Assembly: GCA_026709935.1 (NCBI GenBank)
Contig: JAPOSC010000007.1
Coordinates: 1 to 39,756, forward strand
Reading direction: 5' to 3'
DNA: 39,756 nucleotides
Origin: Thiotrichales bacterium
GTDB lineage: Bacteria > Pseudomonadota > Gammaproteobacteria > HK1
Under the pieces are notes generated by a model, which worked only from the letters and a program-made list of their open reading frames with translations, made no database searches and was not told where the DNA came from. Within the stretch, counting starts at the first letter, position 1; every line of letters begins with the position of its first letter. The position numbers and the translations under genes were made by a program. This document shows, piece by piece, positions 1-39,756 of the stretch.

Positions 1-486
1 GGGCTGCCCGGATTCATTCGACGGGGTATAGGTGCCGCCCGTCATGAAGCAGCGGGCGACGAAATAAATCTCTGGATTTCTTACCCGTATGGTCGCCCAG
101 TAAGGCGTTTTCGGCGATAAACCGCTCCGTGTGTAGCTGCTCCCGGAAAAATTTGGAGCTGATGAAGTTATACTTGCCGCGCCTGTACGTACAACCCGCG
201 TCCCCGTCTTCGCGTTATGGATTTCCAATTCAATGGAAAATGTGGTGGGTCCGCCATCTCCGGAACGCCCCCGCAAATTGCTATACAGGTTACTAAATGT
301 CTGGTAATCAAAGACCGCGCTGTTAGGCGTTATGGCCCCGATCTCCAGAAGATCGAGGTTGGTATACTCGCTTTGCCCCAGACAAGCCGTTGAACCTTTC
401 AGCCCCGGCGCGGTGATCGTCTGCGCCATCACTGGCGAGGCCATTGTCATCGCCACTAGTGCGGCGGCGAGTGCAAGGGCCTTCAT
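1..486 (-). CDS. secreted hypothetical protein, 3' end off window
   Basis: Open frame on the minus strand that enters from the window edge without a stop, so the C-terminus is missing. The first 22 residues (MKALALAAALVAMTMASPVM, then AQ) form a clean Sec signal peptide with a probable signal-peptidase I site after AMA/MAQ, so the product should be exported. The visible mature part (about 140 residues) is rich in Thr, Ser and Gly and alternates hydrophobic residues, as in a beta-sandwich. A Cys and a GGTYTP motif lie near the window edge. I recognise no family. The ATG at 486 has a good ribosome site (GGAGGG, seven bases upstream). A second start with an even better site lies at 545 behind a poly-C tract (see that entry). 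A distant resemblance to the secreted protein at 38273-38791 is possible but unproven. Confidence 0.7.
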   Translation of the reverse strand, partial: MKALALAAALVAMTMASPVMAQTITAPGLKGSTACLGQSEYTNLDLLEIGAITPNSAVFDYQTFSNLYSNLRGRSGDGGPTTFSIELEIHNAKTGTRVVRTGAASITSSAPNFSGSSYTRSGLSPKTPYWATIRVRNPEIYFVARCFMTGGTYTPSNESGQP

Positions 487-545
487 CGGCCCGCCCTCCG
501 AAAATATCGGGGGGGGGGGGGGGTGGATTTCATGCTGGATATCAT
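483..545 (-). promoter_or_regulatory. leader ORF through a C15 tract, overlapping the next start
   Basis: On the minus strand AAGGAG lies seven bases before an ATG at 545. This opens a 20-codon frame that crosses fifteen consecutive C (plus-strand G509-G523) and ends in a TGA sharing bases with the ATG of the secreted-protein gene (ATGA). Seen directly: with 15 C the leader is out of frame and terminates exactly at the next start, which would permit translational coupling. With 16 C it would fuse in frame to the signal peptide. Inference: slippage in the tract could switch the N-terminus or the expression level. An assembly error in homopolymer length is the main alternative. Confidence 0.4.
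509..523. repeat. homopolymer of 15 G (C on the coding strand)
   Basis: Fifteen uninterrupted G residues between the two competing start codons of the left-end secreted-protein gene. Tracts this long are rare in bacteria outside phase-variable loci. Confidence 0.9.
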
Positions 546-646
546 GGCGTATCTCCTTGCTCTATGCGGCCACAGAAAGGTGTCTCCCCGAGACGGGTCG
601 ATTCTCAGGAAGTAGTGTATGCGAGATCTCAGCCTTGGCTAAGCTG

Positions 647-1733
647 TTAGGAAAAGATGATACGAGCTTCGGCGTCTCACCGGCGTTCACGCGGTCCAGA
701 TCGGCACTGCTTCAGCAGATCCCCCGTTGCCCGCAGTGAGCTTAGCGTAGGGCAGCGTTCCCCGGAAGGCCCTTTGCACCAGTGCATCAATCCGATCCAG
801 CGTGTGAATCTTCACGTTTCCCTCGTTGAGCCGGAATGTGCACTCGTTCACGTAGCGGTGCAGGTGCTTGCGGCTGGCCTTATGCCAAGTGCCGTACAGC
901 CCGCGCTTCAGGAGCGCCCACATGGACTCGACGCAGTTCGTGTGAATGTCGTTCGCGCCGACGTACTCTCCGGCGCCGTGGTTGACGCTGTGGTGGGTGT
1001 AGGCGGCGAGTCCGGTGTAGCTCCCATGCTCGTCTGTGTAGACCTTCGAGCCGGGAGCGATGTGGCGAGCAATCTTGGCGTGCAGGGTGGCCTTGTCGGT
1101 GCTGGCAACTGTCATGGCGATGGATTTCCCACCTCGCTCCCGCATCCCGAGAACAGCCTGCTTGCCGACTGTGCCGCGACCGGCTTTGAGCCGCTTGTTG
1201 GCGTGCTTGCTCTTCTCCTTCCCTCCGACATAGGTCTCGTCAACCTCGATGATGCCGCGTAGCTTCTCGAAGTTCCCACCGCACACTTCCCGGAGCCGGT
1301 GCAGCATGAACCAGGCTGTCGCCTGGGTAACGCTAATCTCCTTCGAGAGCTGCATGGAGGAAATGCCCTTGCGGGCCGTCACGACCATGTAGATCGCGTA
1401 GATCCACTTGTGCAGCTTGACGTGAGACCGTTCAAACACGGTCCCCGTGCGCACCGTGAATTCCGCATCGCATTCCCGGCAGCGATAGTAGCCGATCCGC
1501 TTCCCGCCGCGAGCGGTGATTCGCTCACCGTCGCAGTGCGGGCAGATTGGCTTGCCCTTCCACCGCTGTGCTTCGAGGTAAACTCGGGCTGATTCCGCGT
1601 CCGGGAACCGCTCGAACATCTGGAACAGACTGACTGTTACGCCGTCATTCAGTGCCATTTTCCCGCCCTCACGTCTGACTGTGGGGCGATCCTACCCTAA
1701 TGGACAGGTGGAGTAAAGTAGATAATTCCCTAA
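647..1733 (-). mobile_element. IS1595-family (ISXO2-like) insertion sequence, ends approximate
   Basis: The element is defined by its transposase gene. The ends are my best guess. The right end read inward begins TTAGGGAATTATCTAC and the left end begins TTAGGAAAAGATGATAC, matching in about nine of the first twelve bases, and the implied length of about 1.09 kb is normal for the group. I could not find an 8-bp target duplication at either candidate boundary, so one end may be decayed. The truncated gene at 1743-2444 stops just outside the right end. Confidence 0.5.
687..1658 (-). CDS. IS1595-family transposase (ISXO2-like)
   Basis: A 323-residue DDE-type transposase that would cut and join the ends of its own element. 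The N-terminal zinc ribbon is complete: CPHC at about residues 39-42 and CREC at 60-63. A helix-turn-helix-like stretch follows at about 100-122. The catalytic core shows EVDETYVGG (Asp140), VYTDEHGSY (Asp209) and HTNCVESMW (Asn241/Glu244), the pattern of the ISXO2 group. The length is full for the family and no stop or shift is visible, so the protein could be active. The ATG start at 1658 leaves about 75 bases to the presumed right end. Base composition is more moderate than in the backbone genes further right. The family call is firm; activity is inferred. Confidence 0.93.
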   Translation of the reverse strand: MALNDGVTVSLFQMFERFPDAESARVYLEAQRWKGKPICPHCDGERITARGGKRIGYYRCRECDAEFTVRTGTVFERSHVKLHKWIYAIYMVVTARKGISSMQLSKEISVTQATAWFMLHRLREVCGGNFEKLRGIIEVDETYVGGKEKSKHANKRLKAGRGTVGKQAVLGMRERGGKSIAMTVASTDKATLHAKIARHIAPGSKVYTDEHGSYTGLAAYTHHSVNHGAGEYVGANDIHTNCVESMWALLKRGLYGTWHKASRKHLHRYVNECTFRLNEGNVKIHTLDRIDALVQRAFRGTLPYAKLTAGNGGSAEAVPIWTA

Positions 1734-1742
1734 TTTTTCACC

Positions 1743-2444
1743 TCATCGACTCCAATCCTCTTTCAGGCCGGAGGTGCAGGTGCGTTGAACGGAAAAATTA
1801 TTTTGGCCAGGATCCTTAGGACCTTCGCCTGTTCTGGCGTGGCGGATACCGTCGTGTTCGGCGCCTGCGGACGGGACGGTGGCCGGTAGCCGGTGACCGA
1901 ATGCCTCACGGTAGACTCGCTCCCAGTCCCTGAAGGCATAGACGTCGGTCGCAATCTCGTCGCATGCAGCGCGCCATCGCATCGGGTATGTGTTGCGGTA
2001 TCCGGGCGTGGCGAGCCTGGGCTTATCCAGATAGCGGGCCATGAAGGAGCCGGCACCGTCACCCGGCATGCCGTCACCCTGACGCACCAGCAAGACGTTC
2101 ACCAATGGGCAGTCGGGCTCCACATCGAGGAGCCGGTCCATCACCGCACCGGCGGGATAACCCATCATGATCGAGAAGATGGTATCGAACCCGAATTCGG
2201 TCTCCAGTCGCCGCTTCGCTTGGCCATAGGTGAGGGTCGATCGGCGCTTGGCGGCGTGGATGAGCCACTGCGCCAGAGGCTCTACGCCGTGTCTTATGAG
2301 GTTCTCGCGGCTGGCTCTCATGGCATTTGCGATCCGATGTGTGGCCCATTCGGCACGCTCGCCTACACATGCCACCGAACCAAGGGTGACATTCCACAGG
2401 GAATGGCCTTGGTGAGCAAATACGAAGGGGGGCACCGAGCTCAC
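1743..2444 (-). pseudogene. hypothetical protein, 3' end probably truncated beside the IS
   Basis: A 233-codon frame with a GTG at 2444, though an internal ATG (Met-Arg-Ala-Ser) could be the true start. The central part is well ordered: a helical segment around RLETEFGFDTIF, then MMGYPAGAVMDRLLD, a beta strand with PLVNVLLVRQGDGMPGDG, and an amphipathic end around WERVYREAFGH. I recall uncharacterised proteins of this type but no function. Homologues as I remember them continue well beyond the point where this one becomes irregular (after about GEGPKDP), and the frame ends ten bases before the presumed IS end. The C-terminus was therefore probably replaced when the IS or a linked rearrangement arrived. 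The protein may be non-functional. Confidence 0.55.
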
Positions 2445-2566
2445 CCATGCCGAGCAACCAACTCCTCCAACTTTCCGGTCCTGCGACTCCCGGATTCCGG
2501 TTGAACGTGCGGCGGCGGCAGCGGCTTGACCTCCGGCGTTCTGAAGCCTAGATTAGCGTCTGCTCC

Positions 2567-2620
2567 CCTTGCGGTTTCGACCGCAAGGCGCGGGGTCTCT
2601 TCGGAGGCCCCTGCTTTTTT
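2567..2620 (+). terminator. two tandem UUCG hairpins with a U-tract ahead of the NYN gene
   Basis: The first hairpin is CCTTGCGGT-TTCG-ACCGCAAGG (2567-2588), a perfect nine-pair stem with the very stable UUCG loop. The second, GGGGTCTC-TTCG-GAGGCCCC (2592-2611), has eight pairs including one G-U and is followed by TGC and six T (2612-2620), the shape of an intrinsic terminator. The ATG of the NYN gene lies only 12 bases after the T run, so this may be an attenuator in its leader rather than the end of an upstream gene. No gene reads into it on this strand. Confidence 0.6.
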
Positions 2621-2632
2621 GCGGCGACAGCA

Positions 2633-3251
2633 ATGTGCACCTGCGTCTATGTGGACGGATTCAATCTCTACTACCGCGCCCTGAAGGGCACGGCCTAGAA
2701 ATGGCTCGACCTCCCTGCCCTGTTCGCGAAAATCCTCCAACCCCATCACGATATCCTGAAGGTCAAGTACTTTACCGCACGCGTCTCGGGCACACCCGCC
2801 GTCCAAGCCCCAGCGCCAGGATGTCTATCTCCGCGCGCTTCGCCGCTACCGACCCGAGGTGGAGGTGTATCTCGGACACTTCCTGAGCCATCGGATCAGA
2901 GCGCCGCTCGCGCAACCCGTGGGAGACCAACGCACCGTCGAGATCGTCCGTACGGAGGAGAAGGGCTCGGACGTCAATCTCGCGGTGCATTTGCTCAACG
3001 ACGGTTGGCTGGACGCCTACGACTGCGCAGTGGCGGTCAGCAATGACAGCGACATCGCGGAAGCGATGCGTCTCGTGAGGCAGCACCATGGGAAGCAGAT
3101 CGGACTGGTGACCCCAAGCTCTACCAGGCCATCGCGCCAGCTCATGGCGCACACGGGTTTCTCGCAACGTACTAGGTCGAACGCATTGCGGGAATCTCAG
3201 CTTCCGGATCCGATTCCGGGCACCAACATTCGCAAGCCCGCGCACTGGTAG
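2633..3251 (+). pseudogene. NYN-domain (PIN-like) ribonuclease, nonsense and frameshift
   Basis: NYN proteins are PIN-fold metal-dependent ribonucleases. The start reads MCTCVYVDGFNLYYRALKGT, with the signature Asp in VDGFN, but codon 22 is TAG, where I would expect an aromatic residue before KWLDL. A second lesion lies near 2813: the frame ending in PAVQAP must shift to continue with QRQDVYLRALRRY. From there to 3251 the sequence is good NYN: TEEKGSDVNLAVHLLND and AVAVSNDSDIAEAMRLV carry the conserved acidic residues, and it closes with QLPDPIPGTNI. Near LVTPSSTRPSRQL the sequence is also less regular. Two independent inactivating changes make this a pseudogene rather than a read-through gene. 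The tandem hairpins directly upstream probably belonged to its leader. Confidence 0.85.
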
Positions 3252-3359
3252 AAAGACCTCTCGGAGCACCTTGGTGGCTGGATGACTGGCTCTCGACGGC
3301 GGGAGCCGAACGGAACACGTGGCGTGCGATGAAGACACAGACCGCCAACGGAGGCTGAC

Positions 3360-3825
3360 ATGCTCTGGATCAACGAAGGCTTCACTCTGGATGACGCGGG
3401 GAACATAGTGACCACAAGCTACGTCGATCTGCGCGCCGAAGGCGAGAGGGCGGCCATTCGGAGCCTGGTGAAGGGTTGCCGACGGGAGCATGCGCTCGGG
3501 GACAGAGAGAACATACTTATTTCCAAGCCCGAACGATTCCGCGAATACGGTCCCGCATTGATCCGAGACGAGCAGGAGGGGTTCGCGAGAGAAGAGCAGG
3601 TGATGGTGGAAGCCGAGACACCGAAGGTCATTCTCGTCCTCGAGGCGGAGCGGTACTGCTATCAGGCCGCGATCTCCGATCTGGCCGGCTCAGACGTCGA
3701 AGCCCACCATGGCGACTATCAACATGCCGTCAGGAAGATCCGCAACTGGCTGGCCGGCATGCCGGGTTTCGAGGCCATCGGTGCGGCCCGCGTGCTGGCC
3801 GACTACGAGGATTTTATCGTGTTGA
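3360..3825 (+). pseudogene. hypothetical protein, 5' fragment fused to foreign DNA
   Basis: The gene starts at an ATG with a strong GGAGG site six bases upstream. About 155 residues look like real protein (MLWINEGFTLDDAG, LRAEGERAAIRSL, a Cys-Arg-Arg-Glu-His segment, VILVLEAERYCYQAAI, and a helical WLAGMPGFEAIGAARVLADYEDF). After about 3825 the frame stays open to 4334 but only reads the antisense of the next, minus-strand gene and turns Arg/Ser-rich, so that part is not native. The family is unknown to me. It begins 108 bases after the NYN pseudogene on the same strand and may once have shared its operon. The loss of the 3' end coincides with the truncation of the opposite gene, so one rearrangement broke both. 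Confidence 0.6.
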
Positions 3826-3988
3826 ACCGTTCGAGGACCTCTGCATCCGTCATCGCCGCGAGCGCCAGGCCGAGCCGCAGGTGGACGCCCCGGATGGAGG
3901 CGTCGGCGTACTCGATGACGGCGGTGTCGCCCTCCCGGGTGATGCGGACCTCGTCGGGCGAGGCGGGGCGTGGGCGTCTCGGGCGCAT
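3803..3988 (-). pseudogene. hypothetical protein, 3'-truncated
   Basis: Starts at the ATG at 3988 with GAGGA seven bases upstream. The product begins MRPRRPRPASPDEVRITREG and continues DTAVIEYAD, HLRLGLALAAMTDAEVLERFN, then ends after five unrelated residues (TIKSS). The Glu-Tyr-Ala-Asp and Met-Thr-Asp-x-Glu-x-Leu elements match a group of small hypothetical proteins I remember from accessory DNA of proteobacteria, which are two to three times longer. No function is known to me. The break falls at about 3818-3828, exactly where the plus-strand gene is also broken, so the two genes now meet tail to tail. Confidence 0.6.
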
Positions 3989-4191
3989 CGGGTGGTCCTC
4001 GGTCGCGGAATGCACAATCGGGGCTCGGTGTGCGTCGAGAGGAACGCGGATACGGGAATCTCCTGAATCGCAGTCACCGGCAGAGCGCAGCGAGGCGTCG
4101 ACGACAGGAGCGACAGGTTCCCGGCCGCGGTGTCCTCGCCCCCGCCGACTCGGAGCGCCTCCACGCCACACGCTGCGCGTGCTCGATCCGG

Positions 4192-4220
4192 TTGTCCCGG
4201 ACCCGCCGAACCATTATCTT
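4192..4220 (+). promoter_or_regulatory. sigma70-type promoter for the Panacea TA operon
   Basis: TTGTCC (4192-4197) and TATCTT (4215-4220) are separated by 17 bases, 60 bases before the antitoxin start. Downstream, CATGTCTTCGGTCATGTC gives two short direct repeats that could be part of an autoregulatory operator. The promoter call rests on consensus match only. Confidence 0.45.
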
Positions 4221-4279
4221 CACTCGACAGTCGCATGTCTTCGGTCATGTCACGAGTCCGCACGAGGGAGAGCCCGACC

Positions 4280-4708
4280 ATGGCCAATGTGCTTGATGCT
4301 GCCGCCTACATCCTCGATCGCCAAGGGTCGATGACGACCTGGAAGCTCCAAAAGCTGGTCTACTACAGCCAAGCGTGGTCGCTGGTTTGGGACGACGATG
4401 TCCTCTTTCCGGAGGAGATCGAGGCGTGGGCAAACGGGCCGGTGGTGCGCGCGCTCTACAACACCCACCGCGGCAAGTACCGGGTCTCGTGCCTGTCGGG
4501 AGGCGATGTGGACGCACTCACCGACGAGCAGCGCGAGACCGTGGATGCGGTGCTCGCGTTCTACGGCGACAAGTCGCCGCAGTGGCTGAGTGACCTCACG
4601 CACATGGAGGCGCCCTGGCAGTCGGCCCGCCGTGGGGCGCCCGACGGCGAGCGCGGCAACGCCGTCATCGCGAAAGAAAGCCTTGCCGAGTACTACGGCA
4701 GCCTGTAG
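4280..4708 (+). CDS. Panacea-domain (SocA-like, DUF4065) antitoxin
   Basis: 142 residues. The typical Panacea/SocA opening is plain: MANVLDAAAYILDRQGSMTT, then WKLQKLVYYSQAWSLVW at residues 21-37, followed by EEIEAWANGPVVRALYNTHRG and a C-terminal helical part with LSDLTHMEAPW and VIAKESLAEYY. Proteins with this domain act as antitoxins against many unrelated toxin folds (the PanTA systems), and the Caulobacter relative SocA works as a proteolytic adaptor. GGGAG lies ten bases before the ATG. The next gene begins eight bases after the stop, the arrangement expected for an antitoxin-first TA pair, so the cellular role is probably to neutralise the product of 4717-5196 and perhaps repress the operon. 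The domain call is firm; the pairing is inferred from context. Confidence 0.88.
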   Translation: MANVLDAAAYILDRQGSMTTWKLQKLVYYSQAWSLVWDDDVLFPEEIEAWANGPVVRALYNTHRGKYRVSCLSGGDVDALTDEQRETVDAVLAFYGDKSPQWLSDLTHMEAPWQSARRGAPDGERGNAVIAKESLAEYYGSL

Positions 4709-4716
4709 CCACCGCG

Positions 4717-5196
4717 ATGGCCCGAAGGAAGCGGCCGAAGATCGGGACTGTTCCTCCCGATCGCAAGCATCCCCGTACTGCACCAGGCGCCGATCCGGCG
4801 CTGCATGATCGCGAGACGATCGTGTGGGCGTTCGGCATCGCGGATCTGGACGGCCCCTGGGGGTGGCGTACCGTGGCCGGCCGGATCTGGTGGAGCGAGC
4901 TCCTGCCCAAGCTCCGGGACTTCGAGACCATGACCTGGGAGGAGATCATGCGGGCGGCTGGGGGCAGGGCACGGGGCAACAACAACCACTTCGTCTCCGT
5001 CGAGAAGTTCACCCGACCGGCCAAGGAACGGCTCGCCGCGCTCGGACAGGAGGATATCTCGGAGCTGTTCTCGCTGCGCCTCACCGCGACGACGCGCATC
5101 TACGGGATCCGCGACCGGCGGGCGCTGAAGCTGCTCTGGTACGACCCGCACCACGGCACGAACGATCGAGCGGTGTATCCGGTGCGGAGCCGTTAG
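4717..5196 (+). CDS. putative toxin partner of the Panacea antitoxin
   Basis: A 159-residue basic protein whose ATG lies eight bases after the antitoxin stop without a strong ribosome site, suggesting coupled translation. The N-terminus is Lys/Arg-rich. The core contains ETIVWAFGIADLDGPWGW, a Trp-rich stretch (RIWWSELLPKL), an FVSVEKFTRPAKERL segment and a final part, LFSLRLTATTRIYGIRDRRA followed by LKLLWYDPHHG. That last block has the beta-strand pattern of RelE/ParE-type mRNA interferases, where a basic strand precedes a terminal Tyr-Asp-x-x-His element. I cannot assign it to a named toxin family. Position, size, charge and partner all suggest a growth-inhibiting, probably RNA-directed toxin. 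Confidence 0.65.
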   Translation: MARRKRPKIGTVPPDRKHPRTAPGADPALHDRETIVWAFGIADLDGPWGWRTVAGRIWWSELLPKLRDFETMTWEEIMRAAGGRARGNNNHFVSVEKFTRPAKERLAALGQEDISELFSLRLTATTRIYGIRDRRALKLLWYDPHHGTNDRAVYPVRSR

Positions 5197-5332
5197 TTCA
5201 GGGGGGATGCGAAGCTTCTATAGTCGGCCGCGTTGCATTTCTCGCCATGCGACGCGTTAATGGAGATGAAGAGGTGACTGTCGCCACGACACGCGGAAGT
5301 CATGGGAGAATTGAAGACACCGAGGTGGTCGC

Positions 5333-6064
5333 ATGTATGAGGAGCATCCGATCTGCCAGCCTCCGCCAGACGATGCCATACTTTGGCGGTACATGGATTT
5401 CACGAAATTCGTGTCATTGCTGGAAAGCCAAGCCCTCTTCTTCTGTCGCGCCGATCTTCTCGGAGATCCGTTTGAAGGATCCATTTCGGCAGTGACCCCT
5501 GCGGCCTTCCCTCAGAATTTCAGTGCCGGTCCGGAGGTTGCCGTACATCGGATCGACCTGCGGCAAATCACTCGTATGATGTATGTCAACTGCTGGCATG
5601 GAGGCGAATTCAAATCGGAGGCGATGTGGCGACTTTATGCGAGAGAGCACGATGGGATTGCGATCAAGACGATCTTCAGGCGTTTCCGGGATGCGCTCGC
5701 TGGAGACGAAAGTGTCCATGTGTCGAGAATTCAATACAGAGATTACCGCACCGACAGTATTCCGTTCGGTAATGGACTGCTGCCGTGCCTCCACAAGAGA
5801 ATCAGCTTTCGACACGAGCAGGAAGTCAGGGTTCTGACCTTGCACGCATCTGAGAAGGATAAACCGAGTCCAGATGGGTTTTACCACAAGGTGAATCTTG
5901 AAATGCTCGTTGAGGAGATCGTCGTCGCCCCATTTACGAGAAGCTGGTTTGCCAATCTGGTACGGTCCCTTGCTGGGCGTTATGGACTCGGAGACCGCGT
6001 TCGTATGTCCGAGTTGTCAGATACCCCTACGTTCACGGCCCACTTCGTGGCATCGAAAGCTTGA
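5333..6064 (+). CDS. DUF2971-family protein
   Basis: 243 residues starting at an ATG preceded by GAGGTGG. The sequence follows the DUF2971 pattern: an early YMDFTKFVSLLESQALFFCR, then ADLLGDPFEG, a central YVNCWHGGEFKSEAMWRLYA segment and DGIAIKTIFRRFRDAL, then RISFRHEQEVRVL and EEIVVAPFTRSWF near the C-terminus. The biochemical role of the family is unknown to me, though members often sit in defence islands. It lies 136 bases after the toxin gene on the same strand and converges with the ubiquitin-like operon, with 77 bases between the two stops. Base composition is clearly lower in GC than the backbone genes, consistent with recent acquisition. The domain call is fairly firm; a link to the neighbouring defence-type operon is inferred. 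Confidence 0.8.
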   Translation: MYEEHPICQPPPDDAILWRYMDFTKFVSLLESQALFFCRADLLGDPFEGSISAVTPAAFPQNFSAGPEVAVHRIDLRQITRMMYVNCWHGGEFKSEAMWRLYAREHDGIAIKTIFRRFRDALAGDESVHVSRIQYRDYRTDSIPFGNGLLPCLHKRISFRHEQEVRVLTLHASEKDKPSPDGFYHKVNLEMLVEEIVVAPFTRSWFANLVRSLAGRYGLGDRVRMSELSDTPTFTAHFVASKA

Positions 6065-6141
6065 GCAGTCCAGGGTGCCGGCACCTTGCGCTGACCGACG
6101 GCTCTCAAGCACATGTTCCGAGGCAGGCGGTTTGACGTCCT

Positions 6142-9100
6142 TTAGTCACTGAGCAGGTATTGCGTGACCAGTGCCCGGGTTATCGCTTCGCCGCGCCCGG
6201 ACAGCTTGCGAATGTTCTCGTCCGACATCGCCGAGAAGTCAGTTGGGTAACCGATAACGTCTTCCCGATCGATCCAGTTGGCGGGTTTCAGTAGCACACG
6301 TCGATCGATCTGGCCGAGTGCCGCATGGACGAAACCGTCGATTCGTCCGGCCTTTGCGTGATCGTGCAGTCTCTTCTTAGTCGCATCCTGGACCTTGCGC
6401 ATGACAGAGGAGACGACCCGGGTCATTCGGGTCGACCATCTGAGGGGCACGGTTTCCCCCGTGAATTGCCCGGCTCCAGCATCGCTCGCGATGATGATGT
6501 CGGGACGGTAACTGATCGCGCTCACGTCAGCATCCCGACCGGGTTCCATCACGCTGACTCCGAGGTTTTCGAAGACGCCCCCATCGGTCACTATCACGCG
6601 GGCCTTGGTTGCTTCTCCGTTCCGCTCAAAGGAGCGTGTCCAGTCGAACGGGGGCAGAAACGGAGGATAAGCAGCCGAGGCCGTGACTGCGTCGGCCACC
6701 CGAAGCTCGCTCGCCGGAGCCCATCCATATCGCCAGGCTCCAAACTGTTTGTTACTCATGCGGAATGCGGTGCCGGTTCGCAGCTCGCAGGCATTGAAGA
6801 CGATCGACTTCCCTTGACGTGTGGGTGCGTCGCAGGCGTGCTCACCGACGAGGTCAGCGACTGTATCGGCCAGGATATGTGTCCGCGAGTACCCATGGCG
6901 GAAGGGCCACGACCAACGCGAGACGACGTTGCTCGCGCCGCGAGCAGCAGGAAAGAGCGCTGCCGTCAGGCTTGCCGCCCCAGTGATCACGTCAATGGTG
7001 AGTGTGGGCAACGCGACCACAGCGACATTCCACAGGAGCCGAGCGGCACGCGCGGGATGCAAGAGCTTCCACAGTGCAGGCTTCACCAGACCACGGTGAA
7101 GGAAATCCACGGTGTACCGGTCGATTGCGTCGAATGGATCCTCGGTATAGCCGACCAGGCCGGTCAGGACCGACCCACCTGATACGCCAGAAATGATATC
7201 CACTTCGTCGAGCAGCTTGAGGTCTTCGAGGGCGCGCAAGGTGCCGAGATGAAATGCGACGGCGCGCGAGCCACCACCAGAGAGTGACAGTCCGATCCGT
7301 TGATGGAGAGTTGCCACCGGAGGCGGTTTCGTCACCCCGCCACGCACCTTGATCGCCATCGCGGATTCGACTCGACGGGTGGCCAACGTCTGTTTCTCGA
7401 ATACGTATGCCCCAATTTCGGGCCGGGGTCCGGTCGCATGCCCGACGATCACCATGAGTTGATGGGCGCCGTCATCGGGCGCGGCGGCGAAGATGGCGTC
7501 GATACCTTCGTAGTCCGTGGCGCTCGGCTCGGCCGGGCCGACGGGATGGGAGTGCCAAGTTCCGACGTAACGCACGATCCGGTGGGTCCGCCTTGCGTAG
7601 TCTTCGCAAAGCTCTCTGGTGCCGTGGGTTCCGCAGACGAAGTGTTCGGCGGAGAACTGGCTGTCCTGCGGCGGCCCACTGACGTTCGTCACCCAGGCGA
7701 TTCCCAGGGTCTCGTCAAATTCGCCGAACAGCAGGCCACCGGTTTCAGCGTCTGGACACCGTTCCCGGGCACTAGCGCGTATCCAGCCATTCAGATCCCG
7801 CCACGCGTTCGCCGAGATCCGGAACTCGAGGCCGTCAGCCATCCAACGGATGTCGGGGCGAAGCCAAAAACGGTGCTCGCGATGCTCGGAAGACTGGGAG
7901 ATGAGGAAACCGCAGGCGGAGTCATCCAGGGTGACCAGCGCCCCGGCCACTGCATTGAGTACCCGTGCCGACAGGGCAGCCACATCGGCATGTGAAGCCA
8001 CAAACGTTGGATCGGAGCATCCGGGCTCAGGTTGGCGGAGCCCCTTGATGCCACCTGCCGTCCAGAACGCCTCGGCCCAGTCGCTCAACCAGTCTCGTGC
8101 GATGGCCGCGAGGCCGAGGCGCCGAAGTGCATCCAGAGGCCCGGCTCGGTACCCGTGCGGGACGAGGACGGCCACCGCATGCTGTGCGTCGGCGCTGATC
8201 ATCACTGACGCAATCGGAACTCGCCGTTCGTGCTCCTTGAGGACACACTCGAGCTTGCTTCGCACCCGCAAGGATGCGGTGGCATCGATGATGAGGTCGA
8301 AGCCTGCGTCCCAGTCAGCCCGGATCAGCGTTTGGGAAACAATGTCCTCGTCCCGGAGCTTCAAGATGACGCATGGGTCGATGGACGCTACGCGCCGAGC
8401 AAGTGCGGCGGCCTTCGCCTCATTGGTGTCGAGCGCTGAATAGTTTTGCCGGAGCAACACGCCCGGGGTCACCCGCGCTCGATCGTAGAGCGTGAGCTCG
8501 GCGACGCCCGCGCGTGCCAAATGCTCCGCGACGAGTCCGCCGATGGCTCCGCAGCCCCAGAGCGCGACTCGCTTGTTACGAAACCAGTTCATCGGCGTTC
8601 CCTGGTCCCGCCGAGTGATGATCTCGGGCCGGTTCTCAAGCACGGCACACCAGCGCACGCGCGCTTCGTTCCGCCACTGGATCAAAGTCCCGAGTACGGT
8701 GTCGATGAGCGCTTGGATGGCACCCGGGGTCTCCTGCCCTTGGTAGTGGTGGCTGAATCGGCATGCGATGGAGGCGGCACACAGCTTAGCGACATCAGGC
8801 GGCTCAATCTCCCAGAACATGAGGTGCTGGCGTCGTCCCTCGACATTGCCCGCGATGCCGCGAGAGGGCGCGCCGACGCCGACATATAACGGCGTATCCT
8901 CCGGAACATGTTCCGATGCGAGCATCATGCGCGCGAGCAAGCGGTAGCCGAGGCCACCCTTGCTGTCCAGATACTGGAGTAGATGATGGACGGTGCGCGG
9001 ATATTCGAATGGAAGCTCGAAATCCAGCAAAGCCGTGGGGGCGAACAGCCGATCATTGGGCGAGGTGAGATCGGGCGACCAAGCGTCGACTGCGAGGAGA

Positions 9101-9642
9101 CCGGGCTTCGCCCGGGTGAGCACGGCGGCGCCGAACCACGGCCAAGTGTCACGAGCCGGCGTATCGACGTTGACGCAGATCGAGGTTGACGCAACCCGAT
9201 AGGCCACCGGAGGGTGCAACGGACCTTCGGGATCGTCGAGTTCGTTTTGGGCGCCGCGCCGAAACCACTCGTTGACCTGCGCCAGGAATCCGAACATGCC
9301 TTGCGATGGAAGCCACTGGGTCTCGATGGATTGATATATGCAGAGAAACTGCCCCCACTGGACGTGGCCGAAGCCGTGGAATCGGGTATGGACGGTGTTG
9401 ACGGAAGGCGGGCTGAACGGGAAATCTGCGGGGATCGACAGCGTGATGCCTTCCTGGGCGTGCAGCGGCAGGCCACCCTCGACACGCCGGTAGTGCGTGC
9501 AATCAAGGGTGATGTCGACACTCAGGGGGGCACTGGGCGCCGGAGGGTCGTCGACACCGATGATCCGGACGGGAGACCGATCGGTCTCGGCGATGCGCCG
9601 GAGCTGTGCGAGTGCGAGCCGTTGTCCGTCACTTGGTGTCAC
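6142..9642 (-). CDS. E2-E1(ThiF)-JAB-patatin fusion protein
   Basis: A 1166-residue single chain with four enzymatic modules. Residues 1-135 form an E2-like domain with the PADFPFSPPSV core and a candidate catalytic Cys101 in QFLCIYQS. About 135-355 is a linker of unknown fold. About 355-600 is a ThiF/E1 adenylating domain: GCGAIGG (363-369), LYDRARV, the crossover-loop candidate Cys542 in PEPGCSDPTF. Residues 600-760 are a JAB/JAMM peptidase: Glu633 in ETGGLLFG and HSHPVGPAEPSATD (697-710), a complete HxHx7SxxD motif. Residues 780-1166 are a patatin phospholipase: SGGGSRA (788-794), nucleophile Ser821 in GVSGGS, and catalytic Asp1020 in TDGGVFENLG. All key residues are intact. In type II CBASS the same four activities are separate genes (Cap2 = E2+E1, Cap3 = JAB, CapV = patatin) and serve a cyclase, none of which is visible here. 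It starts at GTG 9642, overlapping the upstream gene by 14 bases. An anti-phage membrane-damaging role is inferred. Confidence 0.93.
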   Translation of the reverse strand: MTPSDGQRLALAQLRRIAETDRSPVRIIGVDDPPAPSAPLSVDITLDCTHYRRVEGGLPLHAQEGITLSIPADFPFSPPSVNTVHTRFHGFGHVQWGQFLCIYQSIETQWLPSQGMFGFLAQVNEWFRRGAQNELDDPEGPLHPPVAYRVASTSICVNVDTPARDTWPWFGAAVLTRAKPGLLAVDAWSPDLTSPNDRLFAPTALLDFELPFEYPRTVHHLLQYLDSKGGLGYRLLARMMLASEHVPEDTPLYVGVGAPSRGIAGNVEGRRQHLMFWEIEPPDVAKLCAASIACRFSHHYQGQETPGAIQALIDTVLGTLIQWRNEARVRWCAVLENRPEIITRRDQGTPMNWFRNKRVALWGCGAIGGLVAEHLARAGVAELTLYDRARVTPGVLLRQNYSALDTNEAKAAALARRVASIDPCVILKLRDEDIVSQTLIRADWDAGFDLIIDATASLRVRSKLECVLKEHERRVPIASVMISADAQHAVAVLVPHGYRAGPLDALRRLGLAAIARDWLSDWAEAFWTAGGIKGLRQPEPGCSDPTFVASHADVAALSARVLNAVAGALVTLDDSACGFLISQSSEHREHRFWLRPDIRWMADGLEFRISANAWRDLNGWIRASARERCPDAETGGLLFGEFDETLGIAWVTNVSGPPQDSQFSAEHFVCGTHGTRELCEDYARRTHRIVRYVGTWHSHPVGPAEPSATDYEGIDAIFAAAPDDGAHQLMVIVGHATGPRPEIGAYVFEKQTLATRRVESAMAIKVRGGVTKPPPVATLHQRIGLSLSGGGSRAVAFHLGTLRALEDLKLLDEVDIISGVSGGSVLTGLVGYTEDPFDAIDRYTVDFLHRGLVKPALWKLLHPARAARLLWNVAVVALPTLTIDVITGAASLTAALFPAARGASNVVSRWSWPFRHGYSRTHILADTVADLVGEHACDAPTRQGKSIVFNACELRTGTAFRMSNKQFGAWRYGWAPASELRVADAVTASAAYPPFLPPFDWTRSFERNGEATKARVIVTDGGVFENLGVSVMEPGRDADVSAISYRPDIIIASDAGAGQFTGETVPLRWSTRMTRVVSSVMRKVQDATKKRLHDHAKAGRIDGFVHAALGQIDRRVLLKPANWIDREDVIGYPTDFSAMSDENIRKLSGRGEAITRALVTQYLLSD

Positions 9643-10783
9643 GACCGAACCCGACCGCCGTCGCCGGTGCGACCGTGACAGCCCCCGCAGCCTTCAACGC
9701 ATCGCTCATCGGCTTGCTTGACCCACTCTCACCGACGTAGGTGCATCCTGACTCGCTGACTTCGAAGATGACCGGCGCGGGATGCCCCCCATCGTGAGGT
9801 TCATGGGTGCAGATGAAATCGTTGGGCACGATGCGTTGGTATTGGCGCTTCGCCTTGGCGTGGGGTGGGTTGTCGCCCGGGCGGTTGTGCGCTGGCACCG
9901 GCTCCGAGCTTGAGACGACATAGCCAGGATCGAGGGCAGCGTTCTCAAGATCACGCACGATGTCGGACTTCAGCGTCTCGTCGTCATCCCCCTCATCCTG
10001 CCAGTACATTACGGACTTCGAACAGTGATGGGGGGCCAGCAGGACGTTCCAGGCCAGCGCACTGTCGTCACTGCGGTCGAAAATCCGCCGAATGACAGGA
10101 TAGCTGAGGTCCCCCATGAGCAGCGCCCGCCCGGCGCCATGGTCGTTGTAAAGAGTGATCTGGAACGCAAGGCTACAGTCGTTGCGATCACCGAAGCTGT
10201 CGTCTTTGAACGGGGCGTGCACGAATGCCTCGAACACTTCGGAGAGATCATCGCCGTCGAGGATTCCGATGGCCTGCCCCGGGATGGACAGGAGCGCTTC
10301 GGGAAAGCCATCGAAATCGGGCTCTTCGAGCAGGTCATCGTATCCGATGATGCGAATTCGGTTGCCTCGACCGGGATCGCCTCCTGCGTCAATGGACGCC
10401 TGGACGCGCCGCATCGCCTCGTCGTGAAAGGCTTGTGCGTCGTCGCAGAGGTCGTTGTTGTCTCGAAACTCGCGAAACGTGCGTGGCGACATCCAGATTT
10501 CCGAGACGATCACGCGGTCGTTCAGATCCTCGAAGCCCCGGCAGTGGTCCTGATCAGGATGCGTGAGCGCGAAGACCGAGAGGTAGGGTTTGTCGCGCAG
10601 GGTCGGCAATATCTCGATCAGCTCGTCGATCACTGGCCACGCCGGATCCTCGTCATCTTCGGACTTGGCCATGTGATGAAGATCAATCTGGAGATAGACG
10701 GTATCGGCCACTCGGACAGTCGTGCTGTCGCCGGTGCCGACGGGCCAGAAGATGAAGCCCTGGTTGGGAGGATGAATGGCCAT
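9629..10783 (-). CDS. metallo-beta-lactamase-fold hydrolase, operon partner of the fusion protein
   Basis: 384 residues. The metal motif is LTHPDQDHCRGF (His75, Asp77, Asp79, His80), followed by SLAFQITLYNDHGAGRALL leading to the metal Asp225 in LLMGDLSYP and His252 in LLAPHHCSKS. This is the order of an MBL-fold hydrolase of the ComEC/Rec2-like or RNase-like branch, without membrane segments, so it should be cytoplasmic. The C-terminal 60 residues are less ordered and end in VGFGRDTK. CAGGAGG stands nine bases before the ATG. The 14-base overlap with the next gene indicates coupled expression. MBL-fold proteins beside E2/E1/JAB genes were noted in surveys of prokaryotic ubiquitin-like systems, so the pairing is not accidental. 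Substrate unknown: nucleic acid, a nucleotide signal or a modified protein are all possible. Confidence 0.85.
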   Translation of the reverse strand: MAIHPPNQGFIFWPVGTGDSTTVRVADTVYLQIDLHHMAKSEDDEDPAWPVIDELIEILPTLRDKPYLSVFALTHPDQDHCRGFEDLNDRVIVSEIWMSPRTFREFRDNNDLCDDAQAFHDEAMRRVQASIDAGGDPGRGNRIRIIGYDDLLEEPDFDGFPEALLSIPGQAIGILDGDDLSEVFEAFVHAPFKDDSFGDRNDCSLAFQITLYNDHGAGRALLMGDLSYPVIRRIFDRSDDSALAWNVLLAPHHCSKSVMYWQDEGDDDETLKSDIVRDLENAALDPGYVVSSSEPVPAHNRPGDNPPHAKAKRQYQRIVPNDFICTHEPHDGGHPAPVIFEVSESGCTYVGESGSSKPMSDALKAAGAVTVAPATAVGFGRDTK

Positions 10784-11122
10784 GCTCTACGGCCTCCTGG
10801 GTAACGGTTTGGAGCACATATTGGGGTCTGCGTCCCGAATACAGCACCTGAAGTTCTATACCTTGTGGTGGTTCGGAGGATTTCAAGGGCTCGATTCGTC
10901 AGGTTTTTGGGGAGTTTCGGTGGCGCTCAAGCGCATCATGGAAGGCTGCGGGCCAGCGTACGGAGCCGACTCCGCGTAGTCCGTGCGGCGGACTTGGAGG
11001 TTGCCGATCGCGGAAATCAAGATGCCGATGTCGTCGCCACCTTCGGAGTTCCTATATCCCTTGATGCAACTGGATGCATCAACGCCCGCCTGGAGATAGC
11101 GCGATGCCGTTTCGGGGCGTGA
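10784..11122. other. 339-base gap upstream of the MBL gene
   Basis: No start-bearing gene. On the minus strand a stop-free frame of about 79 codons begins right after the TGA of the ribbon-helix-helix gene and in the same phase, running to about 10886. It includes a protein-like stretch, DDIGILISAIGNLQVRRTDY, but has no ATG until two adjacent Met codons near its end. It may be the decayed tail of a gene once fused or coupled to the one upstream. The remaining 100 bases should hold the promoter of the MBL/fusion operon, but I see no convincing pair of boxes. Confidence 0.4.
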
Positions 11123-11434
11123 TCAAGGCGAGTTCGACCTGGCATCTTCGATCAGACTCGGCACGATTTTGGAGATGCCGCGCCGGATCTGTTCGATTTC
11201 CTCGGCGCGCCCGTCGGCGATCATGCTGCGTGCGAGGGCTTGGGCGGCGAACATCGCCGAGCGCAGGAGCTGGATTTCGAGCTCGGTCCGGGGCCATTCA
11301 CGTCGGTCGAGGGCCTCGACGGCGAGCTCGACCAGAAGCTGGTTGGGGCTCATGTTGCGCGCTTCGGCGAGGGCTTCGATGCGCCGCCAGTGGTCTTCGC
11401 CGATGCGGATGTGCCTGCTGAGGGTCTTGGCCAT
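11123..11434 (-). CDS. ribbon-helix-helix (CopG-like) DNA-binding protein
   Basis: 103 residues from the ATG at 11434, which has GGAGGG nine bases upstream. The alternative GTG at 11440 is too close to that site. The N-terminal 45 residues, SRHIRIGEDHWRRIEALAEA followed by RNMSPNQLLVELAVEAL, form the short beta strand and two helices of a ribbon-helix-helix DNA-binding domain. The rest is a long helical tail (LRSAMFAAQALARSMIADGR, IRRGISKIVPSLIEDA). Such proteins are usually autorepressors of plasmid maintenance or TA operons, or accessory relaxosome proteins. Four 17-bp operator-like palindromes lie 135-304 bases upstream of the start, making an autoregulatory or centromere-binding role likely. 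No toxin or relaxase gene is adjacent, so the partner is unclear. Confidence 0.75.
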   Translation of the reverse strand: MAKTLSRHIRIGEDHWRRIEALAEARNMSPNQLLVELAVEALDRREWPRTELEIQLLRSAMFAAQALARSMIADGRAEEIEQIRRGISKIVPSLIEDARSNSP

Positions 11435-11568
11435 GACCACCGTCCCTCCGGAATCCTTGTCGTTTCTCGCGCGATTCCCGCGACAAACCCGGCCCGTATT
11501 GTGCCGTTTCCGAAGCGGATTCGTCGCGCCGGAGACCTGATTCCGGGCGAACCCGTCCTGAGCACCGT

Positions 11569-11738
11569 GCTACCAACTTGGTAGCGGTCATGGTGGAGTG
11601 CAGGGGCGCGCGCGACCAAACTGGTCGCTCTGCCGGGGAGCGTCCTACCAAACTGGTCGCACGCGCGATGGCCGGTCGCGCAAGTGGTTGACTGGGAACG
11701 GGAATCGTCCCCGGAAGGGGAACTACCATTTTGGTCGC
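11569..11738. promoter_or_regulatory. four 17-bp operator-like inverted repeats
   Basis: Sites at 11569-11585 (GCTACCAACTTGGTAGC, a perfect palindrome), 11612-11628 (GCGACCAAACTGGTCGC), 11644-11660 (CCTACCAAACTGGTCGC) and 11722-11738 (ACTACCATTTTGGTCGC) share the pattern (T/G)ACCA-n3-TGGT(C/A)G. Centres are 43, 32 and 78 bases apart. They lie upstream of the ribbon-helix-helix gene and are the natural candidate for its binding sites, either as an autoregulatory operator or a partition-like array. Binding is not shown. Confidence 0.6.
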
Positions 11739-12597
11739 ACTTTTCCCGGCACGCCAGGGCACCGCTCGGCTGTGATTCCTCACCCCTGACGGCCTCCCCA
11801 TCGCACGGCTTCGCAGTGGTGACGGGGGGGCACCCTTGGTGCGTCGGGTGTGAGACCCAAGGCCGCCCCGGGCGGTCGGGAACGGCGAATCGAGCGGTAT
11901 GAGCGAGAGGGGCATCGACGGCGGTCGAGTCCGCGGTGGGGAGCCGCGGCGGCGACTGAGCGGACGACGGGGGCGAGCAGTGAACGCGTGCCGTTGCGGC
12001 ACGGCGGAGGGCGGCGGTGTCGACGGCGAGGCGCAGCGCGCCGGCGGGGGCAAGCGGAGCGCGCAGAGAGCGGAGCGAGCGGAGGCGCGAGGGATTGCAG
12101 CGTAAATCGGAGCGTCAGCGGAGATTGGAGCGGAAAGCCCGGTCGCGGAGCGACGCGCGCAGGTCTTGTCGTCGGAGCGCATGACCGTTCGGTCTCATGG
12201 ACGCACTGGAGGACTTCGACCTCGGGACGACGATAGCGACCGCCATCGGCCCCATCACGGGCATCACGCCGACCGGGACGAGCGACGGGAGGGCCGACAC
12301 CACCGAGCGCGGCACCGACGTCATGACCGACCCTGACGGCGGCGATGACGTCCGCAGGAAGTGACGGAGCACTGCGAGACGGCGAGGTCCGTGACGGTCG
12401 ACGGAAGGGACGCTATCGCGAGCACGCGTGGCGGGACGAATCGCCAGTGGCCGAGACAGGGCGCGCCGCCGCTGACGACACAGCAGAGCCAGGGGAAGCA
12501 GGGCGGCGGAGCCGCCGCGGAGCGCGGCGCCGCAGGCGGCGCGCGTAGCGAGGGGGGATGGGCCGTGCGGCGGTCGAGGCGTCCGACCAGAGAGAGC
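11739..12597. other. gene-poor GC-rich region with repeats, one possible small ORF
   Basis: About 860 bases with no gene I can support. Frames on both strands are open only because of the GC content and translate to Arg/Ala/Pro-rich sequence. Two features stand out. GGAGCG recurs many times between about 12050 and 12180. A 55-codon frame at 12197-12364 on the plus strand (MDALEDFDLGTTIATAIGPI at the start, acidic DPDGGDDVRRK at the end) has protein-like composition but no ribosome site. The position, between two unrelated gene blocks and next to the palindrome array, would suit an origin, a partition site or a transfer origin, but I see no iterons or nick site that I can name. Confidence 0.35.
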
Positions 12598-12624
12598 GGG
12601 TCGCGCCGGAGACCGACGCGACCC
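12598..12624 (-). terminator. hairpin downstream of the DUF2493 gene
   Basis: GGGTCGCG and CGCGACCC form a perfect eight-pair stem around an 11-base loop, starting 21 bases beyond the stop of the gene at 12645. There is no T-tract, so it may be a transcript-end stabiliser rather than an intrinsic terminator. Confidence 0.4.
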
Positions 12625-12644
12625 TTGGGGTGCGGCGATGCGGC

Positions 12645-13565
12645 TCAGGCCGCGCAGCGCTGCACGGGAATCCCGAGCGCGAGCGCCTTGTCGACCAAGT
12701 TGTCGGTGATGCCGGAGCCGGGGAAGGCGATGACGCCCTTCGGCAGGAGGTTCAGCAGCGCATCGTTCCTGCGAAACGGCGCCGCCCGTCCGTGGGCGTT
12801 CCAGTCCGGCTTGCACACCACCTGGTGCACGCCGTTCCGCTCGGCCCACTCGGCGGCGATGCGCTCCACCCCCGGCCCCCCGCCGTGCACGAGCACCATG
12901 TCCGCGTACTTCACCCGTGCGCGGTCGAGCCGGGTGATGACGGCGCCGGCATCGGACACCGCCTTCCCCCCGGTGACCGCGACCAGCGTGCCCTCGGGCA
13001 GGTGCGCCCGGGTCGCGCGATCGGTGCGCGCCCGCAGGAAGTCCCGCGCATCGATGGCGGCGGAGGTGAGGTGCCCGGTCTGGCTCGTGTGCGACCCGCG
13101 CCGGGGGCGCCAGGTCTCCCCGGTCGCGGCGCGGTAGTGTTCAGCGGCGGCGTCGCGCATCCGCTCGAACGCATCGCGCCGGTCGCCCAAGTTCTGCGCG
13201 CGGTGCGTCACGAGCTCCAGTTCCCGGGCGTTGATTTCCGTCCCGTCCTGCGCCCGCTGCAAGGTGCGCATCTGCGGGGCGAGGCGGTCGACGCTGCGCT
13301 CGAGTCTGCGGACCTGGGCGTCGAAGGTGTTGACGAACCCCCACAGCAGCGACTCCCGCTCGTCGGCGAGTTGGACCCCGTCCGGGACCGCATCGCCGAG
13401 GAGGCGGAACGCTTCGCCCACCGCGTCGAGTGCTTCGTCCGCGTCCCACACCTCCCGCGGGTCGAACTCGTCGCGCTCGGGGGTTGCCCCGTAGAGTTGG
13501 GCCTGCTCGCAAATCATCGCGGTCACTGAGTGGTTCTGCGTGTTGGTGTTGTCGATGTCGTACAT
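12645..13565 (-). CDS. DUF2493 (cpYpsA-related SLOG) protein
   Basis: 306 residues with AGGAG six bases before the ATG. The C-terminal third, from VAVTGGKAVSDAG through MVLVHGGGPGVERIAAEWAE to VIAFPGSGITDNLVDKAL, is the Rossmann-like SLOG domain of the DUF2493 type. The paired Gly-rich loops would bind a nucleotide or nucleotide-derived ligand. The N-terminal 190 residues are helical, including an acidic stretch (DEFDPREVWDADEALDAVGE) and a long Arg-rich helix probably forming a coiled coil. SLOG proteins are proposed sensors or processors of nucleotide signals in conflict systems, and DUF2493 genes are frequent on plasmids and phages. This is the most distal gene of the backbone block and is followed by a hairpin. 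The domain call is firm; the function is unknown. Confidence 0.82.
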   Translation of the reverse strand: MYDIDNTNTQNHSVTAMICEQAQLYGATPERDEFDPREVWDADEALDAVGEAFRLLGDAVPDGVQLADERESLLWGFVNTFDAQVRRLERSVDRLAPQMRTLQRAQDGTEINARELELVTHRAQNLGDRRDAFERMRDAAAEHYRAATGETWRPRRGSHTSQTGHLTSAAIDARDFLRARTDRATRAHLPEGTLVAVTGGKAVSDAGAVITRLDRARVKYADMVLVHGGGPGVERIAAEWAERNGVHQVVCKPDWNAHGRAAPFRRNDALLNLLPKGVIAFPGSGITDNLVDKALALGIPVQRCAA

Positions 13566-13856
13566 GACGGTCTCCTGAATCGAAGTGGATGTTGAGCCTT
13601 TGCGGCTCCTTCAACCGCCGGAAGCGCACCTCCCGACGTGGGTCTATTGGCACACGCGCGCGCAGTGCCGTCACCGCGAAGCGGCCGGAGCGCGAGCGGA
13701 GGACCCGCGCTTGCGTGGGTTGACGGTGCGAGCACGTGTGGGACGATGGGCCTACGTCGGGAGGAGAGCTCTCCCCCACCCCGCTCCGTGGCCCGCGCCT
13801 TCCCCTGCCTGCGGCACCGCTCTTCGCGCTTGCGATGGTGCGCACCATCCGCCGCC

Positions 13857-14288
13857 TCACGCGGCATCGGTGCAGTCGCAATCGGCTTCGAAGCATGCGA
13901 GCACGCGCCCGTCGGTGCCGGCATCGCGGAGCACGATGAGCTCGTCGCTCACCAATTCCGCGACGGCGGCGTGGAACGCGGTCCAGGCGGTGTCGCGGTC
14001 GGTGTGCGAGGACAGCACCTCGCCCGCCACGGACAGGTCGGTCTCCAGCGCGTAGCCCACGGTGGCGTCGACCGCGACGACTTCGAACTGCGGCGCGCGG
14101 TCGGGCGCGCTCTGCCAGAGGAGGGCGCCGGTGGGGTGGTCGAGCACGACGGTGGTGAGCGCGGGGTGCGCGCGCACGCGCCGCTGCGCTTCGGTCCAGG
14201 CGGCGCGCTTCTCCTCAAGATGCGCGGGCGCATCGCATAGGTCGATCCAATCCTCGTCGACGGTGCGGACGACGTAGCAGGGGGTCAT
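13857..14288 (-). CDS. hypothetical protein
   Basis: 143 residues counted from the ATG at 14288, which has AGGAGAG upstream. A longer in-frame start at 14369 would add an Arg-rich tail and overlap the neighbour's spacer, so I reject it. The product begins MTPCYVVRTVDEDWIDLCDA, has an AWTEAQRRVRAHPALTTVVL segment and an acidic, Cys-bearing end (CFEADCDCTDAA). The mixed alpha/beta pattern and low pI resemble other small plasmid proteins. No family recognised, no membrane segment or signal peptide. Confidence 0.6.
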   Translation of the reverse strand: MTPCYVVRTVDEDWIDLCDAPAHLEEKRAAWTEAQRRVRAHPALTTVVLDHPTGALLWQSAPDRAPQFEVVAVDATVGYALETDLSVAGEVLSSHTDRDTAWTAFHAAVAELVSDELIVLRDAGTDGRVLACFEADCDCTDAA

Positions 14289-14375
14289 GGGTGCGCTCTC
14301 CTCTCTCCTGGTGGGCTTGCCCACTGTCCTGCGCGCCTCGTCCTCCGACGCAGCCCGCGAGCGGAGCACCCCCGC

Positions 14376-14915
14376 TCACGCCGCCTCACCCGCTCGGGCG
14401 ATGCGGTGCATGGCGAGGCAGACATCGCGCGGATGCATCGTCGCGAGGTTGAACACCGCAATGCCCGCGCGCTCGGCGAGGCGGATGGCGACGCCCGTGC
14501 CGCCGGTGACGCGCCCCCCGGCGGTCCAGCACACGACGGCGCGGGTCGGGGTGAAGCCGCTCGCGCGAGCGCCGAAGACCACCGCGACGTTACGGGCGTG
14601 GAGCTTGCGCACCGCGGGGCGGCACCGCGCCCAGGCGGGGTGATGGCGGGCGGCGATGGCGGCGAGGCCATCAAGTGACGCCTCGGTGTACGTCACGCAC
14701 TGCGACCCGCGCCAGCCGTTGTAGCCGGGCCAGGGGAGGAACACGGTGCGGCGCAGGGCCGCCCCTTCGGCGAACGCCGTGTCCGCTCCGTCGGCGCCGC
14801 CGGTATTGAGGTGCCAGCCCTTCTCCGCGAGATACCACGCCATGCGGCGCATGACGGCGAGGACCGGCTCGGGCGTCTTCCGCGCCCCGACGCCGGCGTA
14901 GGTGAGTGGGGCCAT
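14376..14915 (-). CDS. SLOG/DprA-like Rossmann protein
   Basis: 179 residues beginning LTYAGVGARKTPEPVLAVMR after the first three. This is the opening of SLOG/LOG-type proteins related to the DNA-processing protein DprA and to phage homologues. Next come GWHLNTGGADGADTAFAEGA, with the Gly-rich ligand loop, FLPWPGYNG, and RAVVCWTAGGRVTGGTGVAI, the second loop. The family binds nucleotide-type ligands or single-stranded DNA; which applies here is unknown. It lies one gene from the DUF2493 protein, so this block holds two different SLOG proteins. The spacer before the next gene contains the usual CTCCT (AGGAG on the coding strand) signal. Neighbouring SSB, RadC and Toprim genes favour a role in handling incoming single-stranded DNA. 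Confidence 0.72.
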   Translation of the reverse strand: MAPLTYAGVGARKTPEPVLAVMRRMAWYLAEKGWHLNTGGADGADTAFAEGAALRRTVFLPWPGYNGWRGSQCVTYTEASLDGLAAIAARHHPAWARCRPAVRKLHARNVAVVFGARASGFTPTRAVVCWTAGGRVTGGTGVAIRLAERAGIAVFNLATMHPRDVCLAMHRIARAGEAA

Positions 14916-14972
14916 CGCGCGCTCTCCTCTGTTCGTGGACGAATCACCTCCGCTCCCGCCCCGCGCGCCCTC

Positions 14973-15947
14973 TCACCGGATGAGCCACGGTTCGACCCGC
15001 GCCGCGAGTCCCTCCGGACCGAGGGCGAGGAGGTCGTCGTTGAAGTCTCCGCCCTCGGGGGTCAGCACCAAGGAGGGGGCGCCGAGCTCTGCACACCGCC
15101 GGGCGAGACGCTCGGCCGCCCGCGCCCCTTCCGCGTCGCGGTCGCGGGCGATGACGAGGCGCGCGACGCCGGGTGGAGGCGCGAACGCGCCGAGGCTCCC
15201 GGCGGTGAGCGCGGCCGCTGCGGTCACCGTCGGCACCGCGGTGACGAGCGAGAGCACGGTCTCGATGCCCTCGCCGACGAGGAGCGAAGCACCGTCGGCG
15301 GGGCGGTCGAAGCGTACCGCGAGACCGAAGATGCGCCCGAGCGCCTTGCGAGGGGATGCGACGCCCGCCTTGGCGGGCACCCGGGGGTCGAGAAAGGTGC
15401 GCTGCACCCCGGTGACCGCGCCGTCGTCGCCGGTCACGGCGGCGACCAGCGCAGGCAGCCGCCGAACGGAGGCGCCTTCGCGATAGCGAAGTGCGGGGTG
15501 AAAGCGCAAGGCCGCGAAGCGGCAGCGCGCGAGTCCCCGGGCGCGGAGATAGGCTTCCGCGTGCGTGCCGTCGATGGTGCAGCACCGCGCCCACAGACGC
15601 CGCGCGGCCTCCGTCGCGTCGTAGGTATCGCCTGGGCCCGCGCCCGTAGCCGGCGCCGCCGGCAGGGCGAGGAAGGCGCGGGCCTCGTCGAGCGCCGCGC
15701 GCAGCGTCGGTGCGCGCGAGCGGTGGCGGATGAGGTCGAGGAGATCGCCGTGGGTTCCCTCAGCCGCATCGGCCCACTTCCCCGGCGGGCCGGGGCCTCG
15801 GAGCCGCACGTAGAGCGAGCGCCCGCGGGCGCCGTCGAGGTCGCCCGCGACCCAGTAGCGGCCCTGGCGCCGACCGTGGGGCAGGTACTGGCGGCACACG
15901 GCCTCGGCGCGCTCGGAGAGTGCGGCGGCAAGGCGGGCCGCGTTCAC
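14973..15947 (-). CDS. Toprim-domain protein (primase-like)
   Basis: 324 residues from the GTG at 15947 (VNAARLAAALSERAEAVCRQ). The open frame extends to 16079 but the extra 44 residues are Pro/Arg-rich and look like spacer. The N-terminal half resembles the non-zinc part of mobile-element primases (YWVAGDLDGARGRSLYVRL, DLLDLIRHRS). The Toprim core is clear: LLVGEGIETVLSLV with the catalytic Glu, then LVIARDRDAEGARAAERLA with the DxD pair, and GGDFNDDLLALG. Such proteins make or process primers during plasmid replication or conjugative transfer. GAGGAG lies seven bases before an out-of-frame ATG at about 15979. That short frame (13 codons) ends in a TGA overlapping the GTG, so a leader peptide may couple to this start. 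Confidence 0.75.
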   Translation of the reverse strand: MNAARLAAALSERAEAVCRQYLPHGRRQGRYWVAGDLDGARGRSLYVRLRGPGPPGKWADAAEGTHGDLLDLIRHRSRAPTLRAALDEARAFLALPAAPATGAGPGDTYDATEAARRLWARCCTIDGTHAEAYLRARGLARCRFAALRFHPALRYREGASVRRLPALVAAVTGDDGAVTGVQRTFLDPRVPAKAGVASPRKALGRIFGLAVRFDRPADGASLLVGEGIETVLSLVTAVPTVTAAAALTAGSLGAFAPPPGVARLVIARDRDAEGARAAERLARRCAELGAPSLVLTPEGGDFNDDLLALGPEGLAARVEPWLIR

Positions 15948-16085
15948 GGGGCGGCGCCGGTGGAAGGATGACACGGACACGGCATGGCGGGACTCCTCGG
16001 GGCTTGGGAAGGGACACCCCCCGACCGTCCGGCCTCCGCCTCCGGGCGGCGCGGACCCCGATGCGGGGAAGCGGAGCACGTGCCG

Positions 16086-16655
16086 CTACGCGGCGAGCGT
16101 GCGGAAGGTGGCCGAGACGCGCGTCGCCCCCTCGCGCGCACTCATCCCCCGGTCGATGCCGTGCATCCAGCGATGGCGCGCCGCGCCCGCAAGCACCAGC
16201 ACCGAGCGGCGCGGGAGCACCGTGACCTCGTCGCCGGACAGGGCACCGGCGGCGTAGGGACGGGCAGCGCCCGGCCGGAAGCACATCGGCCAGTCGGCGC
16301 CGAGCGAGAGGGAGGCGACGACCGGGCCGAAGTCGCGGTGGTCGGCGTGCATCCCAATCCCCTGCCCGGGACGGTAGGCGTTCACGATGCACTGCACCGG
16401 CAGGGCACCGCCGAAGTGGGGCCGGAGGCGCTCGGCCATGACCTGGGTCCAGCGCGGGAAGGCGGGCGCGGGTGCGCGCGTGCCGCCGCCCCGGTAGTCG
16501 TAGCGGAACCCGTAGTGCTGCACGCGGCGGCGGAGCGCGGTGCGCCAGGGCGCCTCGGCGATGCGCAGGAGGAGACGCGTCTCCTCCGCAGGGGTGACGA
16601 AGTCGGGGACGAGGACCGCCCCGTGGGCGAAGATGCTGCCGGTGTCGCGGGTCAT
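16086..16655 (-). CDS. AlkB-like 2-oxoglutarate/Fe(II) dioxygenase
   Basis: 189 residues from the ATG at 16655; in-frame codons further upstream are low-complexity. AlkB enzymes remove alkyl groups from bases in DNA or RNA by oxidative demethylation. The iron ligands are visible: His103 and Asp105 in GMHADHRDFG, and His165 in RHRWMHGI. The 2-oxoglutarate-binding Arg lies in ATRVSATFRTL (Arg179/Arg185). YGFRYDYRGGG at 48-58 and PVQCIVNAYRPGQGI at 86-100 match the nucleotide-recognition region of the family. Length is typical of short AlkB homologues. On a mobile element it may repair single-stranded DNA during transfer, consistent with the neighbouring SSB gene. The chromosomal adaptive-response gene alkB is not implied. 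Confidence 0.85.
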   Translation of the reverse strand: MTRDTGSIFAHGAVLVPDFVTPAEETRLLLRIAEAPWRTALRRRVQHYGFRYDYRGGGTRAPAPAFPRWTQVMAERLRPHFGGALPVQCIVNAYRPGQGIGMHADHRDFGPVVASLSLGADWPMCFRPGAARPYAAGALSGDEVTVLPRRSVLVLAGAARHRWMHGIDRGMSAREGATRVSATFRTLAA

Positions 16656-16743
16656 GGGCGTGCTCCTGTGCGAGGGATGCGCCCTCGCCCCCGCTGCACT
16701 CGGACTCCGGCGGGGAAGGACGCCTGACCGGCAGCATGCAAAA

Positions 16744-16769
16744 GGGGCCGGTGCGGATGCACCGGCCCC
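16744..16769 (-). terminator. intrinsic terminator after ssb
   Basis: On the minus strand GGGGCCGGTGC and GCACCGGCCCC form a perfect 11-pair stem with a four-base loop, followed directly by TTTT. It begins 22 bases after the ssb stop, separating ssb from the AlkB gene. Confidence 0.7.
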
Positions 16770-16791
16770 GAGGAAGGAAGCAGAGTCCACT

Positions 16792-17247
16792 TCAGAAAGG
16801 AATGTCGTCCTCGAAGTCGTCGGCCGGCCCCGAGGCGGCACCGGCCGGCGTCGCCGGGGCGGGCGCGGGCGCGGACTGCCCGGCGCCGCTCCCGTTCGGC
16901 CGGTCGAGGAACTGCACCCGTCCGCCGGGGACGAGGAGAATCTCGGTCGAGAAGCGGTCGCCGTCCTCGCCGGGCTTCGACCAGCGCCGGGTCTGGAGCT
17001 TGCCGGCGACGTAGACGAGCCGGCCCTTCACGGCGTGCTTCTCCAGCATGTCGATGAGCCCGTCCTGGAAGGTGACGATGCGGTGCCACTCGGTGCGGTC
17101 GACCCGCTCGCCGGACTGCTTGTCGAGGTAGCTCTCGTCGGTCGCGACCGAGAGGTTGGCGACGCGCCCGCCGCTCTTGAGGTGGTTGACGGTGACGTCG
17201 GCGCCGAGACGGCCGATGACTTCTGCGCGATTGAGTCCGAAAGCCAT
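16792..17247 (-). CDS. ssb: single-stranded DNA-binding protein
   Basis: 151 residues from the ATG at 17247 (MAFGLNRAEVIGRLGADVTV). SSB coats single-stranded DNA during replication, repair and conjugative entry and recruits partner enzymes through its tail. The OB fold is complete: LKSGGRVANLSVAT, then RTEWHRIVTFQDG, LVYVAGKLQTRRW and FSTEILLVPGGRVQFLDR. An Ala/Pro/Gly-rich linker leads to the acidic tip DDFEDDIPF that binds partners. Length and tail are typical of plasmid-borne SSB. An intrinsic terminator follows. The GAAGCTCCT spacer before the start gives a usable AGGAG on the coding strand. Confidence 0.95.
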   Translation of the reverse strand: MAFGLNRAEVIGRLGADVTVNHLKSGGRVANLSVATDESYLDKQSGERVDRTEWHRIVTFQDGLIDMLEKHAVKGRLVYVAGKLQTRRWSKPGEDGDRFSTEILLVPGGRVQFLDRPNGSGAGQSAPAPAPATPAGAASGPADDFEDDIPF

Positions 17248-17342
17248 GGTGAAGCTCCTGTGTGGTCTGGATGATGACGCTGGGTGATGAGCCGGCGGGA
17301 CCGGGGAGTCCACACCCCCCGACCCCGTCCCGCTCACCCTCC

Positions 17343-17510
17343 TCAAGCCCTGCTCGACCTCCGGTCGGTCGGGACTTCGCGCTCGGGGCAGCGCCGGGCG
17401 CGGTCATCGGCGAGGGCGTCACGGACGGTGCGGGTGTCGAGCCCGCAGTCGGTGAGCAGATCGCTGAGGGAAGGGGTCATGACATCGAAGTCGGTGTCGA
17501 AGGCGAACAT
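17343..17510 (-). CDS. small hypothetical protein
   Basis: 55 codons from the ATG at 17510 with GGGAGA upstream. The product starts MFAFDTDFDVMTPSLSDLLT, an acidic amphipathic segment, and ends in a basic Arg-rich tail. I chose this start because sequence further upstream translates to low-complexity Arg/Pro. No family recognised. It lies between ssb and radC in the same orientation. Confidence 0.5.
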   Translation of the reverse strand: MFAFDTDFDVMTPSLSDLLTDCGLDTRTVRDALADDRARRCPEREVPTDRRSSRA

Positions 17511-17607
17511 GGGCGGGGTCTCCCGTCGCGGCGCCCGGCCGGCGAGGGGGCCGCTCTCCCTCTGTCCCTGCCGGGCGCTCGCCCGGTGCGCCGCCCCGCT
17601 CTGGCTC

Positions 17608-17622
17608 GGGGGCGGAGCCCCC
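17608..17622. terminator. short GC hairpin between radC and the small ORF
   Basis: GGGGGC-GGA-GCCCCC, 20 bases beyond the radC stop. The outer bases CTC and GAG can extend it. No T-tract on either strand. Confidence 0.35.
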
Positions 17623-17641
17623 ACCCCGAGGCCGACCCCCC

Positions 17642-18349
17642 TCAGAGCCATCCCCGCTCGGCGAACGAGACGCACTCCCCGTCGCCGACCACGCAGTGGT
17701 CGAGGAGACGCACATCGACGAGTGCGAGCGCATCGCGCAGCTTGACGGTGAGGGCACGGTCGGCGGGACTCGGCTCGGCCTCACCCGAGGGGTGGTTGTG
17801 CGCGCACACGAGCGCCGCCGCGTTGTGTCCGAGCGCCCGGCGCACGACGACGCGCACATGCACGCGGGTGCCGTCGATGGTGCCCTGGAACAGCTCCTCG
17901 AACGCGATGAGCCGGTGGCGGTTGTCGAGGAAGAGGCCCGCGAACACCTCGTTGCGGTACCCCCGCAGGCGCGCTTCGAGGTAGCGCCGGGTGCGGGTGG
18001 GTGAGGTGAGCGCCCCGCCGTCGCGGCGAAGACGTGCCTCCATCCACCGGGCGTGGACCGCGTGCACCGCATGGACCCGGGCACGGTCGGCGGGCGGGAG
18101 GGCGACGGCCGGGAGGGAGTCGCCGGGGTCGTCGAGCAGGGCACGCAAGCCGCCCGCGGCGGCGAGGGTCGCGGCGTCGACGTCGAGCCCGAGGAGGCCG
18201 AGGAGCTCGTGGTCGTCGAGGGCGGCGGGGCCGGCGCGGGCGATGCGGGCGAGTACGGTCTCGGGCACCGGGGGCGGGGCCGGGGCCACGGCATATGGTG
18301 CGGGCGCTTCGGAGCGCACCGCCAGGGCGCGCGAGGATTCGAGGGACAT
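17642..18349 (-). CDS. radC: RadC/JAB-domain protein
   Basis: 235 residues from the ATG at 18349 with GGAGG nearby. Members carry a JAB/MPN fold. The old DNA-repair assignment is doubtful and plasmid copies are thought to help element establishment or act as nucleases. The C-terminal domain shows GYRNEVFAGLFLDNRHRLIA, EELFQGTIDGTRVHVR, and the metal motif AHNHPSGEAEPSPAD, with His-x-His and the distal Ser and Asp all present. The N-terminal 90 residues are Ala/Pro-rich and contain ALDDHELLGLLGLD, the remnant of the helix-hairpin-helix region. It is shifted in composition toward the very high GC of the backbone and is native to it. radC homologues are common in the leading regions of ICEs. Confidence 0.88.
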   Translation of the reverse strand: MSLESSRALAVRSEAPAPYAVAPAPPPVPETVLARIARAGPAALDDHELLGLLGLDVDAATLAAAGGLRALLDDPGDSLPAVALPPADRARVHAVHAVHARWMEARLRRDGGALTSPTRTRRYLEARLRGYRNEVFAGLFLDNRHRLIAFEELFQGTIDGTRVHVRVVVRRALGHNAAALVCAHNHPSGEAEPSPADRALTVKLRDALALVDVRLLDHCVVGDGECVSFAERGWL

Positions 18350-18791
18350 GGGCGCCTCCACGGCGGGCAGCGGACAGGGGAGCGCAGCCCGGAAGCTCTG
18401 CACTGCCCTCCGGCGCCGCGCCCTCGAACGCGCCCGGCTCCGCCTCGTGGCGGGGCGCCCGGCGAAGTGGCGCTGCGGCTGTCAGGCCGGCGGCACGGGC
18501 CCCGGCCGCGGGCGGCCGGCCGGCGAGACGTCTCGCGCGGGGCAGATCGGAAGGGGGCGACGGCGGACGCCGGGCCGGCGGCATAGCAGTGTCCTGCGGG
18601 TTGGATGAGGCGGCGGGTTATCGGACGAGTCCGGCGGCGGCGAAGCGGCGTATTCCACCGGCGGCCGGATAGCGGCTTATAAGCCGCATCGAGGCGTTCA
18701 TTGCGGTGTGACACCGGCCGGTATCGAAACGGGGCACCGCACAACCGCTCTTGGCGAGTCTGGCCTTCTGGAGACCCCTGACAGGGCTGTG
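18350..18791. other. 442-base gap with two palindromes
   Basis: No supported gene. The part near radC translates to Arg/Ala/Pro-rich sequence in all frames. At 18672-18687 lies GCGGCTTATAAGCCGC, a perfect 16-bp palindrome with an AT-rich centre, and at 18704-18716 CGGTGTGACACCG, a 13-bp palindrome. These 45 bases probably hold an operator or promoter for the radC-ssb-Toprim direction. Confidence 0.45.
18672..18716. promoter_or_regulatory. paired palindromes, possible operator
   Basis: A perfect 16-bp palindrome (18672-18687) is followed after 16 bases by a 13-bp one (18704-18716), both inside the gap upstream of radC. Spacing of about three helical turns between centres suits a dimeric repressor. 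No cognate regulator can be assigned. Confidence 0.4.
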
Positions 18792-19547
18792 TCAAATGTC
18801 GGGCGGTGAGATCTTGGTGCGGCTCGGATCCGGCCCATGTTCGACCTCTGCCGCCCTGCGTATCAACTTCTTGACGGCAGACTTGAGGAAGCGTTCCTCC
18901 TCCGGCGTGTAGGGTGTGGTGCTGCCGACTGCCTTCCTGGCGCTGGACCCGCCCTTGTTGGAGCTCAGCTCGCCGATGCGATCAAGAACCTTTTTGGAGA
19001 TGGCAAAGGTCACCGCCGCATTGGCGCGACCCCCGGCCATCTGCTCCAGCTTGGTCAGGCAGAAGTAGGCCATGGCAGGCAGTGGTTCCCCGCCTCCAAG
19101 ATGCCGCAGGTAGTGCTGGTACATGCTGTCGATGTCCAGACTTCGCCTGATGGCGCGTGGCGGCACCGGAAACGCGGGTGGCGTGGGTGGCGCGAGGTCG
19201 AAGCTGACCGTGGGAACGCCAGAACCCGCGCGAATGCTCAGCGTGGGCGGACCGGGTGTTGGGTCCCGATCCACGATATCGGAGTGGTCGAAGCGCAGCG
19301 CGAATGCATCCGGGCCGCGTGTGAGGCCGACCTCGAATTCCCAGTGGGGGATGTAGTCGGCCTCGACGGAAGCTCGCGCGGCTTCTTCGGTGGCGTGGTG
19401 ATCCTTGAGGTCGAAACGTACCCGTACGTTCTCGGTCCGTATGTCGAAGCGGTCGTCCTGAACGTCCAAGGGCTTCGCCCGGGACCAGTCTATTCCCGGC
19501 CCGTGTTCGATGCGGTAATGCAGGGCCACAACGTGCGGATCGTTCAT
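18792..19547 (-). CDS. hypothetical protein
   Basis: 251 residues from the ATG at 19547 (MNDPHVVALHYRIEHGPGID). The frame is open to 19748 but the added part reads through an Arg/Pro-rich spacer. The N-terminal half is beta-rich (RFDIRTENVRVRFDLKDH, FEVGLTRGPDAFALRFDHSD). The middle holds RRSLDIDSMYQHYLRHLGGG and a helical AMAYFCLTKLEQMAGG, and the C-terminus is basic with KKVLDRIGELSSNKGG and KSAVKKLIRRAAEVEHG. No signal peptide or membrane segment. Base composition is closer to the cargo region than to the backbone, so it may have been brought in with the adjacent TA genes. Family unknown to me. Confidence 0.65.
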   Translation of the reverse strand: MNDPHVVALHYRIEHGPGIDWSRAKPLDVQDDRFDIRTENVRVRFDLKDHHATEEAARASVEADYIPHWEFEVGLTRGPDAFALRFDHSDIVDRDPTPGPPTLSIRAGSGVPTVSFDLAPPTPPAFPVPPRAIRRSLDIDSMYQHYLRHLGGGEPLPAMAYFCLTKLEQMAGGRANAAVTFAISKKVLDRIGELSSNKGGSSARKAVGSTTPYTPEEERFLKSAVKKLIRRAAEVEHGPDPSRTKISPPDI

Positions 19548-19608
19548 CGTCACGCGCGTTCTCTCGATGCTCGCCTGGAAGTCGAGGGCCGGGCGGGAAC
19601 GGGCCTGG

Positions 19609-20037
19609 TTATTGCGGAGGCGCTGGACCAGGCGGCACAGCCAGGAGCAGGCTCTCGCTCCCGGCCCAGAGACAACCTCTGCCAGCGGGACCGGGGCGTG
19701 AAACGGGTTCGGCGGTGGCGATGCGAAGCCGTCCGCAGTCGGGGGCACGGGGCGGGCGGATGACGATGTCGATGTCGCGCCCGAGCGCGTTGAGCAGGCG
19801 GAGCAGGCGTTCCAGCGAATACTCCCGAAAATCCCCCCGCAGCAGCCGCGACACGTCGGGCTGCGAGAGGCCCATCCGCCGCGCGGCCTCGGTCTGCGTC
19901 AAGCCGCGCTCGTGCACGAGGTCGTCGATGCGGCTGACGAGTTCAGCCTTCACAAGGTGGGCGTCGGCGTCGGGCACGCCGAGATCAGCGAAGACGTTGG
20001 TGCTGCCGCGTTCGATGGTGGCGTCGGTGGCTGTCAT
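19609..20037 (-). CDS. HigA-like XRE antitoxin
   Basis: About 142 residues from the ATG at 20037 (MTATDATIERGSTNVFADLG). The helix-turn-helix of the XRE/Cro type is complete in RGLTQTEAARRMGLSQPDVS and RLLRGDFREYSLERLLRLLN. ALGRDIDIVIRPP is the C-terminal end typical of HigA antitoxins paired with Gp49-like toxins. The last 35 or so residues after CGRLRIATAEP are Pro/Gly-rich and look like an extension caused by a lost stop. It should neutralise the HigB-like toxin and repress the operon, but the intact toxin gene is now 531 bases upstream, with a remnant of a toxin 3' end and a foreign gene between. The domain call is firm; current function is uncertain. Confidence 0.85.
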   Translation of the reverse strand: MTATDATIERGSTNVFADLGVPDADAHLVKAELVSRIDDLVHERGLTQTEAARRMGLSQPDVSRLLRGDFREYSLERLLRLLNALGRDIDIVIRPPRAPDCGRLRIATAEPVSRPGPAGRGCLWAGSESLLLAVPPGPAPPQ

Positions 20038-20086
20038 GGCGTCAGTCCCCACGATGCGTGTTACAGTGGTTGCTGCCCAGCGGCAG

Positions 20087-20142
20087 CGGATCAGATCGAG
20101 CAGGGGCTTCGGGGTCGCGATGCCGCGCTTCGCCTTCCTCTG
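20087..20142 (-). pseudogene. remnant of a HigB toxin 3' end (direct repeat copy 1)
   Basis: On the minus strand it reads QRKAKRGIATPKPLLDLIR in frame, the C-terminal signature of Gp49-like toxins, just before the HigA start. It matches 20638-20693, inside the intact toxin gene, in 52 of 56 bases. It has no start of its own and is the tail of the original toxin gene left next to its antitoxin. Confidence 0.75.
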
Positions 20143-20212
20143 CGGAATAATGTAGTCGTGGGCTTAATTGGCGTTTTGGTTGTTTTCTGACCGTCGGCCC
20201 TTCGCCTTCGCT

Positions 20213-20563
20213 CTATTCTCTCCGTACCAGCTCGACAATTTCAGGACTACGGTTGAAGGCCCCGACCGGATTACCCATGTACTCATTCAGGTCACGGGCC
20301 ACTTCTGTCAATTTCTGTGCCTGAATCTCAAGCTCCTGAAGGCGAATTTCAATACGAGAAAGCAGCTCGTCGTCAAGCGGCTCGCCATATTCGTCTTCAT
20401 CGTCCCAGTTGGTTCGTTCCACTCCGATCTCCGAGTCCTCATCCATTACCCCGAGGGGATTGCCCAAATCGCCGTTCAGATCGCAAAACGCCCAAGCCAG
20501 TTGCATCATCTTCCCATCAAGTGCCTCGGTCTTTTCGACCAAACATTCGAGCCTCTTGTTCAT
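20213..20563 (-). CDS. acidic two-repeat protein of unknown function, inserted within a TA operon
   Basis: 116 residues, starting at an ATG only four bases after the toxin stop, so probably translationally coupled. The protein contains two copies of one motif: CDLNGDLGNPLGVMDEDSEI in the first half and RDLNEYMGNPVGAFNRSPEI in the second, each preceded by an amphipathic helix (LDGKMMQLAWAF and IQAQKLTEVA). Between them is an acidic linker (DDEDEYGEPLDDELLS). Codon use is clearly less GC-rich than the neighbours. I do not recognise the family. The position directly behind a toxin gene is where an antitoxin normally lies, so it could have taken over that role, or be an unrelated passenger of the cassette. 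Confidence 0.7.
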   Translation of the reverse strand: MNKRLECLVEKTEALDGKMMQLAWAFCDLNGDLGNPLGVMDEDSEIGVERTNWDDEDEYGEPLDDELLSRIEIRLQELEIQAQKLTEVARDLNEYMGNPVGAFNRSPEIVELVRRE

Positions 20564-20567
20564 GTTG

Positions 20568-20939
20568 TCACCCAGTCCATCTGCGGACTCCCGCGATCAA
20601 CCGCGCTTGGCGTGCGGAACCGCTGTCCGCTCGGCGCCGGATCAGATCGAGCGCGGGCTTCGGGGTCGCGATGCCGCGCCTCGCCTTCTTCTGGAAGGCG
20701 TGCAGGACATCGACGGCGGTCTCGAACCGGACCGTGTAGACGGCCCGGAAGGTGTCGCCGTCATGGCGCGCGACGACCTCCACGGTGCCGGCGCCGAAGC
20801 CCTTCAGCGGCTTGGCGTCGCGGTGGCGGCGTCCGCGCTGTGCGCGATAGATCGCGAAGCCTATGCGGTCCCGCACCGGATCGGGGAAGCGCTTCAGATC
20901 GGCCCGGCTCGAACCCATCCATTGGACTGGTTTCAGCAT
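20568..20939 (-). CDS. HigB/RelE-superfamily (Gp49-like) toxin
   Basis: 123 residues from the ATG at 20939 (MLKPVQWMGSSRADLKRFPD). The family are ribosome-dependent or free mRNA interferases of the RelE fold. Recognisable parts are DPVRDRIGFAIYRAQRGRRH, KPLKGFGAGTVEVVARHDG, TFRAVYTVRFETAVDVLHAF and QKKARRGIATPKPALDLIRR. The end after RRRADSGSARQ differs from what I expect and probably came from the recombination that separated this gene from HigA. The normal order is toxin then antitoxin with short spacing; here a coupled foreign gene follows. Catalytic residues of the family are not well enough conserved for me to judge activity. Confidence 0.85.
   Translation of the reverse strand: MLKPVQWMGSSRADLKRFPDPVRDRIGFAIYRAQRGRRHRDAKPLKGFGAGTVEVVARHDGDTFRAVYTVRFETAVDVLHAFQKKARRGIATPKPALDLIRRRADSGSARQARLIAGVRRWTG
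20638..20693. repeat. direct repeat copy 2 (with 20087-20142), period 551 bases
   Basis: 52 of 56 bases match the copy beside the HigA start. The two copies bracket the 116-residue gene, as expected after insertion of a second toxin-plus-passenger segment by homologous recombination or after a duplication. Confidence 0.85.
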
Positions 20940-21017
20940 GACTGTGTCGACTCCGCACCATAGGGATTCCGCCATAGCTAGACAAGGCGACCGGAGGGCC
21001 AACAGGCGACCGGCGCG

Positions 21018-21287
21018 TCAGTGCGCGGTGGAATCGCCAGGCTCATGCTTCTCGGCGCGCATGGACTGGGCGGCGAGCGCGGTCCACTGCGCCCGGGTGA
21101 GGCCGAGGCGGCGGTTCAGCTTGTCGCAGAGCGTCAGTGCATCGTCGAGGTCGAGGGCGACCAGCGCGGTCGGGATGTGGCCGGCGAGACCCTCGATGAC
21201 GAGGCGGATTTGCTGCACGTCGGTCTCGACATCGTAGGCGGGGACGAAGCAGTAGTTCGGGTGGTCGGGCAGGGTCTGGGCGGTCAT
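21018..21287 (-). CDS. small hypothetical protein
   Basis: 89 residues from the ATG at 21287 with AAGGAGA upstream. The frame is open far upstream only because it shadows the helicase gene. The product reads MTAQTLPDHPNYCFVPAYDV, then ETDVQQIRLVIEGLAGHIPT and ALVALDLDDALTLCDKLNRR, with an RLGLTRAQWTALAAQSM helix near the end. Mixed alpha/beta, acidic, without membrane or signal segments. I recall no function; small proteins of this type are frequent beside strawberry-notch genes on plasmids. It directly follows the helicase gene in transcription order. Confidence 0.65.
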   Translation of the reverse strand: MTAQTLPDHPNYCFVPAYDVETDVQQIRLVIEGLAGHIPTALVALDLDDALTLCDKLNRRLGLTRAQWTALAAQSMRAEKHEPGDSTAH

Positions 21288-21373
21288 GGGAGCGGTCTCC
21301 TTGCGCGAGGGGCGGCGTAAGTGAGCCGGCGGCATAGGCCGGGGGATGGTCGCAGACGGGCCGGCGATACATA

Positions 21374-24300
21374 TCACGCGGCGAGCGGCCAGCGCGCGAG
21401 CAGGCGGTCGAGGACTTCCGCCCCGGGGGCGAAGGTGCGGGCGCGCCAGGCGACAATCTCGACGGTGCAGCCCATGCGCCGGAGCGTCGCGGTGTCGGTG
21501 TCGTCCGGCCCTTCGACCTCGATGCGGTCGGCGCCCATGAGGCGCCGGCGGGCGAGGCGCCAGCCGTTGGCAAGGGTGAGCGCAGCGCCCCGGCCGAGGA
21601 CCGCCTCGCACGCTTCCGCCCCGGTCATGGCCAACGCGCCGGCGAGGCCGAAGCGGGCGCGGACCGTGCGGACCTGCTCCGCGTCGAGCACGCGCCCGAT
21701 GAGGGTGGCACCGTCGTCGGTGGTGAGTCTGCGCACCCGCATGGCCTCGTCGGGCAGTCGGTCCCACACCGGGAGGAGGAGTCCGGCCGCGAGCCAGAAG
21801 CGCGATGTGCGGTGGGTCGGGAGGGCGGCGGTCTCGTGGTCCCAGAGCGCGCGCCAGGTCGCCTCGTCGGCCGGCTGCCAGTGCGAAGCGTCGAGCGCGC
21901 GGGTCGTCATGGCGTCGCTCGTGGCGGGGCGCACGAGCCGCACGCGAGCGTCGAGTCCGCCGTCGTCGCGCAAGCGGACCGTGGTGGGCAGGACGACGGC
22001 GGCGCGTTTGGAGCGGGTGTTGACGACGAGCCGCGGTGCCCCGTCGGGGCCGGGGGCGCGGGTGGCGAGCGCAAGGGCGGCCTCGGCGGAGGTGGGCTCG
22101 GTGCGGTCGCGGCGGACAATCTCGACGAGCGCGGTGGCGGCGCCGGTGCCGGGATGCACATACAGCGTCTCGCGGTGGGCGACTTCGAGCGCGTCGGCGC
22201 GCACGGTCTCCACCCCAACCTCGAAGGTGCCGGCTTCGACCGCTTGCGCGATGTTGGTGGCGAGGCGGGACTCCAGGGCATCGAACAGCGCGTTCTGCTC
22301 GTCGATGGGGAGCGCAAGGAGGCGGTTCAGGAACCGGGGCATCGGCGGGAGGTCGTCCTTGAGGCGCCCCTCGTGCATGAGCTTCAAACCCGTCGCGCGC
22401 TGGAAGCGGTCGACCGACCACTCGGGGAGGTGCCCGAGCGCAAGCGCGCCGTAGAACTGGCGGAGGGCCAGCTTGGCATAGAGGCTCTCCAGGTTGTCGC
22501 TCGCCCGAAAGAGCGTCGCATCGCCCTCGCCCATCGCGCTCTGGCTGTCGCGCTGACCGCGGGTGATGGCGCCCAAGCTATCGAGCCTGCGGGCGATGGT
22601 CGCGATGAACCGCCGCTCGCCCTTCACGTCCGTGGTCACGGGGCGAAAGCGGGGCGCGGAGGCCTGGTGCGTGCGGTGGGTTCTGCCGAGGCCCTGGATG
22701 GCCTGGTCGGCGCGCCAGCCCGATTCGAGGAGGTAGTGGACGCGGCGGGCGGTATTGGCGCACGCGAGGTCCGCGTGGTAGCTCCGGCCGGTGCCGCCCG
22801 CCATGGAGAAGACGAGAATGCGCTTCGTCCCGTCCATGAACGCGGCGGTCTCGGCGAGGCTGGCCGAGGCGGGGCGGGGGCGGAGCGCGAGGCGTGTCCC
22901 GCGCGCGTCGGTGACTTTGAGCACCCGGCGCGCGCGTCCCGTCACCTCCGCCACCGCGTCATGGCCGAAGTGGTGGACGAGCTGGTCGAGAGCGGCTGGC
23001 ACCGGTGGCAGTGCGGCGAGCTGCTCGATGAGGGCGTCGCGGCGGGCGACCGCTTCCTGGCAGAGCACGGGGTGGCCGTCGTCGTCGACCACGGGCCGAC
23101 TCATGACGTTGCCGTCCTCATCGGTGAACGGTGCCTGGAGCTGGACGGGGAAGGCGTGCGCGAGGCACAAGATGACCGTCTCCCGAGGCGTCAAGTCCAC
23201 ATGGAGGTCGTTCCACTCCGCGGCCGGAATCTCCGCCAGGCGCCGCTCCATCAGCGCTTCGCCGGTGGAGACGAGCTGCACGACCACCGCCCGTCCGGCG
23301 TCGAGGTCGGTTTGAATCGCCCGCAGGAGCGAAGGGCACTTCATGCTGGAGAGCAGGTGCCCGAAGAAGCGCTGCTTCGCCCCTTCGAAGGCGGAGAGCG
23401 CGGCGGACTTCGCATTCCTGTTCAGTGTGGATTCGTCGCCCACGATGCCGGTGGCCTTGAGTGCGGCCTCGATGTTGTGGTGGATGACCTTGAACGCCCC
23501 GGCGTACGCATCGTAGATGCGCCGCTGGGCGTCCGTGAGCGGGTGCTCCAGAAGCTCGACCTCGACGCCGGCGTAGGACAGCGCCCGTGCCTGGTAGAGC
23601 CCGAGGGCCTTGAGGTCCCGCGCGACCACTTCGAGGGCGGCGACCCCGCCCGCTTCCATCGCGGCGATGAAGTCGGCGCGGGTCTCGAACGGCGTCTCGC
23701 CGGCGGCCCAGAGCCCCAGGCGCTCCGCATACGCGAGTCCTGGGACGGTGGTGGCGCCGGTGGCCGACACATAGACGATGCGCGCATCGGGGAGCGCACG
23801 CTGGAGGCGCAAGCCCGCCCGGCCCTGCTGCGAGGGGGCGACGGCGCCGCGGCTGCCCTTCGCCCCAGCAGCGTTGGCCATCGCGTGGGCTTCGTCGAAC
23901 ACGATGACGCCGGAGAAGCCGTGGCGGTCGTCAGCATCGAGCGAGCCCGCGAGCCAGTCCACCACCTGGTCGAGCCGCGCCGGCTTCCCTTGACGGGCGG
24001 GGGAGCGCAGCGTCGCGTAGGTGGCGAAGAGGATGCCCTCGGATTGCGGAATCTCCGCCCCCTGGCGGACCTTGGTCAAGGCGATGACGTCACTGTCCCG
24101 CCCGCCGAGCGCCGTCCAGTCGCGGCGCGCGTCCTCGACGAGCTTGTCCGACTGCGAGAGCCAGAGCGCCCGGCGCCGGCCGCGGAGCCACTGGTCGAGC
24201 ACGACGGCCGCGACCTGGCGGCCCTTGCCGCAGCCGGTCCCGTCGCCCAAGGCCCAGCCGCGGCGGAAGCGGACCGGGGCGGAGAGTGCCTCGCCGTCGG

Positions 24301-25852
24301 CGGTGACGGCGTTGTCCGCCAAGTCCGTCTCATCGTCGCAACGCTGCACCGTCTCCCAGCCCGCGCCGATGCGGTAGTGGGCGGCGAGGTGTCCTGCGTG
24401 GGCGGCGCCTGCGAGCACGACGCTCTCTGCTTGCGCGTCGGACAGCATCCCCTCCGTCACCACGCGCTCCGGCAGCAGGGGGCGGTATGCGGGCACTGGG
24501 TGCGCCACGGCGGCCATGGCGGCGGACTGGACGAGCGGGGTGGGATGCGCGGCCGCGCCCGCGACCTGGACCGGCCCCGGGCGCCACGGGGCGTAAGGGC
24601 CGGTCGATTCCGCGGTGGGTGCCTCGGCACCGGCCTCGCCTGCACCGGTCTCGACCACGAGCTCGGAGACCGCGCCCCACTCGCGAGCGGGCTCTGGCGT
24701 TGGCGTGTCGGCAGACTTCCGAGCAGGCTGCACGGTGGGCCGCGGCGCCGGAGTGCGGCCGGGCAGCGCCGCCGCCGGTGCGGGGGTGACGGGCAAGCGC
24801 GCCGGCACCGTCGTGAGGACGGCGTCGAGGAGCTCTGCGGCGTCGGCGGCGCGGGCGCTGTGGTCGATGGTGATGCCCGGCGCATCGCTCCGGTCGAGGA
24901 CGGTGAGCCGGGTGTCGAAGCCCGTGCCCCGCCGGGCGTAGGCCCGCCCGTCGATGGCCATGCTGAACACCACCCGCACCCCACCCGCCAGCGTGGCGAA
25001 GGCGGCGGTCCACGCGGCGTCGCCCGGCACGCAGTGGGCCGATGTGATCGCGACGCACCGCCCGCCCGGGGGCAGCATCGAGACCGCGGAGCGCAGGTGC
25101 CGTAGGTCGGCGTCGTGGCGGATGCGGGCGACCTGCGGCGTGGCCGAGAACGGCGGGTTCATCACCACCACGGTGGGTCGAAGACCAGGCAGGTGGTCGG
25201 CAATCGCCTCCGCGTTGTGGCGGGTGACGGAGGTGCGCGGGAACAAGGACTGGAGCAGCTCTGCGCGCACCGCCGCAATCTCGTTGAGATGCAGGCCCCC
25301 GGCGGCGTGCTTCCCCAGTGCACATTCGGCCAGTACCGCGAGCATGCCGGTGCCGGCGGAGGGCTCCAGCACGATGTCGCCCGGACGGACGGCAGCGGCG
25401 CGGAGCACCGCGTAGGCAAGTGGCAAGGGCGTCGAGAACTGCTGGAGCCGCACCTGGGCCTCGGAGCGCTTCGTGTGCGAGGGCTCGAGCGCCGCCACCG
25501 CGTCGAGCATCGCGAGCATCCGGCGGGGGCCGTCGGCGCCCGCCCCGGCCTGGCGGCGCATGGCGCGGCCGTAGCGCTTCAGAAACAGCACCACTGCGGC
25601 CTCGGCCGCCTCGTAGGCGTCCTTCCAGCCCCAGGCGCCTTGCGTATCGCTCGCCCCGAGGGCTCGGGTCATGGCGGTGCGCAGGGTCGCGGCGTCGAGC
25701 GGCCGACCGGTGGCGAGCACCGGCAGGAGGGTCTCGGCTGCGGCGATGAGGGCCGGGGCGCCGCTCGGGCGCTTCGGCTCGGGCAGCACGGCGGGTGCGA
25801 GGGCAGGAGCGGACCGTGCGGACACGGCCGCCGCCGGAGTGGCGTCGAGCAT
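21374..25852 (-). CDS. strawberry-notch-type helicase with N-terminal methyltransferase-like domain
   Basis: 1492 residues from the ATG at 25852, which has GGAGG five bases upstream; the much longer open frame to 27211 reads through other genes. Residues about 125-330 form a class I methyltransferase-like domain with EPSAGTG (163-169) and NPPF (232-235), the adenine-N6 or glutamine signature. A Pro-rich linker (355-430) leads to a superfamily-2-like NTPase: ALGDGTGCGKGRQ (534-546, Walker A variant) and VFDEAHAMANA (651-661). The C-terminal helicase half has FSMAGGTGRSYH and AIQGLGRTHRTHQ, an arginine-finger motif. Strawberry-notch homologues are common on large plasmids and phages, and their role there is not established; DNA protection or anti-restriction is a reasonable guess. 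This is the largest protein of the backbone. Confidence 0.88.
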   Translation of the reverse strand: MLDATPAAAVSARSAPALAPAVLPEPKRPSGAPALIAAAETLLPVLATGRPLDAATLRTAMTRALGASDTQGAWGWKDAYEAAEAAVVLFLKRYGRAMRRQAGAGADGPRRMLAMLDAVAALEPSHTKRSEAQVRLQQFSTPLPLAYAVLRAAAVRPGDIVLEPSAGTGMLAVLAECALGKHAAGGLHLNEIAAVRAELLQSLFPRTSVTRHNAEAIADHLPGLRPTVVVMNPPFSATPQVARIRHDADLRHLRSAVSMLPPGGRCVAITSAHCVPGDAAWTAAFATLAGGVRVVFSMAIDGRAYARRGTGFDTRLTVLDRSDAPGITIDHSARAADAAELLDAVLTTVPARLPVTPAPAAALPGRTPAPRPTVQPARKSADTPTPEPAREWGAVSELVVETGAGEAGAEAPTAESTGPYAPWRPGPVQVAGAAAHPTPLVQSAAMAAVAHPVPAYRPLLPERVVTEGMLSDAQAESVVLAGAAHAGHLAAHYRIGAGWETVQRCDDETDLADNAVTADGEALSAPVRFRRGWALGDGTGCGKGRQVAAVVLDQWLRGRRRALWLSQSDKLVEDARRDWTALGGRDSDVIALTKVRQGAEIPQSEGILFATYATLRSPARQGKPARLDQVVDWLAGSLDADDRHGFSGVIVFDEAHAMANAAGAKGSRGAVAPSQQGRAGLRLQRALPDARIVYVSATGATTVPGLAYAERLGLWAAGETPFETRADFIAAMEAGGVAALEVVARDLKALGLYQARALSYAGVEVELLEHPLTDAQRRIYDAYAGAFKVIHHNIEAALKATGIVGDESTLNRNAKSAALSAFEGAKQRFFGHLLSSMKCPSLLRAIQTDLDAGRAVVVQLVSTGEALMERRLAEIPAAEWNDLHVDLTPRETVILCLAHAFPVQLQAPFTDEDGNVMSRPVVDDDGHPVLCQEAVARRDALIEQLAALPPVPAALDQLVHHFGHDAVAEVTGRARRVLKVTDARGTRLALRPRPASASLAETAAFMDGTKRILVFSMAGGTGRSYHADLACANTARRVHYLLESGWRADQAIQGLGRTHRTHQASAPRFRPVTTDVKGERRFIATIARRLDSLGAITRGQRDSQSAMGEGDATLFRASDNLESLYAKLALRQFYGALALGHLPEWSVDRFQRATGLKLMHEGRLKDDLPPMPRFLNRLLALPIDEQNALFDALESRLATNIAQAVEAGTFEVGVETVRADALEVAHRETLYVHPGTGAATALVEIVRRDRTEPTSAEAALALATRAPGPDGAPRLVVNTRSKRAAVVLPTTVRLRDDGGLDARVRLVRPATSDAMTTRALDASHWQPADEATWRALWDHETAALPTHRTSRFWLAAGLLLPVWDRLPDEAMRVRRLTTDDGATLIGRVLDAEQVRTVRARFGLAGALAMTGAEACEAVLGRGAALTLANGWRLARRRLMGADRIEVEGPDDTDTATLRRMGCTVEIVAWRARTFAPGAEVLDRLLARWPLAA

Positions 25853-25983
25853 GGCATCCTCCGAATCGGATGGGTGGGGAATCGCCGGGACGGCGCGTGG
25901 CACGGACGCCCGCGCCGCCACCCGGGCCTGCCCCGCAGCCGGCCGGACGTCCTCGGGCCGGCGCGGCGCGAGCGGTGGAAGGC

Positions 25984-26094
25984 TCAGGCGGGGTCGGTGT
26001 GTCCGCGGTCGGTCGCACGGGCGCGGCAGGGGGTGATGCGGCGGGCATCGCGGTGGCGGTCGAAGCCGAGCGGCAGGGGGGCGGGGGCGCTCAT
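25984..26094 (-). CDS. possible 36-residue ORF
   Basis: MSAPAPLPLGFDRHRDARRI is the start, followed by a basic end. The ATG at 26094 overlaps the TGA of the preceding mini-ORF (ATGA). Weak evidence; the spacer is GC-rich and short frames occur by chance. Confidence 0.3.
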   Translation of the reverse strand: MSAPAPLPLGFDRHRDARRITPCRARATDRGHTDPA

Positions 26095-26210
26095 GGCGCG
26101 CCCCTCCGGACGGTGTCGACCAGGCCCTCGACGACGGCGGGCTCGGCCCGGCACGCGCGGCCCCAGCCGCGGAGGTTCGCCTCGACGTCGTCCCAAAGAC
26201 GCGCAGCCAA
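26091..26210 (-). CDS. possible 39-residue ORF with TTG start
   Basis: Begins at a TTG at 26210 and reads LAARLWDDVEANLRGWGRAC, then AEPAVVEGLVDTVRRGAP, a balanced amphipathic helical sequence unlike the surrounding low-complexity frames. Its stop overlaps the start of the next mini-ORF. There is only a G-rich, unspecific ribosome site. It sits between the DUF2958 gene and the helicase and could be the surviving end of a longer gene. Confidence 0.35.
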   Translation of the reverse strand: MAARLWDDVEANLRGWGRACRAEPAVVEGLVDTVRRGAP

Positions 26211-26262
26211 CGCCCCGCCCCGAAGCGGGCCGGGACGGGGCGCGGACGGGACCGCGGGGCGG

Positions 26263-26676
26263 TCAGGCGGCGCGGGCGGTGGTGGTGTCGACGCCCGTGG
26301 TGGAGCCGGTGTCGACGCCCGCAGCGGCGTCGAGCTCCGGGCCGGACTCGACGATGCGCCCAGCGGCGCGCGCGGCCCGGGTGTAGACCGATATCGGATG
26401 CTGCGCGCGGAAGTGCCGGTCGCGCTCGAGCTTGAGGCCCCAGCGCCCGCGCACCGCAGCCAGTTCGGCGAGACTCGCAACCCCGAGCCCCGGCGTGCCG
26501 ACGCCGAGGTCGGCGAGGCCGAAGAGCGTGTCGCCGTCCTCCGGGTCGAGCGCGTTGAAGAGCCAGGTCACGGCCCCGCAGGGGTTGAAGAGCTTGACCA
26601 CCGGTGCGTGGTCCTGGTCGCGGTTGCGGCCATTCCTGAGCAGTCGCACGCGGTGTGTCTGGGTGAGCAGCATCAT
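26263..26676 (-). CDS. DUF2958-family protein
   Basis: 137 residues from the ATG at 26676, with GAGGAGG upstream; this ATG overlaps the stop of the preceding gene (ATGA). DUF2958 is recognised by LLTQTHRVRLLRNGRN, HAPVVKLFNPCGAVTWLFNA, DPEDGDTLFGLADLGVGTPG and LGVASLAELAAVRGRWGLKL, ending in ERDRHFRA. The C-terminal 35 residues are a low-complexity Thr/Ala tail. The biochemical function is unknown. The family is a marker of conjugative plasmids and ICEs. Translation is probably coupled with the 65-residue gene upstream. Confidence 0.85.
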   Translation of the reverse strand: MMLLTQTHRVRLLRNGRNRDQDHAPVVKLFNPCGAVTWLFNALDPEDGDTLFGLADLGVGTPGLGVASLAELAAVRGRWGLKLERDRHFRAQHPISVYTRAARAAGRIVESGPELDAAAGVDTGSTTGVDTTTARAA

Positions 26677-26870
26677 CGGGTGACCTCCTCGCGGCGGGCG
26701 GCGGGGCGGGGCGACTCGAACGCGACCGCGATGGCGTCGCCGTCGCCGGTGACGGTGACCCGGCGGTCGCGGGGGAAGCGCCAGTGAATCTCGGTGCGGA
26801 CCGCGTCGGCGATGGCGCGTTGCTGCGCCGCGTCGCCGGGGTCCAGACGATGCTTGGGCGGTATGGGCAT
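26673..26870 (-). CDS. small hypothetical protein coupled to DUF2958
   Basis: 65 residues: MPIPPKHRLDPGDAAQQRAI, then ADAVRTEIHWRFPRDRRVTV and a DGDAIAVAFES end. The end resembles the last part of the 158-residue and GHKL proteins upstream, which also close with a basic RxVTVT strand. The stop overlaps the DUF2958 start by ATGA, so co-translation is likely. Unknown function. Confidence 0.6.
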   Translation of the reverse strand: MPIPPKHRLDPGDAAQQRAIADAVRTEIHWRFPRDRRVTVTGDGDAIAVAFESPRPAARREEVTR

Positions 26871-26958
26871 GGGGAGGAACCTCCGGTGGAACGAAGACGG
26901 AAGGAGGCGCCGGGGACGCTCCCGCGCCCCGGTCCTCCCGCACCCGACCCAAGCCGCC

Positions 26959-26988
26959 CCCCGGCGCCGCGCGGGGCGAACGCCGGGG
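26959..26988. terminator. GC hairpin in intergenic spacer
   Basis: CCCCGGCG and CGCCGGGG form a perfect eight-pair stem around 14 bases, between the genes at 26870 and 27033. No T-tract. Confidence 0.35.
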
Positions 26989-27032
26989 TGGGCCGCGGAG
27001 AGCGTGACGGTGCAGATCGGCCGGCGACGGGC

Positions 27033-27509
27033 TCAGTCGTCGAGGATGCGGATGCGGGCGCGTCCCTCGGTGACGGTGACGTCGGGTCGCCCGTCCGCCC
27101 GGCGACGGACGGTGATGACGGGCGTGTTGTCCGCAGGGGCCGAGTCCGAGACTTCGGTGGTGACGGTGCCCGCGGCATCGACGAAGCGAAGACGCACGGC
27201 GCCACCCGCAACCTCGATGCGCCCGGGCCGGCCGGGGCCGGCGAGCGTCACCACCGGCGGCGCACCGCGCTCGGTGAAGCGGTCCGGGATGGGAAGCGCG
27301 GCCTCCGGGTCCCAGGGGTCGGCGTCGGCGCCCTCGACCACAGCATCGACGAACGTGGGGCCGCAGTGGTCGAGGGCGCGCCAGGCGTCGCTCGCGTTCG
27401 CGGTCTCGATGGCCTGCGCGAGCGCCGCGTCCAGGGTCTTCGCTTCGACAGTGACGATGTGGGCCCAGTAGCCCGCATACGTGCACTGCACGGTGAACGG
27501 CCGCGTCAT
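27033..27509 (-). CDS. hypothetical protein coupled to the GHKL ATPase
   Basis: 158 residues. The start ATG at 27509 overlaps the GHKL stop by ATGA, so the two are co-translated. The N-terminal half, FTVQCTYAGYWAHIVTVEAK and LDAALAQAIETANASDAWRA, looks like a small alpha/beta domain. The second half is beta-rich and ends in PVITVRRRADGRPDVTVTEG followed by ARIRILDD. A similar terminal strand occurs in its two neighbours. No recognised family; probably an accessory subunit of the ATPase. Confidence 0.62.
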   Translation of the reverse strand: MTRPFTVQCTYAGYWAHIVTVEAKTLDAALAQAIETANASDAWRALDHCGPTFVDAVVEGADADPWDPEAALPIPDRFTERGAPPVVTLAGPGRPGRIEVAGGAVRLRFVDAAGTVTTEVSDSAPADNTPVITVRRRADGRPDVTVTEGRARIRILDD

Positions 27510-29254
27510 GACGTCACCTCCTCAGCGACCTCGCCGAGCGTCACCGTCACCTTCCGGTCGCGCACCGCGATGTCGACGGCCCGGTCGTGGGGGATGACCC
27601 AGAAGAGTGTGCGCGCGACCGCATCGGCGATGGAGGTCCGCCGCGCTTCGTCGTCGGAGACGAGCAGCCGGGTGGCGAGGTGAAGCGCCTCGGTGTCGAA
27701 GTCGGTGCGTTGCCGCTCCCAGGAATCCGCGTCCGCATCGTCGCTCGGCGAGAAGAACGCTGCCCGCAGGTGCTCGGCGAGTTGCCAGGGCGTGAGGGTG
27801 CTGTCGGCGGTCACGAGCGGGCGGGCGTCGCCCACCCAGACCCAGGCGTCGCCGGCGAAGGCAAGGTCGGTGGGGAGGTCGAGAACGTGCGCCGGTCCTT
27901 CCGGCGGACGGACGGCAAGGTGGAGGAAGAGCGCGTCCGGGCGGACCGGCAGCGGCCCCTCGGGCGTGCCGGTCGGTGCGGGTCGAGGCAAGGCGTCGAG
28001 GGCGCAGGGGTGTCCGTCGACGATGACCTCGGTGCGCAGGTCCTCCACTCGCGCGATGCGGTCGTACCAGGCGTAGCCCTCGAGGCGCCGGTCGGGGGCG
28101 AAGAGGCGCTCGGTGAGGGCATTCCGTGCCGCCGCCCGTGCGAGGGCTTGCGCCTCGGGCGGTTCGGGGTCGCACGTCACCAGCAGCGCATCGGCACCGA
28201 CGGGTGTGCGCTTCGGCGCCTCGCGCCAGTCGTCGAGGTCGGCGAGGCCGGCTCGCCAGGGCTGAAGCGCCGCCGGCGGTACGGCGATGTCGATGTCCGC
28301 CTCGTGCGCGCGCTTGCGGTCCTCGAACGCAGGGCGCGGGTCCGGGTCCATCGCCATGGCCCGGTAGAGGGCCCGGCGGGCGGCGTCACGCAGGGCGGCG
28401 AGGAACGGGGTCTCGACCGCCTCTTTCCGCGCGGGCAGCACGAGCTCCAGCTCGGGGCAGTCCTCGACATCGGCCGCGACCGTCCAGCGCACCCCGTGCA
28501 CGGACTCGACCGCGGGCAGGCGCACCGCGACGGTGGCGCCGTGGAAGTTGACATCGGGGTCGGGGAGACGAAGGCCGTGCGCACGGTCCCTGAACACCCC
28601 GAACACGACGCCCCGCCAGCGCTCGACATAGACCGCGCCGTCGAGGAACGCGTGGCGTTCGAGGACTTCACCCTCGGGTGGGGTCTGGGGACGGTGCTCA
28701 AACACGACCGGCAGCGGGTAGTGCCGGGCGGCGGCCGCGAGGGCGGTGCGCACCGCGTCGGCGGTCTCGACCCCGGTGGTCTCGAAGGTGATGCGGGTCC
28801 CGTGCGGCCAGGGGGCGGTGTCGTCGAGGTGGACTTCGGCCTCGCCCTCGCCGAGGAAGTGCTCGGGAGTGAGGGTGACGCGCCAGCCGGAAACGGGGTC
28901 GCCGTCGAACGTGCGGGGCCGGGACGCGACGGTGCCGCCCCGGCGGGCGAGACTCAGCAGGCCCATGCCGGCCGCGTCCTCGCGCACGGTGAGCGCCTCT
29001 TCCCAGCCGCTCTCGCCAATGCTGAGGAGGACGCCGGGGTCGGTGATGCCGGCCCCGTCGTCGGTGACGGTGACCGTGCAGGGACCGGCGCCGGGGCCGG
29101 TGACGCCCACCCGCACCCGCGCCGCATCGGCCCGGCGGGCGTTTTGCAGGAGCTCGGTGAAGACGTCGCCAAGCGTCGCGGCGAAGGTGCGCGTGACGCG
29201 CTTGATGGCGCCGTCGTGGAGGCGGGCGCGGATGGTGGTAAGACTGTCGTTCAT
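27506..29254 (-). CDS. GHKL (Hsp90-like) ATPase domain protein
   Basis: 582 residues from the ATG at 29254. The frame is open further upstream but that part is spacer. The ATP-binding fold is plain: the N box FTELLQNARRADA (Glu35 to Asn38 region), the G1 box TVTDDGAGITDP (65-72), and AAGMGLLSLARRGG (94-107) as the G2-like lid. The following 450 residues are alpha/beta without a known domain and include a large acidic part and an SPSDDADADSWERQRTDFD stretch. The architecture (one GHKL domain plus a long unknown C-terminal part) is that of Hsp90-like proteins found in mobile elements and conflict systems rather than HtpG or histidine kinases. It precedes the coupled 158-residue gene. Confidence 0.8.
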   Translation of the reverse strand: MNDSLTTIRARLHDGAIKRVTRTFAATLGDVFTELLQNARRADAARVRVGVTGPGAGPCTVTVTDDGAGITDPGVLLSIGESGWEEALTVREDAAGMGLLSLARRGGTVASRPRTFDGDPVSGWRVTLTPEHFLGEGEAEVHLDDTAPWPHGTRITFETTGVETADAVRTALAAAARHYPLPVVFEHRPQTPPEGEVLERHAFLDGAVYVERWRGVVFGVFRDRAHGLRLPDPDVNFHGATVAVRLPAVESVHGVRWTVAADVEDCPELELVLPARKEAVETPFLAALRDAARRALYRAMAMDPDPRPAFEDRKRAHEADIDIAVPPAALQPWRAGLADLDDWREAPKRTPVGADALLVTCDPEPPEAQALARAAARNALTERLFAPDRRLEGYAWYDRIARVEDLRTEVIVDGHPCALDALPRPAPTGTPEGPLPVRPDALFLHLAVRPPEGPAHVLDLPTDLAFAGDAWVWVGDARPLVTADSTLTPWQLAEHLRAAFFSPSDDADADSWERQRTDFDTEALHLATRLLVSDDEARRTSIADAVARTLFWVIPHDRAVDIAVRDRKVTVTLGEVAEEVTS

Positions 29255-29299
29255 GTGGACGCTCCGTGAGAGGGTGGGTGCGGACGGTGACAACGCTCG

Positions 29300-29332
29300 G
29301 CGCCCCGCGCCGGACGGTGCCGGGCGGGGCGC
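29300..29332. terminator. strong GC hairpin between parB and GHKL genes
   Basis: GCGCCCCGC and GCGGGGCGC form a perfect nine-pair stem with a 15-base loop, and flanking CTC and GAG can extend it. It lies 22 bases beyond the parB stop. No T-tract, so partial termination or RNA stabilisation is more likely than full termination. Confidence 0.45.
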
Positions 29333-29353
29333 TGAGCCCAAGGGGTGGAACGC

Positions 29354-31840
29354 TCAGTGGACGCGGCGCAGGAACGCGGGGAGGTCGGGCGCCGCGGGGC
29401 CGGCCCCAGTGCCGTGGACGGGACCCACGCTCCGGACGACGACGCGGGGTCCACCGTCCGCAGTCGGGACCGCGTTCATCGCGTCGATGGCGTCGGCGAT
29501 CGATGGCTCGGCGGGACGGTCCTCGCCCCCGCCGCGGCCGTTCACCGGCTCTGGACCGGCCTCGCCCTCCGGGCGACCCGGCGCGGCGTGGCCGTTGCCA
29601 TCGGCGAAGCCGTCCGGGGCCTCGGCGTCGCCGGGCGCCCGGGTGCCGTGGGACGCACCGTTGCCATTCGACTTCGCGGCCGCGAGGGCGGCGGCCGGGG
29701 ACTCGATGCGCTCGCCCCCAGAGGAGGTGCGCGGTCTGTCCTCAGCCGCGGGGACCTGCGCCGCATCCCCCGAACCGTCCGGGGGGCCTGCGGACGCCCC
29801 ACCCCCGTCGAACGCCGCGAATCCGGGCGGCGTCCACGCAAGGGCGGCCGCGTGCTCGGCCCTGTCCAGGCCCACCGGTGTAGGACCGGCCGCGAACGCG
29901 GCCTCCATCGCCGCGGCGATGTCGGGTTTTTTGTACTTCGACCGCGCCGCCGCCCAGGCCGCGCCGAAGGTGGCGCGTGCGATGTCGAGGAGGCGACTTT
30001 TGGTGAGGCGCGACCAGAGCAGCGCCGCCGTCGGGCGCACGTACCCCGCGAAGTCGATGCCGAGCCGCGCGACGGTCGCTTCGAGCTCCGGCCGGGCGTC
30101 GGGCTCGAAGGCGAGCTGGCCCTTCACGGTCCGTGCGACCGCGGCTGCGAACAGCCGCTCCTTGTCCGCCCGGGGCAAGGCCCGAAGGGCCGCGAAGCAG
30201 GCGGCATCGTCGTTGCCCTCCATCCACTCGAACGGGAGGTCGGACCAGTCGGCGAGCAGTGCCTCGCCGGGGCTCCACGCGGCGAAGCCGTCGTCGTTCG
30301 CCCGTGCCGAGGGGCGGTCGGCGGTGGCGTTGAACGCGATATCGAGCGCGTGCCACGCCGGGGAGTAGCCGGGGGCTAAGATGCTGCGCACCATCTGGAA
30401 CACCGCGAGGTCGAAGGCGGCGGCGAAGTCGCCCGCAAGATGCGCTTTTACGAGTGCGGTGCGAATGGCCCGCAGGTCGTCGGCGAGCCCGATGCCGACC
30501 CCGGCCGCGGCGCGGGCCTTCGCCCGCGGGTCCGGCGGCGAGGCGCCGGGTGTTGTCGTCGCGGGAGCATCCACGCGGCTGCCGACATCGGTCGTGGCAC
30601 CGGCGCCGGCGTCCGCCTTCCGGCCGTTCGCGTTCGAGTCACCGGCCTTCGCCTTCGGCAGGTCCTCCGGCTTCACCAGTCCCTCGATGACTTCGAGGGT
30701 GCCGTCGCGGCCGATGGTCGCGATGCACCCGGCCATCGCGTAATCCTCCGCGCGGAACGTCGCGCGGGCGTCGATGGCGGATTCGATGGCGTCAATGCGT
30801 GCCTCAATGGCCCCGCCTTCCTCGATGAGCGCATCGGTCCAGTCGGCTTCGTCGAGGGTGCAGAGCGCGTCGTGGCGGGCGCGCAGCCGCTCAAGCTCCG
30901 CGGACTCGGCGTCGGTCGGCGCCGACGGCTCGGGACGGATGCGCCCGTAGCGCGCGGTCGCGCTCCAGTCGACTTCGAGCCGGGCCTCTGCCCACTTCCA
31001 GCGGGTCGCGAGCTCCGCGGCCGCGGCGGTGAGCCTGGCGGTGGCGAGCTCGGACAGGAGCATCGGGTCTTCGAGCCACACCCCGGTCTCGTACGCGTCG
31101 GCGAAGAGGTCGCGCAGCACCGCCCCGCCCGCCGCCTCGTACGCCTCCACCCCGACGAAGCGCGCGACGGCCGCATCGGCCGGCACCCGCGTCTCGGTGA
31201 GCAGCCGCCTCGCCTGCCACGCCGTCGGCCGCCCACCGTGGGCCGAGCATTGCGCGAACGCCGCCCGCTGGCGCGCGTGGTCGGTGGTGAGGGCGAACGC
31301 CTTGAGCGTGTCGAGGTCGATGGTGCCGGCACGGTAGGCATCGAGGAGCTCCGGAGCGGCGTTCCCGAGCCGCAGGCGCTGCTCGACCAGCCGCTCGCTC
31401 ACGCCGAAGCGCGCGGCGACGGCGGCGACGGTCGCGCCCGAGCGCACCAACTCGGCAAACGCACCCACCTGGTCGGCCGGATGCATGGGGAGGTGAGTGA
31501 CGTTCTCCGCCGTCGAGAGCTCGGCGGCGTCCTCCCGGGCGGCAATCCGGCACGGCACCGGGGCGTCGGCGTCGAGCGTCCCGCCCTCGGCGAGGGTCTT
31601 CAGCGCGGCGAGGCGCCGCCCGCCCGCGACCACCGCGAAGCGCTCGGCGCCATCCGCGTCCGGCGCATCGGGACGGACGACAAGGTTCTTCAGCAGCCCG
31701 TGGGCGGCGATGGAGGCCCGCAACCGGGCCTCGGCGTGCGCATCGGGCGGGGTCTTCCGCACATTCTCGGGGGCAAGGGCGAGGCGGGACAGCGGGATGT
31801 CCCGAAGGGTCGTCTCGGGTGGAGAGGCGATAGAGGGCAT
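29354..31840 (-). CDS. ParB/RepB-family protein with long C-terminal extension
   Basis: 828 residues, far longer than the 280-350 usual for ParB. Residues 11-160 hold the ParB N-terminal CTPase fold: IPLSRLALAPENVRKT, VVAGGRRLAALKTL (GGRR at 73-76), ENVTHLPMHPADQVGAF (112-128), then the helix-turn-helix TVAAVAARFGVSERLVEQRL (137-156). ParB proteins bind centromere sites and slide on DNA as CTP clamps. The residues after about 250 are alpha-helical with DALIEEGGAIEARIDAIESA and a 200-residue Ala/Pro/Asp-rich low-complexity part near the end. This long form is typical of ICE and plasmid ParB-like proteins that may act as nucleases or regulators. No ParA gene is visible beside it. The ATG at 31840 is followed at once by the conserved region. 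Confidence 0.85.
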   Translation of the reverse strand: MPSIASPPETTLRDIPLSRLALAPENVRKTPPDAHAEARLRASIAAHGLLKNLVVRPDAPDADGAERFAVVAGGRRLAALKTLAEGGTLDADAPVPCRIAAREDAAELSTAENVTHLPMHPADQVGAFAELVRSGATVAAVAARFGVSERLVEQRLRLGNAAPELLDAYRAGTIDLDTLKAFALTTDHARQRAAFAQCSAHGGRPTAWQARRLLTETRVPADAAVARFVGVEAYEAAGGAVLRDLFADAYETGVWLEDPMLLSELATARLTAAAAELATRWKWAEARLEVDWSATARYGRIRPEPSAPTDAESAELERLRARHDALCTLDEADWTDALIEEGGAIEARIDAIESAIDARATFRAEDYAMAGCIATIGRDGTLEVIEGLVKPEDLPKAKAGDSNANGRKADAGAGATTDVGSRVDAPATTTPGASPPDPRAKARAAAGVGIGLADDLRAIRTALVKAHLAGDFAAAFDLAVFQMVRSILAPGYSPAWHALDIAFNATADRPSARANDDGFAAWSPGEALLADWSDLPFEWMEGNDDAACFAALRALPRADKERLFAAAVARTVKGQLAFEPDARPELEATVARLGIDFAGYVRPTAALLWSRLTKSRLLDIARATFGAAWAAARSKYKKPDIAAAMEAAFAAGPTPVGLDRAEHAAALAWTPPGFAAFDGGGASAGPPDGSGDAAQVPAAEDRPRTSSGGERIESPAAALAAAKSNGNGASHGTRAPGDAEAPDGFADGNGHAAPGRPEGEAGPEPVNGRGGGEDRPAEPSIADAIDAMNAVPTADGGPRVVVRSVGPVHGTGAGPAAPDLPAFLRRVH

Positions 31841-31976
31841 GGCAGTCTCCGTAGGGGGAAGGGATGGACACAGAGGACGCGGCCCGCTCCGGCCGGCCCG
31901 CTCCGGCCGGCCCGCGCCCGCCCGAACCGGACCCGGACTCCGCCTCCGGGCGGTGAGCCACGGGGCGCCGGCGCCG

Positions 31977-32621
31977 TCAGCCGAACGGCGCCCCGTCGGC
32001 CGTGAAGGTCCAGCCGTTGCGGACTATCGTCTCGTCGACGGTGGCGTCGGCCGTGAGGTGTGCGTGCTCGTGGCGGAGCGCACGGTAGAGCCAGCGCGCG
32101 AGGGCGCGCAGCGCCTCCGCCACGGTGTCCTCGGCATCGTCGGTCATCGCCTGTCCGGTGGGACTGTCGCGCTCGACCGTGATGGCCATGCAGTACGCGT
32201 GGCAGTGGTGGCCGCGGTGGCGCACCTCGGCGCGGAGTTGGTAGAAGTTCCGCCGCTGCACCGCCTGCAGGGCATCCGCGATGTGGTGGAGTGCGCGGTC
32301 CTCGGGCGCGTGGGCGCGGATGGCGGCGGGTGCGCCCCGGGCATGGGCGAAGGTGCCCTCGAAGCAGGCGCCGTCGCCCTGGAACCCGAAGCCGTGGAAG
32401 TAGAGGTGCGGCGCATCGCGCGTGCCGCCGCCCATCAGGGGCACGGGGCGCGTGCGGAGCTGCACGCCGAGGGGCCGGCAGACCGTCTCGAAGTGCGCGA
32501 ACACGGCCTCGTACCACGCGCAGTCGAGGCAGGTCTCGCGGTACCAGGCGCGGGCGCGCGCCTTCGCCGTCTCGGACAGCTCATCGAGGGTGTAGACGAC
32601 GGTCTCGACGCTGTGGGGCAT
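31977..32621 (-). CDS. hypothetical plasmid protein
   Basis: 214 residues from the ATG at 32621 (MPHSVETVVYTLDELSETAK). The opening with ARARAWYRETCLDCAWYEAV recalls a family of small plasmid and phage proteins annotated only as hypothetical, whose N-terminus has the same Tyr-Thr-Leu-Asp-Glu-Leu pattern. HLYFHGFGFQGDGACFEGTF is the most distinctive segment, and the region around VRHRGHHCHAYCMAITVERD is His/Cys-rich, so a metal site is possible. The C-terminus holds a helical ALRALARWLYRALRHEHAHL. The gene is preceded in its spacer by AGGTGTC rather than a strong AGGAG. Unknown function. Confidence 0.65.
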   Translation of the reverse strand: MPHSVETVVYTLDELSETAKARARAWYRETCLDCAWYEAVFAHFETVCRPLGVQLRTRPVPLMGGGTRDAPHLYFHGFGFQGDGACFEGTFAHARGAPAAIRAHAPEDRALHHIADALQAVQRRNFYQLRAEVRHRGHHCHAYCMAITVERDSPTGQAMTDDAEDTVAEALRALARWLYRALRHEHAHLTADATVDETIVRNGWTFTADGAPFG

Positions 32622-32789
32622 GGTCAGGACACCTCCGAGCAGGGGCCTCCGCGGGCGGCGGCGCATCGGTGGGAGACGGATATGGGTGCACTCCGGTGAT
32701 GGGGAGGAAGAAGGCGGTTCGGCACACGCTCCCACGCCCCGGACCGGCCCTTCGCCCGACCCCGCGCCGGCCCTGCCTCCTGATGGCGC

Positions 32790-33128
32790 TCAGTGCAGCA
32801 GGTCGCCGAGCCCGAGCGTCTCGAACGCCTGGCGGAGCGCGTCGTCGCGCCGGGCGTCGATGCGCATCGGGCCGTGGCCGGCGTCGTCGTTCCACCGGGC
32901 GAGTGCGCGGAGCTCGGCGACGAACTCCGCATCGGTCTCGCACACGGTGGTGGTCAAGGTGCCCTCGGAGAAGCACACGAGGGCGCGTGCGCTCGGCGAG
33001 CACCAGGTGCCGTAGTACGGGGCATCCTGCGCGGTGTCGATCTGCGCGAAGCCGTGGGCGCCGGAGCACGGACCACAGTCGAACGTGTAGCGGTCCGACA
33101 GTGGCCGGAAGTCTCGGGTCGTCTTCAT
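32790..33128 (-). CDS. hypothetical protein
   Basis: 112 residues: MKTTRDFRPLSDRYTFDCGP, CSGAHGFAQIDTAQDAPYYG, TWCSPSARALVCFSEGTLTT and an amphipathic end with RRDDALRQAFETLGLGDLLH. Three or four Cys could form a metal or disulfide site. No signal peptide. It resembles other short cytoplasmic proteins of plasmid backbones. Family not recognised. Confidence 0.6.
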   Translation of the reverse strand: MKTTRDFRPLSDRYTFDCGPCSGAHGFAQIDTAQDAPYYGTWCSPSARALVCFSEGTLTTTVCETDAEFVAELRALARWNDDAGHGPMRIDARRDDALRQAFETLGLGDLLH

Positions 33129-33203
33129 GGGTGCTGCCTCACTGGTGGCGGAAGATCGATGGAGCGCAGTGCAGGGGCAGACGCGCCGCGGGCGGTGCGG
33201 AGC

Positions 33204-34586
33204 TCAAGATCCGATGGCGATGCGCTCGCCCCAGGGCGCGGGGTGGCGCCAGGGGCTTTCGGCGTCGCCGTAGTCACACCACAGCACCGGGCATTCCGGC
33301 TCAGCCTCGGGATAGTCGTCGCACTCCATGTCGGTGAAGTAGAGGCACACCCCCGGTCGCACCGCTTGCGCATCGAGCCACGCAAAGCCCGGGCGGAAGT
33401 CGGTCCCGCCCCGGCCCGTGACCGCGATCGCCTCAGGCAGGGCGTCGGGGGTGTACTCGGCCACATCGCGCACCGCGGTATCGACCTGGAGCACGACGAC
33501 GCGCTCAGGGTCAATCTCCGTCGCCACGGCGCGCAGCTCCGCCCAGAACGCGGCCAGGGTCTCGGTCGGGAGCGAGCCCGAGGTGTCGAGAATGACCGCG
33601 AGTGTGTCGAGACCCTCCGAATGGAGGGACGGCAGGTAGAGCCCGGTGTCGATGCAGCGCCGGTTCGGCCGGCTCCAGGTGTAGTCGCGGCGCGCGGCGT
33701 CGGTCAGGTGGCGGCGCAGGAGCGTGCGCCAGTCGAGGGGGCTCGCATGGGCGCTGCGGATGGTCGCCTCGACCTGGCCCGGCCCCTTCCCTTCGGCCTT
33801 GGCGATGCTGAGCGCTTGGTGCATGGCCTCGTCCCACGCCTGCTCCTCGGTGGTGATGTCGAGTGGGGCCTTAGTGGGTGTGCCGTCGTCGCCGGCGCGG
33901 GTGTCGGCATCCATCACCTCCCCGGTGCCGGAGGGGTCATGGCTCGGTGGTGCGTCGCAGGTGTCCTCCTGGGTCTGGTCGTTCGCGTCCCGGCTCTTGC
34001 CGTCCCGGTCCTCTCCCTGGCCATCGGCGTTGTCACCGTCGCCGTCCTCGTCGGCGACGGAATGGGAGCGTTCGGCAGTGTCGTCATCATCCGCTTCGGA
34101 CGGGGATTGCCCGGCCGCGTCCGCATCGGCGGAGTCGGTACCGGGGGATGCGCTCGTGTCGTCCCCGGAATCCCCCTCCTCGGGACAGAGCCGGTCGTAG
34201 GCCTGCTCGACGGTGAGGCCGTCCCAGACGTCCGCCTCCGGCGGCAGCGTGAAGCCCGCATCACGAATGAGCGCGTGGGTGACAAGCTGCGAGGCCCGCT
34301 GCCAGCGCGCGGGGTCCCGGTCGCCCCGGCGGGTGTGGTGCTTCAACGCACAGGCCATCACCACCCGCGCCATCGCGGTCTCGATGCGGTACGCGGCGGT
34401 CTGTGCGACCCACTGCGGTGAGTAGCGGATGGTGTGCCCGTCGCTCGCCAGCGTCTCGCGGGTCGGGTCCGGGTGGAGCGGGAGCCGCAACACGAGACTC
34501 CCGAAGAAGGGCTGCTTGCGCAGGAGCGCGGTCACGCAGTCGCTGACGCGGAGCGCCGATTCGTCGAGTCCCCGGGCGGCCATCAC
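33204..34586 (-). CDS. VWA-like protein of the DUF2201 type, metallopeptidase motif lost
   Basis: 460 residues. The C-terminal VWA-like domain has the MIDAS motif ILDTSGSLPTETL (Asp334-Ser338), the conserved GRGGTDFRPGF (Thr395) and FTDMECDDYP. In DUF2201 proteins the N-terminal half is a zinc-metallopeptidase-like domain with HExxH. Here the aligned segment is RVVMACALKHHTRRG (74-88): the flanking Ala-Leu-x-His-His-x-Arg-Arg-Gly survives, but the two catalytic His and the Glu do not. The part that follows, LIRDAGFTLPPEADVWDGLT, is again typical. A 110-residue acidic linker (SDGDD-rich) joins the halves. Such proteins work with a MoxR ATPase, encoded three genes away. The ATG overlaps the stop of the upstream gene by ATGA. 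Confidence 0.82.
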   Translation of the reverse strand: MMAARGLDESALRVSDCVTALLRKQPFFGSLVLRLPLHPDPTRETLASDGHTIRYSPQWVAQTAAYRIETAMARVVMACALKHHTRRGDRDPARWQRASQLVTHALIRDAGFTLPPEADVWDGLTVEQAYDRLCPEEGDSGDDTSASPGTDSADADAAGQSPSEADDDDTAERSHSVADEDGDGDNADGQGEDRDGKSRDANDQTQEDTCDAPPSHDPSGTGEVMDADTRAGDDGTPTKAPLDITTEEQAWDEAMHQALSIAKAEGKGPGQVEATIRSAHASPLDWRTLLRRHLTDAARRDYTWSRPNRRCIDTGLYLPSLHSEGLDTLAVILDTSGSLPTETLAAFWAELRAVATEIDPERVVVLQVDTAVRDVAEYTPDALPEAIAVTGRGGTDFRPGFAWLDAQAVRPGVCLYFTDMECDDYPEAEPECPVLWCDYGDAESPWRHPAPWGERIAIGS

Positions 34587-35494
34587 GCCGCCTCCCGCAC
34601 GGGTGCTTCGACATCCGCGGCAGCGGAGGCGAAGTAGCCCGCGAACCGCTCCCGGAGTGCGTCGGCGTCGCGTTTGACGCGCGCGCGGACCACCGGGTCG
34701 AAAGTCTTCGATGGACGCAGCGTGTCCGGCTCGACGCGGGCGATGCGGTCCTTGACCTCCGCACAGAGTCGGGCGAGCTCGGCGTCGCCGAAGAGGTTGA
34801 GCCGGGGGACCACGTCGACGAGGTCCCGGAGGTGCGCAATCATCGAATCGCGAAAGACGAGCGGCTTGCCGGTGTCGTCCTCGCGCAGGCGCTCCGAGAC
34901 CCGCTCGACCGCATCGCCCAAGCGGCGGTAGAGGTCGCCCGCGGCTGTGTGCAGACGCTCGGCGATGTCACGCTCGAGGGTACGCTTCACCCGGTCGGTG
35001 TCGTCGGCGGCGAGCTTCGCGATGAAGTGCCGGGCGGCGGGCACCGGGGTGATGCGGTAGCGGAGCGAGAACCGGTCCTGGAGGGCCGTCTTGGAGGGGT
35101 AGTCCTCGAGGCGGAAGAGTTGGCCGAGGTCGAGGCGGGCCTGGTCGATGCACTGCGCGTAGTCGGCGATGAAGCGGGCACGCTCGCGCACCATGCGCTC
35201 CCTGAGCTCGTCCATCAGTGCGGTGTAGTGGGCATAGTTCGCCACCGTCAGGAGCCGCGCCCCCTGGTCGTCCCAGGGCAGGGTGTGGGCGTAGTGCGTT
35301 GCGCGAGCCTCGCTCATGGTCGAGGTCAAGGCGGCGAGCGCGCGCTTCGGCAGCAGGCGCTTGTGGTAGCGCCCGGCGCTCGCTGCGGCGTCGTGGTGGG
35401 CGGCGACGTGGTCGCTCGCTTGCCGGTCGTGGATACGGCCCGACCAGGCGGTAATGCGCACACTGACCAGCATGGCGTCGTCGGTGAGGTTCAT
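34583..35494 (-). CDS. DUF3150-like protein
   Basis: 303 residues: MNLTDDAMLVSVRITAWSGR, then DRQASDHVAAHHDAAASAGR and YHKRLLPKRALAALTSTMSE. The middle has AHYTALMDELRERMVRERAR with an aromatic hydrophobic LFRLEDYPSKTALQDRF, and the rest is a long amphipathic helix with many Arg and Asp. I recall this pattern from DUF3150 proteins of plasmids and phages, which occur together with MoxR and VWA genes; the family assignment is tentative. The stop overlaps the VWA start by ATGA, so the two are co-translated and probably form one complex with the ATPase. There is no evidence of enzymatic residues. Confidence 0.7.
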   Translation of the reverse strand: MNLTDDAMLVSVRITAWSGRIHDRQASDHVAAHHDAAASAGRYHKRLLPKRALAALTSTMSEARATHYAHTLPWDDQGARLLTVANYAHYTALMDELRERMVRERARFIADYAQCIDQARLDLGQLFRLEDYPSKTALQDRFSLRYRITPVPAARHFIAKLAADDTDRVKRTLERDIAERLHTAAGDLYRRLGDAVERVSERLREDDTGKPLVFRDSMIAHLRDLVDVVPRLNLFGDAELARLCAEVKDRIARVEPDTLRPSKTFDPVVRARVKRDADALRERFAGYFASAAADVEAPVREAA

Positions 35495-35521
35495 CGGGGG
35501 TGGTCTCCTTGAGCAAGGGGG

Positions 35522-35821
35522 CTACCGCAGCGTCCACACCGGGACGTCGAGGGCGGTGGCGAGCGTGCGCCTCGCCGCGTCGAGACTCGGCGCCCGCACC
35601 GCGTACTCACGCGAGGGGGCGTCGCCCGCCGGAGCGTGGGTAACGCGCCAGCCCGCGGGCGCGTCCTCCGACGGAGGCGGTCCGAGGGCGCGCAGCGTCC
35701 AGGCGGGGACATCGAGGGCGTGGGCGAGCCTGGTCCGCGCGGCCTCCAGGCTCGGTGCGCGCACCACACACATGCGCGAGGGGGCATCGCCCGCGGGGTA
35801 GTGGATGAATCGCCAGCGCAT
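35522..35821 (-). CDS. small tandem-repeat protein
   Basis: 99 residues from the ATG at 35821; a longer in-frame start at 35932 overlaps the MoxR gene and adds low-complexity sequence, so I reject it. The protein is two near copies of a 42-residue unit: FIHYPAGDAPSRMCVVRAPS with LEAARTRLAHALDVPAWTLR, then VTHAPAGDAPSREYAVRAPS with LDAARRTLATALDVPVWTLR. Each unit looks like a small beta-alpha module. Ten bases separate it from the MoxR stop, so it belongs to the same operon. No family recognised. Confidence 0.75.
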   Translation of the reverse strand: MRWRFIHYPAGDAPSRMCVVRAPSLEAARTRLAHALDVPAWTLRALGPPPSEDAPAGWRVTHAPAGDAPSREYAVRAPSLDAARRTLATALDVPVWTLR

Positions 35822-35831
35822 GCCCCCGCCC

Positions 35832-36857
35832 TCACCGGGTCTTCGCCGCCGCCCAGCGGATGAAGCCGGGCGAGTGCTGGAGCGCCGGGGTGCGGCGCAC
35901 GCACGCGCCGACCAGTGATTCGCCCACCTCACGCCGCAGCCGCTGGGCGTAGGTGACGATGGCGTCGAAGTTGACGTCCGCCGCGAGCTTGTAGAGCGCC
36001 CCGCAGAGCGCCATCAGGGCGCTTGCGTTCTCGGGGATGTCGGCGTGCGCGGGGTCGGTGAGAATCGCCCGCGGATGGGGCAGCTCCCGCCAGACCGTCA
36101 GGAACGCCGCGAACTCGACCGCCGCCGCCTCGCCCACGGTGCCCCGGAGCAGTGCGCGCTCCGTCTGCGCATCGAGGCCGCTCCGGCGCTTCACGAGGTC
36201 GCTTGCGAACTCCCAGGTGCGCGGACACGGAAACGCCCGCTCCTTCGACTGCGGGTCGAAGTGGTGCAGCAGTGTCGGGGCGAGCTCGATGAAGAACAGC
36301 ACCTCGGGCGCAATCCCGTTCGCCGCCCCCCAGGCGAGCCAGTCCTTCGCATCGACCCGGACTTCGAGGTGGACGAACCGCGACGCCAACGGAGTCGGCA
36401 TCCGGTGCACCACGCCGCGGTCGCTCTCCCGGTTGCCGCAGGCGATGAGCGATGCGCCCTCGGGCAACGTGTACTCGCCCACCCGGCGGTCGAGCACGAG
36501 CTGATAGAGCGCCGCCTGCACCATCGGCACCGCCGAGGGGAGCTCTTCGAGGTTGATGAGGAACGTCTCGTCGGCGTCCGTCGGCGGCAGGAATGCGGGC
36601 GGCGCCCAGCGGGTGCGGTCGGCGGCGTCGCGCCAGGGAATGCCGCGCAGGTCCACGGGGTCGAGCAGGAGGGCGCGGACATCGACGTAGGTACGCCCCG
36701 CCGCCGCGGCGACCTGCTGGGCAATCTGACTCTTGGCCGCACCCGGCGGCCCCCACACGATGCAGGGCTGGCGGGCTTCGACCAGGCCGGAGAGCACCGA
36801 GGCGAGCGCACTCGGGCGCAGGGTGTAGTCTGCGGCGATGGGGACGGGTTCGGTCAT
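35832..36857 (-). CDS. MoxR-family AAA+ ATPase
   Basis: 341 residues. MoxR ATPases are AAA+ chaperones that use ATP to remodel or metallate partner proteins, usually together with a VWA protein. Walker A is WGPPGAAKSQIA (35-46). The Walker B region is FLINLEELPSAVP (99-111), where the usual Asp is replaced by Asn-Leu-Glu-Glu, a variant common in plasmid members. Sensor 1 is LIACGNRES, with GVVHRMPTPLASRFVHLEV containing the arginine finger. The ending FIRWAAAKTR suggests an intact C-terminus. The VWA protein, the DUF3150-like protein and the repeat protein follow downstream in the same direction, so this is a MoxR-VWA module. Its target is unknown. Confidence 0.87.
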   Translation of the reverse strand: MTEPVPIAADYTLRPSALASVLSGLVEARQPCIVWGPPGAAKSQIAQQVAAAAGRTYVDVRALLLDPVDLRGIPWRDAADRTRWAPPAFLPPTDADETFLINLEELPSAVPMVQAALYQLVLDRRVGEYTLPEGASLIACGNRESDRGVVHRMPTPLASRFVHLEVRVDAKDWLAWGAANGIAPEVLFFIELAPTLLHHFDPQSKERAFPCPRTWEFASDLVKRRSGLDAQTERALLRGTVGEAAAVEFAAFLTVWRELPHPRAILTDPAHADIPENASALMALCGALYKLAADVNFDAIVTYAQRLRREVGESLVGACVRRTPALQHSPGFIRWAAAKTR

Positions 36858-36936
36858 GGGCAGGACTCCGAGGTGGGGGAAGGACGGCCCGGACTCCCTC
36901 CAGGAGCCCCGGCCTCACCCCTCGCCCGCTCCGCTC

Positions 36937-37650
36937 TCACTCCCGGTACAGGCGGGGTCTGAGCGTTGCCGCCCGACGCAGGTCGACGCGCGCTGCGAGG
37001 ATGCAGAACGAGCAACTGAGCCGCGACATGCCGGCGGCGTAGGCCCAGTGCGGCGACTGGCCGGCGTCGCCGATGACGCGGAACACGTCTGCCGCCTCGA
37101 AGCCGTGCATGGGAAGCCAGTCGTACCATTCTCTTCCGGCGCGGCTGTTGCGGTCGTTGCGCCGCCAGGGCGCACGCTTCGAGCGTGCGGGGCTTTCCGA
37201 TGCGCGCATCCCCATCGCGTTGACGATGCGCCCACCGAAACGCGGATGGGCCTTCAGGTAGCGGCGCAGCTCGCGCTCGATGGGCGTGCGTTTCCAGTCC
37301 GAAGTGCAGAACCGGCGGGCCGCATCCGGGAACCGGCCCCGTTGTTCGATGCCTTCGAGCAGGGACTTCCCCGAGGCGGTCCGGGCCACGATGAGCGGCA
37401 CCCCCGACGGCATGGTGCGCTCGATGTGCTCGACGGTGCCGGGCCATTCGACGGCGCCGAGCGAGGCATGGACGATGAGAAGTTGCGCCCGGGGCACGAG
37501 GCGTTCGAGCAGAATCGTCATCGCCTGGCTGTCCTTGCCGCCGGAGTGATTGAGGGCAACCAGCGCCCCGCCCTCGATGAGGGCACGGCACGCGGGCAGG
37601 AGGGAGAGGTCGGGACACAGGCGGCGCGGCGTGGTGGTGCGGGTGGACAT
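36937..37650 (-). CDS. PAPS-reductase-family (adenine nucleotide alpha-hydrolase) protein
   Basis: 237 residues. The PP-loop LNHSGGKDSQAMTILLERL (33-51) and RFCTSDWKRTPIERELRRY (112-130) are those of the phosphoadenosine-phosphosulfate reductase group, which also includes the DndC protein of DNA phosphorothioation and phage homologues. MSRLSCSFCILAARVDLRRA near the end carries a Cys pair, which may hold a metal or serve as a redox site. The chain ends soon after (LYRE), somewhat earlier than I expect, so the C-terminus may be clipped. It is not a sulfate-assimilation enzyme in this context, since no sulfur genes are near and a MoxR module follows; a role in nucleic-acid modification or defence is possible. 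It is the first gene of the long minus-strand block. Confidence 0.8.
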   Translation of the reverse strand: MSTRTTTPRRLCPDLSLLPACRALIEGGALVALNHSGGKDSQAMTILLERLVPRAQLLIVHASLGAVEWPGTVEHIERTMPSGVPLIVARTASGKSLLEGIEQRGRFPDAARRFCTSDWKRTPIERELRRYLKAHPRFGGRIVNAMGMRASESPARSKRAPWRRNDRNSRAGREWYDWLPMHGFEAADVFRVIGDAGQSPHWAYAAGMSRLSCSFCILAARVDLRRAATLRPRLYRE

Positions 37651-37725
37651 GGCGGACCTCCCTGGTCGGACTGATGGCGCGGGACGGGTGCGGCGGACTC
37701 GCTCGGCCCCACGCCCCTCGACCGA

Positions 37726-37746
37726 CCCCCGCCCGGCGCGGGCTCC
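37726..37746. terminator. short GC inverted repeat in the promoter-side spacer
   Basis: GCCCGG and CCGGGC pair around eight bases, upstream of the PAPS-reductase-like gene and typical of the hairpins seen in the other spacers of the backbone. Function unknown; coordinates are accurate to a few bases. Confidence 0.25.
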
Positions 37747-37854
37747 GGGCAGTGCGACGGACGCCGGCGGCGAGTGCGCTGGAGGACAGGCGCTGAATGC
37801 GTCGAACGCGGAGGCGTGTGTGTGGTGAAGGCGACCAGCGCCTACAGCGCGCGG

Positions 37855-38040
37855 GCCCCTCGCCTACAACCGAGGTGCCCCGAGTCGATAGTCGGGGCGG
37901 GGCTACGCGTGCTCAACTGCTGCCTGCGCCCCGGGAACCGTCCTGGCGACTCCCTGACGGCCAACAGGGAATGCCGACCGAGGGGCGCGCCCCGACCCGC
38001 CCGCGGATGGGTCGCCTTCACCGACGCGGTGAAGCATGAC
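37855..38040 (+). ncRNA. structured RNA resembling HEARO/omega RNA, without IscB
   Basis: The segment folds as a series of stems visible by eye: CCTCG/CGAGG (37858-37875), GCCCCGA/TCGGGGC (about 37878-37898), GGGGC with GCCCC closing about 37898-37932, GGGGCGCGCCCC (37982-37993), CGACCC/GGGTCG (37993-38014) and CTTCACC/GGTGAAG (38016-38034), ending CATGAC at 38040. The order, the run CAACAGGGAATGCCGACCG and the terminal hairpin followed by ATGAC recall HEARO, the RNA that guides the nuclease IscB and integrates next to ATGA/GTGA. In HEARO the nuclease gene normally follows; here a signal-peptide protein follows, though orphan copies are known. The comparison is from memory and boundaries are approximate. 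The strand is assigned by that comparison. Confidence 0.42.
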
Positions 38041-38272
38041 GCCGGCTCCAGACGTCGGCCCCTCCGATGGCCGCCGCGGCGATTCGGCCGGCGCCCGGCG
38101 GCTGGCCAGACCGTCATCGCGAACGAGACGCGGCTGCCCTCAGCCGGGAGGCGGCTCGGTCACCGTCGCAGCCATGGCGGGGCGGCATCGGTCGGGCAGT
38201 AAGCGCCCCGGCGGACGAAGCCCGCCTGCTCTGGTATCGTCAGTACCATTCAACCAATCAGGGAGCGACTCG
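38041..38272. other. spacer before the small secreted-protein gene
   Basis: About 230 GC-rich bases with no gene. A run just before the gene, TGGTATCGTCAGTACCATTC, contains the inverted repeat TGGTA/TACCA and is the AT-richest part, so the promoter or an operator probably lies there. Confidence 0.35.
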
Positions 38273-38791
38273 ATGCAACGCATGGTCCGCACCACTCTGC
38301 CCGCTTCGATGCTGGTCTTCGCGGCGGCGGGGGGCGGGGGCGGGGTGAATAATGCGACGGCACAGGACGCCAGCCCCATCCCCAACATCATCGCCGAGTC
38401 ATACCACACGCCCATCGGTGGGTATGTGCCTTTCAGAGTCCGCATGGAGAACAGGCGTGACAAGGTCAGGGGCGGTGCTCTGTACGTCAGCTACCGGATC
38501 GCCTGCGCTGGCGGTTCCTGCCCCAGCCCTACCCTGCGAACAGGGGAAACAATGATTCCATGCGGGGGATCGGAGGGCGGTCTTCTTGACTACAACATCA
38601 CGCATTTAAGAGGTTCGAATTCCACGATCACCCTGGAAATTACCAATATCACGTTTGATGCCTATTCGCAGGAAGGGATCGATGGCATCAACCGGGGATA
38701 TGACGAACCCCCGTGCCCTGCGGGCACATACAGTCCTGCTACGCAGACTTCCGGCACCCGATGGTCCTCCCCGCCCGTCACCGTGAATTGA
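38273..38791 (+). CDS. small secreted protein of unknown function
   Basis: 172 residues from an ATG with GGGAG eight bases upstream. The N-terminus MQRMVRTTLPASMLVFAAAG followed by five Gly-type residues and NNATAQ forms a signal peptide with a likely cut after ATAQ, so the product is exported. The mature part is beta-rich: PIGGYVPFRVRMENRRDKVR, GGALYVSYRIACAGGSCPSP, GLLDYNITHLRGSNSTITLE and a Cys-containing end around DEPPCPAGTYSP. Four Cys may make two disulfides. The Gly run comes from a G-rich DNA tract (38329-38345) that could be slippery. The C-x-x-GTYSP end recalls CFMTGGTYTP in the partial protein at the left end of the window, a possible distant relationship. Family unknown. Confidence 0.75.
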   Translation: MQRMVRTTLPASMLVFAAAGGGGGVNNATAQDASPIPNIIAESYHTPIGGYVPFRVRMENRRDKVRGGALYVSYRIACAGGSCPSPTLRTGETMIPCGGSEGGLLDYNITHLRGSNSTITLEITNITFDAYSQEGIDGINRGYDEPPCPAGTYSPATQTSGTRWSSPPVTVN

Positions 38792-39112
38792 ACACCGTTT
38801 CCGAATCTGGCGCATCCGCCGTGCGTCGGACTCGCAGGCGAAGGGCCGTGGGGGAACGAGCCGGCCTTCGGCGTCATGAGGAAACCATGACGCCGTTGCG
38901 GGCTTCGATCGGGCGCGCGCGGTGTTCGCCTCAGCCTCTTGTGTATCGGTCGGGGTTGTCCTACCTTGGGCGGCGTCAGGCGTAGCGCCAAGCGATTGGC
39001 TCAACGGCAAGTTCGAACGAGAATGAACCCCGCGATAGACACGCTGAGCACGATGATGCTGGAGGCCCCGGGCCTCACCGGCAGGTCGGGCGAAGCGTGC
39101 CCGCGCGAGGGC

Positions 39113-39144
39113 TTGACGAGTCCGTGTGAGTCCGCCGCTATAAT
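39113..39144 (+). promoter_or_regulatory. promoter-like TTGACG / TATAAT
   Basis: TTGACG (39113-39118) and a perfect TATAAT (39139-39144) are 20 bases apart, longer than the ideal 17, so activity would be weak or need an activator. It is striking because it lies in very GC-rich DNA and directly precedes the heptamer array. Confidence 0.45.
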
Positions 39145-39151
39145 GTTTGCC

Positions 39152-39193
39152 GAACGCCGAACGCCGAACGCCGAACGCCGAACGCCGAACGCC
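39152..39193 (+). repeat. six perfect tandem copies of GAACGCC
   Basis: A 42-base array of a 7-bp unit, starting 8 bases after the TATAAT box, so within or next to the transcript start. A 7-bp unit changes reading frame whenever one copy is gained or lost. No gene in the array can be supported. Confidence 0.9.
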
Positions 39194-39756
39194 TCTCCCT
39201 GCGTCTTCGGCTTGGGACGGCTCTCGTCCACTAGCCTCTCCGCCTGACCCCAACGCTTCCCCCGGCGGGCGCTGCACAGCCAGACGCCCGCCTCGGCCCG
39301 TGCGCCGGGCCTCCGCTTTCTCCACCGACAGCGGCGTTCCCTTCGCCGCGGTCCGTGACATCCACCCTGCCGTCCGTCGGCTGCGCCGCGGTCTCGCCGC
39401 CGCGCTTCTCACGCTGCCGCCGTGGGCAACCCCCAGACCTGCCGCGGCACAGATCGCCCGCCGACACTCCGCGGGCCTGACGGCCACGCCGGGTAACCGC
39501 CAGGTGCTCCCAGCACTAGCGCGCCCCCAACCCCCAACGACATCACCGCGTCCCCGTCTTCGGTCATCGGACCCGGCTTGCCGGTGCCCCGGAAGGACAT
39601 CCCCGCGCCCGGAGCCTCCACGACACAGTCCACGGGGACCGACCTGACCGACGGCTCGCGTCGCCACTTCTTCATCCGGAGCGTCGCGCTCTCCGCCGGC
39701 GCCTGCGCAAGGGGTCACTCGCCACCTTGACGCAAACCGGACACGCACTCCCCGAG

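What the first reader, a model, noticed from the sequence alone, without database searches (positions are those of the whole stretch)
6142..10783. Single-chain E2-E1-JAB-patatin protein coupled to an MBL-fold hydrolase: a cyclase-free CBASS-like system
Seen: one 1166-residue protein with intact E2 Cys101, E1 nucleotide loop and Cys542, a full JAMM motif and a full patatin Ser821/Asp1020 pair, overlapping by 14 bases an MBL-fold gene. Known: type II CBASS uses Cap2 (E2+E1), Cap3 (JAB) and CapV (patatin) as separate proteins around a CD-NTase. E2/E1/JAB genes with MBL neighbours were described in surveys of prokaryotic ubiquitin-like systems by Iyer, Burroughs and Aravind. Inference: I do not recall patatin in the same chain, and no CD-NTase is present here, so conjugation may directly control a phospholipase that attacks the membrane on infection. 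The protease could act as the off or on switch.
Basis: partly seen in the sequence, partly recalled or inferred. Interest (0 to 1): 0.93.

Follow-up and report, generated by a model that had tools for sequence, protein, structure and literature searches.

The report
Enzyme likely serving as protein tag
Two overlapping bacterial genes encode a one-chain ubiquitin-type machine (attaching and removing domains) fused to a phospholipase-like domain, and a metallo-enzyme whose floppy tail carries a conserved glycine by which it is likely itself attached to other proteins, in what is probably an anti-virus system; if so, a second kind of enzyme besides the known nucleotide cyclases would serve as a bacterial protein tag.

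Summary
In detail: one 1166-residue chain carries E2, E1, JAB and patatin domains with intact catalytic residues and overlaps an MBL-fold gene by 14 bp. It is no assembly join: 115 of the 120 listed best database hits (window included) show all four domains. The E2-E1-JAB part and the MBL both pass the cut-offs of NCBIfam's "anti-phage 6A-MBL system" models, so the core is a known kind (row 6a of Iyer 2006). Added here: (1) patatin belongs to this system, fused in 35 and a separate adjacent gene in 41 of 105 related loci; in 11 of the 24 loci without it a small membrane-protein gene follows directly. (2) No ubiquitin-like gene was recognised and no cyclase lies in the operon, yet the MBL protein ends in a disordered tail with a glycine motif 0-6 residues from its C-terminus in 89 of 89 distinct tails (shuffles: mean 20, maximum 33); codons vary, and 13 tails stop exactly at that glycine. 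Likely mechanism: the MBL enzyme is the modifier, trimmed by JAB, charged by E1/E2 and attached to targets, with the patatin as membrane-attacking effector. Conjugation, targets and phage defence are untested.

The parts
9629..10783 (-). MBL-fold hydrolase gene, 384 aa, first gene of the pair; predicted protein modifier
10544..10561 (-). MBL metal motif H75-P-D77-Q-D79-H80 (role recalled from the MBL superfamily)
   Evidence: H75, D77, D79, H80 among the invariant columns of 63 diverse relatives
9632..9730 (-). Flexible C-terminal tail of the MBL protein, residues 352-384
   Evidence: pLDDT under 50 for 355-364 and 366-384
9644..9652 (-). G378-F379-G380, conserved modifier-like motif; Gly380 is the predicted conjugation residue
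   Evidence: G378 120, F379 119, G380 120 of 121; [FYHA]G within 6 residues of the C-terminus in 89 of 89 distinct tails
9632..9643 (-). Last four residues R-D-T-K, predicted to be trimmed off
   Evidence: variable in sequence and in length (0-6 residues) among 89 tails, 13 of which end exactly at the Gly
6142..9642 (-). E2-E1-JAB-patatin single-chain protein, 1166 aa
   Evidence: model pLDDT 82.1, pTM 0.74
9154..9525 (-). E2 domain (residues 40-163), Cys101
   Evidence: PF14457 63.3 bits; Cys101 in 84 of 84 diverse rows
7852..8580 (-). E1/ThiF adenylation domain (residues 355-597), Cys542 in QPEPGCSDPT
7447..7782 (-). JAB/JAMM domain (residues 621-732), E633, H697, H699, S707, D710
   Evidence: PF14464 39.8 bits; E633, H697, H699, S707 84 of 84, D710 83 of 84
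6145..7290 (-). Patatin domain (residues 785-1166), Ser821 and Asp1020

Best explanation
This gene pair is a member of the 6A-MBL kind of predicted anti-phage system in which the MBL-fold enzyme itself is likely the ubiquitin-like modifier, conjugated through Gly380 of its flexible tail by the E1 and E2 domains of its partner, while the partner's fused patatin domain is predicted to be the membrane-attacking effector. Steps. (1) Shown by sequence and model: the MBL protein has a tail predicted to be disordered with a conserved glycine motif, and its partner has intact E1, E2 and JAB active-site residues. (2) Inferred: JAB trims the last four residues after Gly380. (3) Inferred: E1 adenylates the new C-terminus, the MBL passes to Cys542 and Cys101 and is joined to a lysine or other nucleophile of a target (unknown; possibly the machine itself, a membrane protein or a phage protein); JAB can reverse it. 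(4) Inferred by analogy with CD-NTase conjugation in type II CBASS: attachment poises the MBL enzyme (a ComEC-like phosphodiesterase or nuclease fold) to act on infection. (5) Inferred: this unleashes the patatin, which cuts membrane phospholipids and stops the infection by killing or arresting the cell. Fusion in some lineages and separate adjacent genes in others suggests that the patatin works docked on the conjugating machine.
For: Core identity: NF058523 357.8 bits (cut-off 320) and NF058524 287.7 bits (cut-off 220). MBL and E2-E1-JAB occur together: of 398 sampled genomes of the phylum (own included) 6 pass the cut-off for the E2-E1-JAB model and 7 for the MBL; all 6 are among the 7, and in the seventh the E1 gene lies in two pieces. 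Tail: 89 of 89 distinct tails from 93 loci in many phyla; shuffled tails mean 19.7, maximum 33 of 89; 23 of 23 representatives at 50% identity, one of them (L042) being a frameshifted piece that passes by chance; other C-termini from the same loci are at chance (JAB ends 5 of 63, separate patatins 2 of 38, fused chains 2 of 34). 13 of 89 end exactly at the glycine; 9 of 9 chosen MBLs that are not the E1 partner lack the motif (8 distinct ends). All four Gly codons used at both positions, and the motif persists where the two frames cannot overlap (L007, L008, L030), so no ribosome-site or overlap effect. Tail disordered in the model. Catalytic cysteines of E2 and E1 84 of 84. E1 region's nearest solved structures include Cap2 with the CdnD02 C-terminus bound. 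Precedent: PMC10097602 (passages) noted the same kind of conserved C-terminal Gly/Ala in cGAS and showed conjugation through it. Effector: patatin fused in 35 and separate in 41 of 105 loci; fused/separate/absent needs 10 changes on the tree; a 2-4-TM gene directly downstream in 11 of 24 patatin-less loci; patatin fold close to CapE and CapV.
Against: No conjugate, thioester or phage phenotype has been tested. The motif was defined after I had seen the tails, and the loci are not independent of each other. A terminal glycine motif could be a non-covalent docking peptide. The window's protein does not end on the glycine, so a trimming step is needed that is only inferred. The E1/MBL co-variation is also expected from two linked genes. 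MBL controls are few, distant and picked by me; a 157-aa truncated MBL (L104, in G207, a few kb from another type of E1 gene) ends SFGD and matches the motif. Asp453, by eye the counterpart of the MoeB catalytic Asp (assignment recalled), is Asp in only 73 of 84 rows, Asn in 10, Glu in 1. Six patatin-less loci show no obvious membrane or second-MBL gene (L042, L051, L054, L091, L113, L120). The window's genome has two CD-NTase genes on other contigs, and one related locus (L015) has one on the opposite strand about 4 kb away, so a cyclase acting in trans is not excluded. The 'anti-phage' label is NCBIfam's; I found no paper behind it.
Confidence: 0.62

Rival explanations
1. The MBL tail is a docking peptide: the E1 pocket holds it non-covalently and the E1/E2/JAB domains act on another, undetected modifier (a ubiquitin-like protein or CD-NTase encoded elsewhere).
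For: The genome holds two DncV-like CD-NTases on other contigs; the tail also has a conserved upstream element, ARG..PP, in the consensus of 63 relatives.
Against: 36 of 47 searched genomes with such loci have no SMODS match at E<=0.001 (other CD-NTase families not searched). A docking motif has no reason to sit at the very C-terminus, yet 13 of 89 tails end at the glycine and the rest within 6 residues.
Confidence: 0.17
2. One reading: conjugation of some protein directly switches the phospholipase on or off; the MBL is a separate accessory hydrolase, not the modifier.
For: Patatin is fused to the conjugating chain or encoded directly after it in 76 of 105 loci.
Against: Leaves the conserved MBL C-terminus unexplained and names no modifier; no ubiquitin-like gene was recognised by Pfam among the 19 window proteins scanned.
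Confidence: 0.1
3. The pair is a housekeeping or metabolic module (for example a ThiF/MoeB-type sulfur or lipid pathway) rather than defence.
For: E1 part matches ThiF/MoeB/TcdA models weakly; no phage test is known to me.
Against: Far below those models' cut-offs; sporadic: 2 of 55 genomes of the relatives search, the own one and one with a fragment; plasmid copies beside restriction-modification genes, DUF1788/DUF1819 genes and WYL or HTH+ImmA/IrrE regulator genes; fused or exchanged with membrane-attack-type partners.
Confidence: 0.06
4. The glycine motif is a by-product of the overlapping start region of the downstream gene.
For: In the window the genes overlap by 14 bases, and the downstream GTG begins one base after the Gly380 codon.
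Against: Codon choice varies freely and the motif stays where overlap is impossible (L007, L008, L030).
Confidence: 0.02

Closest known systems
6A-MBL anti-phage system (NCBIfam NF058523 + NF058524; row 6a of Iyer et al. 2006, PMC1779556)
   Same: E2-E1-JAB single chain plus adjacent MBL-fold gene; both proteins above the curated cut-offs
   Different: The NCBIfam profile ends after JAB (residue 732 here); a patatin is fused on behind it. The Iyer 2006 text, by term search, has no 'patatin' and no 'phospholipase'. No statement found in print that the MBL is the modifier (ten searches, see Tried and rejected)
Type II CBASS (Cap2, Cap3, CD-NTase, CapV/CapE)
   Same: E1 and E2 related to Cap2 (7tsq/7to3), a JAB domain as in Cap3, patatin fold like CapE/CapV, partner enzyme with a conserved C-terminal glycine
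   Different: No CD-NTase in the operon; MBL in its place; all conjugation domains and the effector in one chain; tail mostly with 1-6 extra residues after the glycine (76 of 89)
Bil and Bub bacterial ubiquitin-like pathways (Chambers 2024, Hor 2024, Ye 2026: seen only as citations in PMC13373217)
   Same: E1, E2 and JAB enzymes in a predicted immune operon; trimming of a precursor tail is recalled from that literature, not read
   Different: No beta-grasp ubiquitin-like gene recognised here
[quoted passage not shown]
   Same: Probably the same group: 7 such operons with upstream capK/capS
   Different: Only mentioned in that paper's main text, not described
PADLOC candidate PDC-M48 (A: membrane protein in L044; B: matches MBLs)
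   Same: The membrane gene after L044's E2-E1-JAB is PDC-M48A, 207 bits; the window MBL matches PDC-M48B weakly, 27.7 bits
   Different: Membership of the window not claimed

Membership tests
6A-MBL anti-phage system | Protein over the cut-off of NF058523 (E2-E1-JAB) | tested here: met
   357.8 bits against 320
6A-MBL anti-phage system | Protein over the cut-off of NF058524 (MBL) | tested here: met
   287.7 bits against 220
6A-MBL anti-phage system | The two genes adjacent in one operon | tested here: met
   14-bp overlap, same strand
6A-MBL anti-phage system | Protection against phage | not testable with these tools
   needs experiment
Type II CBASS | CD-NTase in the operon | tested here: not met
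   the SMODS search of the whole genome hits only contigs C9 and C34, not the window's C31
Type II CBASS | E2-E1 chain (as Cap2) with catalytic cysteines | tested here: met
Type II CBASS | JAB domain with JAMM residues (as in Cap3) | tested here: met
   residues conserved; but fused, and far below the Cap3 model's cut-off (20.5 of 200 bits)
Type II CBASS | Signal enzyme (CD-NTase) with conserved C-terminal Gly/Ala | tested here: not met
   there is no CD-NTase in the operon; the matching feature is carried by the MBL instead
Type II CBASS | Effector switched on by a cyclic nucleotide | not testable with these tools
   needs experiment
Bil/Bub pathways | Ubiquitin-like (beta-grasp) gene in the operon | tested here: inconclusive
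   none recognised by Pfam among the 19 window proteins scanned; short or diverged genes not excluded

The most novel reading that the evidence does not exclude
A whole class of bacterial immune systems uses a metallo-hydrolase as its ubiquitin: the ComEC-like MBL enzyme is trimmed, charged and covalently attached through its tail glycine by a one-chain E2-E1-JAB machine that carries its own membrane-killing patatin, a second non-ubiquitin-fold enzyme modifier beside the CD-NTases.
Probability: 0.65. Interest if true: 0.9.

Novelty: new variant of a known kind. Interest (0 to 1): 0.8.

Why it matters
Row 6a of the 2006 survey lists E2, E1, JAB and MBL but no ubiquitin-like partner, and I found no later text that says what such operons conjugate. 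The conserved tail glycine of the MBL gives a concrete candidate that one gel can test. If right, enzyme-as-modifier is a general strategy of bacterial immunity rather than a peculiarity of cyclases, and the interchange of patatin and small membrane-protein genes would mean that the machinery is coupled to swappable membrane-attack parts. DNA like the E. coli SE11 pair is in 31 of 5426 complete E. coli genomes, 29 of them with at least 80% of it, so tests in a laboratory host are within reach.

Tried and rejected
Assembly join: rejected, since other database proteins show the same four-domain chain. Overlap or ribosome-site cause of the GFG motif: rejected by codon variation and non-overlapping loci. 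Self-modification through the big chain's own C-terminus: rejected as the modifier, since it mostly ends YLLSD or YLLTD, without glycine (motif in 2 of 34 fused chains). Cyclase dependence: of 48 loci submitted (of the 80) one genome was not held (L049); of the other 47, 11 have a SMODS hit and 36 do not. A curated family for the separate patatins or the membrane proteins: none over a cut-off in NCBIfam for the 4 patatins and 11 membrane proteins given; in PADLOC only L044's was strong, of 10 given. A first regular expression for the patatin nucleophile elbow was flawed and redone (xxSGG in 74 of 74 patatin ORFs; the one ExSGG is half of the split L112 gene and may be chance). Viral contigs: 4 loci, of which one, L093, has the four domains and L095 the patatin-less form.

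Rows dropped and choices: the loci are the best 80 of 262 matching stretches plus those plasmid regions picked by me; they include near-copies, and L009/L012 are two pieces of one operon. The tree uses 84 of the 105 loci; left out were 4 fragments (L024, L066, L076, L089), 7 loci without the full gene or of another type (L009, L010, L011, L012, L039, L040, L094), 9 near-copies, and L121, whose E1 gene is spread over two frames. The alignment left out the 10 listed hits shorter than 1100 aa. In one search the L042 tail came from a frameshifted first piece and passed by chance; one search uses its true end, which also passes. L104 was not counted among partners or controls. For L004, L014 and L019 two candidate glycines exist; I chose by hand. 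Patatin-less loci (24): TM gene directly downstream 11 (L005, L006, L007, L008, L041, L044, L074, L086, L090, L115, L118); downstream on the other strand L116; TM gene upstream on the other strand L110, L114 (L114 also has a second MBL); second MBL downstream L004, L095; none seen 6; not examined L043, L094. TM counts are a simple hydropathy scan.

Literature: ten searches, all in open-licence PMC papers to August 2026, no preprints. In the listings and passages seen, none describes the patatin chain or MBL conjugation; a paper behind the NCBIfam name may exist outside this library.
Full report
What is there. On the minus strand, an MBL-fold gene (9629-10783, 384 aa) is followed, with a 14-base overlap, by a gene for one 1166-residue chain (6142-9642). 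Pfam finds Prok-E2_A, ThiF, Prok-JAB and Patatin in that order. Cys101, Cys542, the JAMM residues, Ser821 and Asp1020 are identical in 110 of 110 aligned relatives, and 115 of the 120 listed database hits have all four domains.

What it belongs to. NCBIfam release 20 (June 2026) has two models for an 'anti-phage 6A-MBL system'; the chain passes one over residues 58-732 (357.8 bits, cut-off 320) and the MBL passes the other (287.7, cut-off 220). This is row 6a of Iyer et al. 2006 (PMC1779556, passages and table row read): E2, E1 and JAB in one polypeptide, 'almost always next to a metallo-beta-lactamase'. That text has no occurrence of patatin or phospholipase. [quoted passage not shown]

Relatives. 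One scan of one genome each for 84,980 species matched 262 stretches, of which the best 80 were kept as loci; viral contigs gave 4 loci, two of them of this kind (L093, L095); genome searches gave L001-L012; and 12 plasmid regions were picked, L110-L121. HMMs built here were used to annotate them. Of 105 loci with an E2-E1 or JAB gene, patatin is fused in 35, a separate neighbouring gene in 41, absent in 24; in 4 the stretch held ends too soon, and 1 is undetermined because its gene is in pieces. On a tree of 84 of them, fused/separate/absent needs 10 changes, against 39.6 for shuffled labels; well-supported branches alone force at least 3 changes of 'fused'. The patatin-less loci L041, L043 and L044 are the sister group of the window's own fused clade; L041 and L044 have a small membrane-protein gene there (L043's downstream gene was not examined). 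In 11 of the 24 patatin-less loci a 2-4-TM gene follows directly. I read this as one effector slot that is filled either by a phospholipase or by a small membrane protein (inference).

The modifier. The system has ubiquitin-type enzymes but no recognised ubiquitin-like protein (19 window proteins scanned) and no cyclase in the operon. In type II CBASS the thing conjugated is the cyclase itself, by its C-terminal glycine; that residue is conserved as Gly/Ala in an alignment of 1,583 cyclases from operons with full Cap2 and Cap3, and not in other architectures (PMC10097602, passages). I applied the same reasoning to the MBL. In 121 close homologues (window included) much of the last 30 residues drifts, but G378, F379 and G380 stay (120, 119 and 120 of 121). 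In 89 distinct tails from 93 loci, down to 28% identity to the window's protein, an F/Y/H/A-G pair lies 0-6 residues from the end in all 89; shuffling the tails gives a mean of 19.7 and a maximum of 33 in 2000 trials, and other C-termini of the same loci are at chance. The pattern was defined after the tails had been seen. Extension lengths are 0:13, 1:8, 2:37, 3:15, 4:13, 6:3. Nine MBL proteins that are distant relatives or second MBLs, not the E1 partner, lack it, 0 of 9 (8 distinct ends); a tenth, the truncated L104, has it. The 62 GFG/GYG tails use 29 codon combinations with all four glycine codons at both positions, and the motif stays where the frames cannot overlap (L007, L008, L030). 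The predicted structure is confident up to about residue 350 and disordered over nearly all of 355-384. The letter before the glycine follows the E1 tree in 5 changes, the least possible being 3 and the shuffled mean 24.7; that fits recognition by the cognate E1 but is also expected of linked genes.

Mechanism and what is shown. Shown by sequence or model: domains, conserved active-site residues, conserved tail predicted to be disordered, linkage and exchange of patatin. Inferred: trimming by JAB, charging and attachment of the MBL, reversal by JAB, and patatin-driven membrane damage on infection. Untested: defence, targets, trigger. In type II CBASS, conjugation has been reported both to raise cyclase output (PMC10097602, passages) and, in a proposed model, to hold the cyclase inactive on PspA (PMC11153139, passages), so the direction of control here is open.

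Cyclase-free? The window's contig has no SMODS match, but two DncV-like CD-NTase genes lie on other contigs of the genome. Of 47 searched genomes with related loci 36 have no SMODS match. Among the 14 hit places in the other 11, one lies near a locus: L015, on the opposite strand about 4 kb from the MBL gene with other ORFs between. Other CD-NTase families were not searched. A cyclase in trans is therefore unlikely to be a general requirement, though not excluded.

Immune context. Plasmid loci lie beside WYL genes (L110, L114, L120), an HTH + ImmA/IrrE pair (L115), type I restriction genes (L118) and DUF1788/DUF1819 genes (L117). CapW (WYL) and CapH+CapP are named beside Bub operons in PMC13373217 (passage); that the WYL and HTH+ImmA/IrrE genes here are such regulators is my inference. 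The system is sporadic: among 55 genomes of the relatives search (the window's own included) only the own copy and one C-terminal patatin fragment were found.

Verdict. A real, widespread variant of a known kind, with a specific and cheap-to-test prediction about what its ubiquitin-type enzymes conjugate.

Noticed in passing
window 5333-6064 (+): DUF2971 gene, convergent with the big gene, matching PADLOC defence candidate PDC-S31 (82.5 bits); a possible neighbouring defence gene.
   Followed up: no
window 687-1658 (-): IS1595-family transposase gene, 323 aa.
   Followed up: no
window 14973-36857 (-): Strawberry-notch-like helicase (1945 aa), DUF7146/Toprim protein, DUF2201 VWA protein, weak AAA, ParB_N and HATPase hits: looks like a large mobile element or plasmid (reading is mine).
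   Followed up: partly
window 11123-11440 (-): 105-aa ORF upstream of the MBL gene that reads like a ribbon-helix-helix regulator by eye; no Pfam, PADLOC or NCBIfam hit at E<=0.01.
   Followed up: no
L124:4209-5483, L125:4687-6033 (own genome, other contigs) and L015:394-1581: Three CD-NTase genes whose C-termini read HTFYGGQG, HTFYGEERTKQPC and HTFYGAP: a TFYG just before the end that recalls the TYG tails of some MBLs.
   Followed up: partly
L004:3671-4741, L095:8225-9337, L114:7941-9047: A second MBL gene follows the E2-E1-JAB gene; it lacks the tail glycine; L114's copy matches Avs1a and ComEC models weakly.
   Followed up: partly
L044:4026-4532: The membrane-protein gene after the Vibrio E2-E1-JAB gene is PADLOC candidate PDC-M48A (207 bits), linking two candidate systems.
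   Followed up: no
L018:3112-4981: A second, different E1-like ORF and a JAB ORF lie just upstream of the four-domain locus.
   Followed up: no
L110 (E. coli SE11 plasmid pSE11-2): Patatin-less 6A-MBL pair, both proteins far over the NCBIfam cut-offs; similar DNA in 31 of 5426 E. coli genomes.
   Followed up: partly
L042, L112, L121, L009/L012: Broken or split copies: MBL in two frames (L042), separate patatin in two frames (L112), E1 gene over two frames (L121), E1 gene in two pieces with other ORFs between them (L009/L012). Not mended.
   Followed up: no
L128 (G446, same genus): 222-aa open frame matching only residues 951-1166 of the chain (81%), a possible remnant.
   Followed up: no
L104 (G207): 157-aa truncated MBL relative a few kb from another type of E1 gene (L010); it ends SFGD.
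   Followed up: partly
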